Part shown: one piece after another, positions 1-64,000 of the stretch
Layout: each line of letters begins with the position of its first letter
Position numbering within the stretch: the stretch's first letter is position 1
Assembly (NCBI GenBank): GCA_949282255.1
Contig: CASDPA010000003.1
Span: 62,001 to 126,000, forward strand
Direction: 5' to 3'
From: an uncultured Spirochaetales bacterium
GTDB lineage: Bacteria; Spirochaetota; Spirochaetia; Sphaerochaetales; Sphaerochaetaceae
DNA length: 64,000 nucleotides
Notes under the pieces: generated by a model
The model's database searches: none
The model's input: only the letters and a program-made list of their open reading frames with translations
What the model was told of the DNA's origin: nothing
Position numbers and translations under genes: made by a program

Positions 1-725
1 TGGCTTTTTACTTCTCCCTGGTAGATTCCCGGATCCTTTGCTCTTGCAACGGAATAAAGATATTCCGAGAGGCTTTCCCCAAACAGGTGCTTCAGCTTTT
101 CTTTTGAAACCTGCCTCAGCAGGCTTGTGCTTGTTATTCCTTTTTTCAAGAGTCTGCCGTATGTCCTGTCTCCGATCCCCCAAAGCTTTTTCAAGCCAAC
201 TTTGTCTATGAATTCGATTTCCCTTGCTGGGGGAACAATCGTGAGTCCATCCGGTTTATGATAGTCCGATGCCATTTTTGCAAGAAAACGGGATGATGCG
301 ACTCCGATCGATACCGTCAGTCCGGTCTTATCGAGTATTTCATTTTTTAATTTCCTCGCTCCTTTTCCAGGAAGACCATGAATGTTCTCCATTCCGCTTA
401 TGTCCAGGAATGCCTCATCGATGGAAACCTGCAGGAAACCGGGGGCAAAGGCCCTGATTATATTCATCACCTCGACGCTTTTCTCATGGTATCTTTTTCC
501 TCTTGGTGAAACGATTATGGCATTTGGACAGAGCTTGAGCGCCGTGACCATGGGCATCGCCGAATGGACACCATATTTTCTGGCCTCGTAAGAACAGGTG
601 GAGACTACGCTTCTCGGTCCTTCGTGCCCGATTATCAGCGGTTTTCCGGCATAACCGGGATTGTCAAGGATTTCCACGGAAGCAAAAAAAGCATCTAGAT
701 CTATGTGGAGGAATACCTGTGACAT
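1..725 (-). CDS. dinB: DNA polymerase IV (Y-family), partial
   Basis: Error-prone Y-family polymerase for translesion synthesis. The reverse strand reads from an ATG at 725 (MSQVFLHIDLDAFFASVE) and leaves the left edge still open, so about 241 N-terminal residues are present of the usual 350-400. Seen motifs: the metal-binding DLDAFFASVE at the N-terminus, the palm segment SIDEAFLDISG with its paired acidic residues, then a helix-hairpin-helix stretch around KLWGIGDRTYGRLLKKG. It is divergent from the gene at 772, with fewer than 50 bases between. No LexA-type box was recognised. The family call is firm; the C-terminal little-finger domain and clamp-binding tail lie outside the window. Confidence 0.93.
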   Translation of the reverse strand, partial: MSQVFLHIDLDAFFASVEILDNPGYAGKPLIIGHEGPRSVVSTCSYEARKYGVHSAMPMVTALKLCPNAIIVSPRGKRYHEKSVEVMNIIRAFAPGFLQVSIDEAFLDISGMENIHGLPGKGARKLKNEILDKTGLTVSIGVASSRFLAKMASDYHKPDGLTIVPPAREIEFIDKVGLKKLWGIGDRTYGRLLKKGITSTSLLRQVSKEKLKHLFGESLSEYLYSVARAKDPGIYQGEVKS

Positions 726-771
726 GGCTTAATGATACCACAAAGGCGCTTTTTCTGTTATATTCTTTCAT

Positions 772-1794
772 ATGAGGAAGATTCTTGCACTAGCCGTTCT
801 ATCTTTCGCTTTCCTGTCACCCCTTTCTGCAAAGGCGTACGGTTACGATAATTTTTCCAACTCGGCTTTGTATGTTCCTTCCTACTCGGACAGGTTTTTC
901 GATTCATTGATCAATCCTGCAGCTCTGAGCCGTGTCGAGAGTGACAACATCTTCTATTTCACAACCATAATCTCCGAAGACTGGGATATAAATGAATTCA
1001 AGTCAGGCAGTCCTCTTTCTTATCTGCAGAATCTGAATACGGAGATGATAGTCTCCTTTGTCGGAAACAATCTCAGTTTGAGCGCTGTTGCAAATACCTA
1101 TTTCGGCTCCCGCAATGTTGAAGACGGCAAGCTGAGCATGAATGTTTATAATACATTTGGAATAGATCTGAATTGGTCTTACGGGTTTCCTTACGTTTCT
1201 TTAGGCATGAGGATCAAGGGAGGAAACACCCTTATAAGACGCAATAAGAGCATTAGCAGCATCTTCAATGCCATTGAGAACGCCTATTTTTCCCAATTTG
1301 AAAACACGAGCGGAATGGAGTATTTCTCGATAGGTGCATCAGTGGCGGTTGAGATAGGTTTTTTTGAATCTACGGTAATGTTTGAAGATATCGTTTCGTT
1401 GAAGGATTCGGATCTTTATTTCGGCTGGGATTCTTTTTTGGATTCCATGGTCCTCTCTTTTTCCCTGCGATATCCGGAATTCACCAAGCGTGGCAACCTG
1501 AATCTCTGCCGTCCCAGGATCGGATTTGCCGTCAAGGGAAATCCTGCTGATAAGATGGAGATCACAGCAAATGCGGAGCTGCAATTCCAGCTGCTCCCTG
1601 ATTTTGATTTGAATGTCGCTTTCGGCTATAAGGAGATTGAGCACGATCTTTTTGATTTCGATGCTGCCAACGGCCTTCTCATGTTTGCTTTGGAACTGCA
1701 GGGGGCTTCCTATTCCGTAAGAACCATGTGCAATGTGGATACCGCCACGTTCAACCATGTTTTCCCAACCATATCATTCACTCTTGCAAGATGA
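772..1794 (+). CDS. Secreted outer-membrane-like protein, unknown family
   Basis: A 340-aa protein not recognised by family. It begins with a clear Sec signal peptide (MRKILALAVLSFAFL, cleavage likely after SAKA). The rest is rich in alternating hydrophobic and aromatic segments ending in a C-terminal strand with a penultimate aromatic pattern (ISFTLAR), as in spirochaete outer-membrane beta-barrels; the segment INPAALSR near residue 47 resembles the NPA start of PorV/UPF0164-like proteins. There is no Shine-Dalgarno; a TATATT box lies at 759-764, eight bases before the ATG, so the transcript may be leaderless. The 3' end abuts the two-component genes, which run toward it. Location in the outer membrane is inferred. 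Confidence 0.7.
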   Translation: MRKILALAVLSFAFLSPLSAKAYGYDNFSNSALYVPSYSDRFFDSLINPAALSRVESDNIFYFTTIISEDWDINEFKSGSPLSYLQNLNTEMIVSFVGNNLSLSAVANTYFGSRNVEDGKLSMNVYNTFGIDLNWSYGFPYVSLGMRIKGGNTLIRRNKSISSIFNAIENAYFSQFENTSGMEYFSIGASVAVEIGFFESTVMFEDIVSLKDSDLYFGWDSFLDSMVLSFSLRYPEFTKRGNLNLCRPRIGFAVKGNPADKMEITANAELQFQLLPDFDLNVAFGYKEIEHDLFDFDAANGLLMFALELQGASYSVRTMCNVDTATFNHVFPTISFTLAR

Positions 1795-2826
1795 TCATTT
1801 GAGAGGAAGCCTGAGCGTGAACACCGCTCCTTTTCCAAGCTCGCTTTCGACCGTTATTGTTCCTCCGTGCAGTATTGCGATGTGTCTGACTATGGCCAGA
1901 CCGAGTCCTGTGCCACCGCTTGCGCGGCTTCTGGCCTTGTCGACCCTGTAAAAGCGTTCAAATATCCTCACCTGGTCCTCATGGGCTATTCCGCATCCCT
2001 GGTCGCGTACGCTTATGTATGCGTTCGCATCCTTTTTCCATGATGCTATCTCCACTTTAGAGTTTTCATTTGAATAGTTTATTGCGTTGACGACAAGGTT
2101 GATCAGTGCCTGTACGATCAGTGAGCTGTTGCAAAGCACCTCCAACTGATCGCTTTGCATCTCTATTGTTATGTTCTTGCTTTGCGCCTTATAAAGGGTG
2201 TAGCTTATCACTTCGCTTATGATCTTCCTTATGTCGGTCTTCTCCATTGTCGGAAGCACTTCGGACCTGTCAAGGCTTGTAAGCAGCAGCAAATCGGAAA
2301 GTATGTGCTCCATATGGGTGCTGTTCTTGTGTATGATTTTGGCAAAATACTTCATTTCATCTTCGCTCAGTCTCTCTTCGCTGATCGTTTCGGAAAAACC
2401 TACTATCGCAGTCAACGGCGTTTTCAGCTCATGCGAGGCATTTGATATGAAATCCTGCCTGACCATCGCCAGACGCTCTTCTTTTGTGACGTTCCTGAGC
2501 ATGACCACAGCCTCGTTTGACGAGTTCCTGACAAGGTGGATGTTGTAGTTAAGTTCCCTGCCTTTTCCATGAAGGTATGCATTATTGCCTATGTACTGCT
2601 TATAGATCACGAGGCGGAAATCCTCAGCCTCCTTCTTTTCAAATATGTCCTCCAGGGATTTTTTCATTCTTGAGGAGGGGATTGCCTTTTCGATGTTCAT
2701 TCCCAAAAGCGAGGATTTGAATATCTTTCTCGCACTTTCATTCTCAAAAGTGACGTCTCTTTTTTTGTTTACCAGCAATATGCCATCATCAATGGAGTTT
2801 ATTATCCTTAAAAGCTTTTTATCCAC
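1795..2826 (-). CDS. PhoR-like sensor histidine kinase, cytosolic
   Basis: Sensor kinase of 343 aa. Order of parts: a PAS-like segment (about residues 5-115), a HisKA dimerisation helix with the phospho-acceptor His near residue 132 in SHELKTPLTAIVGFSE, then a HATPase_c domain with an N box (NLVVNAINYS), a G1 box (VRDQGCGIAHEDQ) and a G2 box (GGTGLGLAIVRHI). No transmembrane segment is visible, so the signal is probably intracellular or comes from a partner. The start is a GTG at 2826 directly after the stop of the response-regulator gene (TAAGTG), which implies translational coupling. It should phosphorylate the regulator upstream. The PhoR resemblance is in architecture only; a phosphate role is not shown. 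Confidence 0.9.
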   Translation of the reverse strand: MDKKLLRIINSIDDGILLVNKKRDVTFENESARKIFKSSLLGMNIEKAIPSSRMKKSLEDIFEKKEAEDFRLVIYKQYIGNNAYLHGKGRELNYNIHLVRNSSNEAVVMLRNVTKEERLAMVRQDFISNASHELKTPLTAIVGFSETISEERLSEDEMKYFAKIIHKNSTHMEHILSDLLLLTSLDRSEVLPTMEKTDIRKIISEVISYTLYKAQSKNITIEMQSDQLEVLCNSSLIVQALINLVVNAINYSNENSKVEIASWKKDANAYISVRDQGCGIAHEDQVRIFERFYRVDKARSRASGGTGLGLAIVRHIAILHGGTITVESELGKGAVFTLRLPLK

Positions 2827-3507
2827 TTATATTTCCGTCCATTTGTATCCCACACCCCACACAGTCTGGATGTTCTGCCCCAGATGGACAAGCTTTTTCC
2901 TTATGCTTGTTATCTGCACATCGATGCTCCTTTCCGTGACCGCATAATCCTGTCCCCGGACGCTTTCTATGAGCTCTTTTCTTGTAAATACCTTCTCTGG
3001 TGATGAAAGCAGAGTGAAAAGGATGTCGAATTCGGTCACTTTCAGGTCGATCCTTGCCCCAAGGAGCGTGCAGGTCCTTGTTTTCTGATCCAATTCCAAG
3101 CCGCTCGGGCTTGTTGCATTCATGTTTGCATTTTCCGTGGTATCCACTCTCCTGAGCACCGATTTTATCTTGGCAAGCAGCACTCTCGGGCTGAAAGGCT
3201 TGGTCATGTAATCATCCGCTCCAAGCTCAAGGGCTGTGATTATGTCCACATCTTCTGTAAGGGCACTGGTTATTATGACAGGAAGTTTCTTGTTGCGAGA
3301 TTCGTAACGAATGTATTTCAAAATATCTATGCCGTTTGTTCCCGGAAGCATGATATCAAGGATGATCAGGTCGTATTTATTATTTCTCAGCATGTCGAGC
3401 GCCTCATCGCCATTTTCGGCGCTTTCGGTCTCGAACCCCCCATTTTTCAAATGGAAAAGGATTAATGTCCTGATATCCGTTTCATCTTCAACGACAAGTA
3501 TCTTCAT
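2827..3507 (-). CDS. OmpR/PhoB-family response regulator
   Basis: Two-domain transcriptional regulator, about 226 aa from the ATG at 3507 (MKILVVEDETDIRT); an upstream in-frame start at 3525 would add six residues and fits the family less well. Receiver domain: acidic pair at residues 8-9, phospho-acceptor Asp51 in LIILDIMLPG, Thr/Ser in ITSAL, Lys in MTKPFSP. The C-terminal winged-helix domain ends with RSIDVQITSIRKKL and GVGYKWTE, typical of OmpR/PhoB. It is first in a two-gene operon with the kinase at 1795-2826. Targets cannot be read from the window; the adjacent outer-membrane-like gene at 772 is one candidate by position only. Confidence 0.92.
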   Translation of the reverse strand: MKILVVEDETDIRTLILFHLKNGGFETESAENGDEALDMLRNNKYDLIILDIMLPGTNGIDILKYIRYESRNKKLPVIITSALTEDVDIITALELGADDYMTKPFSPRVLLAKIKSVLRRVDTTENANMNATSPSGLELDQKTRTCTLLGARIDLKVTEFDILFTLLSSPEKVFTRKELIESVRGQDYAVTERSIDVQITSIRKKLVHLGQNIQTVWGVGYKWTEI

Positions 3508-3570
3508 TATCAAAAATGATACCATAACTTGGCGTGGAAAAAAACCGTATGATGATGTAAATTCTATATC

Positions 3571-4683
3571 ATGCTGGCGGTGATAGGTTTTGATTACAAG
3601 GATGATGTTTCCCTTATTAGTGAAATCTATGATTTGGAATATGGACAGAGGATCGCGGTCGAAAAGAGGGTATATAAAGAAAACAGGCCTGAAGCCCTTG
3701 CCATGCTGATCACGTGCACCAGGATTGAATTTTATTTTTTCTCAAACAGGATGCTTTCATTCGAAAGCGCCGAGCGTGCGCTTGGACTGAATCATATAGA
3801 GGCGTCAAAGCACCGGTATCAGCTGCAGGAGAAGGAGGCCGTGATCCATTTATATGAACTTTCTTCCGGAATCCTTTCTCCTCTTTTTGGTGAAGATACG
3901 ATAGTTTCCCAAATTTCCGAAGCCCTTGAGCGCTCGATTTTTGTCGGGCAGGGGTCCGGGGCGCTCAACCGCCTCCTTTCCTCATCGATCTCCTTTTCCC
4001 GAAATCTGAGAAAGGATAGGAAAATCAGGGTTTTCGATTCTTCAATATCCTCTGCTGTTCTGCAGAAATTGGACAAAGCTTCGTCTGTGCTGGTCATCGG
4101 AAGCGGGGAGCTTGCAAGATCTGTTGTCTCAGCCCTTTTGAAAGATGGGAAAAAGGTGCTCATGACATTGAGGGATATGGATAAGACATTTCTGCTCGTA
4201 CCGGATGCTGTTGCCGTCAGCTACGATGAGCGCAGGATGTGGTTTGACAAAGTCGATGCGGTAATAAGCGCATCAAGCGGGTTGTATTATACGATTGAAG
4301 AATCTGATATTCCGAATCTGGAAGGTAAGATTTTGATAGACCTTGCAATTCCATATGATATTCCCATAACCCTTAACCCAATTAGGCTTGAAGAGCTTGA
4401 TATAGATACTCCTAGTCGCAATGAGGTGGTGGGGTTTGTATCCTCCTGTGCGAAAAGCGCGAGCGATGAATTTTTCTCCAATCTCGATTTTCTTGATATC
4501 GACATGAGGTCGGAGGATGTCTCCTTGGAGGTTGTACGCCGAATGCATGGACATGTGGAAAAGCTTGATGCTCTTTCCGACGCGCAGAAAAAAAGCCTTC
4601 TTGAGAGCATAGGAGACTCGGTCAAGAAGGCTTACATAGCCAAGCAGAGGCAGTTTCAGAAAACAAGGAAATCGTTGGAATAG
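3571..4683 (+). CDS. Glutamyl-tRNA reductase-like protein (HemA family), divergent
   Basis: A 370-aa protein with the GluTR layout. The N-terminal catalytic domain has the nucleophile Cys49 in ITCTRIEFY (family form STCNRTEIY) and the segment ELSSGILSPLFGED (family form GLDSxVLGE). A Rossmann NADPH domain follows (SVLVIGSGELARSV, about residue 170), then ISASSG and LIDLAIPYDI, and a C-terminal helical dimerisation tail. It is shorter than the usual 410-440 aa and diverged in most motifs. GluTR reduces charged glutamyl-tRNA to glutamate-1-semialdehyde for tetrapyrrole synthesis. No other tetrapyrrole gene lies in the window, so its pathway is uncertain. The last 28 bases overlap the convergent epimerase gene. 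No clear Shine-Dalgarno precedes the ATG. Confidence 0.75.
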   Translation: MLAVIGFDYKDDVSLISEIYDLEYGQRIAVEKRVYKENRPEALAMLITCTRIEFYFFSNRMLSFESAERALGLNHIEASKHRYQLQEKEAVIHLYELSSGILSPLFGEDTIVSQISEALERSIFVGQGSGALNRLLSSSISFSRNLRKDRKIRVFDSSISSAVLQKLDKASSVLVIGSGELARSVVSALLKDGKKVLMTLRDMDKTFLLVPDAVAVSYDERRMWFDKVDAVISASSGLYYTIEESDIPNLEGKILIDLAIPYDIPITLNPIRLEELDIDTPSRNEVVGFVSSCAKSASDEFFSNLDFLDIDMRSEDVSLEVVRRMHGHVEKLDALSDAQKKSLLESIGDSVKKAYIAKQRQFQKTRKSLE

Positions 4684-5516
4684 ACCACTTTTTCACCTTT
4701 TGCGAGTTTTCTTGTCTCTTTCATCTTCTCAATATCCTTTTCCCTCATCTTGTCTCCGAATGAAAGCATGGGTTCAAGGCAAAGGAATTGGGCATGCTTG
4801 TTAAGCGTGGTCCAGAGGGTGAAAGTCGTCATATCCCCAAGGCATGCTGTAACACCATGTTCCCCCGCTGAGGAGGTAAGAGTCACCTCACTGCTTTTGA
4901 CATTGTCAAGCACGATCGGGCCTTTGTCTGTCTCGCTTCTTTTAAGGTCGATTGAGTCCCCCGTCAGGAAATCCTTCTCGAAAACAAAAACTCCGTCCTT
5001 CGCATATTTGCGGTCAAGATGTTCCTCAAGCTCGAAGCTTGCGGTATAAGTCTCAAGATCGCATCCCTTGCCGTTGATGTCCAGGTTGAATGCAGGGTGC
5101 CAGCCGAATGTGTAGTACAAATCATCCTTGGCTTGAATTTCCGCCTTGGCATTATACCCGTTTTCAAGAAGCGTATAGCGCACCGTCAGGACAAAACCAT
5201 ATGGATAATTTTCCGATCTCGTCTTTTCGGAGTCTTCCAATCTGAACTCGGCCCAGTTTTCTCCCTTGTCAAGCAAAGTGAATTCCGTATCGCGTGCAAA
5301 TCCATTGTTGGGCATGCTGTATTCCTTTTCACCGACCCATATCTTGTCATCAAGAGTTGGACCGATCATCGGAAAGAGCAGGGGAGCACGGCGGAACCAG
5401 TATTCCTTGTCTCCCTGCCAGAGGTACTCGCGCCCTTCAAATTTCAGGCTCTGGGGTTCCGCCCCAAGCGTTGAGATTGTCATCTCGATCTTTTCATTGC
5501 TGATTGTAATGTTCAT
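4656..5516 (-). CDS. Aldose 1-epimerase family protein (LacX/YeaD-like)
   Basis: A 286-aa mutarotase-fold protein. The start chosen is the ATG at 5516 (MNITISNEKIEMTISTLGAE), preceded by an A/G-rich ribosome site; a longer frame upstream reads antisense into the next gene and lacks family similarity. Seen: TLGAEPQSLKF near the N-terminus, EYLWQGDKEYW, RRAPLLFPMIG, and GWHPAFNLD, which carries the conserved His of the galactose-mutarotase superfamily. Members act on free hexoses or hexose-6-phosphates; the substrate here is unknown. It is convergent with and overlaps the HemA-like gene, and divergent from the NTPase at 5592. It may work with the sugar genes elsewhere in the window (galK at 26 kb), but that is inference. 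Confidence 0.82.
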   Translation of the reverse strand: MNITISNEKIEMTISTLGAEPQSLKFEGREYLWQGDKEYWFRRAPLLFPMIGPTLDDKIWVGEKEYSMPNNGFARDTEFTLLDKGENWAEFRLEDSEKTRSENYPYGFVLTVRYTLLENGYNAKAEIQAKDDLYYTFGWHPAFNLDINGKGCDLETYTASFELEEHLDRKYAKDGVFVFEKDFLTGDSIDLKRSETDKGPIVLDNVKSSEVTLTSSAGEHGVTACLGDMTTFTLWTTLNKHAQFLCLEPMLSFGDKMREKDIEKMKETRKLAKGEKVVYSNDFLVF

Positions 5517-5591
5517 CTTTTTTTCCTTATAGCAAGGATTATAACATAAAGACGCTGGGATTGCTTTTAAAATCAGGTTATCATCTTGTTC

Positions 5592-6050
5592 ATGGCTGAA
5601 GTGAAAATAATATCGGGAGAGCGCAACAGCGGAAAGACTTCTTTCATTAAAAAGCTGCTGGAATCCGGCTTGGACGCCAAAGGCTTTATTACGGTGGCCT
5701 TTGATGAGAAAAAGGATGTACTGTATCTGCAGGACATAGCTTCCGGAGAAAAGCGGCTTTTGATGGAGATCTCCAGCTGGAAGGAAAATGGGATAGGACG
5801 GTACAGCTTCCATCCTGAGACATTCGAATGGGCTGAAAAGAAACTCTCCGAAATCGTATCCGGAACAATCGTCATTGATGAGGTAGGCCGCCTTGAACTT
5901 TCAGGAAGAGGTTTTGACAGCCTTTTGTGGAAACTGCTTTGTAAGGACGTCGAACTATATGTTTCTGTCAGAAAAGACTACATTGGGAATGTAGTTGAGC
6001 ATTATGGATTGGATTCTTATCAATTGATTGACATAAAAAGAAATATTTGA
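5592..6050 (+). CDS. THEP1-like nucleoside-triphosphatase
   Basis: A small P-loop NTPase of 152 aa, read from the ATG at 5592 (MAEVKIISGERNSGKT). Walker A is GERNSGKT at the very N-terminus and Walker B is TIVIDEVGRLEL around residue 100, followed by a segment on private beta-strands; this is the pattern of the NTPase_1/THEP1 family (COG1618), which hydrolyses NTPs and has no settled physiological role. It stands alone between the divergent epimerase and the convergent ECF operon. Identification rests on the two motifs and on length; a generic P-loop kinase is the alternative. Confidence 0.75.
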   Translation: MAEVKIISGERNSGKTSFIKKLLESGLDAKGFITVAFDEKKDVLYLQDIASGEKRLLMEISSWKENGIGRYSFHPETFEWAEKKLSEIVSGTIVIDEVGRLELSGRGFDSLLWKLLCKDVELYVSVRKDYIGNVVEHYGLDSYQLIDIKRNI

Positions 6051-6080
6051 TTTGTTATCCATCATGACAAACCTTTTTCC

Positions 6081-8726
6081 TCAGAATGGATAATAGAACA
6101 TGATGTTGCAATAGAATCTGAGTATAAATGAGGTCGAAAGTATTGCCAGCATCACAAAGATGGCAAAATAGTCTGCAGCCCTCATCTTGCGGCTCATATA
6201 CCAGGTTCGTTTCTTGCGGTTCTTTCCGAATCCTCTGAGCACCATCGCATTTGATATGGTGTCTATCCTGTCCAAGGAGGAAAGGAGAAGCGGCCCCAGA
6301 ACTTTGGAAACATTCAATATCCTCTTTGCAAGTTTGACATTCTTTGATATGTCAACGCCCCGGGCCATCTGCGCATTCATGATATGCCTGAAATCATCAG
6401 TGATTTCAGGAATGTATCGGAGAGTAAGAGCTACAGCATAACTGATACGGTATGACAGTTTGAGCCTGTTGAGGGACGATGCGAATTCGGAAGGGTGGGT
6501 TGCGAAAACAAACACCAACGCAATAGGGAATATGGTGAAGTACTTCAGACACACTGTAATCAAATATATGAGGGTCTCCAACGACAAGGCATAATGCATG
6601 TCGGGATTTCCCAATATTATTGTCCTGCTTCCGATGTAATAGGATCCCTGGTCTGGTGAGAAAAGGAAAATTGCTAGGGCATTGACGGTTATCATAAACA
6701 GCATGATGCACATCAGCGAGACAAACCGTCTGAATGGAATCTTGGAAAGAAGCATGACTGCAATTGCCAGCGCAAACGATCCAAGAAGCACTCTCAAATC
6801 GAACGTGGTCAGGCAGAGGACCAGCCATACCAAGAGAGAAAGGAATTTAGTGACTCCGTTAAGGCTGTGGATCGGAGAGTCCATTTCTATATAGGACAGA
6901 CCGAAGCCGTATTTCTTCTTTTCCTTATCCTTTTGCCGGCTCTTTTCTCTCTTTTCTTTCTTCTTACTGTTTTCTATGAGCTTAAAGGAAGACTTTTCCG
7001 CCACGTCAAATCTTATTACGTCTTTTTCCGTTTCCCCTTCATCCTCCTTGTGGATAAATGTCCTGATAAAAGAAGGCGCATCGCTTTGCATTGACAGCAT
7101 GCGGCAAAGGGTGTAGAGGCTTGTGACTTTAAGGTTTGCTTTTTTCATCAGATCCTTGTCTGCAAAAACCTGCGAAATCTCGCCGTCCCTGAGCAGATCC
7201 CCATCCGAGATCACTATGGCACGGCCGGTATATTCAAGCGCAAGATGCATGTCATGGGTGACAAAGATTATAGTGATGCCAAGCTTTTTGTTCAAACTCC
7301 CGATGAATTTCATCAGTGCGGTGTAATGTCTGTAGTCCTGTCCCGCTGTCGGCTCATCCAATATCAGCACCTCTGGATCCGAGACAAGGATGGATGCTAT
7401 TGTAACCCTTTTCTTCTGTCCGTAACTTAGTGCGCTGATCGGCCATCTGTAATGCTTGCGCAATCCGCAGAGCTCGAGGGTGGAAAGAACCTTTTTCTTG
7501 ATCTCTTCCTCATTTATGCCTTTCTGTCTTAGGGCGAATGCCACCTCGTCGTATATCAGCGAATGGCTTATCATATGGTTCGGATTTTGCATCACATAGC
7601 CGATCTTGCTGCTTAGATCGGTGATTCCAAGGCCGTCTGTATCCATCCCATCGACGGTTATATTGCCGCTGTCAGGTTTCAAAATGCCTGTCAGAAGCTG
7701 GGCGATGGTGCTTTTGCCAGCTCCGTTCTTTCCAAGCAGTGCACACATTTCCCCTTTTCTTATAGTGAAACTGATGTCCTTAAGCACATCTTTTTGACCA
7801 TCATATGAGAAGAAAACGTTATTAAAGGATATTATCGCATCATTTTCATTTTTATTGTCTCCAATTTTATGGGACTCAAAAAATGATGCCATATCATCCT
7901 TGAATTGATTAACATCCATATCTTCGATAGGACTGAGCTTTCCCTTTGCTTGAGAGAGATTGCAGCCAGCCATCTTAAGTGCACTTATATAAAGAGGCTC
8001 CCGTATTCCGGCTTCTTTGAGAGCATTGCTTCTCAAAAGGGTTTCTGTGTCTGTATTAAGGGTTATTTTCCCGTTTTCAACGAGGACAATTCGATCAACA
8101 GGACAGATCAGCACGTCTTCCAATCTGTGTTCAATGATTATTATCGTCTTTCCTGTTTGGCGGTGCAACCGGTCTATAAGCCTGATGGCAGTCTCTCCCG
8201 TAGCCGGATCGAGATTGGCAAGAGGTTCATCAAAAAGGAGGATATCCACTTCATCGACAAGTACGCCTGCTATGGATACCCTCTGTTTCTGCCCGCCAGA
8301 AAGCTCGTTTGGCGATTGATCAAGATAATCCTGCATCTCCACTAATGCGGTTGTGTCCAAGACCACCTTTTTCATTTTCTCAGTGGGCATGCATTGGTTC
8401 TCAAGGCTGAATGCCACATCCTCGGCGACAGAAAGACCCACGAATTGCCCGTCCGTATCCTGGAAAACCGTACCGACCTTCTGGCTCAGCTCGAAGATGT
8501 CGCTGTCTTTTGTTTCAAGCCCACCGACTTTCAGCGATCCCTCGATCTTTCCTTCCATCGCATGTGGAATCAGTCCGTTTATGGCATTGCCAAGCGTACT
8601 CTTGCCGCTTCCAGACGGTCCGATTATAAGAACCTTTTCCCCATCCTTTATTTCAAGATCTATATGCTGCAGGGTGGGGTTTGCCTGGGATGCGTAGGTG
8701 AAGGAGAAATCGCTGAATCTAATCAT
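6081..8726 (-). CDS. ECF transporter: fused ATPase-ATPase-EcfT protein
   Basis: One 881-aa polypeptide that carries the whole energy-coupling module. First ABC ATPase, residues 1-270: Walker A GPSGSGKST (36-44), signature LSGGQKQR, Walker B ILLFDEPLA. Second ABC ATPase, about 295-555: Walker A GKNGAGKST, signature LSYGQKKR, Walker B VLILDEPTA. A charged lysine-rich linker follows, then an EcfT/CbiQ-type membrane domain (about 640-881) with several hydrophobic helices and the two Ala-Arg-Gly type coupling motifs QMARGVD and MVLRGFG. Two-ATPase fusions (YkoD type) are known; adding EcfT to the same chain is unusual. It starts two bases after the stop of the S-component gene, so it should energise that component. 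Confidence 0.92.
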   Translation of the reverse strand: MIRFSDFSFTYASQANPTLQHIDLEIKDGEKVLIIGPSGSGKSTLGNAINGLIPHAMEGKIEGSLKVGGLETKDSDIFELSQKVGTVFQDTDGQFVGLSVAEDVAFSLENQCMPTEKMKKVVLDTTALVEMQDYLDQSPNELSGGQKQRVSIAGVLVDEVDILLFDEPLANLDPATGETAIRLIDRLHRQTGKTIIIIEHRLEDVLICPVDRIVLVENGKITLNTDTETLLRSNALKEAGIREPLYISALKMAGCNLSQAKGKLSPIEDMDVNQFKDDMASFFESHKIGDNKNENDAIISFNNVFFSYDGQKDVLKDISFTIRKGEMCALLGKNGAGKSTIAQLLTGILKPDSGNITVDGMDTDGLGITDLSSKIGYVMQNPNHMISHSLIYDEVAFALRQKGINEEEIKKKVLSTLELCGLRKHYRWPISALSYGQKKRVTIASILVSDPEVLILDEPTAGQDYRHYTALMKFIGSLNKKLGITIIFVTHDMHLALEYTGRAIVISDGDLLRDGEISQVFADKDLMKKANLKVTSLYTLCRMLSMQSDAPSFIRTFIHKEDEGETEKDVIRFDVAEKSSFKLIENSKKKEKREKSRQKDKEKKKYGFGLSYIEMDSPIHSLNGVTKFLSLLVWLVLCLTTFDLRVLLGSFALAIAVMLLSKIPFRRFVSLMCIMLFMITVNALAIFLFSPDQGSYYIGSRTIILGNPDMHYALSLETLIYLITVCLKYFTIFPIALVFVFATHPSEFASSLNRLKLSYRISYAVALTLRYIPEITDDFRHIMNAQMARGVDISKNVKLAKRILNVSKVLGPLLLSSLDRIDTISNAMVLRGFGKNRKKRTWYMSRKMRAADYFAIFVMLAILSTSFILRFYCNIMFYYPF

Positions 8727-8728
8727 GT

Positions 8729-9295
8729 TCAGTCTTCCAGTTTGAGATTTTGGTTGTTGGCGTTGCGCTTTGCGACGAGAAGCATGAGCGCGGTACCGAT
8801 CGTACCGATCATCACGGTGTTGGAGAAGGCCGCGATAAGCTGTTGCACGATGACCTTGCTGACAGGCTCTGCATACATAACACAGTCTATGATTGCGCTC
8901 ACCATATATCCTAGGAAGTTCGCAACAAAGGAGAGGATGATGAAAATTCCGATTTCTTTTCCCCCGAAAACACCTTTTTCAAGGCTCTTCTTTGTAATGT
9001 ACGGATAAACTCCGATTATGGCTCCTACAAGGCCGCTCCCGAGCACCCATGAAAACCATACGCCCCATCCGGAGATCGTGTCGGTCAGCCAGTGCCCGAT
9101 GAAACCTACGATGAAGCCTACGACAGGTCCAAACATGGCGGCGAAGATTCCGAGTATCGCCATTGCCGGCTTAAGTGTCGTATTTGCAAATACAGGGATC
9201 CCAAAGTATCCGAGTCCGCCATAGAGCGCTGCTCCGATGGCGACGATTACAACCAATTTGACATAATTGATCGATTTCGAGTTCTGATTGCTCAT
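8729..9295 (-). CDS. ECF transporter S component (UPF0397-like)
   Basis: A 188-aa integral membrane protein with about six hydrophobic helices. It resembles the UPF0397 group of ECF substrate-capture components: ALYGGLGYFGIPVF near the N-terminus, then LAMFGP-type sequence FAAMFGPVVGFIVGFIGH and the LTDTISGWGVWFSWVLGSG stretch. An ATG at 9295 is preceded by a strong GGAGG. It lies between the SAM hydrolase gene and the fused ECF module, with gaps of 26 and 2 bases, so all three are almost certainly cotranscribed. Substrate is not visible. Position beside a SAM hydrolase suggests adenosine, methionine, SAM or a related compound (inference). Confidence 0.85.
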   Translation of the reverse strand: MSNQNSKSINYVKLVVIVAIGAALYGGLGYFGIPVFANTTLKPAMAILGIFAAMFGPVVGFIVGFIGHWLTDTISGWGVWFSWVLGSGLVGAIIGVYPYITKKSLEKGVFGGKEIGIFIILSFVANFLGYMVSAIIDCVMYAEPVSKVIVQQLIAAFSNTVMIGTIGTALMLLVAKRNANNQNLKLED

Positions 9296-9321
9296 ATTTC
9301 CTCCAAAATAAGCCCTTAAGC

Positions 9322-10209
9322 TTATTTCTTTTCAAGTTTGATCATCCAGCCTTCACCTGTTCCAATACGATATTCGGTGGAGAAAGAACCTTGGTTGAGG
9401 GCTATTCCGACATTCAACAGGCTGTTGATATAGATGAGAGGTTCCATCTTGCCAACCTCGTTGAAACTTTTACAATATTTCATATCATAGCCGTATACTG
9501 TCATCCCGTTATGAAGGATCGTAACATAAAAGACATCTCCATGCCTTATTCCTTCTTTTTGGAATAACGTATCGGGAATATTTGTCCATAGGCTTCCATA
9601 TCTTGTATCGAGTATGTCTATTGCACCATAGAAGGAGTTTCCGTCCACACGGGCCTCCTCCACATGAAGCATTACAGGTTTTTTTTCGAGCTTCGGTCCA
9701 ACTCCTTCAAAATCTATTATTCCTGCAGCAAGTCTCGCTCCGGTATAGGCATAAACATCCCTGCCATGGAAGGTGTAGCTTCTTTGACTGTTTTTCAACC
9801 TGTTGACTGCTTCACTGATTTCCCTCAGTTCAAGGATACCAACTTCCCGCTCAATATGTGTCAATGTACCGTTGTCAGGGGTGACAACGATGTGCCCGGT
9901 TCTTGTAAGGGCCGCAACGCTTTTCCTGTCGGAGCCTACACCAGGATCGACGACACAAACAAAAATCGTTCCAGGAGCCCAATATGTCATTGCTTGGATG
10001 AGACGATAGGATGCCTCCCAGATGTTGAATTGGGGTATCTCGTGAGTAAGGTCTTCCAGTTTCAAAGAACGATCGACTTCATCAGCCACGCCATGCATGG
10101 CGCTTACAGCTCCATCCACATAACCAAAATCGCTCATGAAGACTACGGTTTTCCTTTCCAACCAAGGACGATGGTCCTTGAGTTCATTCAAAGTATAGTA
10201 TTCAGCCAT
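9322..10209 (-). CDS. SAM hydrolase (SAM hydroxide adenosyltransferase, DUF62)
   Basis: A 295-aa member of the family that cleaves S-adenosylmethionine with water to adenosine and methionine. Seen: MSDFGYVDGAVSAMHGV (about residues 25-41), the Asp and Arg of the catalytic triad in VVDPGVGSDRKSV, PDNGTL, and the triad His in FHGRDVYAYTGARL. The full Asp-Arg-His set argues for the hydrolase rather than a SAM halogenase. It is the first gene of the operon with the ECF S component and the ECF module. No strong Shine-Dalgarno precedes the ATG at 10209. A long non-coding stretch (10210-10478) upstream could hold leader regulation, but no known riboswitch was recognised. Confidence 0.9.
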   Translation of the reverse strand: MAEYYTLNELKDHRPWLERKTVVFMSDFGYVDGAVSAMHGVADEVDRSLKLEDLTHEIPQFNIWEASYRLIQAMTYWAPGTIFVCVVDPGVGSDRKSVAALTRTGHIVVTPDNGTLTHIEREVGILELREISEAVNRLKNSQRSYTFHGRDVYAYTGARLAAGIIDFEGVGPKLEKKPVMLHVEEARVDGNSFYGAIDILDTRYGSLWTNIPDTLFQKEGIRHGDVFYVTILHNGMTVYGYDMKYCKSFNEVGKMEPLIYINSLLNVGIALNQGSFSTEYRIGTGEGWMIKLEKK

Positions 10210-10478
10210 TGTGATCTGCCCACATTATTTCATAATCGGATGAAGTTTGGCTAGTAGTGGTTTCCCATTATGTCATAAGACTAAAGATGATATTCCAAAG
10301 GATTTGAAATCAGGATCTATCAGCAGGATGTTCTGATAAATGTGTAAAAACTGTGCTGAAGCGGTGTGTTCAAATATGTGCATAAGTATACTTTTGTTTT
10401 GTAAACCACTTTCTAAAAACGTATTGAAATTGTAATATCTTTGTGATAACGTATATCAAGCTTTGACAAAGCGTAGAT

Positions 10479-10552
10479 GCGCCCTTAGCTCACCTGGATA
10501 GAGCAACTGCCTTCTAAGCAGTAGGTGATTGGTTCGAATCCAATAGGGCGTA
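10479..10552 (+). tRNA. tRNA-Arg(TCT)
   Basis: Complete cloverleaf of 74 nt without encoded CCA. Acceptor stem 10479-10485 pairs with 10545-10551 (first pair G-U), D stem 10488-10491 with 10501-10504, anticodon stem 10506-10510 with 10518-10522, loop CTTCTAA giving anticodon TCT at 10513-10515, T stem 10528-10532 with 10540-10544 and loop TTCGAAT. It reads AGA codons. A T run follows directly at 10553-10560 without a strong hairpin. Both flanks are non-coding for more than 200 bases. Confidence 0.97.
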
Positions 10553-11022
10553 TTTTTTTTTGCCCTGATGTCTTCAAGCATCCTTAGGAGAATATCTCTG
10601 CCTGACCTGCAAAGGGCTTTTTTGAACCTGTGATAAGATCGTCCGAAAGGGTGAGTACAATTTTTCATGCTTTAAAAAAAAGAGTCTTTTCAGCTTCCAT
10701 CATCATTTGCGGGAGGCACGTTTTCTACCAGTTCAGGACGACTTCATACTCGTAATTGATTTTCTATTTTCTCTGTGAATCATGAGGCTTAAAAAAACAA
10801 ACATTCAGGTCCATCTTTGAGCTAGCTGGACATTGCCAACATGTGCCCGGCTGCATTCTTGTCACGATGCTATCTGCAAGGTCTCAGACAGAGGTCCTGA
10901 TCCTTCAGGACGTTATCCACACTTTTAACAAAGCACATCCGGGATATGATTCAGCAGCCGGCTCCCAGTTATCAAAATTGTATTGAGTGAATATGGTTTT
11001 ACTAACAGGAATACGGTCCTTT
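10553..11022. other. Gene-free stretch after tRNA-Arg
   Basis: About 470 bases between the tRNA and the convergent secreted-protein gene. An open frame of 70 codons runs antisense across the tRNA but is only a shadow of it. Parts of 10690-11000 have coding-like composition in short broken pieces on both strands, so this may be decayed coding sequence, but I recognise no family. I see no convincing promoter, repeat or structured RNA. Confidence 0.4.
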
Positions 11023-11829
11023 TCACATTTTCTCGATTGTTCCAGTGAATAATTCATTACTTGTTATCACATATCTGTATTTTTCGGGCTTCAGAAAACT
11101 CGCGTATGTGTGGCCCAATGAGATATATCCTTGTACGTCCCATTGGATTTCACTTCCTTTTGGCGTGAATATATTCTGTTGGAACTTAAATTGTGAATCC
11201 TTGTCCGCTCCTGGTGTGTTAGAGATGCTTTTTGTCTCGGTTAGTATGAAAAGAGGCCTTGTAAGGTATATGCCGATACGCAGGGTTGAATGTTCCTCTG
11301 CTGTGAGACGGAAACCCATATCTATGTCTGTTGCTACAAAATTCTCTATTATTTTCGTTCTGTTTGCAGTAGAAACGGAGTTTGAGATTTCCGTTATGTC
11401 CTGCTCTATCTTTATGCCAAAGCCCAGATACCATGAGAGGGTTTTTGAAACAAATCTCCTGAATGCAGGACCGAATGCGAACAGCACCGTAAACTCCCTT
11501 TCATTGCTGGAGTCTCCTAATTCCGTCAAAGTCCCCAATGGTGCAGGTTGTATGTCCGTATCGATACTCTCATTGCCCTTTAGGCTGTCGAATGCTGCAA
11601 GTAGGGTGGTGTACGGAGATTGCAGGCCGAGACGCAAAAATATGCCGCTTGTCATATCTCCCAAAAATCCGTATCCGGTATAATCCAGTCCGACTTTTTC
11701 AGAGTCCATGACTGCGATGGAATTCGAAACCGATTTGAAGAAAGTGAAGTCATAGCCGGAAAAAATCGATGCCCCAAGACTTGAAATGAGGAAGGCGGAG
11801 GCGAGAACAAGGGATGCAACTTTCTTCAT
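11023..11829 (-). CDS. Secreted outer-membrane-like protein, unknown
   Basis: A 268-aa protein of no recognised family. A Sec signal peptide is clear (MKKVASLVLASAFLISSLGA, cleavage likely after LGA or shortly after). The mature part shows alternating beta-strand-like segments with many aromatic residues and glycines, such as DYTGYGFLGDMTSGIFLRLG and RRFVSKTLSWYLGFGIKIE, consistent with a small beta-barrel. It is a single-gene unit: upstream is the LysR gene on the same strand with about 50 bases between, downstream is gene-free DNA. It looks like part of the family of lineage-specific secreted proteins that recurs in this window (772, 30199, 48677). Confidence 0.65.
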   Translation of the reverse strand: MKKVASLVLASAFLISSLGASIFSGYDFTFFKSVSNSIAVMDSEKVGLDYTGYGFLGDMTSGIFLRLGLQSPYTTLLAAFDSLKGNESIDTDIQPAPLGTLTELGDSSNEREFTVLFAFGPAFRRFVSKTLSWYLGFGIKIEQDITEISNSVSTANRTKIIENFVATDIDMGFRLTAEEHSTLRIGIYLTRPLFILTETKSISNTPGADKDSQFKFQQNIFTPKGSEIQWDVQGYISLGHTYASFLKPEKYRYVITSNELFTGTIEKM

Positions 11830-11881
11830 ATCTTAAGTATAACAACAAATATCGATAATGATAACAGCCGTACTTTTCCTA

Positions 11882-12781
11882 CTAATGGTTTGGCTTGTCG
11901 TCTTCTTTCAGGCTTTCAAGCACGTGCTTGATGAACAATGAGACAAGAGGGGATGGCTGGACGCTTTTTTTCCATGCGAGAATCGATTTGAAAGCGGCTT
12001 TCGGGTGAAGAGGTATGAAAACCACGTCTGGGTTGTTTTGTATGCCCAATGCCCCCTTGTTGCAGATCGCAACGCCCATTCCGTTTTCCACGAGGTGTAT
12101 CGAGCTTGAAAAAATGTTGTACTTTGCGAGGATTTTAACGCTGTTCGCCTCAAGGGGAAACCAATCGTAGAGTGCGTTCTGGTCGAATGCGCGTTTGGGG
12201 ATTATGAGTTTCTCATTCCTTATTTCCGAATAACTTATCGTTTTTCTTGTTGCAAATGGATGGTCCCTGCATACGAGTACTCCCCAGGTCTCATCTTGCC
12301 CGATGTCTGTGTAGTCCAGCTCTGTGAGATCAAGTGGCTGCAGCAACACACCCAAATCTGTCAGCCCATGGTTTATCCTTTCGATGATGTCGTAGGCATA
12401 TCCGTTATAAATTTCGTATGTCACATTCGGGTAGATCGAGGAAAATGTATTTATGAATTTTCCGATCCTGCGCGCACCAAGGCACTCTGAGAAACCTATC
12501 GTAAGCCTGCCGTACTGGGTGTTAGCCCTGTTCATGAACTCAAACTGAAGTTTTTCCTCCAGCTCAAGCAGTTGTTTTGCATGGTTGAGAAGTATTTCCC
12601 CATCCTCGGTAAGTGTTGTCTTTCTTTTTCCACGCTCGAGGAGGGTTGTTTTCAGCTCATCTTCCAACTCTTTTATCTGTCTGCTCAAATTTGGCTGTGT
12701 CATGTATAGCATGTCGGCAGCTTTGGTAATGTTTTGTATTTCTGCAACAGCTACAAAGCTTTTTAAGATTTTTAGGTCCAT
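11882..12781 (-). CDS. LysR-family transcriptional regulator
   Basis: A 299-aa LTTR. The N-terminal winged helix-turn-helix is plain (MDLKILKSFVAVAEIQNITK, then AADMLYMTQPNLSRQIKELE), followed by a linker helix and a substrate-binding effector domain with the TIGFSECLGARR segment near residue 95. It is divergent from the remnant of an amino-acid permease at 12887, with 105 bases between. LysR proteins typically control the divergent gene, so this one probably controlled that permease. Since the permease is broken, the regulator may have lost its main target. The effector is unknown. Confidence 0.93.
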   Translation of the reverse strand: MDLKILKSFVAVAEIQNITKAADMLYMTQPNLSRQIKELEDELKTTLLERGKRKTTLTEDGEILLNHAKQLLELEEKLQFEFMNRANTQYGRLTIGFSECLGARRIGKFINTFSSIYPNVTYEIYNGYAYDIIERINHGLTDLGVLLQPLDLTELDYTDIGQDETWGVLVCRDHPFATRKTISYSEIRNEKLIIPKRAFDQNALYDWFPLEANSVKILAKYNIFSSSIHLVENGMGVAICNKGALGIQNNPDVVFIPLHPKAAFKSILAWKKSVQPSPLVSLFIKHVLESLKEDDKPNH

Positions 12782-12886
12782 ATCAGTAGTTTATCATAAT
12801 AAATTCGTATGAAAAGTCATTATAAATAAGAATTTTACATAATAATAACTTGGAAGGATACTAAATCCAGAGATAAGGAGCTCGAA

Positions 12887-13210
12887 ATGAAAAATCAGAA
12901 AAAAGGTTTACTCAGCCTGGCCGATCTCTGGGCACTGGCTGTAGGACAGGTGATTGGGGCTGGGGTGATTACCACGATCGGGCCAGCCATGGGTTTGACA
13001 GGGCCATCAGTATGGCTTGCTTATTTTGCTGCTATAATATTGGGCTTGATAATCAATCTGCCGATAATGGTGTTCTCATCAATCACCAAGTTTTCAGGCG
13101 GGGATTATTCGGTGATCAGCGGGCTGGGAGGCGAGAGGCAGGGCGTGGTGGTGAAGATAGGAAAGGGGGCCTACAGGCTGGTCTGCGTCAATGCTGGGAA
13201 AAAGCCCTGA
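12887..13210 (+). pseudogene. Amino-acid permease (APC family), truncated
   Basis: The first 85 or so residues are a good match in form to APC-superfamily permeases: the start LLSLADLWALAVGQVIGAGV carries the conserved glycine-rich first helix (GQVIGAGVITTIGP), and a second helix and SGGDYSVISGLGGER follow. After about residue 88 the similarity stops and the frame ends at 107 codons, where about 450 is normal. The rest of the gene is missing and its tail overlaps the 3' end of the convergent S41 gene by 23 bases, so a deletion joined the two. A usable ribosome site (AAGGAG) and the divergent LysR gene remain. A functional 107-aa protein is unlikely. Confidence 0.8.
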
Positions 13211-14523
13211 TCCATTTCAGGGCTGCATCCAATTTATCATCCTGGCCCTTTACAAAGTTATCGTAATTGAACTCAATTTCGATATCCACCGGTTCTCCCT
13301 TGCCTTCATAGCAGATTCCGTTTCTGTATCTATGATTGAGAAATGGTGTATACACAAGTGCAACTGTGTCGGACACCGTCATAGAGCCTGTCCCAATTAT
13401 GTTTGCCGCATCGTTTGCCAGCGTCCCAAATCCGCCTGCTGATGTTGTTCCGATAATTGCGGTATCAAAGCCATAGTATTTTCCCAGCGCCCTTACTATC
13501 TCTGCAGATATTTCCGCCATTGATATGCTGGCGGAGTTTATCAACACAGCTATGGGCTTTGAAAAATCCCTGGAGGCATGTCCGTAAACGTACCGGGGCA
13601 TCCATGCTGTGTAGTCCAGCCTATTTTCTCCGCTTTTAATCCTTTCTGAGGCAAAATATTTCTTTTCCCCTGTCAAGAGAGGGCCGAAAAGGATGTTCTG
13701 ATCAAAGGAGTATCCACCCCTGTTGCCACGCAGGTCGATTATCAGTCCATTGCAGATGGAAAGGATTTCTTCGAATTTTTCCATCATATGTCTGAACTGC
13801 ATGTTTTCTTCAATCTCTGTCATCTTGAATTGGTTGAATGAAAGGTATGCGATCCTATCTTCCGTCAGGCCCAGAAATATCGCCATGCCGGATTGGCTCA
13901 TGCAATAGGCGTCATTAAACAATTCATGCTCACTTGTCTCTGCGAAATCCATATCTTCGTATGTCCCGTCATCAGAAAGTGTGAAGTAAGCATTATGGAT
14001 ATTGAGAAAGTTTTCGGTATCGTATTCAATCTTGGTATTCGATGCATCTTCTCTCAATACCATATCAAAGTACACTTCCGGACTGACGCCCAACTGTGAT
14101 GCCTTGATATGGCTCCGTGGAGAGATCGAATATATGCCGTCTAAAGAAAGATAAAGGGTGTAGTGCATGTCGGACAATCCCATAAAGTCCGATTTTGCAA
14201 TCGACTCATCCATGTTTCCGGCCCCGATTATTATTTCATAGAAATACTGCAGGGCGAGGGATGTCTCAGCTGCATCAAATTTGTCGATTGCTCCCATTTT
14301 TTGAAAAAGCGGGAGATACGTGTCGTACACCTCGTCCCATTGCGATGATGGGGAGTCCAGAAACCAGAAGGCGTAGTTTTCATTCATGGCAAGCCACCAG
14401 TTTGTAAAAACGTCCGGCCAGTTTTCCTCCTGGCTGACATAACATACGTCGACCGGTGTATCGAAACGGCACGCTGTGGAAAACAACAAAAAGGAGGGGC
14501 AAAATGATTGTCTTTACTTTCAT
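13188..14523 (-). CDS. S41-family peptidase lipoprotein, signal peptide frameshifted
   Basis: Serine protease of the C-terminal-processing/tricorn-like S41 family, about 430 aa. Seen: NGLIIDLRGNRGGYS, PIAVLINSASISMAE with the probable catalytic Ser, and IIGTTSAGGFGT. The intact frame reads from about 14490 (TTG). Upstream, an ATG at 14523 with an ideal GGAGGTG site begins MKVKTIILPLLF in another frame. One base too many near 14485-14492 separates it from LLFSTAC, which would complete a lipobox with Cys in the STAC motif. As written the protein has lost its export signal. Either the gene is off, or one base is wrong, or the T-rich tract switches. It is followed by a convergent broken permease. 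Confidence 0.8.
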
Positions 14524-15246
14524 TTTTCACCTCCGATTGCAAATGTATATCCCACTGTGGCACCTATATTATCCAGATGGATGTCTGTGACATTTTTCTG
14601 TAAATTGGAGGCAATGCTCATCAAAGAACGCCTGTAGCGTATCGCAATCTGAAGGCCCCGATTTTCCAAAATCGTAGCTGAAACCGGTTTTAAGAATGAG
14701 CCCTGCATTGAAGCGCTCGTCCGAGCTGGTGAAGTCAAGGAACCCGGCCGGATTTTCTATCATGTCAGAAAGACCATCATCTACCATGACCGCCCCTCCT
14801 GTTTGCTGATGTAGGAGCCAGAATCCAATGTATCCTCCGGCTGAGATGAAGAAGGAGACTCCTGCATCCCTTCCAAAGCCGGCTTGAAACGTGAAAAGCA
14901 GAGGTAGTGTTATATAGTGCTCAAGAAAATTTCCATAGTGGGTTGTTTCCTCAATTCCGCTTTCCGAATCGGTGAATACGAATTTGTAGTTTCTTCCGAC
15001 AACCTGGTACTCGATTCCTGTCTCCACTGCCCAGAAGGAATCAAAGCGGTACTGGATCAAAAGGTCCAGATGACCACCCGGGCCTTCTTTCCAAATGCGT
15101 CCCAGATGCACCTGGTTCTGCGCATGAAGCAGCGTGTGGTCGTATCCGGTCTCCAATCCTATGGACAGACTGCTTGCGGCAAGGGTGATTGGCAAAAGAA
15201 TAAACAAGGCAAATATTGGCAGTCTTTTCGTTTTTATCGGTTTTAT
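14520..15246 (-). pseudogene. Outer-membrane beta-barrel protein, frameshifted
   Basis: A porin-like small barrel. One frame gives a signal-like hydrophobic start (LFILLPITLAAS) and strands such as LLIQYRFDSFWAVETGIEYQ and KTGFSYDFG; at about 14665-14672 the coding continues in another frame as RGLQIAIRYRRSLMSIA and ends with NIGATVGYTFAIGG at 14520. One extra base explains the shift. The start is also damaged: the expected position at 15244-15246 has ATA after an AAGGGG site, and no ATG, GTG or TTG precedes the full signal peptide; only an internal TTG at 15207 is usable. The 3' end overlaps the ATG of the S41 gene, so they were one operon. Outer-membrane location inferred. Confidence 0.7.
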
Positions 15247-15426
15247 CGGATCCCCTTTGCTTCCTGTGATGTAAAAAACGGCTTGATTTCGTACATTGCA
15301 TATTATCCCATGAAACGCGTTTTTTTTGTCTTCTCTTTAAAAACCTTTTGACATGATTTTCAGAAATATGTGGTGCAATGGTAAAAAGGTTTGTATAATC
15401 GAAGCCGGTTGGACGTAGCATGTGGC

Positions 15427-15450
15427 AAAAAAAAGCCACACATGGTGGCT
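15427..15450 (-). terminator. Terminator after tRNA-Pro
   Basis: On the reverse strand, an AGCCAC/GTGGCT hairpin is followed by eight T, right after the tRNA-Pro 3' end. It should stop the tRNA transcript before the barrel pseudogene. Confidence 0.75.
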
Positions 15451-15455
15451 GTTAG

Positions 15456-15528
15456 TCGGGACGAGAGGACTCGAACCTCCGATATTCTGCTCCCAAAGCA
15501 GACGCCATAGCCGCTAGGCGACGTCCCG
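15456..15528 (-). tRNA. tRNA-Pro(TGG)
   Basis: Reverse-strand cloverleaf of 73 nt with no encoded CCA. Acceptor CGGGACG (15528-15522) pairs with CGTCCCG (15463-15457); discriminator A at 15456. The anticodon loop TTTGGGA (15491-15497 complement) gives TGG at 15493-15495, flanked by the TCTGC/GCAGA stem; the T arm is GGAGG TTCGAGT CCTCT with one G-U pair. It reads proline CCN codons. It is divergent from nth, whose ATG lies 24 bases away, so the two promoters must overlap. Confidence 0.95.
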
Positions 15529-15552
15529 GACGTGTGAGAGTTTAGAATAAAA

Positions 15553-16182
15553 ATGAATGAAAAGTCAATAGAAGCTGATATTTTATCTGCATTATTCTCC
15601 TTTTATCCTGAAAAGATAAGCTTTATTCCTGCCGACGACCCTTTCAAATTTCTCGTAACTGTCATTTTGAGCGCATCCTCGACTGATGTGCAGGCCTTGA
15701 AAAGCTCAGAAAGACTTTTTTCCCGTTTTAATGGATATGAGGAGCTTTATCAGGCGGATGTATCAGAGATAGAGGATTTGATCAGGAGTTCTGGTCTGGT
15801 GAAAAATAAGGCCAGAACGATAAAAGCGGTTTCTGCTGTTATGCACGAAAAAGGAGCCTTGCCTGAAACTGTTGAGGAGCTTACTGCGATTACCGGGATA
15901 GGGGAGAAGACTGCCAATTGCTATCTGGGGGATGTCTTGAAGAAGCCTGCCGTGATTGTGGATACCCATTTTTTGAGGGTCGCAAACCGTCTTGGTCTTA
16001 TTGAGGAATCGGATCGGAACCGCGCATATCGGAAGATCAGGGAGAAGTTTCCTTCTGAAATATGGACAAGACTGAGCATGACTGTTAATTTACATGGACG
16101 GACATACTGTAAGGCAAAAAAGCCCTTGTGTGGCACATGTCCACTCAAAGATCTTTGCCCTTCGAAAGCTTCTTTATCCTGA
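15553..16182 (+). CDS. nth: Endonuclease III
   Basis: Base-excision-repair DNA glycosylase/AP lyase of 209 aa, acting on oxidised pyrimidines. The helix-hairpin-helix carries the catalytic Lys (ITGIGEKTANCYLG, about residue 120) and the GPD-type loop has the catalytic Asp in AVIVDTHFLRVANRLGL. The C-terminus has the 4Fe-4S pattern with four Cys in YCKAKKPLCGTCPLKDLC. Length is normal. There is no clear Shine-Dalgarno; a TAGAAT box ends only four bases before the ATG, so the message may be leaderless. The last codons overlap the convergent gene at 16145. Confidence 0.94.
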   Translation: MNEKSIEADILSALFSFYPEKISFIPADDPFKFLVTVILSASSTDVQALKSSERLFSRFNGYEELYQADVSEIEDLIRSSGLVKNKARTIKAVSAVMHEKGALPETVEELTAITGIGEKTANCYLGDVLKKPAVIVDTHFLRVANRLGLIEESDRNRAYRKIREKFPSEIWTRLSMTVNLHGRTYCKAKKPLCGTCPLKDLCPSKASLS

Positions 16183-16576
16183 GTATCTTAAAAAAGGAAC
16201 CGTCATATGAAGCCAGGGCCAAGGATCTGATTCTTATCGCCGTTTTTGGATAAAGGTCTTCGGACGGGGTACCCGTAGAAAGAAAAATTCCGGTCTTCAT
16301 CCTTTTTATATGAAGCAGGTCCTGCAAATTGGAGATGATTTTGTCATCTGCAAGCTCCTGATAGAATCCGAAATCGTTTCTTCCTATCGAATCCTTGATG
16401 CAAAGTTCAGGTATGTAGGGAATACTATAATCGATGCTTTCTGCTTTGCCGAGCACAATCGACGGCGGGAGCAGATACACGCTTTCATCCCCGCTTGACC
16501 TGAAGTGGAGCCTTTTCAGCTTTTCATATTCTATTTCCATTTGCTGCCAGAAGAGCAGCAGAGCTATTTTTTCCAT
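16145..16576 (-). CDS. Hypothetical protein
   Basis: A 143-aa protein not recognised. It has no signal peptide or membrane segment. The N-terminal half is charged and aromatic (FWQQMEIEYEKLKRLHFRSS), followed by a proline-rich part (YLLPPSIVLGK, YSIPYIPELC) and a basic C-terminus (KILRIKKLSKGK). It occupies the only space between nth and rpmB, is convergent with nth with a 38-base overlap, and shows ordinary codon use, which supports it being real. Function unknown; a binding or modulator role in DNA repair by position is only a guess. Confidence 0.5.
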   Translation of the reverse strand: MEKIALLLFWQQMEIEYEKLKRLHFRSSGDESVYLLPPSIVLGKAESIDYSIPYIPELCIKDSIGRNDFGFYQELADDKIISNLQDLLHIKRMKTGIFLSTGTPSEDLYPKTAIRIRSLALASYDGSFFKILRIKKLSKGKDL

Positions 16577-16732
16577 TGGCGGGGAGATTTTAGCACATTA
16601 GCAAAATTTTTTCAGTTTTTATTTTCCATTAGAGTATTTACAAATTGCAGTCCTTTTTGATATAGTCTATTCGTTGACCCTTTGGAAGGGCCGAAAACAG
16701 CGAGAAAACAAATAATAAGGTGGAATATAATC

Positions 16733-16963
16733 ATGGCTAGAAGATGTGAAATTTGTGGCAAAGGTACAATCAGCGGATCCGTCGTACCCCGCAAAGGTCA
16801 GGCTAAGAAGGCAGGTGGTGTTGGACAGCACATCGGCGTGACCAAGAAGCGCGTTTTCAGACCAAACCTTGTTTCCGTCAAGACACTTATAGATGGCACA
16901 CCGAGAACCATCAAGGTTTGCACACGTTGTCTGAGAAGCGGCAAGGTTGTCAAGCTCGTATAA
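16733..16963 (+). CDS. rpmB: Ribosomal protein bL28
   Basis: Large-subunit ribosomal protein, 76 aa, from the ATG at 16733 (MARRCEICGKGT), with an AAGGTGG site nine bases upstream; a longer frame from 16682 has no support. It is the zinc-ribbon form with two Cys pairs, CEIC at the start and CTRC near the end. Typical L28 features are the basic GGVGQHIGVTKKR stretch and NLVSVKTLIDGTPR. It stands alone, not next to rpmG, and is closed by a strong terminator at 16986-17015. Confidence 0.96.
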   Translation: MARRCEICGKGTISGSVVPRKGQAKKAGGVGQHIGVTKKRVFRPNLVSVKTLIDGTPRTIKVCTRCLRSGKVVKLV

Positions 16964-16985
16964 TGCGGATTTTGATCGGAAAGAA

Positions 16986-17015
16986 GGGCAGAACATATGT
17001 TCTGTCTTTTTTTTT
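16986..17015 (+). terminator. Terminator after rpmB
   Basis: A perfectly symmetric hairpin (GGCAGAACATATGTTCTGTC, one G-U pair) followed by nine T, starting 22 bases after the rpmB stop. Confidence 0.85.
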
Positions 17016-17104
17016 CGTTTCTCCTTGTGGAAAAACCGTAGATTTTGCATAATGCGTAAAAGGCCTTATTCCGTTACGGCTTTTCTTAAAGGGGGCGGTT
17101 GTCC

Positions 17105-19498
17105 ATGAAATACAGAGTGCATGCCTTTGAAGGAGCCATGCTTGCCGCAAAAAGCGGGATTTCCAGGCTCTTGCAGCTTCATAACCAATCATCTGAGGAT
17201 GTTCAGATATATGTGCTTTCTCCCGTAAGGCGCAGTGAGATTGCGCTTTCTTCTCTTTTAGAGAAGGCGGAGAGCAAGGACGAGCGCCTTTGGGCTCAGA
17301 TTGAGAAGATCCGCAGCAGTTGGCTGGAGCTGGCTCAGAATATTTTGAGTGAAGATGAGCTTTCCGGTGTCAATGAATGTGTCAATTCCTCTTTTTCCAA
17401 GATTGAAGATGTTTTGAAAGCTGTCTGGCTTTTGGAAGAGGCATCTTCTGTCACAAGAGACTATCTCGATCTGATGACAAGTTATTTTCTTGCTGTCATT
17501 CTCTCTGCCTTGTTTTGCAAGAACGGCATATCTTCGGCAATAATGGAATCCGGGGATGCGGTGGGACGTACAGGTTTTGATTATTCTGCGGTCTTTGTTT
17601 ACGGAAAGCTGTTGAGCCCTGCAGGAAAAGAGGGGCAAATGGATGAGGAAGGGGAGAGCGAGTATACCGCTTCTTTGATTGCGTCCGGGCTTTCGTGCCC
17701 TCTTACATTCTGGAATCACAGGTCTCTTTTGTGCAGTGCCAGCATCAAGGATGTTCCCGGTGCGCATGTGATCGGCTCAATGAGCTATGCCGAAGCCACC
17801 GAGCTTTCTTTCTTCGGGGCACCCATAGTCCATCCACATTCCTTTTTTCCTGCAATGGAGAAGAACCTTCCGATCAGCCTACGCTATTGGCCGGATATAG
17901 AAAACGAAGGAACTCTTGTGGAGGATGGACACGACGATCCGTCTTCTGTTGTCAAGGCGTTCAGTGTAGTTAGAAATGTTTCCTTGATCAATGTCGAGGG
18001 CAGCGGACTGTCAGGTGTTGCAGGTATTTCCAGCCGTCTTTTCTCCGCCCTGTGTGCCGAGGGGATAAGCGTTATTTTCATTTCTCAGGCATCCAGCGAG
18101 TATTCCATTTGTATAGCGGTACGCAAAAATTGTTGCCAGAAGGCTGTGAAGGTGATCAGAAGCGAATTCAAAGAGGAGCTGGAGAACAGGAAAGTCAGCA
18201 GCATCGAGGTGGAGAACGATTGTGCCATCCTCGCCGTTGTCGGTGATAACATGACCGGATCAGTCGGTGTTGCAGGCAAGTTCTTCTCATCTCTTGCCAG
18301 AGCCGGCGTGAATGTGAGAGCGATTGCGCAGGGCTCGAGCGAAAGGAATATTTCCGCTGTCATAAAATCCGGGGATTCCACAAAAGCCCTCAGGGCATTG
18401 CATTCCGTGTTCTTCCTTTCTGCCCAGACCTTGTCAGTCGGCCTTTTCGGGCCAGGCAATATCGGGGGTACTCTGCTGGATCAGATTTCGAAACAGTCCG
18501 AGCGTCTTAAGAAAGAATTCGATCTCGATATCCGCATCAGGGGGATCGCCACCAGCAGCAAGATGCTTTTGAGCGAGGAAGGGGTGGATTTGAAGAATTG
18601 GCGCAGGGAGCTGGAGCTGTATGGCGTCCTTTATAATGAAAAGATCTTCATGGAGCACATTGCCGCTTCCTATTATCCACATAAGGTCATAATCGACTGC
18701 ACCTCGTCGGAGGAGAGGGCGTTAACATATAAGAGCCTGCTTGATTCAGGCTTCCATATCATCACACCAAATAAAAAGGCTTCCAGTGCAAGGTACGGAT
18801 ATTACAAGAGTCTGATCGAGACCTCAAGAAGCACCGGGTATAAGTTCTATTATGAAACCACCGTCGGGGCGGGGCTTCCAATCATAACCACGCTTAAGGA
18901 TTTGCGAGAGACCGGGGACAGGATATTGAAGGTCGAGGGAATGGTGTCTGGAACACTTGCATGGCTTTTCAGCCGTTATGACGGGACCGTGCCATTTTCG
19001 GAGCTCGTGAAAAAAGCGCGGGAGATGGGGTATACCGAGCCTGATCCGAGAGATGATCTTTCTGGAATGGATGTTGCAAGAAAAACTGTGATACTTGCGC
19101 GCGAATTGGGCTATAAGACAGAGGTTTCCGATATAGATATCAGAAGCCTTGTGCCCGAAGAGCTCAGAACCGCCAGCAAAGAGGAATTCTTGGATAGGCT
19201 GGACATTATGGATGAAAAAATGGCCAAGCTGTACAATAAGGCAAAAGAGCGGGGTATGAAGCTCCGCTATGTCGGCAAGGTCGATTCGGGAGTCTGTTCG
19301 GTCAGCCTTGCCGAGTATCCGATGGACCATCCTTTCAGCCAGGCGGATGGAACGGATAATGTCATCGCTTTTACGACGGAGCGCTATCTGACACAGCCTT
19401 TGGTGATAAAAGGCCCAGGGGCCGGACCGGAGGTGACTGCAGCCGGAGTGTTTGCAGATATGTTACGACTCGGACAGTATCTGGGGTCGAGAATATAG
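17105..19498 (+). CDS. Homoserine dehydrogenase with degenerate aspartokinase domain (ThrA-like)
   Basis: 797 aa from the ATG at 17105, which has a GGGGGCGG site seven bases upstream. It aligns by eye with ThrA end to end. The homoserine dehydrogenase half (about 455-797) is complete: VGLFGPGNIGGTLL, IIDCTSSEERA, ITPNKKAS, ETTVGAGLPII, EMGYTEPDPRDDLSGMDVARK. Two ACT-type segments (about 290-450; GSGLSGVAGISSRLF, ASSEYSICIAV, SVGVAGKFFSSL, QGSSERNISAV) are retained. The aspartokinase part is not: KFGGTS is replaced by AFEGAM, the GRxGSD loop by GESEYTAS, and TDVDGV by NHRSLL. It should reduce aspartate semialdehyde to homoserine but probably cannot phosphorylate aspartate. thrC follows nine bases later. 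Confidence 0.9.
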   Translation: MKYRVHAFEGAMLAAKSGISRLLQLHNQSSEDVQIYVLSPVRRSEIALSSLLEKAESKDERLWAQIEKIRSSWLELAQNILSEDELSGVNECVNSSFSKIEDVLKAVWLLEEASSVTRDYLDLMTSYFLAVILSALFCKNGISSAIMESGDAVGRTGFDYSAVFVYGKLLSPAGKEGQMDEEGESEYTASLIASGLSCPLTFWNHRSLLCSASIKDVPGAHVIGSMSYAEATELSFFGAPIVHPHSFFPAMEKNLPISLRYWPDIENEGTLVEDGHDDPSSVVKAFSVVRNVSLINVEGSGLSGVAGISSRLFSALCAEGISVIFISQASSEYSICIAVRKNCCQKAVKVIRSEFKEELENRKVSSIEVENDCAILAVVGDNMTGSVGVAGKFFSSLARAGVNVRAIAQGSSERNISAVIKSGDSTKALRALHSVFFLSAQTLSVGLFGPGNIGGTLLDQISKQSERLKKEFDLDIRIRGIATSSKMLLSEEGVDLKNWRRELELYGVLYNEKIFMEHIAASYYPHKVIIDCTSSEERALTYKSLLDSGFHIITPNKKASSARYGYYKSLIETSRSTGYKFYYETTVGAGLPIITTLKDLRETGDRILKVEGMVSGTLAWLFSRYDGTVPFSELVKKAREMGYTEPDPRDDLSGMDVARKTVILARELGYKTEVSDIDIRSLVPEELRTASKEEFLDRLDIMDEKMAKLYNKAKERGMKLRYVGKVDSGVCSVSLAEYPMDHPFSQADGTDNVIAFTTERYLTQPLVIKGPGAGPEVTAAGVFADMLRLGQYLGSRI

Positions 19499-19507
19499 GA
19501 GGTTTTT

Positions 19508-20764
19508 ATGGATTACGTTTCTACCAGGGATAAGAACGGAAGAAGATATACAATACGTGAGGCAATCCTCATGGGGCTTGCCCCTGATGGAGGGCTTTTC
19601 GTGCCGGTTTCATTTCCTGAAATTCCTGGGGATTTTACGATGGAAAAAGGGTTTGCATATTCTGCCAGCCAGCTTCTTTATCCATATTTCGAAGGTGATT
19701 TGGAAAAATCCGAGCTTGAGGCCATATGTGCCGATGCATTCAATTTCCCACTTTCCATGCCGTCAAACGGTGAAAAGGCCACTCTTGAGCTTTTCTGGGG
19801 TCCCACATGCGCCTTCAAGGATTTCGGCGCACGGTTTCTTGCCTGTTATCTTGAGAAGCACCTTGAAAAGACAGGGGAGGACATGACCATACTGGTTGCC
19901 ACCAGCGGTGATACAGGAGGGGCTGTTGCCTCTGCTTTCCATGGACGCAAGCATATAGAGGTAAAGGTGGTTTTCCCTAAGGACAGGGTTTCCGAAAGAC
20001 AGAAGCAGCAGTTGACATGCTGGGACGGGAACATCTCTTCTTTCGAGGTCGAGGGGACCTTTGACGATTGCCAGAGAATGGTGAAGCAGGCATTTATGGA
20101 TGGGGGCTATGGGAATCTCAGCAGCGCAAACAGCATAAACATTGCAAGGTTGCTTCCCCAGATGACCTATTACATCTACTCATCCTTCCTTTATAAGGCC
20201 AGATATGGCAAGCTGCCGGTTTTCATCATCCCTTCTGGAAACGTGGGCAATTCCACCGGATGTTGCTGGGCGAAGAAGATGGGTGCTCCGATTTCAAAGA
20301 TTGTTTTGGCTGTGAATGCCAACCGCACGATCCCCGATTATATCGAGAGCGGTGAGTACGAGCCAAGACAGAGCATACATACTCTTGCAAATGCAATGGA
20401 TGTCGGTGCTCCGAGCAATATGGAGCGTCTCATGGATCTTTATCCGACCTGGGAGGAGTTTTGCAATGAGCTCAGCTCTTATTCGGTAAACGATTATAAT
20501 ATCAGGCTTTCCATCAAGCAGGTCTACGAGAATGAGAAAAGGATCATCTGCCCTCATACCGCATGTGGCGAGTATGTCAGGAACGCGTATTTCCCCGATT
20601 CACCGACAGTGGTTGTGGCAACTGCGCATCCTGCAAAATTCGAGCATATCGTGGAACCCATGCTGGATGTCCGAGTCCCGATTCCCGAAAGCCTATATAA
20701 GCTTTTCGAGCTTGACAGCAAGTATTGGGAGATCAGCGCAAATTACAAGGCGCTTTTCGACTGA
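19508..20764 (+). CDS. thrC: Threonine synthase
   Basis: PLP enzyme that converts O-phosphohomoserine to threonine, 418 aa. The start is an ATG after AGGAGG. The N-terminal segment YVSTRDKNGRRYTIREAIL and LAPDGGLFVP are typical of the long (E. coli/yeast) subtype; the PLP lysine lies in CAFKDFGARFLA, with TSGDTGGAVASAF and PSGNVGNSTGC for phosphate and cofactor contact. It follows the ThrA-like gene by nine bases, so the two form a threonine operon. No homoserine kinase gene lies in the window and must be elsewhere. A strong terminator ends the operon. Confidence 0.95.
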   Translation: MDYVSTRDKNGRRYTIREAILMGLAPDGGLFVPVSFPEIPGDFTMEKGFAYSASQLLYPYFEGDLEKSELEAICADAFNFPLSMPSNGEKATLELFWGPTCAFKDFGARFLACYLEKHLEKTGEDMTILVATSGDTGGAVASAFHGRKHIEVKVVFPKDRVSERQKQQLTCWDGNISSFEVEGTFDDCQRMVKQAFMDGGYGNLSSANSINIARLLPQMTYYIYSSFLYKARYGKLPVFIIPSGNVGNSTGCCWAKKMGAPISKIVLAVNANRTIPDYIESGEYEPRQSIHTLANAMDVGAPSNMERLMDLYPTWEEFCNELSSYSVNDYNIRLSIKQVYENEKRIICPHTACGEYVRNAYFPDSPTVVVATAHPAKFEHIVEPMLDVRVPIPESLYKLFELDSKYWEISANYKALFD

Positions 20765-20770
20765 AGATGT

Positions 20771-20797
20771 CCGCCGGTGGCTCCGGCGGTTTTTTTC
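20771..20797 (+). terminator. Terminator of the threonine operon
   Basis: GC-rich hairpin CCGCCGGTGGCTCCGGCGG followed by seven T, immediately after the thrC stop. Confidence 0.9.
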
Positions 20798-22157
20798 AGT
20801 CTTTGTCCTTCCGGGGCACTATCTTTCCTTTTATATAATAGATTATGATGGCCAGGCTTGTGACAAGCCAGGAGACGGGGTAGCAGAGGAATACGGCGCT
20901 TAAGGTATGCGCGAAGGCCGGAACAACTTCAAGCCATGCGGCTCTGAGCACGCATATGCCGACAACCGTGATTATCGTGGGTATGAAAGTCTTTCCACAT
21001 CCTCTCATCGCTCCGCAGAGGATTTCTATCGGCATGTAAAGTATCCAGGTGGGGACAAGAAGTGTGAGTATTTCCATTCCTATATCGAGCACCTGCTCAT
21101 CCGTGGTGAACAGCGCCAATCCATGTTCTCCCAGAATCATGAAGAAGGCTGTGATAAGGATTGTCAGCGCGGTGGACATCATGATCGAAGTCCTTATTCC
21201 TTGTGAAACCCTCTTATAAAGCTTTGCTCCGTAATTCTGACCTACAAATGTCGTTACGGATATTCCAAATGCATTTATCGCCATCCAGAATATGGCATCA
21301 AGCTTTCCATATGCAGCCCAGGCTGCGGCGGTATCGGTTCCAAATCCGTTCACATGTGCCTGGATGATGAGATTGGAAATCGTGTACAAAATCGACTGGA
21401 ACCCTGTGGGCAGTCCGATCTTGAGCGTGAAGGCAAGCATCTTCATATTAATATGGAGTTTTCTAAGTGAAAGCCTCAAGCCGTCTTTTCTTCGTCTGAG
21501 CCAGATCACAACAAGTAATGCCGAGATCATCTGGCTGATTATTGTCGCATATGCCGCTCCATCGACTCCCAGCCCAAAAAGACCGACAAAGAGGAAATCA
21601 AGGACGATGTTGACTATACAGCCGCAGATAAGGAAATAAAGCGGATGCCTGGAATCGCCGAGTGCCCTGAATATTCCGGAGCCCATGTTGTATACCGTAT
21701 TGAAGATGCTTCCTGCAAAGAAAATCCTCATATAGGTCACAGCAAGAGGCATCACATCCTCCGGCGTTCCGATGAGCTCCAAAATAGGGCGCGTAAATGC
21801 TATTCCAAGCACCATGATTGCAACGCCTGCGGCTATTGCCAGCGCGATTGCGGTATGGATCGCCTTTGACGCATCATCCTCGGCTTTCGCCCCATAATAT
21901 TGGCTTATGATCACAGTCGCACCCGAGGAGACACCGGTGAAAAAACCGATCAAAAGGTTTATGGCTGTTCCTGTGCCTCCCCCGACCGCGGCAAGCGCCT
22001 GCTTGCCAAGATATTGTCCGACGATTATTGCATCGACAGTGTTGTACAGCTGTTGGAAAAAGGTTCCAAACAGGATTGGGAAGAAGAAAATTAGCAGCTG
22101 TTTCCAGATCACCCCTTCTGTGATGCTGTTTTTCACGACTTTTCTTTCTTGCATCAT
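20796..22157 (-). CDS. MATE-family multidrug/organic-cation exporter
   Basis: A 453-aa membrane antiporter with about 12 hydrophobic helices. The N-terminus GVIWKQLLIFFFPILFGTFFQQLYNTVDAIIVGQYLG is the classic MatE start, and the mid-protein repeat FILGLPTGFQSILYT-like segment (LKIGLPTGFQSILYTISNLI) marks the second half of the internal duplication. It exports drugs or metabolites using Na+ or H+ gradients; substrate unknown. It is convergent with the threonine operon, and its promoter region faces the feo operon across about 340 bases. Start at MMQERK; no closely coupled partner or regulator. Confidence 0.94.
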   Translation of the reverse strand: MMQERKVVKNSITEGVIWKQLLIFFFPILFGTFFQQLYNTVDAIIVGQYLGKQALAAVGGGTGTAINLLIGFFTGVSSGATVIISQYYGAKAEDDASKAIHTAIALAIAAGVAIMVLGIAFTRPILELIGTPEDVMPLAVTYMRIFFAGSIFNTVYNMGSGIFRALGDSRHPLYFLICGCIVNIVLDFLFVGLFGLGVDGAAYATIISQMISALLVVIWLRRRKDGLRLSLRKLHINMKMLAFTLKIGLPTGFQSILYTISNLIIQAHVNGFGTDTAAAWAAYGKLDAIFWMAINAFGISVTTFVGQNYGAKLYKRVSQGIRTSIMMSTALTILITAFFMILGEHGLALFTTDEQVLDIGMEILTLLVPTWILYMPIEILCGAMRGCGKTFIPTIITVVGICVLRAAWLEVVPAFAHTLSAVFLCYPVSWLVTSLAIIIYYIKGKIVPRKDKD

Positions 22158-22418
22158 TTCAAATGGACTATAACATTAAGATTTCTTTTTGGATAGCGGG
22201 ATTTTAATTCCAATTTTCCCCTTTTTGATCATGATATCCTCACTTCTGATTGTTGAAATTTTTATCTGATAGTATAAGCTAACATAAAAAAGCTGAATAT
22301 TTTGATAGCTTATATGAATAATTAGATTTAAAATGGAGTATAAGTTTTAAGAACATAACATTAAAATATTTATTAAATGAATAAGAAAAAACATTTTACT
22401 GGTATTTTACAGTTTGTA
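22158..22418. other. AT-rich spacer between MATE gene and feo operon
   Basis: Divergent intergenic DNA, markedly AT-rich, with no gene or stable hairpin seen. It should hold the promoter of the MATE gene; the feo promoter lies just beyond it. Confidence 0.4.
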
Positions 22419-22447
22419 TTGACTTGAAATTATAGTTTGAGTAGACT
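22419..22447 (+). promoter_or_regulatory. Candidate promoter of the feo operon
   Basis: A TTGACT -35 box at 22419-22424 and a TAGACT -10 box at 22442-22447 are separated by exactly 17 bases, 54 bases before the first feoA. An imperfect 16-base palindrome (GTT.G..TA..C.AAC) at 22435-22450 covers the -10 box and could be a metal-regulator operator. Seen: boxes and symmetry. Inferred: iron control. Confidence 0.5.
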
Positions 22448-22501
22448 AACACATGAAATTAAATTAGCATCTTCTAACAAATCTGATTTATGGAGGAATT
22501 G

Positions 22502-22714
22502 ATGATGCCGCTAGTAATGATGGGAATCGGTGGATCGGGAACGATCAGAAAGGTGGGGGGAAGCGATGAAACGAGGAGATTCCTTGGCAACCTCGGTTTC
22601 GTTGCCGGTACAAAGGTCACAGTATTGAGCGAAATCGGTGGAAATGTAATCGTAAACATAAAAGATTCCCGCGTCGCACTCAACGCCGATATGGCCAGGC
22701 ATATAATGGTCTGA
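22502..22714 (+). CDS. feoA: FeoA-like SH3-domain protein (first copy)
   Basis: A 70-aa FeoA/IdeR-SH3-like protein. The start is set at the ATG at 22502, because an upstream in-frame ATG at 22490 overlaps the GGAGG ribosome site at 22492-22496. It shows FLGNLGFVAGTKVTVLSEIGGNVIVNIKDSRVALN, the usual FeoA core of loop, glycine turn and final strand ending ALN..MA..I.V. FeoA assists FeoB in ferrous iron uptake at the membrane. It is first of a six-gene operon and is followed 37 bases later by a second FeoA, to which it is only distantly similar. Confidence 0.88.
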   Translation: MMPLVMMGIGGSGTIRKVGGSDETRRFLGNLGFVAGTKVTVLSEIGGNVIVNIKDSRVALNADMARHIMV

Positions 22715-22751
22715 TTAAAATCTGCATGTCATTTTATAGGAGAGATAACAT

Positions 22752-22970
22752 ATGACGCTTGGAGAAGCAAAGGTAGGGACCACCGTCGTCGTGGAGAAGA
22801 TCGACGGGGATGGAGCCTACAAAAGACGGATCATGGACATGGGCATCACGAAAGGGACCCCACTTTACATCCGTAAGGTAGCCCCTCTTGGGGATCCTGT
22901 GGAGATTACTGTCAGGGGGTATGAACTTTCTGTCAGGAAAAACGACGCTAAATGCGTGCTTGTGAAGTAA
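22752..22970 (+). CDS. feoA: FeoA-like protein (second copy)
   Basis: A 72-aa FeoA. MTLGEAKVGTTVVVEKIDGD opens the SH3-like fold, RRIMDMGITKGTPLYIRKVAP and DPVEITVRGYELSVRKNDAKCVLV complete it. The ATG follows an AGGAGA site. It ends ten bases before feoB, so the two are coupled; this copy is the more canonical partner of FeoB. Tandem feoA genes occur in several anaerobe lineages; division of labour between them is unknown. Confidence 0.92.
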   Translation: MTLGEAKVGTTVVVEKIDGDGAYKRRIMDMGITKGTPLYIRKVAPLGDPVEITVRGYELSVRKNDAKCVLVK

Positions 22971-22980
22971 GGGGGTTGTC

Positions 22981-25161
22981 ATGGGTATAAAGATTGCACT
23001 GGCTGGAAATCCGAACTGCGGAAAGACCACGATGTTCAACGCCCTTACAGGGGCAAACCAGTATGTCGGTAACTGGCCCGGAGTTACCGTCGAGAAAAAG
23101 GAAGGAAAGCTCAGGGATAAAAAGAGAGGGGAGGAGATAATAATTACCGACCTTCCTGGAATTTATTCCCTGAGTCCATATACTCTGGAGGAGGTTGTCA
23201 GCAGGGACTATCTGCTGAATGAGAATCCTGATGTGATAATCGACCTTGTCGATGCCACCAACATAGAAAGAAACCTGTATCTCACCACACAGCTTCTTGA
23301 GACGGGTATTCCCGTTGTGATCGCGCTCAATATGGCGGATCTTGTCGATAAAAGAGGTTTGAAAATCGACATCAAAAGGCTGTCGATGATTTTGGGATGT
23401 CCCGTGATCGAAACAAGCGCACTGAAGAAGACCGGGCTTGAACAGCTGGTTTCCGAAGCAGTGAAGGCGGCCCATAAAAATGAGGTCACAGTACCACAAT
23501 CTATTTTCTCCGATTATGTCGAAGAAAGGATAGCAGAAATTTCCTCATTGCTGGAAAACATCGATATCGTAAGGAAGAGATGGTATGCGATAAAGCTTTT
23601 GGAGAACGATGAAAAGGTCGCAAACCGTGTGGGATTGCAACCCGATATGGAAAATAAGATCTTTGAGATCCGCAAAGGTCTTGAAAAGGACCGTGATGAT
23701 GATTCGGAAAGCATCATCACCGATGAGCGTTATAAATGGATACAGAAGCTTGTTTCGACCACTGTGAAAAAAGGCCGGGAGTCAATGAGCCTTTCGGACA
23801 AGATAGACAGGGTTGTCACGAACAGGATTTTGGGTATTCCTATTTTCATAGCAGTTATGTTCATCGTATATTACATCAGCGTTACAACGATAGGAACCAT
23901 TGTCACGGACTGGACCAACGATACATTCGTCGGTGCTGTGCAGGCTCTTGCCTCAAGCGGACTGGAGGCCATAGGTGCCGGAGATCTGGTATCCGGTCTT
24001 GTCGTTGACGGAATAATCGGAGGAGTGGGAGCGGTCCTTGGCTTTGTTCCTCAAATGGCTATCCTCTTTTTATTCCTTTCCCTTCTCGAGGATTGCGGGT
24101 ACATGGTGCGTATCGCGTTCGTAATGGACAGGGTGTTCAGGCATTTCGGCCTTTCAGGAAAGAGTTTCATCCCCCTTTTGATAAGCAGTGGATGCGGAAT
24201 TCCTGGAATTATGGCAAGCCGGACGATCGAACAGGACAACGATCGAAGGCTCACGATAATGACCGCGACCTTCATCCCCTGTGGTGCGAAGCTGCCTGTA
24301 ATCGCGCTTATGGGTGGTGTCATGGCAGGCTATGCTACCGGAAGCTATGTCGCAGGAGGACTGGTTGCACCTCTGATGTACTTCATCGGAATCGCCGCGG
24401 TGCTTGTTTCTGCGATAATTCTTAAAAAGACGAAACCTTTTTCAGGTAAGCCCGCTCCGTTCGTAATGGAGCTTCCTTCCTACCATGTTCCAGGTGCCAG
24501 GACTGTGCTTTTGCACGTGTGGGATAGGCTTAAGGGCTTCATAATCAAAGCCGGAACGATTTTATTTCTTGCCTGTGTCGTGATGTGGTTTTTAGCCGGA
24601 TTTGGTTTCGGCCCCGATGGCTTTGGAATGGTTGAAAACAGTTCCGACAGCCTTCTTGCCACAATCGGAGGTGTGATAGCACCGCTGTTCGCACCTCTTG
24701 GATTTGGAAGCTGGCAGCCTGTGGCCGCTTCTCTTTCCGGCTTCACGGCAAAAGAGGCGATCGTATCCACAATGGGCGTATTGGCAAACGTACAGGGGGA
24801 TGTGGAGGATGCAATGACCGTTGCAGAAGGGGTTGCTGTCTGGTTCCCATCGGCTCTTGCCGCTTTCAGCTTCCTTCTTTTCAACCTTCTTGATTCCCCG
24901 TGTCTTGCGGCAATTGCAACGATGGCGCAGCAGATGCAGTCCAGAAAGTGGTTCTGGTTTGCAATATTGTTCCAGAATGTGTTTGCCTATATGATATGCT
25001 TGGTGGTCTATCAGGTTGGAATGCTTTTTGCTGGCGGAGCATTTGGATTCGGTTCGGCCGCAGGACTTATAATCTTGGCAATCTTTCTTTTCCTTCTTTT
25101 CAGGCCTGACCCGTATAAGGATTTGAAAGTATACTCAAGACGAAGTGTTCAAACCGCATGA
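22981..25161 (+). CDS. feoB: Ferrous iron transporter FeoB
   Basis: A 726-aa inner-membrane Fe(II) permease. The N-terminal G domain has G1 GNPNCGKTT (residues 9-17), NWPGVTVEKKEG as the switch region, G3 DLPGIYSLSP, G4 NMAD and a G5-like SAL. A helical GDI-type segment follows (about 170-270), then two Gate motifs: SSGCGIPGIMASRT in the first and LDSPCLAAIATMAQQM in the second, with about eight hydrophobic helices. Length is normal. It is embedded in an operon with two FeoA and three small Cys-rich or membrane proteins. The promoter at 22419 probably drives all six. Confidence 0.96.
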   Translation: MGIKIALAGNPNCGKTTMFNALTGANQYVGNWPGVTVEKKEGKLRDKKRGEEIIITDLPGIYSLSPYTLEEVVSRDYLLNENPDVIIDLVDATNIERNLYLTTQLLETGIPVVIALNMADLVDKRGLKIDIKRLSMILGCPVIETSALKKTGLEQLVSEAVKAAHKNEVTVPQSIFSDYVEERIAEISSLLENIDIVRKRWYAIKLLENDEKVANRVGLQPDMENKIFEIRKGLEKDRDDDSESIITDERYKWIQKLVSTTVKKGRESMSLSDKIDRVVTNRILGIPIFIAVMFIVYYISVTTIGTIVTDWTNDTFVGAVQALASSGLEAIGAGDLVSGLVVDGIIGGVGAVLGFVPQMAILFLFLSLLEDCGYMVRIAFVMDRVFRHFGLSGKSFIPLLISSGCGIPGIMASRTIEQDNDRRLTIMTATFIPCGAKLPVIALMGGVMAGYATGSYVAGGLVAPLMYFIGIAAVLVSAIILKKTKPFSGKPAPFVMELPSYHVPGARTVLLHVWDRLKGFIIKAGTILFLACVVMWFLAGFGFGPDGFGMVENSSDSLLATIGGVIAPLFAPLGFGSWQPVAASLSGFTAKEAIVSTMGVLANVQGDVEDAMTVAEGVAVWFPSALAAFSFLLFNLLDSPCLAAIATMAQQMQSRKWFWFAILFQNVFAYMICLVVYQVGMLFAGGAFGFGSAAGLIILAIFLFLLFRPDPYKDLKVYSRRSVQTA

Positions 25162-25219
25162 TGTGTGATGAAAAAGGGAAGAGGGCTTCTTCTTCCCTTG
25201 TCTCTTCAAGGAGGTGGCG

Positions 25220-25417
25220 ATGATCGATTTCATAGTCGTTTTTCTTATAGCCGCATATTCTGCTTTTATTCTTTTCAAAATCTATAAGAAGAAAAAGAGC
25301 GGGGGCTGTGTGGGCTGTTGCGGCTGTGATGGCAAAGCCTGCCATTCATGCCAGAGGTTTGACGATTCTTATATCGACGAGCTGGTAAAAAAGGCAAAGG
25401 AGGACAAGAATGGGTGA
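25220..25417 (+). CDS. FeoB-associated Cys-rich membrane protein
   Basis: A 65-aa protein read from the ATG at 25220, seven bases after GGAGG; an upstream GTG at 25214 abuts that site and is unlikely. One N-terminal transmembrane helix (MIDFIVVFLIAAYSAFILF), a basic patch (KIYKKKKSG), then a Cys cluster C..CC.C...AC..C in 15 residues and an acidic-basic tail. This is the form of the FeoB-associated Cys-rich family, thought to aid iron handling at the inner face. Its last eight bases overlap the next small gene, showing translational coupling. Confidence 0.85.
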   Translation: MIDFIVVFLIAAYSAFILFKIYKKKKSGGCVGCCGCDGKACHSCQRFDDSYIDELVKKAKEDKNG

Positions 25418-25529
25418 TTCTACAGGGTCGATGTTCTATGCCTTTGCGGCATTTATCTTGATTTATTTCATCGGCGTCGGGATTTATCAGATTGCTCTTT
25501 TGTTAAAGAAATGGAGAGAAAGGAAATAG
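25410..25529 (+). CDS. 39-aa single-helix membrane peptide
   Basis: A very short gene: ATG at 25410, TAG at 25527-25529, 39 codons (MGDSTGSMFYAFAAFILIYF as the first half). One hydrophobic helix (about residues 8-33) and a basic tail KKWRERK, so N-out or C-in by the positive-inside rule. The ATG is preceded by AGGAGGACA inside the upstream gene and overlaps it by eight bases. Its place between two feo accessory genes suggests it is a small FeoB-complex subunit (inference). No family recognised; the coupling and the good ribosome site are the evidence that it is translated. Confidence 0.65.
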   Translation: MGDSTGSMFYAFAAFILIYFIGVGIYQIALLLKKWRERK

Positions 25530-25563
25530 TGAGGCGGTGACCGAATTTCACCGAGGTGTGTGC

Positions 25564-25923
25564 ATGATAGATTTCATAATTCTTTTTTTTGTGTTCATCG
25601 TGATATTGTTCGCAATAAAAGGTTCGATAAAACATTTCAAAGGGGAGGGGCCTTGCTGTGGCGGAGGCTCCTGCTCCAAATCCTCCTTCAAGAAGCTTGA
25701 TGGTCCGGTTCTGGGAGAAAGGATAGTCAGGATTTCAGGCATGCATTGCCAGGGCTGTGCGGATAATGTGGAGAAGGCTGTTAACTCCATCCCGGGCGCT
25801 GTATGCCGGGTTGATATTAAAAACGCCACAGCATCGATAAGCTATGATAGGACGATAGAAGAGACGGAAATATATAAAGCTGTTTCAAATGCTGGATACA
25901 AGGTTGAAGCATTCTTAAAATAG
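25564..25923 (+). CDS. Membrane-tethered Cys-rich protein with HMA metal-binding domain
   Basis: 119 aa from the ATG at 25564, which follows GAGGTG; a GTG at 25537 would add nine residues but breaks the likeness to the 25220 protein (MIDFIVVFL versus MIDFIILFF). Parts: a transmembrane helix (1-19), a Cys cluster CC....C at 31-37, then a heavy-metal-associated domain with GMHCQGCADNVEKAV (Cys62 and Cys65) and a betaalphabetabetaalphabeta pattern ending NAGYKVEAFLK. HMA domains carry Cu(I) or other soft metals between proteins. Here it looks like a fusion of a FeoB-associated Cys-rich N-terminus with a metallochaperone. It is the last gene of the operon, before a terminator. Confidence 0.85.
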   Translation: MIDFIILFFVFIVILFAIKGSIKHFKGEGPCCGGGSCSKSSFKKLDGPVLGERIVRISGMHCQGCADNVEKAVNSIPGAVCRVDIKNATASISYDRTIEETEIYKAVSNAGYKVEAFLK

Positions 25924-25957
25924 ACAGATCGCCGTATTAAGGCTTTATTAATTGATA

Positions 25958-25980
25958 AACCCTCCCATCGGAGGGTTTTC
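25958..25980 (+). terminator. Terminator of the feo operon
   Basis: Hairpin AACCCTCC/GGAGGGTT with a CATC loop and a short T run, between two convergent operons. It may also serve galK on the other strand. Confidence 0.75.
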
Positions 25981-25998
25981 ATATCTGCGTTGCAGCGG

Positions 25999-27249
25999 TC
26001 AATATATTCTTGCTACCGGAAGCTTTCTGATGCTTATTCTTGTACAGCAGCCTTTTCCAAAGATGCTTTCCATTCTTGCTATGTATTTATCAAGCATGTA
26101 TTGCGGAACATAAGCCTGGATCGTACCTGCGAATCCTCCTCCGTGCACGCGGTGGGCACCCTCCGCCTGTAACACATCATCGCTCATCGCCAATGCAAGG
26201 GACAGCCCTTGGAATTTCGGGCTTGAAGAAGGATATACGTTCTGAAGATATTTGAAGGATGAATTTCCCGATTCATCCACAAGCATCATGAACGTGTCTA
26301 TCGACCCTTCCTGCAGTTCTTTCAGCATCATCTCGACCCTTTCGTTTTCCTTGAAGAAATGGTAGGCCCGCAATAATGCTCTATCGTTTCCGCATTTTTC
26401 TCTGATGGAGGCCATATTGGCTATGAAATCCTTATACCCGACCTCCCTGAGGTTCTTCTTTCCGAAAAAGGATGCTACCTGTCTCATTTCCGGCGGCACC
26501 GATGCATATTCCCCCGTCAAATCGGCATGGCTTCCTTTTGTGTCGGTTATTATCATCTGGTATCCATGTTCTTCAAAATCGACCTCAAGCGGAGTGACCA
26601 CAGGATTGGACGCGTCCTTGAAATCGATGCCGACTATTCCCCCGTTTGCACAGCAGATCTGATCGAGCAGTCCGCTTGGTTTACCGAAATACACATTTTC
26701 CGCATATTGGCCTATTTTGGCAAGTTCAACCGGATTGAGAGCATCGTTGTTGTAGAGGTTGTTGAATATTTCTGCGCACAGCACCTCGATTGCCGCGGAG
26801 CTTGAAAGTCCGGAGCCCTTCAATACCCTGGTGGTGGTGTTTGCCTGGAATCCTCCCACCTTCACACCTCTTTTGACAAAGGCATCCGCTATTCCCCTCA
26901 GCAGCGCGTGCGTTGTGTTCTTTTCATCTTCATGGATGCTCAGGTCGGAAATGTCTACATCTACGACTGGAAATCCCTCGGAAGCGACGATGACCCTGTT
27001 GTCTGGTCGCTTCGAAACGCATGCTATCGTATCGAGATTTATTGTCCCTCCGATCACGCACCCGAGGTTATGGTCGGTGTGGTTGCCTGCGATTTCGGTT
27101 CTTCCTGCAGCGGAAAAAAGGACGACATCCTCATTTTTGAACATTTTCCGATGTGTTTCCACCAAGGAAAGGAATCTCTCATCCATGTCCTTTTCATCAT
27201 AGTTTGTACCATATAGATCGGGGTATATGGCATGAAGCTTATCAAGCAT
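25999..27249 (-). CDS. galK: Galactokinase
   Basis: GHMP-family sugar kinase, 416 aa. The galactose-binding signature GRTEIAGNHTDHNLG (about residues 48-62) and the GHMP phosphate loop LKGSGLSSSAAIEV (about 144-157) are present, with the C-terminal GHMP motif HRVHGGGFAGTIQAY. It phosphorylates galactose to galactose-1-phosphate in the Leloir pathway. The ATG follows AGGAGG. galT and galE are not adjacent. The mutarotase-like gene at 4656 could supply alpha-galactose, but the two are 20 kb apart. Transcription is toward the feo terminator. Confidence 0.95.
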   Translation of the reverse strand: MLDKLHAIYPDLYGTNYDEKDMDERFLSLVETHRKMFKNEDVVLFSAAGRTEIAGNHTDHNLGCVIGGTINLDTIACVSKRPDNRVIVASEGFPVVDVDISDLSIHEDEKNTTHALLRGIADAFVKRGVKVGGFQANTTTRVLKGSGLSSSAAIEVLCAEIFNNLYNNDALNPVELAKIGQYAENVYFGKPSGLLDQICCANGGIVGIDFKDASNPVVTPLEVDFEEHGYQMIITDTKGSHADLTGEYASVPPEMRQVASFFGKKNLREVGYKDFIANMASIREKCGNDRALLRAYHFFKENERVEMMLKELQEGSIDTFMMLVDESGNSSFKYLQNVYPSSSPKFQGLSLALAMSDDVLQAEGAHRVHGGGFAGTIQAYVPQYMLDKYIARMESIFGKGCCTRISIRKLPVARIY

Positions 27250-27305
27250 CCGTTTCCTCCTACACTAAAAATGATGATAGCAACAGAATATGAAAAAATA
27301 AAGAA

Positions 27306-28670
27306 TCATTTTCCTCTTGCCAGATAAAGATGTCCCAAAAAGGATCTTACCGTTCCTTCTTGTTCAAGTATACTGAGCGCTTTTGCCGCTTCATCCTTTC
27401 TCCAGCCCTTTAAGCCTTTCTTTTTATGCAGCAAAAAGAATAAAAGGGTCTTTCTTGTATGGATAAAAAGATGTTTTTTGATCTCCCTTTTTATTTCTTC
27501 TTCCCCACAGCTGGTAAGAAATCCGGAGCAGAAGCTGCAGGCGAGGCAACCGTTTTTGTAGGAAGCATCTCCCATTTTCTCAAGTATGCCGCCTCGTATG
27601 CATTGCTTTTTCATAAACACATCTTTCAAATATCCTTTGTCGCCTGGACTGTAAAGCAGCACTGCAAGCGATGGCTCTCCATCCCTTCCTGCCCTGCCCG
27701 TTTCCTGAAGATAATCAAGGGCGCTGTCCGGGATGTTGAGATGCACCACGGTCCTGATGTTCTTCTTGTCGACACCCATTCCGTATGCGCTGGTGGCGAA
27801 CATGACCATGCTGCTGTTGCTTGAGAATTCTTCCTCTATTTTCTTTCTTTCCTCCTTATCCAACCCCGCATGGTAATATGAGGATTTGAAGTATGGGGAA
27901 AAAAGGGCGGACAGGCGCTCCGTTTCCTTCCTGTAACGGCAGAAAACAAGGGCGGGCAGCCTGTTTTCTTCTTTCAGTATCCTGATCAGGTCCATTCTGA
28001 AATTCAATGTCCTCATTGCACCATAGAATATGTTCTCCCTGTCTGCGGAGGCCTTGAGCACATTGACCTTGCAGAGCGGGAAAAGCATTTTCTTCAGAGT
28101 CCTTTCGCTCTCTTTGTCCAGCGTGGCCGTAAAGGCATGGCACTGATGGGGTTTCAGCAGTTCGATCATGCTTCCAAGCTTCTGATAGCTGGTGCGGAAA
28201 GTCAGGCCCCAGGAAGATACGGTATGGGCTTCGTCTATTACAAGAAGCTCGAGCCTTTTCTGCATGAAATATAGATCGTTCCTGTCCTGTAGCATCAAAA
28301 GGCTTTCCATGTTTATTATCAGGATTTTGCTTTCAAATTTCCTGAGCTTGTCAAGCTCGTTGTTTCTGGTATCTTTATCCATCCCGCCGCAGATCAGGGA
28401 ATAAGGTATGCCGAGGCTTTTGAATCGTCCCGCCTGGTCGTTCATCAGCGATAGGAGAGGGTAGAGAAGTATTGTGTATCTTTTTTCGAATAGGAGCGCA
28501 GGAAGCATGAAGCAAAGGCTTTTTCCGCTTCCCGTGGGAAGTATTGTGAGATCATAGGAATGCTTTTCCTCTTTGCTGTTTTCCAAAATCCTGGTTATCA
28601 CCATTTCCTGATAAGGCATCAGGTATCTGATTTTAAAAACCTCTTGAAGTATCTGATTGATATCCGTCAT
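27306..28670 (-). CDS. recQ: RecQ-family DNA helicase, short form
   Basis: Superfamily 2 helicase of 454 aa. Motif I LPTGSGKSLCFMLP (about residues 44-57), motif II VIDEAHTVSSWG, motif III TATL, motif V FATSAYGMGVDKKNIRTVVH and motif VI QETGRAGRDGEPS are all seen, followed by a Cys-based zinc segment (CIRGG, then CLACSFC). The helicase core is standard 3'-5' RecQ. The usual RQC winged helix appears shortened and no HRDC domain follows, compared with about 600 aa in E. coli RecQ. The motif-0 glutamine region is YLMPYQEMVI rather than FR.GQ. It may be named RecS or RecQ-like. Single gene between galK and ackA. Confidence 0.88.
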   Translation of the reverse strand: MTDINQILQEVFKIRYLMPYQEMVITRILENSKEEKHSYDLTILPTGSGKSLCFMLPALLFEKRYTILLYPLLSLMNDQAGRFKSLGIPYSLICGGMDKDTRNNELDKLRKFESKILIINMESLLMLQDRNDLYFMQKRLELLVIDEAHTVSSWGLTFRTSYQKLGSMIELLKPHQCHAFTATLDKESERTLKKMLFPLCKVNVLKASADRENIFYGAMRTLNFRMDLIRILKEENRLPALVFCRYRKETERLSALFSPYFKSSYYHAGLDKEERKKIEEEFSSNSSMVMFATSAYGMGVDKKNIRTVVHLNIPDSALDYLQETGRAGRDGEPSLAVLLYSPGDKGYLKDVFMKKQCIRGGILEKMGDASYKNGCLACSFCSGFLTSCGEEEIKREIKKHLFIHTRKTLLFFLLHKKKGLKGWRKDEAAKALSILEQEGTVRSFLGHLYLARGK

Positions 28671-28702
28671 GCCTTTTAATCACATAAGCCGGGCTAGCAG
28701 AC

Positions 28703-28730
28703 AAAAAAAAGCATGGCCGGAGCCATGCCT
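28703..28730 (-). terminator. Terminator of ackA
   Basis: On the reverse strand, hairpin GGCATGGCTCCGGCCATGC is followed by eight T, 18 bases after the ackA stop. Confidence 0.85.
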
Positions 28731-28747
28731 TCCACAAATATGTGAGC

Positions 28748-30091
28748 TCAAGCCTTTGCAGGAGGAGTTGCAATGATTCTTGCAAGCTCAGGCGTCTTTT
28801 TCAGATTGGCCTCAAGACCTCTCGCTCTTGCCTTGTTCACATATCCCGGATCCTCGAAAGTATAATGGAAATTCGTGTGCACATCATACGTTCCGTTCAT
28901 AAGCGCATATGCATCCTCGGTCATGACCAGTTCCTCATCCGTCGGGATGACAAAGATTTTGACAGGGGAGGAATCCTTGCTTATGATTGTCTCCGCATTC
29001 CTGCAGTGTGAGAGCTTGTTCTTCTCCTGATCGAGCTCGATGCCGAGTGCTTCAAGCCCTTCACAGGCCTCTTTCCTGATGTGGTCTCCCATCTCTCCGA
29101 CTCCTGCGGTGAATACTATGGCATCCACTTTGCCAAGAAGTGCGGCATAAGCTCCGATGTACTTCTTGATCCTGTGTCCTTCCATCTTTATGCAAAGCTT
29201 GGCCTTTTCATCTCCTTTGTCCGCCGCATCATGCACATCACGCCTGTCGGACATCCCGCAAAGACCTACAAGACCGGATTTCTTATTCAGATAAGTGTCC
29301 ATCTGTTGGACAGTAAGCCCGGTGTTTGCACAGATATAAGGGATGATTGCCGGGTCGATGTCTCCGCTTCTGCTGCCCATCACAAGACCTTCAAGAGGTG
29401 TGAGGCCCATTGAGGTATCGATGCACACGCCATTCTTGACAGCGCAGGCCGAGGCTCCGTTTCCGATATGGAGTATTATGATGTTCGTATCCTTGTTTTC
29501 CTTTCCAAGCAGCACTGCGGCCCTCTTTGCACAATAAAGATGGCTTGTTCCATGGAAGCCGTAGCGGCGCACATTGTATTTTTCATACCATTCGTAGGGA
29601 ACGGCATACATGTAGCTTTCTTCTGGCATTGTCTGATGCCAGGCTGTGTCCATAACAATGGCCTGAGGAACGTTTGGCATGAGCTTTCTTGCCGCCTCGA
29701 TTCCCATTATGTTCGCAGGCATATGGAGCGGTCCGAGCGGAATTATCTTCTTGAGATCCTCGACGACCTTGTCAGTCACAAGAGTGGATTTTTTGAACAT
29801 CTCGCCTCCATGCAGCACGCGGTGTCCCACGGCTCCGATTTCGGAAAGGCTTTTGATGCAACCGTACTTCTCATCGACAAGCATCTTGAGCACCAGCTCT
29901 ATAGCTTCCTTGTGGGTCGGGCTTGAAAACTTCGCTTCATATGTCTCCTTCCCGGCAGATTTCTGCTCGATGGTTGAATATTCGAGACCGATCCTTTCAA
30001 CGATGCCAACGCAAAGGACGTCCTTGTTTGTCCAGTCGTATACCTGGTACTTGGCGGAAGAACTGCCGCAATTCAAGGTAAGAATAACCAT
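28748..30091 (-). CDS. ackA: Acetate kinase
   Basis: ASKHA-fold kinase that makes ATP and acetate from acetyl phosphate; 447 aa from the ATG at 30091 ([19 protein letters not shown]), which sits eight bases after AGGAG. Seen: the N-terminal [52 protein letters not shown] and [23 protein letters not shown], then FTAGVGE. Length is slightly above the usual 400. No pta gene is adjacent. Presence fits a fermentative anaerobe. It has its own promoter side toward the divergent gene at 30199 and its own terminator. Confidence 0.97.
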
Positions 30092-30198
30092 TAACAACAC
30101 TCCTAGTAATTAAGCTAAAACCAATTAACGGAAAAGAATTCTAACATAGAATAGTCTGAAAGTGTAGACATGTTGTGCACCTAAATGACTTAAAAAAC

Positions 30199-31206
30199 AT
30201 GAGGAAAACATTTCTTGCCGCAGTTTTTATTTTTTTGTCCGCATATGTTGCCGCCGGAGTGATTGAAAGCAAAGCAGGTCAGATTTTCCTGTCCTTTGAA
30301 AACCTTGCCGTCTCTTTCCCTGATTTTGGGTTTTCATATCATCAGGAGCATGTTTCATACAGCCGGATCGATGAGGATACATTTTTGGATAATGTGGAAA
30401 ATCCGTATCAGGTGGAGAGGAATTATGGTTTCTTTTCCTCTTCTGCCGCCATCGGAAGCAGAATGGGTGCTTCTTTTTCTTTCGGGATGTTCGAGGCGGC
30501 CTTATCCTTGGATAGGATGCAGATTTTGGGTCTTTCATTCTTATCTCCCCATTTTGATGCCGCACTGCTTTATCGAAATGAAAGAGATGATGGTGAAAGC
30601 ATAATCGCAGATTACAGGGCAAATGGGCTTGATGATGTGATATCCATTGGGTTGCGCGGGAAAATTTTTCCCTATCTGGATGCAGATCTGATAATAAGTT
30701 TTTCTCCAGTTTTGGGAATGGACCTTTTTTTTCGATCGGATATCTCGTTGGGGTACTTGGAGGCAGGCTTTTACTGGGGTAACACATTCAGCAGAAAACC
30801 GGATAATGATTTTGCCATTCGCATCGAAATTGAAAAGGATCCCTTTTACTGCTCCTTTTTCCTCCGCTATGGCAAAAAGCCGTACTACAGCCAGAAATTT
30901 CGTGCATATGAAAGCAGGCAGAAGGTGTGTATCGATTTTGGATGGATATCCTTCTTTCATGAAAGCCGTGTCGATTTTACCGCGGATGCGGAAAAAAGAG
31001 TTTTTCATCTCTTTTCCATATCGATTGAAGATGTCGAGTTGGGCCTGGGATCCGATCTGGTTCCTTATGTCGATTTGAACATGGACAGCTTCAGTCTCGG
31101 CTGCGGTGCAGATGGCGTTTTTGTCGAATATGTCTTTAATGACAGGGTGACTGTCCGCCTTGATGAAAACGGTCTGGATTTCACATTCTCATTTGAATTC
31201 GCCTAA
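30199..31206 (+). CDS. Secreted outer-membrane-like protein, unknown
   Basis: A 335-aa protein with a Sec signal peptide (MRKTFLAAVFIFLSAYVAAG) read from the ATG at 30199; an in-frame GTG at 30175 would only lengthen the front before the signal. The mature region has alternating aromatic and small residues, with acidic turns such as FYCSFFLRYGKKPYYSQKF and ends in a strand DFTFSFEFA with terminal aromatic spacing typical of beta-barrels. No family recognised. The 3' end overlaps the convergent MurB-like gene by 18 bases. It resembles the 772 gene in size and build, though I could not establish homology. Confidence 0.65.
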   Translation: MRKTFLAAVFIFLSAYVAAGVIESKAGQIFLSFENLAVSFPDFGFSYHQEHVSYSRIDEDTFLDNVENPYQVERNYGFFSSSAAIGSRMGASFSFGMFEAALSLDRMQILGLSFLSPHFDAALLYRNERDDGESIIADYRANGLDDVISIGLRGKIFPYLDADLIISFSPVLGMDLFFRSDISLGYLEAGFYWGNTFSRKPDNDFAIRIEIEKDPFYCSFFLRYGKKPYYSQKFRAYESRQKVCIDFGWISFFHESRVDFTADAEKRVFHLFSISIEDVELGLGSDLVPYVDLNMDSFSLGCGADGVFVEYVFNDRVTVRLDENGLDFTFSFEFA

Positions 31207-32082
31207 GAGGCCGACACTCAGCTTGAGCTCGACTCCAAGCTTGTCTTTTGCCTCATTTTGGACATATCTTATCAGGCGGTATACATCTTTTGCCCTGGCA
31301 TCCTGATAGCCGAAGATGGAGTTGCTTTGAAACGGAGGGAATTCCACTGCCAACCCAAGGTCCCTGTCAAGGTTGAGATCCTTGATTATCTGGCTTGCCT
31401 TCATGCCCTCCGGATCCTTGAATACCTGTCCGACGAAGTTGTTTGTAGGCGGGATGAACATCAGTTCCACAAACCTTTCCTTTCTCATCCTGGCCTCTGC
31501 TGTCCGCTTTGAAGGCTCAAGCTTGAGAGTCACTGACAAAACTATCTCGTCATCCTCGATCTCGCTCATCTGGTTGCCGAAGAAATCCTTGTAGTCGGGG
31601 CGTCTGTGGAGCTTGCCGTCAAGCGTGAGGTAATCGGAGTAGAAGTGGTAGTCTGAGATGCTTTTTCCCTGGCTGGTTGCATTTACTTTAAGTGCCGCGG
31701 CGATCGTTCCAGGAATTCCTCCCAGCTCCTCCAGTCCCATGAGGTTGTGCTCTATGCCGACGTTTATCACATCATTAAGGCTTTCGCCGCAGTAGGCTGT
31801 GACAAGGTTACCCTTGATCGTCATGCCTTTTATCCGCTTCGTGCTGATTAAAAGCCCTTTGATCCCCTCGTCGCTTATTATCACATGGGTTCCACTTCCT
31901 ATAACGCTTACGGGCATGCCTTTTCTGTGTGCGTACTCCAGCGCTTCTATCAGATCCTCTGGTTCTTTTGGTTCATAAAAGTATTCTGCCCGCCCCATGG
32001 TGCGGAAAAAGGTGAGCCCGGAGAGGTCCTTGTCGTGCGCGAACTTGATTTTTTCCTTCTGAAACCTTAAATTGACGTCCAT
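31189..32082 (-). CDS. murB: MurB-like FAD protein lacking expected catalytic residues
   Basis: A 297-aa protein with the UDP-N-acetylenolpyruvoylglucosamine reductase layout: an FAD-binding PP-loop half (VSVIGSGTHVII, about 58-69; EELGGIPGTIAAALKVNA, about 119-135) and the MurB C-terminal domain (NNFVGQVFKDPEG, about 214-226). MurB makes UDP-MurNAc with NADPH. By eye, three catalytic positions differ: the YRxSxF arginine segment reads FGNQMSEI, the GSxFKNP serine is Gln219 (GQVFKDP), and the C-terminal glutamate segment reads LKLSVGLLGEF. So it may be a specialised or inactive member. Divergent from cysS; a true murB may be elsewhere. Confidence 0.75.
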   Translation of the reverse strand: MDVNLRFQKEKIKFAHDKDLSGLTFFRTMGRAEYFYEPKEPEDLIEALEYAHRKGMPVSVIGSGTHVIISDEGIKGLLISTKRIKGMTIKGNLVTAYCGESLNDVINVGIEHNLMGLEELGGIPGTIAAALKVNATSQGKSISDYHFYSDYLTLDGKLHRRPDYKDFFGNQMSEIEDDEIVLSVTLKLEPSKRTAEARMRKERFVELMFIPPTNNFVGQVFKDPEGMKASQIIKDLNLDRDLGLAVEFPPFQSNSIFGYQDARAKDVYRLIRYVQNEAKDKLGVELKLSVGLLGEFK

Positions 32083-32135
32083 AGATAGACTTATGATAAG
32101 GCAAAGTGCTAATTTAATATAGTGGAGGATTATTT

Positions 32136-33539
32136 ATGAAGCTGTACAACACGATGAGCCGTAAGGTCGAGGATTTCAAGCCTATTGAGGATCACAAGGT
32201 CGGCATGTACTGTTGCGGGCCTACGGTTTACAACTTCGCCCATATAGGCAATCTCCGTACCTACGTGTTTGAAGACATTCTCAGGCGTACGCTCGAGAAG
32301 AACGGATATAAGGTGAGGCATGTCATGAACATCACCGATGTCGGCCATCTGACAGGGGATGGCGATGACGGTGAGGATAAGCTTGAAAAGCGGAGCAGGG
32401 AAACCGGCAAAAGCGTTTGGGATATAGCGGCCTTCTATACCGAGGCGTTCATGAACGATACAGCGAGCCTGAATATAAAGAGGCCGACTGTGATATGTAA
32501 GGCCACGGACCATATCAAGGAGATGATCGATCTTGTCAAGTCTCTGGAGGATGGAGGGCATACATACATATCCGGCGGTAATGTCTATTTTTCGATCGAT
32601 ACCATAGACGATTATGGAAAACTCGCAAAGCTGAATCTCGACGAGCTCAAAGCCGGGGCAAGGATCAGCGTGGATGACAATAAGAGAAATCCAAAGGATT
32701 TCGTACTCTGGTTCACAAATGGCAAGTTCAAGGACCAGGTGATGGTATGGTCTTCTCCCTGGGGCGTTGGCTATCCCGGATGGCATCTTGAGTGCTCCGC
32801 GATGAGCATGAAGTATCTTGGCAAGCATTTTGATATCCATTGCGGCGGAATAGATGCCATTCCTGTACACCATACCAACGAAATCGCGCAGAGCGAGGCT
32901 GCTACCGGAGAAAAACCATGGGTGGATTATTGGTGCCATGGAGAATTCCTGATAAATGACAAGGGCAAAATGAGCAAGTCTTCAGGAGAGTTCCTGACAC
33001 TTTCCGTACTTGTCGACCATGGTTATGAGCCGCTCGATTACAGATATTTCTGCCTCACGGGACACTACAGGAGCCAGTTGAAGTTCAGCTATGAGGCACT
33101 CGACCATGCGAAAAGTGCTAGACAGAGCCTGAATGACAAGGTTGCCTCCTTGAAGAAGGATGTGTCTCCTGCCAGCACTTTGTCTGGAAAGGCTGAAGAG
33201 TACAGGCATGCGTTCTTTGATGCCATGTCGAACGATCTTCATGCTCCTCAGGCTCTTGCTGTGCTTTGGTCCATGCTTAAAGATGACGAGGTTCCAGATG
33301 ATCAAAAGCTTGCGTTGCTTCTGGAAATGGATTCGATCCTCGGCTTGAGCCTTGACAAGGTTGAGGCGAAAAAGGATGAAAGCATACCACAGGAGGTCCT
33401 TGCTCTTGTAAGTGAGAGGGCGGAAGCGAAGAAGAATAAGGATTTCAAGAGATCTGATGAGATCCGTGATCGTCTTATATCGATGGGGTGGAGTGTGAAA
33501 GATACGCCACAGGGACCTGTTGTTGCAAAAATCCTGTAA
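32136..33539 (+). CDS. cysS: Cysteinyl-tRNA synthetase
   Basis: Class I aminoacyl-tRNA synthetase, 467 aa. The zinc-binding N-terminus [21 protein letters not shown] carries the HIGH-type motif; the KMSKS loop is [10 protein letters not shown]; further zinc ligands lie in [23 protein letters not shown]. The C-terminal DALR-like region ends with [16 protein letters not shown]. The ATG has a GTGGAGG site. It is followed 29 bases after its stop by the sigma-factor gene and may be cotranscribed with it. Confidence 0.97.
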
Positions 33540-33568
33540 CCTTTTTTTATGGCTGGTTGTTAGAGAAG

Positions 33569-34102
33569 ATGAATATAAAGAGTACCGATCGCGAGGATTT
33601 CAAACTCATATACGATCAGAACTATCAGCTGATAATGCAGGTTGTGATGCATATCGTATACAGCCTGGATGTCGCTGAAGATCTCACTCAGGAGACCTTT
33701 GAACGGTTCTATGTCAAGAATATGAGTTTCCCAAGTGAAGAGGATGCCAAGTACTGGCTTTTGCGTGTGGCCAAAAATCTTGCGCTCAATCATGTACGGC
33801 GCAATAAAAGGGAACTGCAGATGGTGGAGAAGGTCAAAAAGGTACCTGATTCCACATCCAATGGTCTCGATGGGGCTAAAGAGGTCATGCGCGAGGAAAG
33901 CCGTAACGAGGTCCGCCGGGCGATAGAGATGTTGCCCGAAAACCTCAGGGTGGTGATCCAGCTCAAGGAGTTTTCCGGCCTTGATTACAAGGCAATTGGG
34001 CGCGTTCTTGGAATAAGCGAGACCAATGTGAAGGTCCGTGTCCACAGAGCAAGAAAAAAGCTTGAGGAAGTCCTGGTCAAGGAGGAAGGTGATGTGTATT
34101 GA
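33569..34102 (+). CDS. ECF-type sigma-70 factor
   Basis: About 177 aa from the ATG at 33569 (MNIKSTDREDFKLIYDQNYQ); an upstream in-frame start lies inside cysS in another frame and is unlikely. Region 2 is seen in VAEDLTQETFERFY and KYWLLRVAKNLALNHVRRNK (2.3-2.4), region 4 in LPENLRVVIQLKEFSGLDYKAIGRVLGISETNVKVRVHRARKKL. There is no region 3, as expected for group 4. The stop overlaps the anti-sigma gene by 11 bases. It should direct RNA polymerase to stress or envelope genes; the target promoter was not identified here. Confidence 0.94.
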   Translation: MNIKSTDREDFKLIYDQNYQLIMQVVMHIVYSLDVAEDLTQETFERFYVKNMSFPSEEDAKYWLLRVAKNLALNHVRRNKRELQMVEKVKKVPDSTSNGLDGAKEVMREESRNEVRRAIEMLPENLRVVIQLKEFSGLDYKAIGRVLGISETNVKVRVHRARKKLEEVLVKEEGDVY

Positions 34103-34628
34103 CGATCAGATGCTTTCCGCATACCTCGATAACGAGCTTGCGGAGCCGTTCCGCTTTCAGGTCGAGGAGCATCTTGGCTATTGCCAGGCCTGTAAGGAGA
34201 GGCTGGAACAGCTGAAGACCCTGTCTTTAAGGATCAAGGATGCCGCTTTTCCTGCCGCCCAGCTTGTGGAGAACAAGGATAAGGTGTTCAGTCTTCTGGA
34301 GCAGAAGTGTTTTTCGAAAAAGCATAAAAACTTTTTCAGGCGCAAGATTGAAATGGGGCTGCCCAGCATGATTACCGCAGCTGCGGCTGTGATCTTCATT
34401 TTTGTCGGAAGCTTCGTGTTCTTTGGCTCAAATCAGAGCCAGACGGAAGAGATTCTGCCGTCCTTTGCGGTCCGGGCTGATGCTCAGAACGTACAGTTCG
34501 TCTCTCAGAAGAAGGATAGTCTAGACAATTATACTCTTGAGGAGATACTCCAATATCTTGATCAAAAAGGATATAAGGTGGACCTTTCAGTAAAGGGCAT
34601 AACACCCTTTGAGGAAGATCAGCAGTAG
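34092..34628 (+). CDS. Zinc-finger anti-sigma factor
   Basis: 178 aa from the ATG at 34092, overlapping the sigma gene. The N-terminus has the ZAS signature His-x3-Cys-x2-Cys in HLGYCQACKERLEQL, after the typical MLSAYLDNELAE start. One transmembrane helix near residue 95 (MITAAAAVIFIFVGSFVFF) places a C-terminal domain outside the membrane (SLDNYTLEEILQYLDQKGYKVDLSV). It is the membrane partner that holds the adjacent sigma factor until an envelope signal. The overlap and gene order match this role. A terminator follows within six bases of the stop. Confidence 0.92.
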   Translation: MCIDDQMLSAYLDNELAEPFRFQVEEHLGYCQACKERLEQLKTLSLRIKDAAFPAAQLVENKDKVFSLLEQKCFSKKHKNFFRRKIEMGLPSMITAAAAVIFIFVGSFVFFGSNQSQTEEILPSFAVRADAQNVQFVSQKKDSLDNYTLEEILQYLDQKGYKVDLSVKGITPFEEDQQ

Positions 34629-34633
34629 GAAAC

Positions 34634-34657
34634 ACGCCCGAAAGGGCGTTTATTTTT
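34634..34657 (+). terminator. Terminator after the anti-sigma gene
   Basis: ACGCCC/GGGCGT hairpin with a GAAA tetraloop and a T-rich tail, just after the stop of the anti-sigma gene. Confidence 0.8.
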
Positions 34658-34713
34658 ATACCAATGGCTCAACTTGTTGCCGATTTGACCTCTTTTTAGT
34701 ATCCTGCTGAAGT

Positions 34714-35604
34714 ATGAGTACGAATGAATTCGAAAGAAAGTCCGAGAATCTGCTTATGAGGGTCCAAAGCCTTTTGGAGGCAAAGGTCGGAACCTATTTC
34801 AATAACGAGGCCTTGATGATGATCAATTCATCAAGAAAGGCGAATTGCAGCATAAGGCTTTTTCAGAAGAGGGGGTATGACAGCGGCATCGCTTCCATAA
34901 TGCATGAGGATTCCACAGGATCCTTCGCTCCCTTGGAATTTTCCTTGACGGTCCGATATAGAATGCTGGATTATGATGTCTTCAACGGATCCCGTCCCAC
35001 GTTTTTTAAGGATTTTCTCACCGAGGATTGCCCCCTTGACAAGGAAAGGGTCAAAGCCATGGGTAAAGCCTATTCCGATCTATCGAGGAAAACGAAATCC
35101 CTTTATAAGAACAGCGCGGTCAAGGACTATCTTCGCATCGCCCATAAATATCTTGAGCTTATGAGGAATCCCGATTTTGATTTCTGTTTCAAGGATATGC
35201 TTGCAAGGCTCGATCTGTATCATGGCCTTCTTAAGCTGGACGGGCGTTTTGCCGGTCTGAATATTGAGCAGTCGATGCTCATAAGACGTGAGGACCATAA
35301 CAGGATTGTTGAGAAGGGAGATTTGTACGAGACTGCCTTTTTCATCATCTCATGCCTGTTGGACGCCCTTTATCACGGCTGTGACCAGCTTGACCATTTC
35401 AGACTCCAGAGCGAGTATGCCTCTGCCTATCTTGCCACCAGGATGGAAAAAGGTGTGCCGTATACGATCGAGGAGCTTGGGAGGCTTTTTTCCATGACTA
35501 CAGAAATGGTGAGGATGCTCTTTGTCCTTCCTGCGCTCGGATCGGATTCCATAGTGGTTGATTCCTCCGATGAGAGTGAGGACAGGTTCACTCTTATCGG
35601 GTAG
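34714..35604 (+). CDS. Hypothetical protein with possible C-terminal helix-turn-helix
   Basis: A 296-aa soluble protein not recognised. It has no signal peptide or membrane segment, is rich in charged helical segments (FERKSENLLMRVQSLLEAK, YLRIAHKYLELMRNPDFDF), and near residues 250-270 has PYTIEELGRLFSMTTEMVRM, which has helix-turn-helix spacing. The end is acidic (DSSDESEDRF). There is no Shine-Dalgarno before the ATG. It lies alone between the anti-sigma terminator and valS, same strand. A regulatory role is a guess from the helix-turn-helix only. Confidence 0.6.
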   Translation: MSTNEFERKSENLLMRVQSLLEAKVGTYFNNEALMMINSSRKANCSIRLFQKRGYDSGIASIMHEDSTGSFAPLEFSLTVRYRMLDYDVFNGSRPTFFKDFLTEDCPLDKERVKAMGKAYSDLSRKTKSLYKNSAVKDYLRIAHKYLELMRNPDFDFCFKDMLARLDLYHGLLKLDGRFAGLNIEQSMLIRREDHNRIVEKGDLYETAFFIISCLLDALYHGCDQLDHFRLQSEYASAYLATRMEKGVPYTIEELGRLFSMTTEMVRMLFVLPALGSDSIVVDSSDESEDRFTLIG

Positions 35605-35663
35605 GGCGTATGTTCATTTTTCCCATACTTTGCTAATATTGTTCTAAATTGTTTGGAGGCGAG

Positions 35664-38318
35664 ATGAAAGCTGTTGAATTGGCGAAATCCTATAACCCTA
35701 AGGATTTTGAAGACCGTATTTACCAGGAGTGGAAGGAGAAGGGCGAGTTCGGCCCGAAAAAGGATGCTGCAGGAGAACATTTTTCCGTTGTCATGCCGCC
35801 ACCGAATGTAACGGGCATCCTTCATATGGGTCATGCCCTGAACAACAGCCTGCAGGATATAATCATCCGTTATTACAGAATGACCGGGCGTCCGACGCTT
35901 TGGGTTCCGGGTACGGATCATGCCGGAATCGCCACTCAGAATGTCGTTGAGCGCCAGCTTAAGAAGGAAGGGCTCAGAAGACAGGATCTTGGAAGGGAGA
36001 AATTCATTGAGCGCACCTGGCTTGTGAAGGAAAAGCATCACGATATCATAAAAAGCCAGCTCGAGAAGATGGGCTGCTCCTGCGATTGGGAGCATGAACG
36101 CTTCACTATGGACGAGGGCCTCAGCCGTGCTGTGAGGGAAGCGTTCGTCACCCTTTATGAAAGGGGTCTCATATATAAGGGCAAATACCTTGTGAATTAT
36201 TGCCCGAAATGTGGCACGGCCTTGTCTGATGACGAGGTTGAATATGAGAACATGCCCGGCAAGCTCTATCATGTGAGATACCCGTATGCCGATGGCTCGG
36301 GGTATATCACCGTGGCCACAACCAGGCCCGAGACAATGTTCGGTGATGTGGCGGTTGCTGTACACCCCGAGGATGAGAGGTATAAGGCCATTGTCGGAAA
36401 GCTTCTATGCCTTCCTTTGACCGATAAGAGGATACCTATCATAGCAGATAGTTTTGTCGATAGGGAGTTTGGAACGGGAATGGTGAAAATCACTCCTGCT
36501 CATGACCCGAACGACTGGGAATGTGGAAGGAGGAACAACCTTGAGGCTGTCAACATCCTGAATCCGGACGGCACGCTCAATGACAATTGTCCTCAGAAAT
36601 ATAGGAACATCCAGGCTGTGGAGGCCAGGGAGCTCGTTGTAAAAGATCTGGAGGATGGCGGATACATTGTCAAGATTGAGGACCATGCCCATGATGTCGG
36701 ACATTGCTACCGTTGCCATACCGTTATCGAACCGTATCTTTCCGACCAGTGGTTCGTAAGGATGAAGAGCCTTGCGGAGAAGGCCTTGGACGCGCTTAAA
36801 AAAAGTGATATCGTGTTTTATCCAAGAAGATGGGAAAACACCTATTCCCATTGGATGGAGACGATACGCGATTGGTGCATATCACGCCAGCTGTGGTGGG
36901 GGCACCGCATTCCTGTCTGGTATTGCAAGGATTGCGGACAGGTGATTGTCAGCAGGGAGGATCCCACATGCTGTCCAAAATGCCATAAGAGCAATCTCGA
37001 ACAGGACAGCGATGTCCTTGACACATGGTTTTCCTCATGGCTTTGGCCTTTCAGTACCCTTGGGTGGCCGGAAGAGACGGAGGATCTTGAGAAATTCTTC
37101 CCGACGAGCACGCTTGTCTCTGCATATGACATCATATTCTTCTGGATCAGCCGCATGATCATGAGCAGTGAGGAGTTTTTGGGTAAGGCTCCGTTCCGCG
37201 ATATAGTCATAACCGGTCTTGTAAGGGATATTCAAGGGCGTAAGATGAGCAAGAGCCTTGGAAACGGCATAGACCCTCTTGAAGTTATCGACCAGTTCGG
37301 TGCGGATGCGATGAAGTTCACCCTTTGCTATATGGCGGCACAGGGGCAGGATGTGCTCATTGATATGAATTCCTTCAAGATGGGGAGTCGCTTTGCAAAT
37401 AAGATTTGGAATGCTACAAGATTCTTATTGATGAATCTTGAGGGACGTAACCTGGTAAAGGTTGATGAGAAGGATTATTCGGTAATGGACAGGTGGATAT
37501 ATGGGCAACTCAACAGTACCTGTCTTGCAATACAAAAGGCTATGGAGGGCTATAGGTTCAACGACGCCGCACAAAGTATTTATTCCTTCTTCTGGAACGA
37601 TTTCTGCGATTGGTACATAGAAGAGAGTAAACAGAAGCTTTTACATGGAAGCGATGAAGAGAAGGATAGGGCGATTTCCATTTTGATGGATATCCTCGAA
37701 TCCTCAATGCGTCTGATGCATCCATTCCTTTCCTTTATAACCGAAGAAATATATCAGAAGCTTCCAAATCATACCGGTGATGTGATCGTTGCCTCTTATC
37801 CTGTTTTTGATGAAAAACGATGTTATGAAGAAGCCCATGCGCTTGTCGCCTCGTTGCAGGAAGTGGTAAGAACGGTAAGGAGTGTCAGAAGTAATCTTCA
37901 GATAGCGCCGGAAAAGAAGCTTAAGGTTGTCTTCAGACCATCCAAGGATTTTAACGCCACCGCTCTTATTTCGGACGAGCTCGTATTCGTATCATCTCTC
38001 GTCGGGGCTTCAAGTTTTGTCATTGATGACGATATGAAGGAATCCGTGGACGGTGCGTTCCCCGCAAACGGTCTTGGCTATGAATGCTTTGTTTTCGTAA
38101 GGGATGCGATAGATGTTGATGCGGAGATTGGAAGGTTGAAAGCGGAGATAGCCAAAGCGGAAAAGAACCTCGCAGGAGTTGAATCGAAGCTTTCCAACGA
38201 GGCGTTCTTGAAGAATGCGAAGGCGGAGGCGGTGGAAAAAGAAAAATCCAAGAGGGCTGAATTCTTGGAGAAAATCAAAAAGAACAGCGAACATATCAAG
38301 CTGCTTTCTTCTTTCTGA
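35664..38318 (+). CDS. valS: Valyl-tRNA synthetase
   Basis: Class I synthetase, 884 aa from the ATG at 35664 (MKAVELAKSYNPKDFEDRIY), after GGAGG; an upstream TTG at 35649 overlaps that site. HIGH motif: PPPNVTGILHMGHALNN. CP1 editing domain includes ATTRPETMFGDVAVAV. The KMSKS motif is GRKMSKSLGNGIDPL. A WISRMIMSSEEFLG segment and a zinc-like Cys set (CKDCGQVIV, CCPKCHKSNLEQ) are present. The C-terminus ends in the coiled-coil valyl arm (EIGRLKAEIAKAEKNL). Closed by a strong terminator. Confidence 0.97.
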   Translation: MKAVELAKSYNPKDFEDRIYQEWKEKGEFGPKKDAAGEHFSVVMPPPNVTGILHMGHALNNSLQDIIIRYYRMTGRPTLWVPGTDHAGIATQNVVERQLKKEGLRRQDLGREKFIERTWLVKEKHHDIIKSQLEKMGCSCDWEHERFTMDEGLSRAVREAFVTLYERGLIYKGKYLVNYCPKCGTALSDDEVEYENMPGKLYHVRYPYADGSGYITVATTRPETMFGDVAVAVHPEDERYKAIVGKLLCLPLTDKRIPIIADSFVDREFGTGMVKITPAHDPNDWECGRRNNLEAVNILNPDGTLNDNCPQKYRNIQAVEARELVVKDLEDGGYIVKIEDHAHDVGHCYRCHTVIEPYLSDQWFVRMKSLAEKALDALKKSDIVFYPRRWENTYSHWMETIRDWCISRQLWWGHRIPVWYCKDCGQVIVSREDPTCCPKCHKSNLEQDSDVLDTWFSSWLWPFSTLGWPEETEDLEKFFPTSTLVSAYDIIFFWISRMIMSSEEFLGKAPFRDIVITGLVRDIQGRKMSKSLGNGIDPLEVIDQFGADAMKFTLCYMAAQGQDVLIDMNSFKMGSRFANKIWNATRFLLMNLEGRNLVKVDEKDYSVMDRWIYGQLNSTCLAIQKAMEGYRFNDAAQSIYSFFWNDFCDWYIEESKQKLLHGSDEEKDRAISILMDILESSMRLMHPFLSFITEEIYQKLPNHTGDVIVASYPVFDEKRCYEEAHALVASLQEVVRTVRSVRSNLQIAPEKKLKVVFRPSKDFNATALISDELVFVSSLVGASSFVIDDDMKESVDGAFPANGLGYECFVFVRDAIDVDAEIGRLKAEIAKAEKNLAGVESKLSNEAFLKNAKAEAVEKEKSKRAEFLEKIKKNSEHIKLLSSF

Positions 38319-38338
38319 TTTAGTTTTCAATTTATGTA

Positions 38339-38364
38339 CGGCACTCTAAGTGCCGTTTTTTTTT
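38339..38364 (+). terminator. Terminator of valS
   Basis: Hairpin CGGCACT/AGTGCCG with a CTA loop, followed by nine T. Confidence 0.9.
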
Positions 38365-38367
38365 CAT

Positions 38368-38393
38368 AAAAAAGGGCCTTTAGGCCCCTTTTC
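38368..38393 (-). terminator. Terminator of the Hc1-like gene
   Basis: Hairpin GGGGCC/GGCCC; on the reverse strand it is followed by six T. It lies ten bases after the reverse-strand stop of the 57-aa gene. On the + strand it has no T run beyond four, so it mainly serves the reverse gene. Confidence 0.75.
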
Positions 38394-38403
38394 CAGGTTT
38401 GCT

Positions 38404-38577
38404 TTACTCCGCTTTCTGTTCCTGGATTTCCTTTCTTCTTTCCTTGCATAGCTTGCTGATTTCAGCCAAAGCTTTTCTTGCTCTTGCAGCCGAGGCCTTT
38501 ACCCCTTTTTCCTCAAACTTGGCATTGTCGGCAATGTATGCTTCCCACTGTGCAACAAGCTGTTCATGAACCGTCAT
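38404..38577 (-). CDS. Small histone H1-like (Hc1-type) protein
   Basis: 57 aa, too short for most gene finders: ATG at 38577, TAA at 38404. It begins MTVHEQLVAQWEAYIADNAK and carries the alanine-lysine-rich helix KGVKASAARARKALAEISKL, then CKERRKEIQEQKAE. This is the pattern of the small Hc1/histone-H1-like proteins of Bacteroidetes and some spirochaetes (form N.KAA..RARK....I.KL.K..RK). Such proteins bind DNA without sequence preference and act in nucleoid structure. It is single, has its own terminator, and a short TAGGTAGG site lies upstream of the ATG. Family call moderate. Confidence 0.7.
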   Translation of the reverse strand: MTVHEQLVAQWEAYIADNAKFEEKGVKASAARARKALAEISKLCKERRKEIQEQKAE

Positions 38578-38697
38578 AGTTATACCTACCTAAAAAGTTT
38601 TTTTTCAGTTTAGCACGAAGATGTTCAAATGCAAGAAAAATTGTATGAAATCAAAATTATAAAGGTTTAAACGTTATGTTTTCCTTTAAATCCGTTT

Positions 38698-39843
38698 TTA
38701 TATCTGCCTTCCTTTCCATATAAAGCTCTTACCTCTAAGCTTTATGTTGAGTCCGTAAAGATACATCATTGCGGTTTGGAAAATTGCTAACGGACAGGAT
38801 AATGCCACAGAGGCGGGAATACCGCATTCCGTACAGCAGAGATACCAGGCGAAATAAAAAGCAACCCATCCGAAAGTTATCATTTCCATCTGCAGGAAAT
38901 AAGTGTTCCAAAGGGGATAGCAGATTGAGAACAGCGGACCAATTATGATATGCAGAAAAAGAACTAGAATGACAGCAACAATCGGTATAGCCGCAAATGA
39001 CATTGGAACAGTTCCGCTCACACTCCTAGCTATTCCGTTAAACGCTTGTTTTCTTTCATTGTACATGTTGCAGCTTACATGATCTGCGATTGAGATGAAA
39101 TGGTATTTCTTTCCGCATTTTACGAAACGGTTGGCGATCGACATATCGTCGCACGTCTTATCTTTTATTGATTCATATCCTCCGACCTCGTAGTAGCTGT
39201 CCTTCTTCATCATAATGAATTGCCCGATAGCCACAGAAAAGGCGGGTATGCTGATGAATCTTGCAAGAAAATGAGGGATGCAGGTGAGCGTTAGGATCAT
39301 GGCGGACATGTTCACCGAACCAAGATACGATTCGCATTTCTCTTTCGGAAAACCGCTTATTATATCCAGATTCCTATCCTTCATGACGGAATATGCGAAA
39401 GCTACAGCATCTTTTTTATGTTCAGTATCCGCATCCGTCGCATAAAGATATTTCCCCTCTGCGTGTCCGATAAGTTGGAGAAGTGCGTTTATTTTGCCGT
39501 TTCTTGCCCGTTTGATTTTTGGATCGCTTTGGAATATCCTTAAACGGGAATCTTTTTTTGCATAGTCTTTCAATATCTCCCATGTCTTATCGGTAGAGGC
39601 ATCGTCTATAACAAGGATTTCCATGTTTTTGTAACTTTGCTTCAACAGGCTGTCTAGAAGTCTTGGAAGATTATTCTCCTCGTTTCTTGCTGGAACAATT
39701 ATTGAAACGAGTTCTCCATCCTTATGTAGTTTTGCTTTTTTTTCTATGTTCCTAAAATGGATGATGTTTGCGATCGATATTAAAAGAGTATATAAGCCGA
39801 AGGCTATCAGAAATATCGAGTATATGGATAGGTAGATATGCAT
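38698..39843 (-). CDS. Membrane glycosyltransferase family 2
   Basis: 381 aa. An N-terminal membrane helix (IYSIFLIAFGLYTLLISI), then a GT-A domain with SIIVPARNEENNLPRLLDSL, VIDDASTDKTW, the metal site ATDADTEHK (Asp-x-Asp), and a late acceptor motif GGYESIKDKTCDDMSIANRF (Asp-Asp and the R.. helix). Three or four membrane helices end the chain. It resembles processive membrane GTs of the CrtQ/HpnB type that build glycolipids. It is the last gene of a lon-U32-TPR-GT2 operon; start and TPR stop overlap by one base. Confidence 0.88.
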   Translation of the reverse strand: MHIYLSIYSIFLIAFGLYTLLISIANIIHFRNIEKKAKLHKDGELVSIIVPARNEENNLPRLLDSLLKQSYKNMEILVIDDASTDKTWEILKDYAKKDSRLRIFQSDPKIKRARNGKINALLQLIGHAEGKYLYATDADTEHKKDAVAFAYSVMKDRNLDIISGFPKEKCESYLGSVNMSAMILTLTCIPHFLARFISIPAFSVAIGQFIMMKKDSYYEVGGYESIKDKTCDDMSIANRFVKCGKKYHFISIADHVSCNMYNERKQAFNGIARSVSGTVPMSFAAIPIVAVILVLFLHIIIGPLFSICYPLWNTYFLQMEMITFGWVAFYFAWYLCCTECGIPASVALSCPLAIFQTAMMYLYGLNIKLRGKSFIWKGRQI

Positions 39844-40568
39844 TATTTTTCCTTTTTGGACAGATCTTCAAGGTATTCATCCATGGCGACATCGCTTTTG
39901 TAGATTTTGCATGCCATGTCGAAATACTTTCTGGAGTTCGAATATTTCTTTCTTTCATAACTGGACATTCCAAGTCCTGAATATAGTGAGTATCTGTCCA
40001 GATCATTCATCCCACTGGATTCTTTTTCAATCTTTTCAAAAAGTTCGAGCGCTCTTTTGGGAGAGCCTCCCGCGATATGCGGGGTATTCAAAAGTCTGAA
40101 CGCCTCGGTGAGCGCAATGTAATATTCATCAGGATATTGCTTGTATAGCTCTTTTGTGAGATTTGATGAGCCCAGGCCTTTATTAAGCTTTTTTTCGACA
40201 TAGTATTCCGCCGATAGCATATCGAGTTCTGCTATGCGTTTTTGCATATCGCCCTCTGTTGTCCCGATTTCAGAGTAAAAGTTTTTTTCAAGTGTAAGAT
40301 GCTTTTCCGCCTCCGCCTTATTTCCATTGTCCATATAGTATCTGACCATATGATATTCCATACGTGATTTATCCGCGGCGCTGAATCCGGCGTTCATGAA
40401 GGCTTCGTAATCTTTTAGGACGGTTTGTTCATCTTCGTTGTTTTTAATGCTCTTGATAAGTGCGGGATATTCTTCGGTCTCCCATAGATAAAAGTAGCTG
40501 TCTGTATATGCAGATACTGCGGATACCGCGGTGAAAAAAAGCAGAAAAGCGATCAGTGTCTTTTTCAT
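39843..40568 (-). CDS. Secreted TPR-like protein
   Basis: A 241-aa protein with a Sec signal peptide (MKKTLIAFLLFFTAVSAVSA). The mature chain is helical with tetratricopeptide-like pairs, e.g. SRMEYHMVRYYMDNGNKAEAEKH and YSLYSGLGMSSYERKKYSNSR, ending AYLED-type sequence DEYLEDLSKKEK. Such repeats hold periplasmic or membrane complexes together. Its start overlaps the stop of the U32 gene by four bases (ATGA) and its stop overlaps the glycosyltransferase start, so it is translated in step with both. A scaffold for the glycosyltransferase is possible but not shown. Confidence 0.75.
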   Translation of the reverse strand: MKKTLIAFLLFFTAVSAVSAYTDSYFYLWETEEYPALIKSIKNNEDEQTVLKDYEAFMNAGFSAADKSRMEYHMVRYYMDNGNKAEAEKHLTLEKNFYSEIGTTEGDMQKRIAELDMLSAEYYVEKKLNKGLGSSNLTKELYKQYPDEYYIALTEAFRLLNTPHIAGGSPKRALELFEKIEKESSGMNDLDRYSLYSGLGMSSYERKKYSNSRKYFDMACKIYKSDVAMDEYLEDLSKKEK

Positions 40569-41797
40569 CGTACTATCTTGTCCTCACATTCTCTTCTAAT
40601 CATATAACCATTTTTTAATTCAAGCGAAGTTTTTATATATGATATCTTGCCATGGTCGACCTGTTCAACCTCATTAAAGCTTTCGTCAAGAAGAATGTAT
40701 CGGTTATCAGAAAGAAGGTGGATATCGGGAGCAATGAATTCGATCTGCTGCCCTTTTTTTATTTGATTTCTTACGTCTAGGGCGTAAATGCCGTCAGCGA
40801 CCTTCTGTCTCACTGTTCCAAGGAAAAGATATTGTCTTTCATATCCGTAACTTGCAGGCATAAAAACATCATCCTTTTCTTCGACTGCGGAGGAGGAAAA
40901 GTAGAATCCTGTTGTATATTGCCTATGAGAGACATCCCATAAATCTTTTTTATATTCATCTTTGTCCGGTGCATCGTCGAGCGCTTTCCTATAGGCTCTT
41001 GTCACAAGTGCGACGTAATAGGTGGACTTCATCCTCCCTTCGATTTTAAGGGAGCTGAGCCCCGCCTGTTCAAGCTCATTTATATGATCGATCATGCATA
41101 GGTCTTTTGATGAGAGGATGGTGGTATATCCGTCATTTTCTTCAATAGGGAAAAATTTTCCAGGACGTTCCTCCTCTTCGATGGCATAGTACATCCTGTA
41201 TTTCCATCGACATGTATGCGAGCAATCCCCTTGGTTCCCGCTTCTTCCGGTCAGATGGGCCGAAAGCAGGCAGCGTCCTGAATAGGCCATGCACATCGCT
41301 CCATGTACGAACGCCTCCAATTCCAGCTCTGGGACCTTGTCTTTGATTCTTTTTATATCATCGAGGCTTGCTTCCCTACCAAGCACGATACGCGAAAAAC
41401 CCATGCTTTTATACATTTTCGCACTTTCGCTATTAAGGCAGGATGCCTGAGTTGAAAGATGTAACTGCCTGTTTGGAAAATATTTTTGGAAAAAGGGGAC
41501 GAGGCCTATGTCCGATACCAAAAATGCATCAAACGGCCATGCTTCTATCTCATCCTTCATCCTGTAAAGCTGTTCGATTTGGCTTTCCTTGAAAAGGATG
41601 TTCATCGTACAGTATATCTTCTTATTTTTTTCTCTTTTAAGAGAGATGACCCTGTTGATCTCATCTTCGCCGAAATTATCGGCATTGGCGCGCAATGAGA
41701 ATCTTTCAAGTCCCATATAGACCGCGTCGGCACCGAAGTTGAACGCGGTCTCCATTTTCTCGATGTTTCCTGCTGGGCTCAGGAGTTCCATAGCCAT
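40565..41797 (-). CDS. U32-family peptidase / tRNA or rRNA hydroxylation protein
   Basis: 410 aa from the ATG at 41797, five bases after the lon stop; an upstream frame overlaps lon and is not used. U32 signature: ELLSPAGNIEKMETAFNFGADAVYMG at the start, LHLSTQASCLNSESAK, and ELEAFVHGAMCMAYSGRCLLS with the conserved Cys cluster, CSHTCRWKY. Family members include collagenase-like proteins and RlhA/TrhP, which hydroxylate RNA. It is the second gene in the lon operon. Which U32 activity applies is not decided here. Confidence 0.88.
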   Translation of the reverse strand: MAMELLSPAGNIEKMETAFNFGADAVYMGLERFSLRANADNFGEDEINRVISLKREKNKKIYCTMNILFKESQIEQLYRMKDEIEAWPFDAFLVSDIGLVPFFQKYFPNRQLHLSTQASCLNSESAKMYKSMGFSRIVLGREASLDDIKRIKDKVPELELEAFVHGAMCMAYSGRCLLSAHLTGRSGNQGDCSHTCRWKYRMYYAIEEEERPGKFFPIEENDGYTTILSSKDLCMIDHINELEQAGLSSLKIEGRMKSTYYVALVTRAYRKALDDAPDKDEYKKDLWDVSHRQYTTGFYFSSSAVEEKDDVFMPASYGYERQYLFLGTVRQKVADGIYALDVRNQIKKGQQIEFIAPDIHLLSDNRYILLDESFNEVEQVDHGKISYIKTSLELKNGYMIRRECEDKIVR

Positions 41798-41801
41798 AAG
41801 G

Positions 41802-44297
41802 TTATTTCTCCTCTTTGTTTCCACTTTCCCACTTCTTATGCATCTGATCAAGCTCTTTTTCGCTTAATCTGGTTGTCTTGTCGTTTGGGAAAGCTATCGA
41901 AAGAACTTCTGAGAGTGTTTTGACTGGATGGAATACCACATCACCTTTGACTTCGGAATCCAAAAGTTCCAAATCCCTTCTATTCTTATCAGGGATGATA
42001 ATCTCTTTTATATGATTCCTTCTGGCTGCGAGGATCTTTTCCTTCAATCCACCTATCGGCATCACCCGTCCTGTAAGCGTGAGCTCTCCGGTCATAGCCA
42101 AATCCGGTTTTATCGTCTGTTCTGTCAGCATCGACCAGAGAGCAGTCGCCATAGTTATGCCTGCGCTTGGCCCGTCTTTAGGCGTGGCCCCTTCCGGGAC
42201 ATGAAGATGTATGACATGTTTTTTAAACCATGAGGGATCGATTCCACGCAATGCGCTTTCAATTTTAACATTGGATAAGGCTATGTTGCATGATTCTTTC
42301 ATCACATCCCCAAGCTGTCCGGTAATTTTGAAATCCTCGTGCCCGTATATTGCCTCGGCCTCGATCAGAAGCACACTGCCTCCGAGACTAGTCCATGCCA
42401 AACCTATGGCAGTTCCGTTTTCATCGGCGCTTATCTTGTCATCCATGTCGAACACAGGCATGCCAAGATATTTTTCCACTTCCTTCTTGCCTATCAAGAA
42501 GTGGTTTTCTTCTTCATCCTTCTTTTCGATCACCGAAAGCGCAAGTTTGCGGAATATCTTATCGAGATTCTTTTCATAGTTCCTGACTCCCGCCTCCCTC
42601 GAGTATTCCTCTGCAATCGAAAGGAGCGCTTCGTCGGAAATCTCTACATTCTTATCATCAAGGCCGTTCTTTTTTATGAGCCTGGGAACAAGATAGTTCT
42701 TTGCGATGTTAAGCTTCTCCGTCGGAGTATATCCTGAAACCTCTATTATCTCCATCCTGTCCAAAAGCGCATCGGGAATAGTTTCCGTAGTATTTGCCGT
42801 GACGATGAAAAGTATCCTTGATAGATCATATGGCAGATCAAGATATAGATCGGTGAATCTGCTGTTCTGTTCTGGATCGAGAACCTCAAGGAGGGCTGAA
42901 GCGGGATCTCCTTTGTAGGATGAGCCTATCTTATCTATTTCATCTATCAAAAACAGAGGATCATCTTCCTTGCAGTCGAGAAGTCCGTGGATTATTTTTC
43001 CAGGAAGAGCACCCACATAGGTCCTTCTATGTCCTTTGATTTCGGCTTCGTCGCGCATGCCTCCCACGCTGAAGCGGTAATATTTCCTTCCAAGCGCTTC
43101 TGCTATCGATTTGCCGATACTGGTTTTGCCGACTCCGGGAGGACCGACAAGACAGATTATCGCACCTTTGTTGGATTGGGATAGGGAACGGGACGCAAGA
43201 AATTCGAGGATCCTGTCCTTTACATCCTTCATTCCCCAATGGTCGCGGTCGAGAACGCTTCTGACGTTATCCATCTTATACTTCGGTTTACCGCTTTTCT
43301 TGGGAAGAGGTAGTGACAATATTGTATCAAGATAGGTCCTTGTCAGAAGGTATTCAGGACTTGACGTATCGGTCATGGAAAGCCTCGATAATTCTTTCTC
43401 GATTGTTTCCTTATATACCTGAGGAAGCTTTTGCTTTATCTTTTCGTAACGGTCCGCTATGTCCTGTACGTCGCTATCCTTAATCGCGCTTCTGCCCATT
43501 CTCGGATCCTGCATGCCGCCGTTTGAACCCGTTATTTTGTCAAGTTCTTCCTGTAGCATGCCGATCTGCTGGCGCAGCACCACTTCCTGATTTCTTTTTT
43601 TTGCAGATTCGAAAAGTTCGTTTCTGATCTGATTCTGCATTATTATTATGGATTTCTCGTTTTCAAGAAAGATTAAAAGCCTCTCGTATTTTTCTTTTGT
43701 GCTCGTCAGTTCAAGAATACCCTGCAGGTAATCTTTTGGAGCCTGAATGGAGGATGCGACATAGTTGGCCAGTGCCTCCGGGTCCGTGATGTTTGCGATA
43801 TTAACATCGGCGGCGAATGCGAATATTGGGCTCTGGGGCACAAGCTCGGAAAGCGTTTTTCTTAAAAGCCTGACATAAGGCACGAGCATTCTTAGTGATT
43901 CCTCGTCCTTTTCCCTGTTCTCCACCTCGGCTTCAAGTATTTCGTTTTCCGCATTTATACTTTTTATCTCAAAAGTGTTCAGCGTAGATACGAAGACATG
44001 AAGACTTCCGTTGGGAAGACGTACAAATTTATTTATCTTGCAGAGCGTACCGATTTTGTATATTTCCGGCGTCTTCTCATTCTGCTGTGCTATTATCTGA
44101 CCTGCATCTGATCCTGCCGCTGCATCCTTCATCAAGACGATTCCGAAAACCGAGTCTGTCTTGCTGATAGCTTCGATCAGATGTATTTCCTCTTCACGCG
44201 ATATGACGAGAGTGGTGACACCTCCTGGAAAGAGCGGGCGCTCTTGAACCAGAAGAAGTTTTATAGAATATGTTTTTGCTGTATTGTTTTCGTTCAT
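41802..44297 (-). CDS. lon: ATP-dependent protease Lon
   Basis: AAA+ serine protease of 831 aa, cytosolic, which removes misfolded and regulatory proteins. N-domain starts RPLFPGGVTTLVIS; Walker A CLVGPPGVGKTSIGKS and Walker B DPLFLIDEIDKIG; sensor region VTANTTETIPDALLDRMEII; proteolytic domain HLHVPEGATPKDGPSAGITMATAL with the catalytic Ser, and the Lys later in GGLKEKILAARRNHIKEIIIP. Head of the operon with U32, TPR and glycosyltransferase genes. An interrupted palindrome at 44360-44380 lies upstream and may be an operator. Confidence 0.97.
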   Translation of the reverse strand: MNENNTAKTYSIKLLLVQERPLFPGGVTTLVISREEEIHLIEAISKTDSVFGIVLMKDAAAGSDAGQIIAQQNEKTPEIYKIGTLCKINKFVRLPNGSLHVFVSTLNTFEIKSINAENEILEAEVENREKDEESLRMLVPYVRLLRKTLSELVPQSPIFAFAADVNIANITDPEALANYVASSIQAPKDYLQGILELTSTKEKYERLLIFLENEKSIIIMQNQIRNELFESAKKRNQEVVLRQQIGMLQEELDKITGSNGGMQDPRMGRSAIKDSDVQDIADRYEKIKQKLPQVYKETIEKELSRLSMTDTSSPEYLLTRTYLDTILSLPLPKKSGKPKYKMDNVRSVLDRDHWGMKDVKDRILEFLASRSLSQSNKGAIICLVGPPGVGKTSIGKSIAEALGRKYYRFSVGGMRDEAEIKGHRRTYVGALPGKIIHGLLDCKEDDPLFLIDEIDKIGSSYKGDPASALLEVLDPEQNSRFTDLYLDLPYDLSRILFIVTANTTETIPDALLDRMEIIEVSGYTPTEKLNIAKNYLVPRLIKKNGLDDKNVEISDEALLSIAEEYSREAGVRNYEKNLDKIFRKLALSVIEKKDEEENHFLIGKKEVEKYLGMPVFDMDDKISADENGTAIGLAWTSLGGSVLLIEAEAIYGHEDFKITGQLGDVMKESCNIALSNVKIESALRGIDPSWFKKHVIHLHVPEGATPKDGPSAGITMATALWSMLTEQTIKPDLAMTGELTLTGRVMPIGGLKEKILAARRNHIKEIIIPDKNRRDLELLDSEVKGDVVFHPVKTLSEVLSIAFPNDKTTRLSEKELDQMHKKWESGNKEEK

Positions 44298-44359
44298 CGT
44301 AATAAAATTTAATAATCCTATACGTTGTTGACAAGTGGGGATAGAGCAATAAACCTTCT

Positions 44360-44380
44360 GTGCGACGATACTATACGCAC
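44360..44380. promoter_or_regulatory. Inverted repeat upstream of lon
   Basis: Interrupted palindrome GTGCG-N11-CGCAC, 63 bases upstream of the lon ATG. Other positions of the spacer are partly symmetric. It does not match the CIRCE element. It lies in the 143-base gap between lon and bcp, where lon promoter signals are expected. Operator role is inferred. Confidence 0.35.
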
Positions 44381-44440
44381 AAAGAGTCGCTTTATATTAT
44401 GCAATATTTTTAAAAAAACATGACAGCCCCACGTCCAATT

Positions 44441-44896
44441 TTATTTCAAAGCTTCGAGCACCTGTTTGCCGTGGTTGGAGACATCCACCTTTTTAAATAT
44501 TTTCATTATTACCCCGTTTTCATCGATAATATAGGTTTTTCTCAAGACTCCCATACTCTTTTTCCCATACATGTTTTTTTCTCCCCATGCTTCATAAAGT
44601 TCCATCACTTTATGATCGGGATCGCATAACAGGGTGAAGGGAAGGGCTAATTTATCGATGAAAGCGGAATGCTTATCCACGCCATCCGGGCTTACTCCCA
44701 GCACGACAGCGTTCATTCCGAGAAGTTCTTCATGGCTATCTCTTAGAGAGCATGCCTCTTTCGTGCAACCGGGGGTATTGTCCTTAGGGTAGAAATAAAG
44801 GACTACCTTTTTCCCCCTGAATTGGGAAAGCGCCACATCTTCATTCCTGTCGTTTTTAAGTATGAAATCAGGTGCACTTTGGCCTATTTGTAACAT
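44441..44896 (-). CDS. bcp: Thiol peroxidase of the Bcp/PrxQ class
   Basis: A 151-aa thioredoxin-fold peroxidase for H2O2 and organic peroxides. The peroxidatic Cys and its partner five residues later are in KDNTPGCTKEACSLRD; APDFILKNDRNEDVAL opens the fold and YGKKSMGVLRKTYIID is the typical C-terminal segment. Single gene; the ATG at 44896 follows an AGGAGG-like site (GGAGGATAA). Its end faces the lon upstream region. Confidence 0.96.
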   Translation of the reverse strand: MLQIGQSAPDFILKNDRNEDVALSQFRGKKVVLYFYPKDNTPGCTKEACSLRDSHEELLGMNAVVLGVSPDGVDKHSAFIDKLALPFTLLCDPDHKVMELYEAWGEKNMYGKKSMGVLRKTYIIDENGVIMKIFKKVDVSNHGKQVLEALK

Positions 44897-45149
44897 TTAT
44901 CCTCCCTCGTTTCATTATGAAAACGCCTATTAAATAATATTAACGTTTTGTCTCCATTAATTCAAATAAAAAGGGTTTTTTCCTTATGCTTATAACTTTG
45001 AAAATGTCATTGCTGATAATCATTGAAAATAAATACGGCTTGAAACTTGAAATTACCTTTTCTTTGGTATAGATTGTTTTCCAATCTATGATTGATTTGC
45101 ATTGTAAGAAATTATTAAATGCATATTGATCGGTTCAAGGGGGAAGGTA

Positions 45150-46715
45150 TTGAATTCATCATCATTGCAGATGCTTGTTTCCATGATTCTGTATATCGCA
45201 GTAGTAATTGGAATAGGCATATATTTTGCCAAAAGGGCGAATGAAAACTCGGAAAACTATTATCTAGGGGGTCGTTCGCTAGGCCCCTGGGTCACTGCAT
45301 TCAGCGCAGAAGCTTCAGATATGAGCGGTTGGCTTCTGATGGGGCTCCCCGGTCTTGCTTATTGGTGCGGTATCGCAGATGCTTTCTGGACCGCGTTCGG
45401 TCTTGCCGTGGGAACTTATATCAACTGGCTCGTCACCGCAAAGAGACTAAGACAGTATTCGATAAAGGTTGATAATGCAATCACGATTCCGGATTTCCTT
45501 TCAAACAGGTTCCATGAGAAGAAGAAAGTGATACTGACAATCTCCTCGTTGTTCATACTGGTGTTTTTCTGCGTTTATGCCGCCAGTTGCTTCGTAACCT
45601 GTGGCAAACTCTTTTCGTCCATATTCTCGGCTCCGTATGTGCCGATGATGCTATGCGGTGTGCTACTTGTTGTGTTTTATACATTCCTTGGAGGATTTTT
45701 GGCAGAGAGCACCTCGGATTTCATGCAGGCGGTCATAATGATCTTTGCCCTGGTTTGTGTGCTTGTCTCGGGAACTGTTGCCGCCGGCGGTTTGAACGAG
45801 GTGTTTGCAAATCTGAAAAACATTCCTGGGTTCCTTGATTTCTTTACCCTTGCCAATCCGGTCACTGATGCAAACGGTGTCCAGCAGGTTGTACAGGGTG
45901 TGCCTGTCTTCGGCGATAGCCAGAACTACGGATTTATTAGGATACTGTCCATGCTGGCATGGGGCCTTGGGTATTTTGGAGTTCCTCAGGTTCTGTTGCG
46001 CTTCATGGCTATAAGGAATGTCGACGAGTTAACCAAGAGCAGGAGAGTTGCAACCGTATGGGTTGTGATATCGCTTGCTTCCGCACTTTTTATAGGCCTT
46101 GTGGGCAGAGCCTTCCAGCCTGCAGCATTGCTTACATCATCGGATGCGGAGAATATCTTTTCCCTTCTGGCCTCGATATTGATGCATCCCCTTTTTGCGG
46201 GCATCGTTATGGCTGGAATATTAGCAGCAACCATAAGCTCGTCCGATTCCTATCTCCTAATAGCATCCTCCGCGTTCGCGAAGAATCTGTACCAAGGGGT
46301 GATGAAAAAAGACGCCAGCGACAAGCAGGTCATGAACATGAGCAGGATAACCCTTTTGGCCATTGCGGTTCTGGGCGCTGTGATTGCTATTGATGAGGAT
46401 AGCGTTATATTCAATATAGTGAGTTTTGCGTGGGCAGGCTTCGGTGCCACTTTCGGACCTGTGATCATACTCTCACTGTTCTGGAGAAAAACAAGTCGCA
46501 GAGGCGCAATTGCAGGCATGATTTCGGGAGCTGCGATGGTCTTTATATGGAAATTCCTCATCAGCCCTCTTGGCGGGGTCTTTGGAATCTACGAACTTCT
46601 TCCCGCGTTCTTGGTCTCACTGTTGTTCATAATAGTGTTCTCCCATCTTGAAGGAGGCCCAGGAGTCGAGATTGAAAAGGAATTCGATGAGGTTGCTTCG
46701 GAAGTTCTCAAATAG
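45150..46715 (+). CDS. putP: Sodium/proline symporter (SSS family)
   Basis: A 521-aa sodium-solute symporter with 13 hydrophobic helices. The start is the TTG at 45150, six bases after AGGGGGAAGG; a further TTG at 45126 overlaps no ribosome site and is less likely. Seen: NYYLGGRSLGPWVTAFSAEASDMSGW (sodium-binding first unwound helix), WGLGYFGVPQVLLRFMAIR, and ISSSDSYLLIASSAF. PutP imports proline with Na+. Alternatives are other SSS amino-acid symporters, but the motif set fits PutP best. Closed by a terminator at 46731. Confidence 0.94.
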   Translation: MNSSSLQMLVSMILYIAVVIGIGIYFAKRANENSENYYLGGRSLGPWVTAFSAEASDMSGWLLMGLPGLAYWCGIADAFWTAFGLAVGTYINWLVTAKRLRQYSIKVDNAITIPDFLSNRFHEKKKVILTISSLFILVFFCVYAASCFVTCGKLFSSIFSAPYVPMMLCGVLLVVFYTFLGGFLAESTSDFMQAVIMIFALVCVLVSGTVAAGGLNEVFANLKNIPGFLDFFTLANPVTDANGVQQVVQGVPVFGDSQNYGFIRILSMLAWGLGYFGVPQVLLRFMAIRNVDELTKSRRVATVWVVISLASALFIGLVGRAFQPAALLTSSDAENIFSLLASILMHPLFAGIVMAGILAATISSSDSYLLIASSAFAKNLYQGVMKKDASDKQVMNMSRITLLAIAVLGAVIAIDEDSVIFNIVSFAWAGFGATFGPVIILSLFWRKTSRRGAIAGMISGAAMVFIWKFLISPLGGVFGIYELLPAFLVSLLFIIVFSHLEGGPGVEIEKEFDEVASEVLK

Positions 46716-46730
46716 ATTTAGGACATATAT

Positions 46731-46762
46731 CGCCGTCCGTTTTCGGATGGCGGTTTTTTTTA
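46731..46762 (+). terminator. Terminator of putP
   Basis: Nine-pair hairpin CGCCGTCCG/CGGATGGCG with one G-U pair, then about nine T. It overlaps the last bases of the convergent YwaF-like gene. Confidence 0.85.
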
Positions 46763-47515
46763 ATTATTCCGTCCTTCTCTTATCAATCCAAAATTATTTC
46801 TTTTTTTAATAAGATAAACCGATCCGTACATGAGCGACCATAAAACAAGGGCGATAAATAAAAATCCGAGCCTGTACCAGGGGCCGATCAGTTTTTCAAG
46901 TATGCTAAGAGGATTTCCTTCATCTGCGCCGTTCATGAAAAAGAAGTTTGTTTTTAGTACGCTGTTTACACCAAAAGCAGCAGCTGAACCTAGCAGTAGA
47001 TAAAGCACGAGGCGCGGCAGATGCCTGATATTGGGAGTGAATCCCTCAGCAAGCAGCAGACACGGGTATATGACGATAAGAAGGTGTATGGAGAAGCTAT
47101 GCATGCACATAATATTTAAAAATGGCAGGCTGCTCCAGTTTGGAAAGAGTAGGGCCATCGCCGCACCAGGAAGGCTGACGGCGAATAGGAATTCCTTTGA
47201 CATCGGGCTTTCCGTCTTGTAGTGCCAAAAGGCTACAAACATCGAAATCGAACATAGATGAAGCGGCAGGTAGGCCCAGTTCCACTGTCCGGTGGGTATT
47301 GTGACAAACCATTTTAAGGCTTCGTCTGCGAACATCGCGATCACGATATTCCTTTGCATCCTCTTTTGTTTTTCCCTATCTGCATTTTTATAATACCTTA
47401 CGGCGCAATAAATCGATACCGCTGACAATATCAACCAGAATATGTGCCCTGCGGAATAAGATCCCATTCCGATTCCGGGCGGAACCGTTTTCTCCGCGTA
47501 AAGAAAGTTCGACAT
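46760..47515 (-). CDS. YwaF/TMEM164-family integral membrane protein
   Basis: A 251-aa membrane protein with seven hydrophobic helices. The segment YLPLHLCSISMFVAF in helix 3, the paired HLLIVIYPCLLLAEGF and NFFFMNGADEGNP-type loop are as in the YwaF (TIGR02206)/TMEM164 family. Some members are acyltransferases in lipid metabolism, but the bacterial role is unknown. Single gene, convergent with putP; its start faces the unknown gene at 47694 with about 180 bases between. Confidence 0.8.
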   Translation of the reverse strand: MSNFLYAEKTVPPGIGMGSYSAGHIFWLILSAVSIYCAVRYYKNADREKQKRMQRNIVIAMFADEALKWFVTIPTGQWNWAYLPLHLCSISMFVAFWHYKTESPMSKEFLFAVSLPGAAMALLFPNWSSLPFLNIMCMHSFSIHLLIVIYPCLLLAEGFTPNIRHLPRLVLYLLLGSAAAFGVNSVLKTNFFFMNGADEGNPLSILEKLIGPWYRLGFLFIALVLWSLMYGSVYLIKKRNNFGLIREGRNN

Positions 47516-47693
47516 GATGCCTTATCTTAAGACCGCACCGCCATCGTGGTCAATCGAGTATGATGCCGGTTTTTTCGATTTGCTTGACAAGTTGAATGTA
47601 TTGCCTGAAGATGTTGAAAACCAAGGTAATAGTGGTTCTATGTAATTGAAATAGGAGCAAATATATGCCGAAGACCTGAAAGGAGGTGTGCTC

Positions 47694-48347
47694 ATGTTTA
47701 GCGAACAGGAAATCTCGAGGCTTATAATCCTTCATGATCAAATAGAGGCAAGAAAAAAGCATCAGTATGCTGCTCCAACCTACAAGGACAGGCCTGCACT
47801 TGTCGAAATGGAGCGGATTCTGCTATCAAATAGCGAGGAGACTGCGGATGTACTTTGTGAAAAGATTGCTGTATTGAGATATTTGGCCATATGTTACGAT
47901 GAAATGTGTCGTACGGGAGTTTCTTTCAAGTTTTATAACAAATTAATTGAAGCACACGCAAAACTCTCCTTTCTTGAAGCCTATGGAGATGAGGATATGG
48001 AGCTTTTGGAGGAGGATTTTTACAATGCAGTTAAGGCTAGGAATCTTTACTATAGGGATGACTGTCATGATCTTGTCACAATGTTGGATGGACTGTTGCC
48101 AAAAGATAAAATCGATAATCTTTTAGACTCTGCAATAAAAAGGTGCGGCTATCTGCCAAAAAACGATCCTGTGGAACTTACAGATCGATATCTATCGGTG
48201 ATAGACGGTGTTGAGGAAAAGATAGAAAAGACCATGACCACCGGAATATGCCATGAATACTGGGCTTTGAAGGCCCGATATCTTGATGAGCTGGGAATTT
48301 ATTGGCGTTCACCTGTTTTACTGAATCCCAATATTATGTTCGACTGA
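47694..48347 (+). CDS. Hypothetical protein, helical
   Basis: 217 aa from the ATG at 47694, six bases after AAAGGAGG; a GTG at 47688 overlaps the ribosome site. No signal or membrane segment. The chain is charged and helical, with repeated short helices (LIILHDQIEARKKHQYAAPT, EKIAVLRYLAICYDEMCRTG, WALKARYLDELGIYWRS). No family recognised. It is a single gene in a sparse part of the window. Composition and a good ribosome site support it being real. Confidence 0.65.
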   Translation: MFSEQEISRLIILHDQIEARKKHQYAAPTYKDRPALVEMERILLSNSEETADVLCEKIAVLRYLAICYDEMCRTGVSFKFYNKLIEAHAKLSFLEAYGDEDMELLEEDFYNAVKARNLYYRDDCHDLVTMLDGLLPKDKIDNLLDSAIKRCGYLPKNDPVELTDRYLSVIDGVEEKIEKTMTTGICHEYWALKARYLDELGIYWRSPVLLNPNIMFD

Positions 48348-48676
48348 ACGGAGCATTTAAGATTCCGATGGAAAAGCAATGCGTCCTTTTATTTGAAATA
48401 GCTGGGTAGATTATTGTTCATTTTTTCAGTTCCATGACGATCTCATCTTTTTTGATCACTATAGTACATGTATAAATCGAGTGCATTTTATTCTTTTCTG
48501 CACTGATAAAAAAGCGCAAGGTATCCACTTTCTCTTGCAAGCCAGATAATGTGGGTCATGTAATAGGTGTTGATAATTTTCAGTTTTTCCTTGACTAAAC
48601 ACTTACCTCATTCAAACAATTTAAATAGGGGTTCAGTATGAATCTCCATCCTACATCATCTGCTAGGAGGGGTTTT
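48348..48676. other. Gene-free stretch before the small barrel gene
   Basis: About 330 bases, no gene seen. It should hold the promoter for the protein at 48677; a TTGACT at about 48591 has no well-spaced -10 box. No repeat or terminator recognised after the gene at 47694. Confidence 0.4.
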
Positions 48677-49216
48677 ATGGTGAAAAAGATTTCTTTGCTT
48701 CTTATTTTATTTCTTATTGTTTTTCCTGCTGCTTTTGCCGCGACGCAAGTGGATCTGGTCGGCGGTGTCGGAGGCTCCATCATCAGCATGGGGTTTGGAA
48801 CACTTGGAGGGAATACGGGAGGAGATTTCCAGATGGTCTTCGATGTTTCGGCAGAAACGGATGTTTTATTCAATGCCAATCATGGCCTATATGCCGGACT
48901 TGGCTTGAGTGCCACAGCAGCGCGCAACGGCTCCGCATCGCTTATGATTTTCGCCGGATATATGTTCAGAACGCCTGTTAAGGATTTTGACCTTGTTGTC
49001 GGCGTTGGTCCTCATGTCAGCGGCATAGGATCTGACGAAGGACGTTTCGGAATATCTTCCAGTGTGAATTTGGACTATTATATGACCGAACGGGTATTTC
49101 TGCGTGGAGGAGCGGGAGTGAGGATTGATTTCCTCCGATTCGGAGGCAGGACGAGCAACGGAATGTTCTGGGTGACATTGACCGGTCCGTTCTTCTCCCT
49201 TGGCTATTCCTTCTAG
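48677..49216 (+). CDS. Secreted small beta-barrel-like protein
   Basis: 179 aa from the ATG at 48677 (MVKKISLLLILFLIVFPAAF, cleavage near AFA); AGGAGG sits nine bases upstream, and an upstream ATG at 48638 overlaps the region before it and is not supported. The mature chain is glycine-rich with regular strands: VDLVGGVGGSIISMGFGTLG, YAGLGLSATAARNG, and a final TGPFFSLGYSF ending in Phe, the mark of outer-membrane barrels. It resembles the OmpW/opacity-type small barrels in build. Function unknown. Followed by a terminator. Confidence 0.75.
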   Translation: MVKKISLLLILFLIVFPAAFAATQVDLVGGVGGSIISMGFGTLGGNTGGDFQMVFDVSAETDVLFNANHGLYAGLGLSATAARNGSASLMIFAGYMFRTPVKDFDLVVGVGPHVSGIGSDEGRFGISSSVNLDYYMTERVFLRGGAGVRIDFLRFGGRTSNGMFWVTLTGPFFSLGYSF

Positions 49217-49258
49217 AAGCATTTTATCATTTTTTCACAAAACCGTCTGTATTGCATT

Positions 49259-49286
49259 AAAGCCTGCATGGTCATGCAGGCTTTTG
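49259..49286 (+). terminator. Terminator after the small barrel gene
   Basis: Perfect 11-base arm hairpin AAGCCTGCATG/CATGCAGGCTT with a GT loop and a short T run. Confidence 0.85.
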
Positions 49287-49805
49287 CGGTTTTGGATGAT
49301 TTTATGCTATAAATCCGATGAAATAATACTTTTTTCTTGTTTGTTTTTTCTATTCACCTGACGTATAGCGGAAAAATGGGAAAATTTATAGTAAAGAAAA
49401 ACACTGATATGTATGAAGCTAAAATGATAGACTCTGCTGATTTTGACAAAATGCAACAAGAAGATAAATGAGGCTATCGGATATATGTATGTGCAGAAGA
49501 ACAGCCTTAATCGTACACCTCCATTTTTTAATATCTGATCTGAATCTGGAAAAATGCCTGACATGTTGTAGGTTTTATTATGTTATTTTACTTGATTAAG
49601 GAGCCAGGGAATATATGTATTTTTTGTATGATTATAGTAGCGTAGCAAAACTCCATACTGCATGATGAATCAAAAGTATTTTCGTTTTGAAAACGGTTTT
49701 AAATCATTGTTTACTTGTAGTGCAAAAGATTTTTTCATTTTGAACTTTTTTATAACGGTAATGAAAATGAATTTGTGATTTAAAATTTCATGATAGACTT
49801 TTGGT
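49287..49805. other. AT-rich stretch before the AGE epimerase
   Basis: About 520 bases with strong AT bias and no gene on either strand that I can support. Short frames present have no ribosome site or family likeness. It should hold the epimerase promoter, which I could not place. Confidence 0.4.
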
Positions 49806-51068
49806 ATGGATTACAAAAGAATAAGGGATTTTTATATAGACGGAATTGAAAATAACCTACTTCCATATTGGATTGATTATGCAGATAAGGAATATGGTGG
49901 TGTTCTTAACTGTATATCCAACGACGGTAAAAAACTTTTGAGTAGCGATAAGTTCTCCTGGTCTCAGGGCAGATGGCTTTGGATTCTCTCGACGATATTT
50001 GAACTTACCGAACAAGGCGTGTTTTCTTCTGTTGACATGAATTTACTTTCAACATTGATGATCAATACATTTGAGTTCATTAGAAAATATGTTGTCACAA
50101 ATTCATATAGATGTCATTTTCTTCTTGATAGATATGGGAATGTCATCCCGGATGATGTTTACGGCCGTACCGATCTCTCGATTTATGCTGATTGCTTTGT
50201 TTTGATCGGAATGTCCTCGTACATCAGGGTTATGCATGATGAGAAAAACGTGCCGTTAGCAGACAGACTATGTGTAAGCATTGTAAAACGTCTAAAATCC
50301 GGTGATTATCTAACCGAACCATATCCGATACCCAGTGGTTACAGCGTCCACGGGGTACCGATGATAATGCTGAATACTTTGGATGAGTATGCGAAGATGA
50401 GGGAATCATTCGGTCTGGATTCCTCTTTTGCCGTTTCTCTGGCTTCAAAGGAACTTTCCTTTATACTTGACCGCTTGTATGACGAAAAACGCGGTTTGAT
50501 CCGTGAACATGCCTCTGATGATGTGAACAGCTTGGGACGGCTTATCGATAGACATGTGAATCCAGGGCACATCCTGGAGGATGCCTGGTTCTGGATCGAA
50601 CATCTTGAAAGATATGGAGACCTAAGGGAGAGACTTTTTCAAATTGAAAGGATTGTTTCAAGCACATTTTCTCTGGGCTGGGATGATGAATATGGAGGTC
50701 TTTTCAGATTTGTCGACTGCGATGGGGGGATGCCACATGGTGATTTAATTTGTACGCCATATGAGAAATTGATTGCTGAGACCTGGGACATGAAACTTTG
50801 GTGGCCTCATTCCGAAGCTCTTTATATCTCTTTGCTTTTGCATAAGATCACAAATAAAGAGTGTTATGAAGAAATGTATTTAAAGACTTCATCATATGTG
50901 TTTTCGGTTTTCCCGAAAGGAGCGGATAAGGAATGGATACAGATACGGAAACGGGATGGAAAACCTGAGGATAAGGTCGTAGCCCTTCCTGTAAAAGATC
51001 CGTTCCACATTCTTAGGGATTATTTAAAGATTATAGTACGGATGGATAAGTGTGATACAGCTGATTGA
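49806..51068 (+). CDS. AGE-family sugar epimerase/isomerase
   Basis: A 420-aa (alpha/alpha)6-barrel protein of the N-acylglucosamine 2-epimerase family. Seen: WIDYADKEYGGVLNCI near the N-terminus, SWSQGRWLWILSTI, RTDLSIYADCFVLIGM, HILEDAWFWIEH with a conserved His, WDDEYGGLFRFVD and KLWWPHSEALYISLLL with the catalytic-type His. Members interconvert N-acylglucosamine/mannosamine, mannose/fructose or cellobiose epimers; the C-terminal WWPHSEA motif is shared by all. No Shine-Dalgarno is seen. It precedes the sugar cluster by 470 bases and probably belongs to the same sugar use. Confidence 0.88.
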   Translation: MDYKRIRDFYIDGIENNLLPYWIDYADKEYGGVLNCISNDGKKLLSSDKFSWSQGRWLWILSTIFELTEQGVFSSVDMNLLSTLMINTFEFIRKYVVTNSYRCHFLLDRYGNVIPDDVYGRTDLSIYADCFVLIGMSSYIRVMHDEKNVPLADRLCVSIVKRLKSGDYLTEPYPIPSGYSVHGVPMIMLNTLDEYAKMRESFGLDSSFAVSLASKELSFILDRLYDEKRGLIREHASDDVNSLGRLIDRHVNPGHILEDAWFWIEHLERYGDLRERLFQIERIVSSTFSLGWDDEYGGLFRFVDCDGGMPHGDLICTPYEKLIAETWDMKLWWPHSEALYISLLLHKITNKECYEEMYLKTSSYVFSVFPKGADKEWIQIRKRDGKPEDKVVALPVKDPFHILRDYLKIIVRMDKCDTAD

Positions 51069-51539
51069 TATTCACATCTAAGAATCTGACCATGATGGAT
51101 TTTTACTTTTACTTATTCCTTTCTTTGAAAAATAATATGGGAGTCTGCTGTGCCAACAGAAATTAGTGCACTATATTCCCATTGTTTTTCGAATGGTAAA
51201 AAATTTTTTTACATTATTTATAATAACTATTACATTCCGTATTCGGTATTTTATTATTGAAATATAGTTCATATTTGTAAAGATCGGTCAATTGTATACG
51301 GCTTTGCCTTTATATTTAAGAAAGGAAAAGATGTATAAGGATTAATATGATGCATCTTATTTATCAAAACAATGGAAAGAAATTCACTAGAAAACTGGCG
51401 TAGATTCATAATGTGGCTTTATTTTTGTATATATTTTTTCTATTGCTTTCCTTAAAAAAGTGGACTTACCTGTTTTTTTCCGTTTATTATTTCCATGAGG
51501 GCCTGATTTCGGCCCCTATTCTTGCACAGGGGTGTTTTT
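51069..51539. other. AT-rich gap before the DeoR cluster
   Basis: About 470 bases with no gene. It should contain the promoter for the DeoR-to-permease run; no clear -35/-10 pair was identified. Confidence 0.4.
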
Positions 51540-52292
51540 ATGAACATACGCGAAAGACAGTCCCAGATCTTGTCTGTACTGAATGATAAGGAGTTCGTCA
51601 CTGTTGAGGAACTGTCGGAAATGCTTGATGTGACCAAGGTCACCATAAGATCGGATCTTTCCACACTCGAGGAAAAGGGCATGTTGGTGCGTGTCCACGG
51701 GGGCGCGACCATTACGGAACGCAAATCACTCGCAAGAATAGTGAGCAATACACTGAACGAATACAGGGATGAAAAGATGCGCATAGCAAAAAGGGCTGCA
51801 GCACTTGTGCATCCGGATCAGACTATCATAATCGATTCCGGAAGTACAACTGTACATATGGTTAGGTACCTTTCTGGAAAGCGCATAACGCTTGTGACCG
51901 GTAGCCTCATAGCTATCGACGAGGCAGCTGGTGACGAGTCTTTGGAGGTTGTCGTGTTCGGAGGCATGCTCCGCCGTGCGTCCATGGGCGTCATCGGTGG
52001 CTTTGCTAGACATAATCTTGAACAGATACATGCCGATTTTTATTTCATGGGTGCTTCTGGATATACTAAAGATCAGATATTCTGCTCCAACTTAGTAGAG
52101 GCCGAAACTAAACAGGCGATGATGAGAAGCGCCGATCGTGTATGCTTCCTTGCGGATTCCAGCAAATTCGGGAAAAAGGCGTTTGCAAATGTCTCTTCCT
52201 GGGACTGTATCGATTACTTTATAACTGATGCAATTTCCGATGAGCTAAGAAATGAACTGGAATCAAAAGGTGTGTCGGTTATAATAGCATAA
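51540..52292 (+). CDS. DeoR-family transcriptional regulator
   Basis: 250 aa from the ATG at 51540 (MNIRERQSQILSVLNDKEFV), after CAGGGGTG. The DeoR winged helix is VEELSEMLDVTKVTIRSDLSTLEEKGMLVRVHGGA (about residues 20-54); the C-terminal DeoRC sugar-phosphate sensor has DSGSTTVHMVRYL, TGSLIAIDE and ADSSKFGKKAF. DeoR proteins usually repress sugar genes and release DNA on binding a phosphorylated sugar, so a hexose phosphate is the likely signal. It heads the gene run 51540-58906, with which it is plausibly autoregulated. Confidence 0.93.
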   Translation: MNIRERQSQILSVLNDKEFVTVEELSEMLDVTKVTIRSDLSTLEEKGMLVRVHGGATITERKSLARIVSNTLNEYRDEKMRIAKRAAALVHPDQTIIIDSGSTTVHMVRYLSGKRITLVTGSLIAIDEAAGDESLEVVVFGGMLRRASMGVIGGFARHNLEQIHADFYFMGASGYTKDQIFCSNLVEAETKQAMMRSADRVCFLADSSKFGKKAFANVSSWDCIDYFITDAISDELRNELESKGVSVIIA

Positions 52293-52394
52293 TTTTGCTT
52301 TCAAAAGTATTACTTTCGTTTTGCTTTCCTTTGCTTTCTTTTAGCTTGCGCTTATCTCAATCTATGATATCCTTAATGATGAGGTATTTCATTT

Positions 52395-53954
52395 ATGGAT
52401 AATAGTAAGCTCAATTTGGGAATGTTTAAGGCATACGATATAAGAACCAAGATGGAAAAGCTTGACGGACCACTTTTGGAACGTCTTGCATTTAGTATTG
52501 GCAGATATATTATCGATGATCTAAAGGCTGGAAGCGTGGTGATATGTCGCGATGCGCGAATCGGAGCCCCTACTGTGCTGGAGAAGATGATTGATATTTT
52601 CTCGGCACTTGGGCTGGATGTTCTAGTCAATCCTCTACAGGTTTCCACATGTCAGTTCTATTATTCATGTATGCGCCATCCTACGAGTGCAGGGATAATG
52701 GTGACCGCAAGCCACAACCCCAAGGAATATGTCGGGTTTAAACTGATGGGGATGCATAACGTTCCACTGGCTTTTGGATACGGCCCATCCGGTGGAATCG
52801 AAGCAATAAAGCGGTATTATATTGAAGATGTTCGCATACGAACAACGGCTTTACGCGGCAAGGTGCGCATGATATCTTACATGGAGGATTTCATTCAGTA
52901 TTCGATGGATTTGGCCGGTGTGAAAAAAGGCTCTCTTGCGGGATTAAATGTCATGGGCGAGTTCCTCTGCGGATCTGCGGGGGCCGAGGTTGCCACGGCC
53001 TTCGGTCTTGCCGGAGCTGATTTTAGGGCGAGAAACCTGATTCCAAATGGGATGTTTCCGGCTGGGGATCCGAATCCGATAATAGAATCAAGTATCGCAC
53101 CTGCACGCGAAGCTATGGCAAACGGCGGTTTCGATATAGGTTTCTGTTTCGATGGGGATGGCGATAGGATGGATTTGATGGATGAGACAGGAAGACAGAT
53201 AGTGCCCGGCTTCAATATCGCTGTTTTAATACCTTATATACTCGATATATTCAAACCAGCATTTAAGCAATCGTTTCATCCGAAGTTCTATGCTGATGTA
53301 AAGGCCATTCCGACTGCGATTTCGGAGATTGCCAAGGCCGGTATCGACGTACATATGATACGTAACGGTCATTCGTTTATAAAAGCGAAGCTGATGGAGA
53401 ATTTTTCATCCGGTTTTCTTGCCAGCGAAGAGGAGAGCGCCCATTACTATATGAATTTTCCTCTTGACCTAAAGGATTGGAGCAAGGGAGCAGTCGCGTC
53501 AGAGAATACTTTGTTTTTCTCCTTGTTGACGGCGAGGGCTTGGATGGAGAATCCAAGCAAATATGAACATATGCGCACTATGCAGAAGAGTTTTTACAGG
53601 GTTAAGGAATGGCCGTTGTACTTCGACAACAGTTTCGAGCGCATGCAGGAAATAATGGACGATGTAGAGAAACTGATGGCGTTGAAGGGGGCAAGTGTCG
53701 TCAAAAGGATGGAAGATGGAAGTGACCTCGATGCAGTACTGATGCGTTTCAATCTTCCGGCTAAAATCACGGCAAAAACAAGTCTTGACGGAACCTGGTG
53801 TCAAGTAGCCGAAAGAATTTCACGCAGTGAAGACGCCATGACCAGATGGGAGGTGGTTTCTTCGGATGAAGCCATATGTTATGAGATGAACGCAGAAATA
53901 AGGAGAATAACGGACAGGTACGTATCCTCCGGATGTGCACATTACGGGGAGTAG
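52395..53954 (+). CDS. Phosphomannomutase/phosphoglucomutase
   Basis: Alpha-D-phosphohexomutase of 519 aa. The catalytic phosphoserine lies in GIMVTASHNPKEYVGFK (Ser106), the metal loop in CFDGDGDRMDLMD (about residue 248), and the sugar-binding loop in FLASEEESAHYY (GEMSGH-type in others). It interconverts hexose-1- and 6-phosphates. It is larger than the usual 450-460 aa, with a longer C-terminal domain. Four bases separate it from the isomerase gene, so the two are coupled. The ATG has a GAGG site. Confidence 0.92.
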   Translation: MDNSKLNLGMFKAYDIRTKMEKLDGPLLERLAFSIGRYIIDDLKAGSVVICRDARIGAPTVLEKMIDIFSALGLDVLVNPLQVSTCQFYYSCMRHPTSAGIMVTASHNPKEYVGFKLMGMHNVPLAFGYGPSGGIEAIKRYYIEDVRIRTTALRGKVRMISYMEDFIQYSMDLAGVKKGSLAGLNVMGEFLCGSAGAEVATAFGLAGADFRARNLIPNGMFPAGDPNPIIESSIAPAREAMANGGFDIGFCFDGDGDRMDLMDETGRQIVPGFNIAVLIPYILDIFKPAFKQSFHPKFYADVKAIPTAISEIAKAGIDVHMIRNGHSFIKAKLMENFSSGFLASEEESAHYYMNFPLDLKDWSKGAVASENTLFFSLLTARAWMENPSKYEHMRTMQKSFYRVKEWPLYFDNSFERMQEIMDDVEKLMALKGASVVKRMEDGSDLDAVLMRFNLPAKITAKTSLDGTWCQVAERISRSEDAMTRWEVVSSDEAICYEMNAEIRRITDRYVSSGCAHYGE

Positions 53955-53957
53955 CGT

Positions 53958-54842
53958 ATGGCTTATAAGGGTATCTCTCTTGTTGGCTTTGCAACCGTTG
54001 CGGAAATCGAGTCGTATCTCGAACAATGCCCTGATGCATGTTTCGAACTATCCTACAACATGTCACCGGAATTTTTAAAAGAAGTAAGCCCGCTTCTGCA
54101 GGGCAGGGTGCTTTCTCTTCACGCTTGTGTTCCAGAAGAGTCGTTTTTCCCAAATTTTGGCAGCTACGATCCCGATGTGCTTGCATCAAGCCGGGCCGCA
54201 GTTGAGAGGACGGCCGAGACCGCAGTGCGCTATGGCGCGGATATTATTGTCTTGCATCCAGGATATCTGACAGATTTCATGGTAAGTTCGAGATACGAGG
54301 AGCGTTCCAAACTGATGAACGGACCCGAATTCGAGCCGTTTGTCGGCCGAGAAAAGGGTAGCATCGCAAGAAGCGACCTTATCAGCATGTCTGAATATCA
54401 AAGTCGTTTTACTCATATGGCGGACGAGATTGGCGAGCTGCAACTGGTTCTTCAAAGACGGTATGGCGTTCGTATCGCCGTTGAGAATCTTAATCCGAGG
54501 GCGGGATATCTGAATATGAGTCCTGACGAGCTTAAAATGCTTCCTTCAAATATCTCCCTGTGCCTGGATGTCGGCCATCTCTGGATATCCCATTTTGTTT
54601 TTGGATTTGATTTTCTTACCGCAGTTTCAGCCTATATTGCTGATGCTAGACTCGTGACCATGCATCTTCATTCGAATAAGTCGGATGGCTTCGTTCTTGA
54701 GGATACACATGATGATTTTTTCGCAAACTGCTTTCCTTCGGCAAAAATACTCGATCTTGTCGGCGATGATGTTAATCTTATTCTTGAAACGGTGAAGAAT
54801 CCTGTGGAAAACACAAGGTTTCTATTTGGATTTCGAAGATGA
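53958..54842 (+). CDS. Sugar phosphate isomerase/epimerase-like TIM-barrel protein
   Basis: A 294-aa protein of the AP-endonuclease-2/xylose-isomerase-like TIM-barrel superfamily. Metal-binding residues are seen in LSLHACVPEESF, IIVLHPGY, VRIAVENLNPR (conserved Glu and Asn) and LCLDVGHLWIS (Asp and His), with VTMHLHSN late. Members act on sugars, sugar phosphates, inositols or deoxy-sugars. The gene lies between the phosphohexomutase and the ABC importer; an action on the imported sugar is the natural guess. Gap to the mutase is three bases. Confidence 0.88.
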   Translation: MAYKGISLVGFATVAEIESYLEQCPDACFELSYNMSPEFLKEVSPLLQGRVLSLHACVPEESFFPNFGSYDPDVLASSRAAVERTAETAVRYGADIIVLHPGYLTDFMVSSRYEERSKLMNGPEFEPFVGREKGSIARSDLISMSEYQSRFTHMADEIGELQLVLQRRYGVRIAVENLNPRAGYLNMSPDELKMLPSNISLCLDVGHLWISHFVFGFDFLTAVSAYIADARLVTMHLHSNKSDGFVLEDTHDDFFANCFPSAKILDLVGDDVNLILETVKNPVENTRFLFGFRR

Positions 54843-54968
54843 TTTTTTTTGTTTTGTTTTCGTTTCTTTTTGTATAAGAAAGATAATGGAAAATTTTTCT
54901 TGTGTATTGGAAAATACTGGACTAAACTTAAAACCAATGGTTTATGCGATTTTTTATTAGGAGGTTTT

Positions 54969-55979
54969 ATGAAAAAATCCATATCAGTATTGTTGATCCT
55001 TTTATTGGTCCTTGGCTCGGTATGGGCCCAGGGAAGCAAGGAAGCCGCTGTCGACGCATCGGGAAATCCCGTTCCTACAGGCAAGCTTGTAATATATAGC
55101 GCGGCAAGCGAAGGCGAGGCCGAAAGTCTGGTCGCCAAATTTAACGAACTTTATCCGGATATCAGTGTGACGATCATACGTGCCGGATCCGGCGATCTCG
55201 TGACAAGGGTCAAGACCGAATGGCCGAAGCCGGAAGGCGATGTGATTCTTCTCATGGCTCAGGAGAACCTTGACCAGATTTATGATATGCTCGAGCCATA
55301 CAAGGCAGCGAACCATGATGCGTTTGCTCCAGAAAATAGGGACTCAGCTGACATTCCGAGATATTATGGTACGTCCATGCCTCTGCAGGCGATAATGTAC
55401 AACACTAATATCCTCTCCGAAGAAGATGCACCGAAGTCTTGGAAGGATCTCGCTGATCCGAAATACAAGGGTGAGATCGTCCTCGGAAATCCGGCATCCT
55501 CCGGTTCCTCTTATGCGCAGCTTTTCATGATGAACGAGCTTTACGGTCTTGATTTCATCGAGGATGTTGTTGCCAATTCGACATATGTCGCATCATCTAC
55601 ATCCGGTCCCGACTCGGTAGCCCGCGGCGAATATGCCATAACGGTCACAGGCGAAGCGAACATCGCCAAGAAGATCGACGAGGGTGATCCGGTCGCATAC
55701 GTGCTTCCTGAAGAAGGTACTGGACACAGGATCGAGGGAAGCGCCATTCTTGCCAACTGCGCCAACCTGGATTCGGCCAGAAAGTTCATCGATTTTATGA
55801 CCAGCACTGATGCGATGCTCATAGTCAGAGACGAATGTTTCCGCCGTCCGATCTCCAACGAGATCTCCGGTCCCGAGCATCTGCCTGATCTCAAGGACAT
55901 CAAGTTCTTCGAATACGATGCCGTTAAGGCGGCGGATATGAAGAAGCAGCTGGTCACCGATTTCAATGGGATGCTTTGA
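54969..55979 (+). CDS. ABC transporter substrate-binding protein (FbpA/AfuA type)
   Basis: 336 aa from the ATG at 54969, after an ideal TAGGAGGTTTT. Sec signal peptide MKKSISVLLILLLVLGSVWA then the spirochaete-style mature end QGSKEAA. The body is a FbpA-type (cluster D) two-lobe binding protein: KLVIYSAASEGEAESLVAKF, GDVILLMAQENLDQIYDML, PKSWKDLADPKYKGEIVLGN, and RRPISNEISG. Family members bind ferric iron, phosphonates or, in the AfuA branch, hexose phosphates. The neighbours here favour a sugar phosphate. The long upstream in-frame extension from 54849 has no support. Confidence 0.9.
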   Translation: MKKSISVLLILLLVLGSVWAQGSKEAAVDASGNPVPTGKLVIYSAASEGEAESLVAKFNELYPDISVTIIRAGSGDLVTRVKTEWPKPEGDVILLMAQENLDQIYDMLEPYKAANHDAFAPENRDSADIPRYYGTSMPLQAIMYNTNILSEEDAPKSWKDLADPKYKGEIVLGNPASSGSSYAQLFMMNELYGLDFIEDVVANSTYVASSTSGPDSVARGEYAITVTGEANIAKKIDEGDPVAYVLPEEGTGHRIEGSAILANCANLDSARKFIDFMTSTDAMLIVRDECFRRPISNEISGPEHLPDLKDIKFFEYDAVKAADMKKQLVTDFNGML

Positions 55980-56000
55980 TTCCCGTACTGCTGCAACTGA

Positions 56001-56031
56001 CCTGCCTTCTTCAGGCAGGCCATTTATTTTT
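56001..56031 (+). terminator. Hairpin between binding-protein and ATPase genes
   Basis: Seven-pair stem CCTGCCT/AGGCAGG with a TCTTC loop, followed by a T-rich tail (CCATTTATTTTTC). Its place, 22 bases after the binding-protein stop and 19 bases before the ATPase start, is typical of partial terminators or RNA-stability hairpins that make the binding protein more abundant than its importer. Confidence 0.6.
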
Positions 56032-56049
56032 CAAATAGGAAGGAAGATT

Positions 56050-57180
56050 ATGAGCCACGATTTGACATATGAATCAGTAAATAAGATATACGATGAGAAG
56101 GGGAAGAATCCCGTGCATGCTCTGAAGGACGTATCCTTCACGATCAAGGAAGGGGAATTGTTCTGCCTCCTCGGGCCTTCGGGATGTGGTAAAACTACCC
56201 TCCTTAGGAGCACAGCTGGTCTTGAGAGCATCTCCTCTGGTAAAATGCTTTACGGGGATGTCGATATATCCACAATTCCTCCGTACAAGCGCAATATCGG
56301 CATGGTCTTCCAGAGTTTCGCGCTCTATCCGCATATGTCCATCTTCGAGAATGTTGCGTACGGTCTTAGAGTCAGGAAGGTGCCGGAGGACGAAATCAAG
56401 AGAAAAGTCACCGAGGTCATGGAACTCGTGGGGCTTCAGGAAGAGCTCAAACGCAATCCGAGTCCGACGGGGCTTTCCGGTGGACAGCAGCAGAGGGTGG
56501 CGATAGCCCGTGCACTCGTCTATGATCCGGACATCCTTCTTCTCGACGAACCCCTTGCAAACCTCGATGCGAAGCTTAGAAGGTACATGAGGGCCGAGAT
56601 CCGCAGGATACAGAAGGCGACAAACATCACCACGATATTCGTGACCCACGACCAGGAGGAGGCGATGGCCGTAGGCGACAGGCTCGCCGTTTTGAGAAAA
56701 GGTGTAGTCGAACAGATCGGAACATCCGACGAACTCTACACCAAACCGAGGAATGCATTCGTATCGAACTTCATCGGCAAGATGAACTTCTTCCATGCTT
56801 CTGTGATTTCTGGAGATGCATCTTCCGTAGCATGTAAAATCGCCGGTACCGGCATGGTGATCGAGGTAGATAGGTCCAGATGCCACATTCCGGAAGGTTT
56901 CGTTGAAAAGGATGTGCTGATTGGGGCACGTCCTGAAATGCTCGAGATATCGAAGAACGCATCAGAAAATGCGGTGAAGGGTAAGGTAAGGATCATCCAG
57001 CATCTTGGACAGTTTGTACGCTACGAGGTTGAGCTTCCGTCTTCGATTTCGGAGACCATCTTTGAAGTTGATATGCCGTTCTATCTTTCCGAAATTCATG
57101 AACATGACGATGTTTACGTGACAGTTAAGAAGGGATTGGCCCATCTATTCCTAGCGGAGGCGGAACATGAAAAAGAGTGA
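56050..57180 (+). CDS. ABC transporter ATPase (FbpC/PotA/AfuC type)
   Basis: 376 aa from the ATG at 56050 (MSHDLTYESVNKIYDEKGKN), after AGGAAGG. Walker A GPSGCGKTT, Q-loop VFQSFALYPHMS, signature SGGQQQRVAIARAL, Walker B ILLLDEPLANLD, H-loop VTHDQEE. A C-terminal TOBE-like regulatory part follows (IGARPEMLEI, GKVRIIQHLGQFVRYEVEL). It powers the importer with the binding protein upstream and the permease downstream, whose start overlaps it by 14 bases. Confidence 0.94.
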   Translation: MSHDLTYESVNKIYDEKGKNPVHALKDVSFTIKEGELFCLLGPSGCGKTTLLRSTAGLESISSGKMLYGDVDISTIPPYKRNIGMVFQSFALYPHMSIFENVAYGLRVRKVPEDEIKRKVTEVMELVGLQEELKRNPSPTGLSGGQQQRVAIARALVYDPDILLLDEPLANLDAKLRRYMRAEIRRIQKATNITTIFVTHDQEEAMAVGDRLAVLRKGVVEQIGTSDELYTKPRNAFVSNFIGKMNFFHASVISGDASSVACKIAGTGMVIEVDRSRCHIPEGFVEKDVLIGARPEMLEISKNASENAVKGKVRIIQHLGQFVRYEVELPSSISETIFEVDMPFYLSEIHEHDDVYVTVKKGLAHLFLAEAEHEKE

Positions 57181-58906
57181 AGAAAAGGCTATGGACGTAC
57201 TGGCCGGAGAAGGAAGGGTCAGACGTTTTTTCCAAAAAGATTTCAGCCAGTACATAATCTTTGCTGTACCGATGGTGTTTCTTGCGATTTTCCTTCTTTA
57301 TCCGATGCTGACAACGTTGGTTAGGGCATTCATGGCCCCTGCCGACGATTTGGCTTTCCATGGCTTCAGCCTTGAAGGTTTCAGACAGTTTGCCACATCC
57401 AGACTTTACAGGAAGAGCCTTGTCAATTCGTTTGTGGTCTCGATCAGCGTGACGTTTTTCACCATGTTGATTGGAATACCGATGGGATATTTTGTAGCCA
57501 GGGTCAAGATGCCCTGTAAAAACCTTATTCTGTCGCTCGGGATTCTGCCCGTGATCATGCCGTCGTTCGTCGGTGCGTTCACATGGGTCATACTTCTTGG
57601 ACGCAATGGTATAGTCAGGGTGTTCCTCAATTGGCTTCTATCTCCGTTCCACATCGAAGTGCCTAGCATATACGGCATGTTCGGCATGATACTATGTATG
57701 ACACTCACTTATTATCCGTTTGTATTCCAGTTGGCATACGGAGCATTTGCATCATCCAATCCTCTTCTTGAAGAGGCCGCGATGCTGATGGGCGCAAAGA
57801 AGGGACACATACTCCGTACTGTGACATTCCCTCTGGTTCTGCCAAGTATCGGTGCCGCCGCGCTCCTCGTTTTTGTCCGTGCGATCGGTAACTTCGGTAT
57901 ACCAGCGATGATAGGAGGGGATAGCTACGTCCTTCCGACGCTCATCTACTTCGAGGTCAATGGATTCTGGAACATAAACGGAGCCTCTTCCATAGCTGTG
58001 GTGAACGTGCTTATAACCGCTTTCATTCTTTGGCTTCAGAAATACGTCGTGAGCAAGCATGAATACGAGACCATCTCCGCATCGCGTTCGGCGATGAAAC
58101 TGAACGAGGGACGCGGTATAAGGGTTTTCGCAATCATTTACTGTCTTGTGATCCTGGTATTCTCTCTACTGCCACAGGTGACCATCATTGTGATGAGCTT
58201 TTTCAAGAAATGGGTCGGACTGTTCCCTGAGGGGTTCACTCTTTCTAACTATACGAGGATTCCGAGCTATTCACACAGGGAACTTTTCAACAGTTTCTAT
58301 CTTTCCATTCTCGCAACTGTGCTCTGCGCCGTTCTCGGAAGTCTCGTGGCCTACATCACGGAAAGGAAAAAGCCAAAGGGAGCCGCACTGCTCGACCTTT
58401 CTGTCATGGCTCCGTTCATACTTCCCGGTACCGTCGTATCCATTGCACTGCTCTCCGCATTCAGCGGTAACAGCGCGATCAGACTCACAGGAACATACAC
58501 GATAATAGTCATTTCCTACATGATCAGGAGAACGCCGTATGTATACAGGTCTGTAGCGGCCAGTCTGACACAGCTCAACCCGTCGCTTGAGGAGGCCAGT
58601 ACGATAATGGGTGCCTCATGGTTCCATACTTTCCGCAAAGTCAGTGTACCCCTCATCCTACCTGCGATCATCTCAGGGTCGATCCTGACTCTCACGACGC
58701 TTCTTCAGGAACTGAGCACGACGATACTTCTGTACAGTGGAAAAACCCGCACTGTCCCGATTCAGATATATGGAGCGGTTTCAGACGGCAAGCTGGGCGA
58801 GGCCAGTGCGCTTTCCGTGGTGTTGCTGGTGGTTGTGTTCATCATAGTCTTCTCCATGAACAAGCTGCAAGGAAATAAGTTCGCATCCGCATTCAAGATG
58901 GGATGA
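57167..58906 (+). CDS. ABC transporter permease, fused two-domain (FbpB/AfuB type)
   Basis: A 579-aa inner-membrane permease with about 12 hydrophobic helices in two halves, each ending in an EAA-type ATPase-contact loop: LLEEAAMLMGAKKGHILRTV in the first and SLEEASTIMGASWFHTFRKV in the second. One chain thus replaces the usual pair of permease subunits, as in FbpB and AfuB. The charged N-terminus (KKSEEKAMD) is cytosolic. It overlaps the ATPase gene by 14 bases. The IS3 element begins 76 bases after its stop, so any further cluster genes would have been cut off there. Confidence 0.94.
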   Translation: MKKSEEKAMDVLAGEGRVRRFFQKDFSQYIIFAVPMVFLAIFLLYPMLTTLVRAFMAPADDLAFHGFSLEGFRQFATSRLYRKSLVNSFVVSISVTFFTMLIGIPMGYFVARVKMPCKNLILSLGILPVIMPSFVGAFTWVILLGRNGIVRVFLNWLLSPFHIEVPSIYGMFGMILCMTLTYYPFVFQLAYGAFASSNPLLEEAAMLMGAKKGHILRTVTFPLVLPSIGAAALLVFVRAIGNFGIPAMIGGDSYVLPTLIYFEVNGFWNINGASSIAVVNVLITAFILWLQKYVVSKHEYETISASRSAMKLNEGRGIRVFAIIYCLVILVFSLLPQVTIIVMSFFKKWVGLFPEGFTLSNYTRIPSYSHRELFNSFYLSILATVLCAVLGSLVAYITERKKPKGAALLDLSVMAPFILPGTVVSIALLSAFSGNSAIRLTGTYTIIVISYMIRRTPYVYRSVAASLTQLNPSLEEASTIMGASWFHTFRKVSVPLILPAIISGSILTLTTLLQELSTTILLYSGKTRTVPIQIYGAVSDGKLGEASALSVVLLVVVFIIVFSMNKLQGNKFASAFKMG

Positions 58907-58981
58907 TTGATTGGGCGGTCCTCTGACCCCACAAAGTTGGATGAAGTAAGATCTGGACTAATTGGACTAGTCAAGGAAAAT
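58907..58981. other. Junk between permease and IS3, with a second IS-end-like remnant
   Basis: Between the permease stop and the IS3 left end lies GACCCCACAAAGTTGGA (about 58926-58942) and nearby TTGGACTAG at 58962. These look like worn terminal repeats of another IS3-type element. This is suggestive only; no matching second end was found. Confidence 0.3.
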
Positions 58982-58997
58982 TGGACACTAAGTTAAG
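58982..58997 (+). repeat. IS3 left terminal inverted repeat
   Basis: TGGACACTAAGTTAAG, inverted copy of the right end with one mismatch at position 8. Confidence 0.85.
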
Positions 58998-59725
58998 TTG
59001 ATTTGCGAATGCCTCTCTTCAAATTCCCGTGGAGAGGCATATCCTAGAGCCGAATGCATCCTGACACTGTTGTAATACAGTTCTATGAACTTGAACACTT
59101 CCTTTTTCGCTTCCTCCCTCGATTCGAACTTTCTTCCTGACACAAGCTCCCTTTTCAGCGTCCTGTAGAACGATTCCATCATTGCATTGTCATAGGGGTT
59201 GCCCTTCCTGCTGTTGGAACATATGGCATCATTTCCCTTCAGAAGGCTGCGGAATCTCCTGCCTGTGAACTGCGAGCCCTGGTCCGTATGTACGATCAAC
59301 CCCTTACCAGGATGCGTCATCCCCCATGCCTTCTGGAAGGCATCCATTGCAAGCTCCTCGGTCATCCTCGGCGAAGTCGAGAATCCTACGACCCTTCTTG
59401 TAAACACGTCCAGGAATACTGCGGGATAGAGGAAGCCCTCATTTGTACCTATGTAGGTGATGTCCCCGAGCCACACCTTGTTGGGAGCGGGAGACGTGAA
59501 GCACTGGTTGACCAGGTTCGGCCTTTCCTCGTTGCCTGCATGCCTATGGTACTGACGGTATCTGATCCTTGTACCTTTTGCATAGAGCCCCATGCCCCTC
59601 ATGAGCCTCGCCACCCTCTTGTGGTTGACGTGCAGCCCCTCCATTTCCAAGCTTTTCGAGATCCTGATGCTGCCATAGTGTCCATCGTTCTTCTCGAATA
59701 TGCTGCGTATCCTTTCGGATAGCAC
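58988..59725 (-). CDS. IS3-family transposase OrfB
   Basis: The intact part is 245 aa from a GTG at 59725 and holds the DDE catalytic core: first Asp in VWLGDITYIGT, second in VHTDQGSQFTG, Glu in NAMMESFYRTLKRE, with the IS3 spacing; the preceding HTH_21-like segment is RIRSIFEKNDGHYGSIRI. The coding does continue upstream (KACRTLGISQSGFYEYLG, EKYNIKK) to about 59850. There, one extra A after GACAAC (about 59844) separates it from the frame that a -1 slip from OrfA would enter (KSVRYQYLKDN). So a full OrfAB transposase cannot be made without a second shift. Confidence 0.9.
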   Translation of the reverse strand: MLSERIRSIFEKNDGHYGSIRISKSLEMEGLHVNHKRVARLMRGMGLYAKGTRIRYRQYHRHAGNEERPNLVNQCFTSPAPNKVWLGDITYIGTNEGFLYPAVFLDVFTRRVVGFSTSPRMTEELAMDAFQKAWGMTHPGKGLIVHTDQGSQFTGRRFRSLLKGNDAICSNSRKGNPYDNAMMESFYRTLKRELVSGRKFESREEAKKEVFKFIELYYNSVRMHSALGYASPREFEERHSQINLT

Positions 59726-59854
59726 CTCATTCTCATTGTCCCTCTTCGAGGGCTTTCTCCCGAGATATTCGTAGAACCCGCTCTGCGATATCCCTAGCGT
59801 TCTGCAGGCCTTCTTGATGTTGTACTTTTCTGTTGTCCTTAAGGTACTGGTATC

Positions 59855-60148
59855 TTACCGATTTTTTCGCTTCAAGAAGGCCCGGAATTGTTTTAAAAGT
59901 TCCAGCTCCTCCTCAAGTCCCCTGTTCTTTTTCTCCAGCCGTCTGATTTCCGCCTGATGGTCGTATATCTTGACCCCGTTCCAGGGAAAGGCCGACTGGC
60001 CATGCTTCTCGTACTCGGACACCCATCGGTAAAGGGTGTTGTAGTGGATGTCGAGAAGTCCCGACACTTCCTTGACATCCATCTCATCCTCGACTATCAG
60101 CCTTACTGCTGCAAGCTTGCAATCCCTGTCGAATACTCTTCTGGACAC
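59855..60148 (-). CDS. IS3-family OrfA (DNA-binding)
   Basis: A 97-aa basic helix-turn-helix protein, read from a GTG at 60148 with a GGAAGGGG site upstream. Seen: RVFDRDCKLAAVRLIVEDE, the HTH VKEVSGLLDIHYNTLYRWV, then a leucine-rich coiled coil IRRLEKKNRGLEEELELLK. It binds the element ends. The stop is just after AAAAAAT, a normal place for a programmed -1 shift into OrfB. Confidence 0.92.
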   Translation of the reverse strand: MSRRVFDRDCKLAAVRLIVEDEMDVKEVSGLLDIHYNTLYRWVSEYEKHGQSAFPWNGVKIYDHQAEIRRLEKKNRGLEEELELLKQFRAFLKRKNR

Positions 60149-60168
60149 TGTCCCCTTCCTTTTATTCT

Positions 60169-60184
60169 CTTAACTTTGTGTCCA
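60169..60184 (+). repeat. IS3 right terminal inverted repeat
   Basis: Inverted copy of the left end, 15 of 16 identical. It lies 20 bases outside the OrfA start. Confidence 0.85.
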
Positions 60185-60880
60185 GTAAATTATACCATGA
60201 CCAAAAAAACTCCCAGATGTCGTCTCCTACATTTGGGGATTGATTCACTCATGGGCCGCTATTTTAAACTGTTAAATATATTGCAGAGAGCTTCACTTTT
60301 TGTTTTTGTTGCTTATTTCAATGTATTCAATTTTATTTTTGGGTGTTTGATATAAATCCAGGATAAGATGTTTTAAGTCTTTCACCTTGGAAAACATGGG
60401 GAAAGATACGATAAATACTGATTTCATATGGAAAAGCTTCATATTGTCATGAACTCTTGTCAAAGAGGGAAGTGTAATTCGGTTTGTGGACATTTCATCT
60501 TAGCTGGTCGGAAGAAGGGAAATGATCTGTAGCTGAGGCAGCAGGCTGCAACCTTTTACCATCCATCAGAAGTATAGATGCATACAGAGGCGTTGTCAGC
60601 GAATATCGATGGCAGTGCCTTTCCCATCAGTCGATCAGTTGATCCGGATCAGGAGAAATTCTTATCGCATATCCTGCCGGGGAACGAGATCATCAGCTGG
60701 ATATGATCCGGGCCAAGTTGCGAGGTTTGCCGTACCGCTTGGCCGTTATGTTACTAATTGAGAGGAAAAGAAACTTGAAGAGCGAATCATCGGTGGAAAA
60801 CATAGTCCTTGTTTTCGTGACCTTCCTCAGTTGTTTGTTGAATAGAGACATGAAGTATCATACGTGATATGAGCATATAG
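60185..60880. other. Degenerate DNA right of the IS3 element
   Basis: No gene with both a start and a sensible length. Short blocks read like coding in changing frames (for example LSANIDGSAF and RAKLRGLPYRLAVMLL around 60590-60770), as expected of an old, decayed gene. Family not recognised. The next block (60890-61215) is identifiable. Confidence 0.45.
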
Positions 60881-60889
60881 TTTCTGACA

Positions 60890-61215
60890 ATCTTCTTGGA
60901 AATCTTGAAGACTTCGTTTCAGAAGACTGTAGGATATTGGCAGATGGTCAATCTGAGAAGGTCTGTTAAGGCATGAAGTAACATCTTGGAGCCATAAGGC
61001 ATACCTATCCTGATTACAGAATGGAGATATTGAGACAGTTTGTTTCCGGTGATTATGTGATATCGGAATTCCGGATGGAAGGCACCTTCCAGAATAAGTG
61101 GTTTGGAATAAACTGACAGGTGAAAGAATCGCAATCACAGTTATCGATATTGATAAAATGACAGGGAAAAATCCTGAAGCAGTGGAGGCGAGAACCATAA
61201 ATACCGTCAGCAGAA
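60890..61215 (+). pseudogene. SnoaL-like / ester-cyclase (NTF2-fold) pseudogene
   Basis: The + strand from 60901 reads a broken NTF2-like protein: DFVSEDCRILADGQSEKV, stop, HLGAIRHTYPDYRMEILRQF, VSGDYVISEFRMEGTFQNKW, FGI, stop, then in the next frame TGERIAITVIDIDKMTGK. This follows the SnoaL/ester-cyclase order: a DF.a.D start, a G...F....R..FPD middle, GD.V..r....G, then the TGk.v...gidi signature. Two in-frame stops (about 60967 and 60979) and a frameshift near 61096 kill it. These small proteins are often polyketide cyclases or orphan enzymes. No intact copy is in the window. Confidence 0.65.
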
Positions 61216-61464
61216 CGCTCTCGTTCGTTTTTTCTTACGACATCCATTACGATGTATTTTTTAAGATGCGTTTTCATAGAACCCTTTTAATATGAAATTG
61301 GAATCTGATGATGGATTAAAAAACTGCGCCTTATTCTTTTTTGATGGCGACACTTTAATCATATCAAGTGTATATATGCTTGTATTATATGGATATATAT
61401 AAATTATTCCTTGATTTTTCAAAAGAAAATTGGTATCATTCTCTAAAACAATCGAGGTGATAAT

Positions 61465-61983
61465 ATGTATAATTCTGGAGACTATGCTGTAGTATCCGGA
61501 AGCGGTGTATGCAGGGTTGATTTTGTAGGGCGCCTTTCAATTTCAGGCGCCGATCCCGATAAGGAATATTATACGCTGAGACCTGTCGATGATAATTGCG
61601 TTATCCATATCCCATCCGAAATATCCGATGAACGCATGAGGCCCATCATCACAAAGGAACAGGCCATAGCCCTGATAAAAAGCATACCAAACGTGACAAT
61701 CGGCAGGAAAAAGGACAATCGGAGATTGGCAAGGTATAAAGAGATTCTTGCCGATGGCAATCCGGATGCGTTGCTTAACGTGGTGATTGAAATCTACCAG
61801 CTCAATGCAGATTCGCTTGCAAAGGGCAAGCCGATAGGGAAGATGATAGAAGCCTCCATTTTCAGGGATGCGGAATTCCTGTTCAATTCAGAAATCTCTA
61901 AGGCCATCGGGTGTGAACAATCCGAGATCCCTAAAGTGATACAACACATCCTGTCAACTGCAGCTCTGGAAGGAAATGGGTAA
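61465..61983 (+). CDS. CarD/CdnL-type transcription regulator
   Basis: A 172-aa protein. The N-terminal RNAP-interaction module resembles the CarD/TRCF-RID Tudor fold: SGDYAVVSGSGVCRVDFVGR, EYYTLRP (from KEYYTL), and VIHIPSE. The C-terminal half is helical (RRLARYKEILADGNPDALLN, then FNSEISKAIGCEQSEI), as in CdnL proteins, which bind the RNA polymerase beta subunit and stabilise open promoters. The ATG follows GAGGTG. It stands alone after the decayed region; a hairpin at 62004-62028 follows. Confidence 0.85.
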   Translation: MYNSGDYAVVSGSGVCRVDFVGRLSISGADPDKEYYTLRPVDDNCVIHIPSEISDERMRPIITKEQAIALIKSIPNVTIGRKKDNRRLARYKEILADGNPDALLNVVIEIYQLNADSLAKGKPIGKMIEASIFRDAEFLFNSEISKAIGCEQSEIPKVIQHILSTAALEGNG

Positions 61984-62003
61984 GATGGGGCTGCTGTCTC
62001 TTT

Positions 62004-62028
62004 AGGCCGGAGGAATGAATGCCGGCCT
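62004..62028 (+). terminator. Hairpin after the CarD-like gene
   Basis: Stem AGGCCGG/CCGGCCT with an 11-base loop, 21 bases after the stop. There is no long T run, so termination may be weak. Confidence 0.55.
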
Positions 62029-62069
62029 TATAGGAGAGCAGGTCTTATTACGTTCAGCCGCATTCAGTA

Positions 62070-62349
62070 TCAGAAGGAAATGTCTATTTGTTTTATGGCT
62101 TTTTTTACAAGCCATGAGGTTTCTATGTAGTTTTTCTTATTTTTTTTCTCTTTGAGTCCTAGCTTGTCTGATGCTTTCAAAAAAGATGCTCTGAGCCTAT
62201 CCTCATCTATCAAGTCATCGTGTTGCCTGAAGACGAGGTATTCATAATGCTTTAATTCTTTTCTTGTAAAAATCTCAGACAAAACTATTTTGGTCCCTGC
62301 ATGCAGATCCGTAAAATAATTGTTGCAGATGAAACATAAATTCTAAGAA
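62070..62349 (-). pseudogene. Possible gene remnant, unknown
   Basis: The reverse strand has an open frame from about 62349 to the stop at 62070. It reads FTDLHAGTKIV, then LSEIFTRKELKHYEYLVFRQ, then SDKLGLKEKKNKKNYIETSW. The sequence looks coding, but the only start is a TTG at 62282 without a ribosome site, and the frame meets a stop at about 62350. It may be the tail of a lost gene. No family recognised. An alternative is chance. Confidence 0.35.
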
Positions 62350-63233
62350 CGCATGTCCGCGCCGCAGGATGACAGAATCGCTACAAGCACCATCACCTCG
62401 ATTGCAAATGTCTTTCCCCGCCTTGACATGACATCAACCACGCTCCATATGTGCGGCCTGGCCACGTTTATGGCAGGGCTGATTGGAAAATGAGAGAAGG
62501 ATTTTGTCGCTGAACCAATCATCCGGGCCAGCCGGAACCGTTCAGATTTCTTTTTCCGACCTGTATTTCTAACTTCTTCTCCGGATTGCATCATAATGCA
62601 TAAAAGCGGTTGCATCTGCTATACTCGGAAGCCCGGCCGACTGTGTTTTAGTCTTAAGAACCACTTTTATATTTGTTGATAAGATTCAGTGGATGATTTC
62701 CTGATTGGTTAAGGTCATGCCTTCTCGTATCTTTCCGGGTGATGCCAGAAAAAGCATCAGCTGTCCCATGCCTCAATATCAGAAGACATGGTCATTTGTG
62801 GTATTGTGTGATGTTAATAATAGTTTGTTCCCTGCGTTGCATAGTGAACTAGTTTTACATTTAAAAACATATTTATTATTCTAAAATTGGAATATTTAAA
62901 AGTATTATATTTATATCATGACATGTCTTAGATTTTATCTGCACACGTTCCTCCATCGTTGAATATGAGTAAGATATTTCAAAAGATTTTCGTTACAAGA
63001 TTTCGAAGGGCATCATTCTGTGAAGATTTTGTACGGATAAGGTTTCAAGCATGCAGATTTGGAAAAAAGTAAAAAAAAGCTTGAAAGTTAGCTTAATCTA
63101 ACTATAATCTGAATCAGGTGCCTACAAAGGATTCAAAGTCCGATGCGGGGTGGGCGAGGTGTGTTGGAAAGCATTTTTTGTCTTTTCCTGCATCTGGGGA
63201 TCCGTAGGTGTCCGGATGAAGCGAGGTTATGCA
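62350..63233. other. Sparse region before the methyltransferase
   Basis: Almost 900 bases. A reverse frame 62343-62615 and a short forward frame 62352-62490 (MSAPQDDRIATSTITS) overlap each other; neither has a ribosome site or a family. The rest (62616-63233) is AT-rich with no gene, and I place no promoter. It may hold old decayed DNA, as at 60.2-61.2 kb. Confidence 0.35.
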
Positions 63234-64000
63234 ATGGAAAGAAAGGGTTCTTTCGGCCAGGAGATATGTCTTGGCACACACGATGAGGATTATGGAAGCT
63301 GGATGTCCAATCCGGTGTTCTATGTTTTCGGCGGGGTTACCGTGATGGCTGCGGTTGCCGCTGTCCTATCTCATATGTTTCATATCACGGTCCTTGTAAT
63401 TCTGTTTTCTCTTGTCACTGTGGTGATGGCTGCAATGTTGATATGGATCGCTTGGATAAGAAGGAAATACGCTTTTGATGGCGGGGGGATCATGGGATTG
63501 TCGCACTCGGTCGTCCTTTCCCAGTTGGAATATGATGGTAGAGGCGATATCCTAGAGGTCGGATGCGGCTCCGGGGCCTTGGCGATACGTGCCGCATTGA
63601 CCTGGCCGGATGCAAAAGTCACGGGTGTTGACAGTTGGAAAGCCATATACGATTACAGCATAGGACTCTGTGAAAAGAATGCCGTCAGCGAAGGTGTTGC
63701 ATCCAGATGTTCGTTCAGGAAAGGCGATGCGAAACATCTGGATTTTGCAGATGAAAGCTTTGATGCCGTCATAAGCAATTATGTTTATCACAACATCCTC
63801 GGTTCGGATATGCAGAAGCTGTTGTTGGAGAGCTTGCGTGTACTGAAAAAAGGCGGGGTTTTCGCCATCAACGACAACATGAAGCCGAAGTTGTATGGGG
63901 ATATGGAAGCCTTCTGCCAAAAACTGCGAAGCATGGGGTATCGCGAGGTCCGGTTAGTTGACACTGCAGTGAAAATATTCGGCTCACGCCGTAGGGCCAA
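63234..64000 (+). CDS. Membrane-anchored SAM-dependent methyltransferase, partial
   Basis: Reads from the ATG at 63234 (MERKGSFGQEICLGTHDEDY) off the right edge, about 255 aa so far. Two membrane helices come first (about 30-50, GGVTVMAAVAAVLSHMF, and 55-80, LVILFSLVTVVMAAMLIWIA), then a class I methyltransferase: motif I DILEVGCGSGALAIR, acidic loop VTGVDSW, motif II-like GDAKHLDFADESFDAVISNY, then LRVLKKGGVFAIND. The substrate is not known. N-terminal helices are unusual for a soluble-type UbiE/Methyltransf_11 fold and suggest a lipid or membrane-associated substrate. Confidence 0.85.
   Translation, partial: MERKGSFGQEICLGTHDEDYGSWMSNPVFYVFGGVTVMAAVAAVLSHMFHITVLVILFSLVTVVMAAMLIWIAWIRRKYAFDGGGIMGLSHSVVLSQLEYDGRGDILEVGCGSGALAIRAALTWPDAKVTGVDSWKAIYDYSIGLCEKNAVSEGVASRCSFRKGDAKHLDFADESFDAVISNYVYHNILGSDMQKLLLESLRVLKKGGVFAINDNMKPKLYGDMEAFCQKLRSMGYREVRLVDTAVKIFGSRRRA

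Follow-up and report, generated by a model that had tools for sequence, protein, structure and literature searches.

A single operon in the window (the whole stretch of 64,000 nucleotides analysed here) encodes a SAM hydrolase, an ECF S component and an ECF energising module in which EcfA1, EcfA2 and EcfT are joined in one polypeptide chain. This AA'T fusion is real and not an artefact. We tentatively interpret the operon as a methionine-scavenging pathway, in which a dedicated group I ECF importer would take up SAM or a close relative of it, to be split by the cytoplasmic hydrolase, a reading that is plausible while falling short of probable. The motor in one chain is new here, as is the functional interpretation of importer and hydrolase together. 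No paper linking DUF62 proteins to an ECF transporter was found in the literature searched; Rodionov 2004, Rodionov 2009 and Eitinger 2011, which lie outside that literature, may already describe part of this.

The operon and its products

The three open reading frames given in a preliminary description, all on the minus strand, were confirmed from the sequence with their coordinates (Table 1) and with their gaps of 26 bases between hydrolase and S component and 2 bases between S component and fused motor. The motor lies directly beside its own S component, an arrangement that is kept in relatives. With an S fold, two EcfA ATPases, an EcfT domain and a dedicated module, the importer has the hallmarks of the group I ECF transporters, and its predicted function is the ATP-driven uptake of a bound micronutrient.

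Table 1. Features of the operon and its leader, with positions in the window
Feature	Position	Strand	Remarks
SAM hydrolase gene (DUF62, SAM hydroxide adenosyltransferase)	9322..10209	minus	295 aa, without signal peptide
codon, triad Asp88	9946..9948	minus	aligned chlorinase residue is Tyr
codon, triad Arg95	9925..9927	minus	aligned chlorinase residue is Thr
codon, triad His148	9766..9768	minus	aligned chlorinase residue is Tyr
ECF S component gene (UPF0397 type)	8729..9295	minus	188 aa
fused EcfA1-EcfA2-EcfT energising module gene	6081..8726	minus	881 aa
EcfA1 ATPase domain, residues 2-248	7983..8723	minus	TIGR04520, 435.7 bits for the whole protein, above cut-off
DUF3744 linker, residues 233-306	7809..8030	minus	PF12558, 1.6e-17
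EcfA2 ATPase domain, residues 299-547	7086..7832	minus	TIGR04521, 391.2 bits for the whole protein, above cut-off
A2-to-T linker, residues 566-608, probably flexible	6903..7031	minus	low confidence, pLDDT <50
EcfT transmembrane domain (CbiQ/EcfT), residues 617-837	6216..6878	minus	PF02361, 2.6e-24
leader between operon and tRNA	10210..10478	minus	without known regulatory RNA

The fusion had been open to the objection that it might be split in all close relatives and so reflect an assembly error. This explanation is rejected, as complete AA'T ORFs of 871–906 aa are present in assemblies of other species, including several sister species. All of the fused proteins belong to one spirochaete clade, within which no split was found, while outside it the same system is divided into S, AA' and T. 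In the structure model of the 881-aa motor (pLDDT 85.2, pTM 0.79), the EcfA2 domain aligns with 8bmp_A (VIA Z 28.6, 260 residues, 1.8 A); the VIA comparison of the whole AA'T chain is filled by the ATPase domains and says little on the T part. The statement that the T part carries both Ala-Arg-Gly type motifs is right for the first, which reads ARG, and loose for the second, which reads LRG. Full fusion ties the three motor subunits into a single chain; as the S component stays separate, transport should still run through its usual cycle. With its A:A':T ratio fixed in this way, the protein is also well suited to structural and single-molecule studies of ECF transport.

The assignment of the S component to the UPF0397 type holds, on the evidence of matches to PF07155 (2e-37) and to NF010182 (1.5e-56), an NCBIfam model for a riboflavin ECF S component against which it scores 191.2 bits, above the cut-off of 99, and of its fold. 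A sequence search of solved structures gave no significant match for this protein, and fold comparison was used instead: the best alignments of its model (pLDDT 91.7) are with ECF S components, such as 4hzu_S (VIA Z 17.1, 159 residues, 2.8 A) and ThiT, 4tkr_A (VIA Z 16.3, 165 residues, 2.9 A). Five invariant residues (H68, W83, D137, E143 and Q151) are specific to this kind of S component, being present in 61 of 61 such proteins and in 0 of 17 other PF07155 proteins.

The hydrolase, too, was correctly named, as both SAM_HAT domains are present (PF01887, 1.8e-46, and PF20257, 3.3e-18). Its Asp-Arg-His triad (D88, R95, H148), with positions read from an alignment, is intact; this triad of DUF62 hydrolases is missing from halogenases according to the available text of PMC10491745. 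The enzyme scores 114.4 and 80 bits against the NCBIfam (R)-SAM hydrolase equivalogs NF058624 and NF053629, below their respective cut-offs of 350 and 470, and it also falls below the cut-off for the fluorinase TIGR04507 (75 vs 400 bits). Nine of 69 main-type linked hydrolases have Tyr or Phe in place of the triad His; all nine are spirochaetal, and some are accompanied by the same fused motor. The available parts of PMC10491745 and PMC12120602 describe DUF62 enzymes as splitting SAM, with a preference of the tested enzyme for the (R,S) epimer, and the latter, from 2025, calls the physiological role of DUF62 SAM hydrolases unsettled.

Linkage of hydrolase and importer

The association of this S component with a SAM hydrolase, on which the initial proposal depended, recurs widely. 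An S or T component lies within 8 kb of the hydrolase at 44 of 80 named loci of the hydrolase subfamily (from Bacillota and Spirochaetota). A phylum survey of 392 genomes, with counts taken from tables, scored strong S matches within 10 kb of a hydrolase: these were found in every one of the 17 genomes of the window's family that bear a hydrolase, in 8 of 22 from the rest of the class and in 0 of 62 outside the class. Importer and hydrolase genes directly adjoin each other at many loci, in several gene orders, and hydrolase copies are multiplied within ECF operons, up to six ORFs.

Each partner also occurs alone. The importer is present without the enzyme at spirochaete S-AA'-T loci (L190–L204), where the S components have the same invariant residues, and further S-AA'-T loci without a hydrolase were seen in Lactobacillus, Cetobacterium and Vibrio records. 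Conversely, 12 Bacilli genomes or records whose cytoplasmic hydrolase is unlinked gave no strong S match, although several of them have a Met T-box, so that the hydrolase there acts without this importer. The idea that an unlinked cytoplasmic hydrolase always has an importer elsewhere in the genome was rejected, being true in 3 of 3 Clostridia-type genomes and false in 12 of 12 Bacilli genomes or records and in the one Treponema. This comparison started from 30 loci and covered all but one locus and one record.

Signal peptides were found in 17 of 36 unlinked hydrolases and in 0 of 46 linked ones, a pattern confounded by lineage, the exported enzymes being mostly from Bacteroidota and the linked ones mostly from Bacillota. 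That unlinked enzymes are often exported and linked ones never are is what would be expected if the substrate is external.

Regulation and methionine supply

Directly 5' of the hydrolase-S-AA'-T unit, a T-box was found at 6 of the 7 Bacillales/Lactobacillales loci scanned, with the specifier AUG (Met) in all six, and at one Erysipelotrichaceae locus (L103) a SAM riboswitch ends 45 bases before the S gene. Met T-boxes also precede cytoplasmic hydrolases without an ECF neighbour. These leaders in relatives point to a methionine-supply system and strengthen the link to SAM turnover suggested at the outset. A metabolite-sensing RNA upstream of position 10209 was sought with Rfam and none was found; at gathering thresholds only tRNA (two genes) matched in the whole window. 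No motif common to the leader in the window and those of relatives stood out, and promoter-like sites were not enriched (11 vs a mean of 9.2 in shuffles).

The organism's own genome encodes MetK and a MetQ-type binding protein. Neither MetE nor any MetH/homocysteine methyltransferase domain was matched in it, so methionine from outside is probably needed. Apparent methionine auxotrophy extends to 24 of 24 genomes of the genus, only 12 of which have the hydrolase; that the loss of MetE/MetH tracks the hydrolase was rejected, as the whole genus lacks both.

Proposed function and alternatives

In the pathway that we favour, the S component would bind SAM outside the cell, probably as a mixture of the (S,S) and (R,S) epimers, or else some close S-adenosyl compound. 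The motor would carry this ligand inwards, and the hydrolase would split it into methionine and adenosine. The gene set, the fusion, the intact triad, the conserved linkage and the methionine- and SAM-sensing leaders of relatives are established here; we infer that importer and hydrolase share one substrate and that this substrate is SAM. Counting against this pathway are the importers without a hydrolase and the Bacilli hydrolases without the importer, the confounding of export with lineage, the nine linked enzymes that have lost the triad His, the leader of the window with its lack of a sensor RNA, and a methionine auxotrophy that extends to the whole genus when only half of its genomes have the hydrolase. 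Of the substrates named earlier, the evidence best fits SAM or a SAM-like compound; methionine, or some other source of it, is possible, and adenosine has the least support.

The importer might instead bring in a different source of methionine (methionine itself, methylthioadenosine, S-methylmethionine or the like) while the hydrolase separately frees methionine from SAM or (R,S)-SAM of the cell itself; the shared operon would then reflect no more than a common role in methionine supply. We consider this a serious possibility, if a doubtful one. It would account for importer and enzyme each being found without the other, and for Met T-boxes in front of hydrolases that have no ECF neighbour; the existing label of the transporter is merely "methionine-regulated", and a TCDB-based table in the available text of PMC3654945 has an ECF "Methionine precursor" family with the member MtsU. 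However, splitting the cell's own SAM for methionine wastes the ATP spent in making it, own SAM is out of reach for the exported relatives of the hydrolase, and the genes lie side by side at many loci, in several orders.

That the hydrolase clears inactive (R,S)-SAM as damage control, with the importer replacing lost methionine or adenosine, agrees with the epimer preference of the tested enzyme (PMC10491745, PMC12120602, in the parts available); we regard it as unlikely, since control by methionine starvation suits supply and not repair, and such a role is doubted in the available text of PMC12120602 by its authors. An importer of adenosine or some other nucleoside, working beside a hydrolase that yields further adenosine as its other product, is a very unlikely explanation: no purine riboswitch was detected at any scanned locus, and the leaders found immediately in front of the operon respond to methionyl-tRNA or SAM. 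Riboflavin, as implied by the name of the NCBIfam model that the S component matches above cut-off, is a highly improbable cargo, as no FMN riboswitch was found either in the window or at any locus scanned, whereas sensors of methionine and SAM were.

If SAM is indeed imported and then split, the DUF62 family would gain its missing physiological role. With somewhat greater reserve, we suggest that this may be the first ECF transporter for SAM or its (R,S) epimer, and that scavenging of this kind could be widespread in Bacillota and spirochaetes, with other bacteria, including many E. coli strains, performing the same cleavage by means of an exported hydrolase. The operon, together with the methionine leaders of its relatives, makes the role of DUF62 and the cargo of methionine-regulated ECF transporters testable together.

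Relation to known systems

A transporter of this type is already annotated in streptococci as the "methionine-regulated ECF transporter" MtsABC, which the preliminary description did not mention. In S. suis, the gene that precedes MtsA (SSUSC84_0348) is named "DNA-directed RNA polymerase subunit delta" (PMC9423846), a label that is also attached to a DUF62-like protein in PDB 7ccg. From this gene order we infer that the S component of the window is of the kind called MtsA. The two systems have in common the S and T components of a methionine-linked ECF transporter, with methionine-linked control in the Bacillota relatives of the window system; they differ in that the window has A and T in one chain and no methionine-sensing RNA.

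A close parallel in gene content is offered by plasmid operons of Enterococcus faecium (L078 and L079), with the same parts in the same order (hydrolase-S-AA'-T), although AA' and T are separate proteins there and a Met T-box stands in front. The Listeria hydrolase (L075), flanked by fdhF and mdrT/brtA, has a Met T-box and is presumably identical to lmo2587. It differs from that of the window in having no adjoining ECF genes, and no strong S match was found in the L. monocytogenes record W01. In Table 2 of PMC2494555, lmo2587 is entered as "Met related cytosolic hypothetical" and credited with a Met T-box. With the DUF62 (R,S)-SAM hydrolases StDUF62 and PH0463, the enzyme of the window shares both domains and the Asp-Arg-His triad; unlike them, it represents a distinct subfamily, below both NCBIfam equivalog cut-offs, and is encoded in an importer operon.

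Operon and domain organisation

The preliminary description proposed a three-gene set of a SAM hydrolase (DUF62), an ECF S component and an all-in-one ECF motor, and Pfam and NCBIfam domains bear this out, with the genes co-directional and separated by 26 and 2 bases. Both ATPases of the motor, EcfA1 and EcfA2, score above the curated cut-offs, and the model of the chain (pLDDT 85.2, pTM 0.79) comprises two ATPases, a low-confidence stretch (566-608) and a helical T domain. The best structural alignments of the S component model (pLDDT 91.7) are to ECF S components of solved structure, among them 4hzu_S (Z 17.1, 159 residues, 2.8 A) and ThiT 4tkr_A (Z 16.3, 165 residues, 2.9 A). The hydrolase retains an intact Asp-Arg-His triad (D88, R95, H148), which the consulted part of a review describes as a mark of DUF62 hydrolases that is absent from halogenases (PMC10491745); the aligned chlorinase residues are Tyr, Thr and Tyr. 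A separate 107-aa ORF in the window is possibly a broken gene.

Positions of genes and RNA elements in the window and at related loci
Feature	Sequence	Position	Strand	Remarks
SAM hydrolase (DUF62)	window	9322-10209	minus	
ECF S component	window	8729-9295	minus	
881-aa fused protein	window	6081-8726	minus	EcfA1, DUF3744 linker, EcfA2, EcfT in this order (Pfam, NCBIfam)
107-aa ORF	window	12887-13210	plus	resembles amino acid permease start only (PF13520, below cut-off)
SAM riboswitch	L103 (Erysipelotrichaceae)	655-735		S begins at 781
Six tandem SAM hydrolase ORFs	L103	4099-8843		behind S-AA'-T
mmuM and amino acid permease	L079 (conjugative E. faecium plasmid)	2408-7887		behind own T-box
metK and S	L200 (spirochaete)	4862-6646		hydrolase-less system
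Second tandem SAM hydrolase pair	L067 (genome G015)	993-2694		divergent
Stand-alone hydrolase	L077 (E. coli)	7932-8834		
Stand-alone hydrolase	L076 (Aeromonas)	7938-8846		

The host genome (96.75% complete) encodes MetK and a MetQ-type protein but has no match to PF01717 or PF02574 (MetE, MetH/homocysteine methyltransferase domains), and a search of 24 genomes from the genus found neither family in any of them. Host cells probably need methionine from outside.

Distribution of the fusion and of the gene linkage

Among 40 related genomes, own included, 15 have the hydrolase, and their loci were fetched. A complete hydrolase-S-AA'T set (AA', two joined EcfA ATPases; T, EcfT) is present in eight (G000, G003, G007, G015, G016, G020, G021, G023), while in a ninth of the fused type (G006) the contig stops within T. 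In four (G005, G013, G022, G027), AA' and T are separate proteins beside the hydrolase, with S on a different contig in G013, and two (G032, G038) have the hydrolase with no ECF genes near. A tree built from 75 AA' regions unites the 14 fused proteins with L089, whose ORF runs past the contig end, in one group (support 100/99); the remaining 60 have T on a separate protein. The fusion, with intact chains in relatives besides the host itself, is thus real and, within the material examined, confined to one spirochaete clade, for which a single fusion event is the simplest reading. One fused-type genome (G015) also carries a second, divergent tandem hydrolase pair, on a stretch where ECF genes are absent.

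The neighbour link of hydrolase and S, likewise pointed out there, recurs widely. When 84,980 species genomes were scanned with the hydrolase alignment and the best 80 of at least 585 loci were retained, 44 of the 80, all from Bacillota and Spirochaetota, had an S or T gene within 8 kb; the commonest other neighbour was a GNAT/GntR-domain protein (8/80). Gene orders include hydrolase-S-AA'-T, S-AA'-T-hydrolase(s) and hydrolase-AA'-T-hydrolase-S. Within the phylum the hydrolase occurs in 101 of 392 genomes, and its link to S (at least 80 bits, same contig, within 10 kb; tallied by eye from two tables) was found in 17/17 cases in the window's family, 8/22 elsewhere in the class and 0/62 outside it. 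Of the six tandem hydrolase ORFs in L103, one is short (164 aa) and one lacks the catalytic triad. On the E. faecium plasmid, a hydrolase-ECF operon and IS elements lie close to mmuM and the permease.

Regulation

An Rfam scan of 29 linked loci found a T-box directly upstream of the hydrolase in six of the seven from Bacillales/Lactobacillales (L123, L125, L141, L157, L078, L079; the exception is L130), and a SAM riboswitch in L103; no T-box or SAM riboswitch was found near the operon in the others. The specifier position, read from alignments, is AUG in all six T-boxes; two unrelated T-boxes of L147, which show UGG in these columns, lend support to this way of reading. Of nine Bacilli loci scanned in which the hydrolase is unlinked, four (L094, L127, L142, L075) have a T-box before it; AUG specifiers were read at unlinked loci from alignments (L075, L127) or by pattern (L074, L094, L151). 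The pneumococcal spd-0431 and its neighbours probably belong to the system studied here. One study reports that these genes go up without methionine (PMC5359408). Independent support for methionine T-box control comes from another paper, where the Listeria gene lmo2587 appears among those with a Met T-box under the description 'Met related cytosolic hypothetical' (PMC2494555).

Proposed import and splitting, and the export pattern

A methionine-scavenging pathway, in which the ECF importer would take up SAM or a SAM-like compound for cytoplasmic splitting, is well motivated but unproven, and several results weigh against it. Fifteen spirochaete loci (L190-L204), picked from genomes without a hydrolase match, carry S-AA'-T with no hydrolase nearby (in L199, A and A' are separate genes and T is not on the stretch), as do records of Lactobacillus, Cetobacterium and Vibrio from a plasmid collection. 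Eleven S components of the spirochaete loci, among 61 aligned, carry the same invariant residues, which suggests that they probably bind the same ligand as linked ones and that splitting is not required. In one of these spirochaete systems (L200), metK ends 18 bases ahead of S, a further tie of this transporter type to SAM. Conversely, where a cytoplasmic hydrolase stands unlinked, a strong S match is missing in 12/12 genomes or records of Bacilli and in one Treponema, while 3/3 genomes of Lachnospiraceae type have one elsewhere. Of 69 main-type hydrolases that are linked, 9 have Tyr (L058, L060, L062, L085, L229) or Phe (L087, L088, L089, L208) in place of the triad His, a change that seemingly arose more than once, and these enzymes may differ in activity or substrate.

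The export pattern bears on where the substrate lies. By a simple rule for main-type hydrolases (a hydrophobic stretch after the last Met ahead of the domain), 17/36 unlinked vs 0/46 linked enzymes of the 80-locus set look exported, as do 4/16 vs 0/21 at the fetched phylum loci, a comparison confounded by lineage; the rule is conservative, since on visual inspection L106, L216, L220 and L222 look exported too. A strong S match is missing in 8/8 genomes or records with exported enzymes. The stand-alone hydrolases of E. coli and Aeromonas, about 50% identical to the window's, have signal-peptide-like N termini. The E. coli gene, to which the records examined assign no role, has matches together with its flank beside uvrD in 2381 of 5426 E. 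coli genomes. Because cells synthesise SAM internally, exported hydrolases would act on an outside substrate.

Relation to known transporters

None of the papers searched ties DUF62 to ECF transport. The transporter type is already known by annotation: passages of PMC9423846, PMC5066943 and PMC5408102 name a 'methionine-regulated ECF transporter' and its component MtsA or MtsC. In the S. suis gene list excerpted from PMC9423846, the gene numbered directly ahead of MtsA bears the name 'DNA-directed RNA polymerase subunit delta', which is shared by PDB 7ccg, yet the sequence of 7ccg matches the window hydrolase; this suggests that the hydrolase-MtsA pairing exists in S. suis under a wrong name. 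ECF A domains are described as a homodimer, a heterodimer or A1-A2 within one polypeptide in the consulted portion of PMC6828968, which holds no mention of a full AA'T single chain. The window system is a variant of a known transporter type, probably this methionine-regulated one.

Follow-up and report, generated by a model that had tools for sequence, protein, structure and literature searches.

Domain organization of the thrA-like gene

Why would a fused aspartokinase/homoserine dehydrogenase gene be kept when the active site of its kinase half has gone? This question is raised by a thrA-like gene within the window, which is the whole 64,000 nucleotide stretch of DNA from an uncultured Spirochaetales bacterium that was analyzed. 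The open reading frame lies on the forward strand at 17099/17105-19498 and encodes a ThrA-like protein of 799 amino acids; an alternative TTG start exists at 17099, and the ATG at 17105 is the likelier of the two. The initial annotation had placed at 17105-18450 a homoserine dehydrogenase (HSD) carrying a dead aspartokinase (AK) domain that keeps its ACT sensors. Those coordinates do cover the AK and ACT part, while the protein itself continues to 19498. The features of the locus are as follows.

16733..16963, + strand: rpmB (ribosomal protein L28), conserved upstream neighbor, by synteny
16978..17015, + strand: terminator-like hairpin between rpmB and the thrA-like gene
17105..19498, + strand: fused pseudo-aspartokinase / ACT-ACT / homoserine dehydrogenase (thrA-like) gene, from Pfam and NCBIfam profiles and full-length relatives
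17105..17944, + strand: pseudo-aspartokinase domain, residues 3-282; no PF00696 match, AK fold in the model, active-site residues lost
17123..17140, + strand: AFEGAM replacing KFGGTS, residues 9-14, by motif alignment
17651..17674, + strand: GESEYTAS replacing GRNGSDYS (GESEY is residues 185-189), the catalytic Asp becoming Glu188, by motif alignment
17714..17731, + strand: NHRSLL replacing TDVDGV, residues 206-211, by motif alignment
17951..18418, + strand: two ACT domains, residues 285-440, from Pfam, with both threonine-motif glutamines
18086-18088 and 18329-18331, + strand: the threonine-motif glutamines Q330 and Q411, respectively, in the ACT pair
18428..19483, + strand: HSD domain, residues 444-795, with catalytic E647, D653, D658 and K662 kept
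19508..20764, + strand: threonine synthase (thrC), the next gene downstream on the same strand, by synteny

Using Pfam, we found that the window protein matched the HSD (1.2e-49), NAD-binding and ACT domains, and that it had no match to AA_kinase even at E<=1. A genome-wide search with PF00696 listed five other kinases, and the thrA-like protein was not among them. The NCBIfam model for bifunctional aspartate kinase/homoserine dehydrogenase I (NF006959) scored the protein at 817 bits against a cut-off of 726. Among the features of a ThrA-type enzyme, we found the AK-ACT-ACT-HSD order, an HSD catalytic domain (PF00742, PF03447) with the conserved E, D, D and K, and two ACT domains with threonine-motif glutamines; the AK catalytic residues (K and GG of KFGG, E of GE, GRxGSD and TDVDG) were absent. 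The three motif changes described in the initial annotation (AFEGAM, GESEYTAS and NHRSLL) were present in the motif alignment, and its broader picture of lost kinase motifs next to retained ACT glutamines and HSD catalytic residues held as well. The window protein is the sole HSD in its own genome.

A search upstream of the thrA-like gene gave no support for leader-peptide or T-box control, with Rfam finding nothing there, and a reading frame considered as a possible leader was rejected as it is rpmB. Elsewhere in the window, a 107 amino acid open reading frame at 12887-13210 (+ strand) matches an amino acid permease over its first ~70 residues (PF13520, E value 3e-4), the rest being unrelated, and is probably a broken or truncated permease gene.

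Loss of the catalytic motifs across the clade

The dead set, by which we mean proteins with decayed AK motifs, comprised 72 full-length rows of the window's family (f1), in which a few genomes occur more than once, together with 14 rows from five sister families. These were compared to 78 intact relatives that included ThrA, MetL and LysC. None of the 86 full-length dead rows kept the full set of AK catalytic residues. The lysine of KFGG was found in 77 of the 78 intact proteins vs 4 of the 86 dead proteins, and the catalytic Asp in 78/78 vs 0/86, with Glu occupying that position in 85 of the dead rows. Family f1 has lost the lysine, glycine loop, substrate Glu, GRxGSD and TDVDG altogether. 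Two of the sister families, f22 and f25, show partial decay, where some proteins retain the lysine or remnants of GRxG or DGV and the Asp of GSD is already Glu. Both ACT glutamines were present in all 86 full-length dead proteins, and neither was found in MetL.

The initial annotation had proposed looking for the same loss in other spirochetes, and we found it in many of them. The dead form appears restricted to spirochetes, as judged from 69 non-spirochete relatives among the matches listed; the motifs were intact in all members of this sample, one of which (L133) lacks the N-terminus. Since the loss recurs in the 72 family rows and 14 sister rows, and since the domain can be superimposed in full on solved aspartokinases in a structural model (see below), it reflects neither a sequencing error nor a chance misalignment. 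A sequencing or frameshift artefact was likewise rejected, as every relative checked shares the loss and the reading frame is uninterrupted. Judging from its sequence, this gene product almost certainly has no kinase activity.

Structure of the dead half

We built an AlphaFold2 model of the monomer from 28 sequences, with a mean pLDDT of 89 and only one poorly predicted stretch, the short loop 174-180. In structural alignments of the model, residues 3-438 superimposed on M. jannaschii aspartokinase in its threonine-bound form (3c1n; Z 36.5, rmsd 2.3 over 422 residues), residues 282-437 on the regulatory domain of ThrA (6mx1; 41% identity, rmsd 1.5), and residues 439-793 on the yeast HSD 1ebf (Z 42). 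The domain as modeled is an aspartokinase by fold, despite the lack of a PF00696 sequence match. A profile alignment to the M. jannaschii enzyme (MjAK) is collinear, and the residues that it puts at the active-site positions are non-catalytic. The initial annotation would have been undermined had the catalytic lysine or ATP loops lain elsewhere in the domain; a relocation of the catalytic motifs was rejected, as the profile and structural alignments to MjAK span the domain and the motifs were not recovered at any other place.

Selection on the dead half

For close pairs, dN/dS was 0.04-0.10 in the dead half, 0.007-0.04 in the ACT domains and 0.01-0.08 in the HSD domain. The values for the dead half are therefore above those of ACT, roughly at or above those of HSD, and far under neutrality. 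Frame breaks were nearly absent in the family, with one internal TAG (in genome G082). Identities among dead and among intact proteins were compared using pairs matched on HSD identity. The ACT domains were unaffected (61% dead vs 60% intact), while most conservation was lost from the ATP/lid segment, which fell from 66% in intact to 32% in dead proteins; the drop was from 64% to 47% in the C-lobe and from 38% to 29% in the N-lobe. Six residues (W65, E69, W110, E188, F288 and S289) are conserved in the dead proteins and are variable or replaced by another residue in intact ones. The dead half is a pseudoenzyme maintained by selection, in which the fold is kept, the catalytic residues are lost and purifying selection continues; the loss of activity is itself a prediction. 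The clade-wide extent of the motif loss, its apparently single origin (below), the purifying selection on the domain and the physical shortening seen in some genera (below) all go beyond the initial annotation.

A separate aspartokinase and the pathway neighbors

If the fused protein does not phosphorylate aspartate, another enzyme would be expected to do so, and the initial annotation had suggested a search of the genome for one. This search found L003, a separate intact aspartokinase of 434 residues and of the PRK09034 type. Across the family, 105 of 110 genomes with the fused protein had at least a second aspartokinase match, and in the sister families a separate kinase accompanied the dead form in 16 of 17 genomes. 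All separate kinases inspected kept KFGG, GGSD and (T/S)DV. Three of the six spirochete genomes with an intact fusion had no other aspartokinase match. The association of dead form with separate kinase fits a release of constraint after the other kinase took over, a direction of cause that we infer.

Homoserine kinase was not found in the window's own genome, where TIGR00191 (ThrB) gave a weak match under its cut-off and TIGR02535 gave none, and where HSD and threonine synthase are both present. Either a non-homologous enzyme fills this gap or the gene lies in missing sequence.

Origin of the dead form

We produced an unrooted tree on the ACT and HSD columns of 50 dead proteins (full-length, sister and shortened forms) and 24 intact fusions, those of spirochetes included. 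MetL was rejected as an outgroup because its long branch joins the shortened forms, so MetL was left out and the origin was taken from the unrooted split. In that tree the 50 dead proteins fell on one side of a branch with bootstrap support of 100/100 and the 24 intact fusions on the other. When the HSD columns were used alone, again without MetL, one label change still sufficed, with a bootstrap value of 52/100. The gene neighborhood is also conserved: of 67 family loci, 66 have thrC and 60 have rpmB next to the fused gene, rpmB also adjoins 13 of 14 dead sister loci, and the order rpmB-thrA-thrC is maintained across families. The possibility that the dead gene is a paralog standing next to an intact ThrA was rejected, given the single HSD in the genome and the same rpmB-thrA-thrC locus across families. 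The simplest reading is a single loss followed by progressive decay, with an apparently single origin. Two genomes (G095 and G064) each carry two full-length dead fused genes in the assembly, from either a duplication or a mixed bin.

Shortened forms and genera without the fusion

Three genera (g10, g14 and g15) encode shortened fused proteins of about 650-750 residues, with ~195-243 residues before the first ACT domain compared to the usual ~290. Little of the N-lobe is left in these proteins, which still have a C-lobe element, ACT and HSD. Of the six shortened proteins, five lack one ACT glutamine, the second in L066-L068 and the first in L070 and L071; threonine sensing is thus probably not universal. 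The genomes concerned are small and partly draft and their sequences are fast-evolving, so that these details need to be read with care.

The separate aspartokinases of g14 and g15 (L236, L237 and L238-L240; genomes G043, G030, G014 and G013) have lost all or most of the ACT region and are 330-349 amino acids long with intact catalytic motifs. Their regulation may have been lost or may be supplied in trans. Several small-genome genera of f1 (g8, g9, g11, g13 and g19) lack the fused gene, and most of these have a stand-alone HSD of ~390-400 amino acids and a monofunctional aspartokinase.

Proposed role of the dead half

In the plant bifunctional enzyme, threonine binds two ACT glutamines; binding at one mostly affects the kinase, and binding at the other mostly the dehydrogenase. 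Both glutamines occur in every full-length dead protein and are lost in MetL, and together with the threonine sites of the plant enzyme this leads us to propose a threonine-inhibited HSD. Q330 and Q411 are 81 residues apart, the same spacing as in E. coli ThrA, and their conservation and the fold predict that HSD is likely under threonine control. The protein is probably a threonine-sensed HSD whose former kinase half serves as a structural or allosteric module. The separate PRK09034-type kinase would perform the first pathway step; threonine would bind the ACT pair at Q330 and Q411 and inhibit the dehydrogenase; and the pseudo-kinase half would be retained because folding, oligomer assembly or signal transmission by the ACT pair depends on it. 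The C-lobe adjoining ACT would be the part most needed, the N-lobe being dispensable in reduced genomes.

The half could instead be a scaffold for folding or oligomerization only, with threonine regulation lost and the ACT motifs kept for structural reasons. The five shortened proteins that have dropped one ACT glutamine yet keep the fusion are consistent with this, as is the better preservation of the C-lobe beside the ACT pair than of the N-lobe. However, neither glutamine motif varies among the 86 full-length dead proteins, the ACT domains diverge no differently than those of intact fusions, and we regard a pure scaffold as unlikely.

Two further proposals give the dead half a partner. In one, which we think rather improbable, the former kinase has acquired a new job and uses W65, E69, W110 and E188, conserved in the dead clade only, to bind a new ligand or the separate aspartokinase. 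Threonine sensed by the fused protein would then control the first and third steps of the pathway in trans. In the other, the dead half might regulate the separate aspartokinase within a hetero-oligomer, by analogy with dead paralogs elsewhere such as the trypanosome prozyme. The nearly unbroken co-occurrence of the dead form with a separate kinase would suit such an arrangement, as would the conservation of W65, E69 and W110 in dead proteins only and the g14 and g15 genomes, where the fused protein retains the ACT domains that the separate kinase has wholly or mostly lost. Most separate kinases, however, keep an ACT region of their own, and the fused protein and the separate kinase come from different AK subfamilies with about 25% identity where alignable, which makes regulation through a hetero-oligomer quite doubtful.

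The series of stepwise decay, from f22 and f25 (lysine and parts of GRxG or DGV left) to f1 (all gone) to the shortened proteins of g10, g14 and g15, might suggest that the half is evolutionary ballast, made redundant by the second kinase and now being lost. This is very unlikely in view of the dN/dS values, the near absence of frame breaks and the residues conserved specifically in dead proteins. That the domain remains a kinase for aspartate or some other amino acid by means of non-canonical residues can practically be dismissed, for despite the complete fold and a nearly invariant Glu for the catalytic Asp, f1 is missing every one of the catalytic elements, and it is the ATP/lid segment whose conservation has fallen furthest below that of intact enzymes.

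Comparison with known systems

The preferred reading, a threonine-sensed HSD with a retained pseudo-kinase module, can be set beside several known proteins. E. coli ThrA (NF006959) shares the AK-ACT-ACT-HSD order, the HSD and ACT domains, both ACT glutamines and the downstream thrC; it differs in that the window protein has lost the AK active site and the window cluster has no thrB. E. coli MetL (aspartokinase II / homoserine dehydrogenase II) has the same architecture, but with the opposite pattern of loss to the window protein: its kinase motifs are kept and both ACT glutamine motifs are gone. The threonine-sensitive MjAK (3c1n, 3c1m, 2hmf) shares the AK-ACT fold, but its active site is intact and it has no HSD. 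The trypanosome AdoMetDC prozyme is a catalytically dead paralog that regulates a pathway enzyme (PMC5201418); it resembles the window protein in having lost catalysis and kept the fold and a regulatory role (proposed here for the window protein), whereas the dead domain of the window protein shares one polypeptide with a second enzyme of the same pathway that still works. A search of open-licence papers found no description of such a protein. The parts are known; what is new is their combination, its fixation across a clade and the graded series of decay.

Since the window protein passes the curated NCBI cut-off, genomes of this clade will be annotated with an aspartokinase activity that the product of this gene very probably lacks, which is a trap for annotation. 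With forms that grade from intact to partly decayed, dead and finally shortened, it becomes directly testable what portion of the AK domain the dehydrogenase requires for its assembly and feedback control. The clade offers a natural separation of the two jobs of a textbook allosteric enzyme, with catalysis lost from one half while sensing and the dehydrogenase stay.
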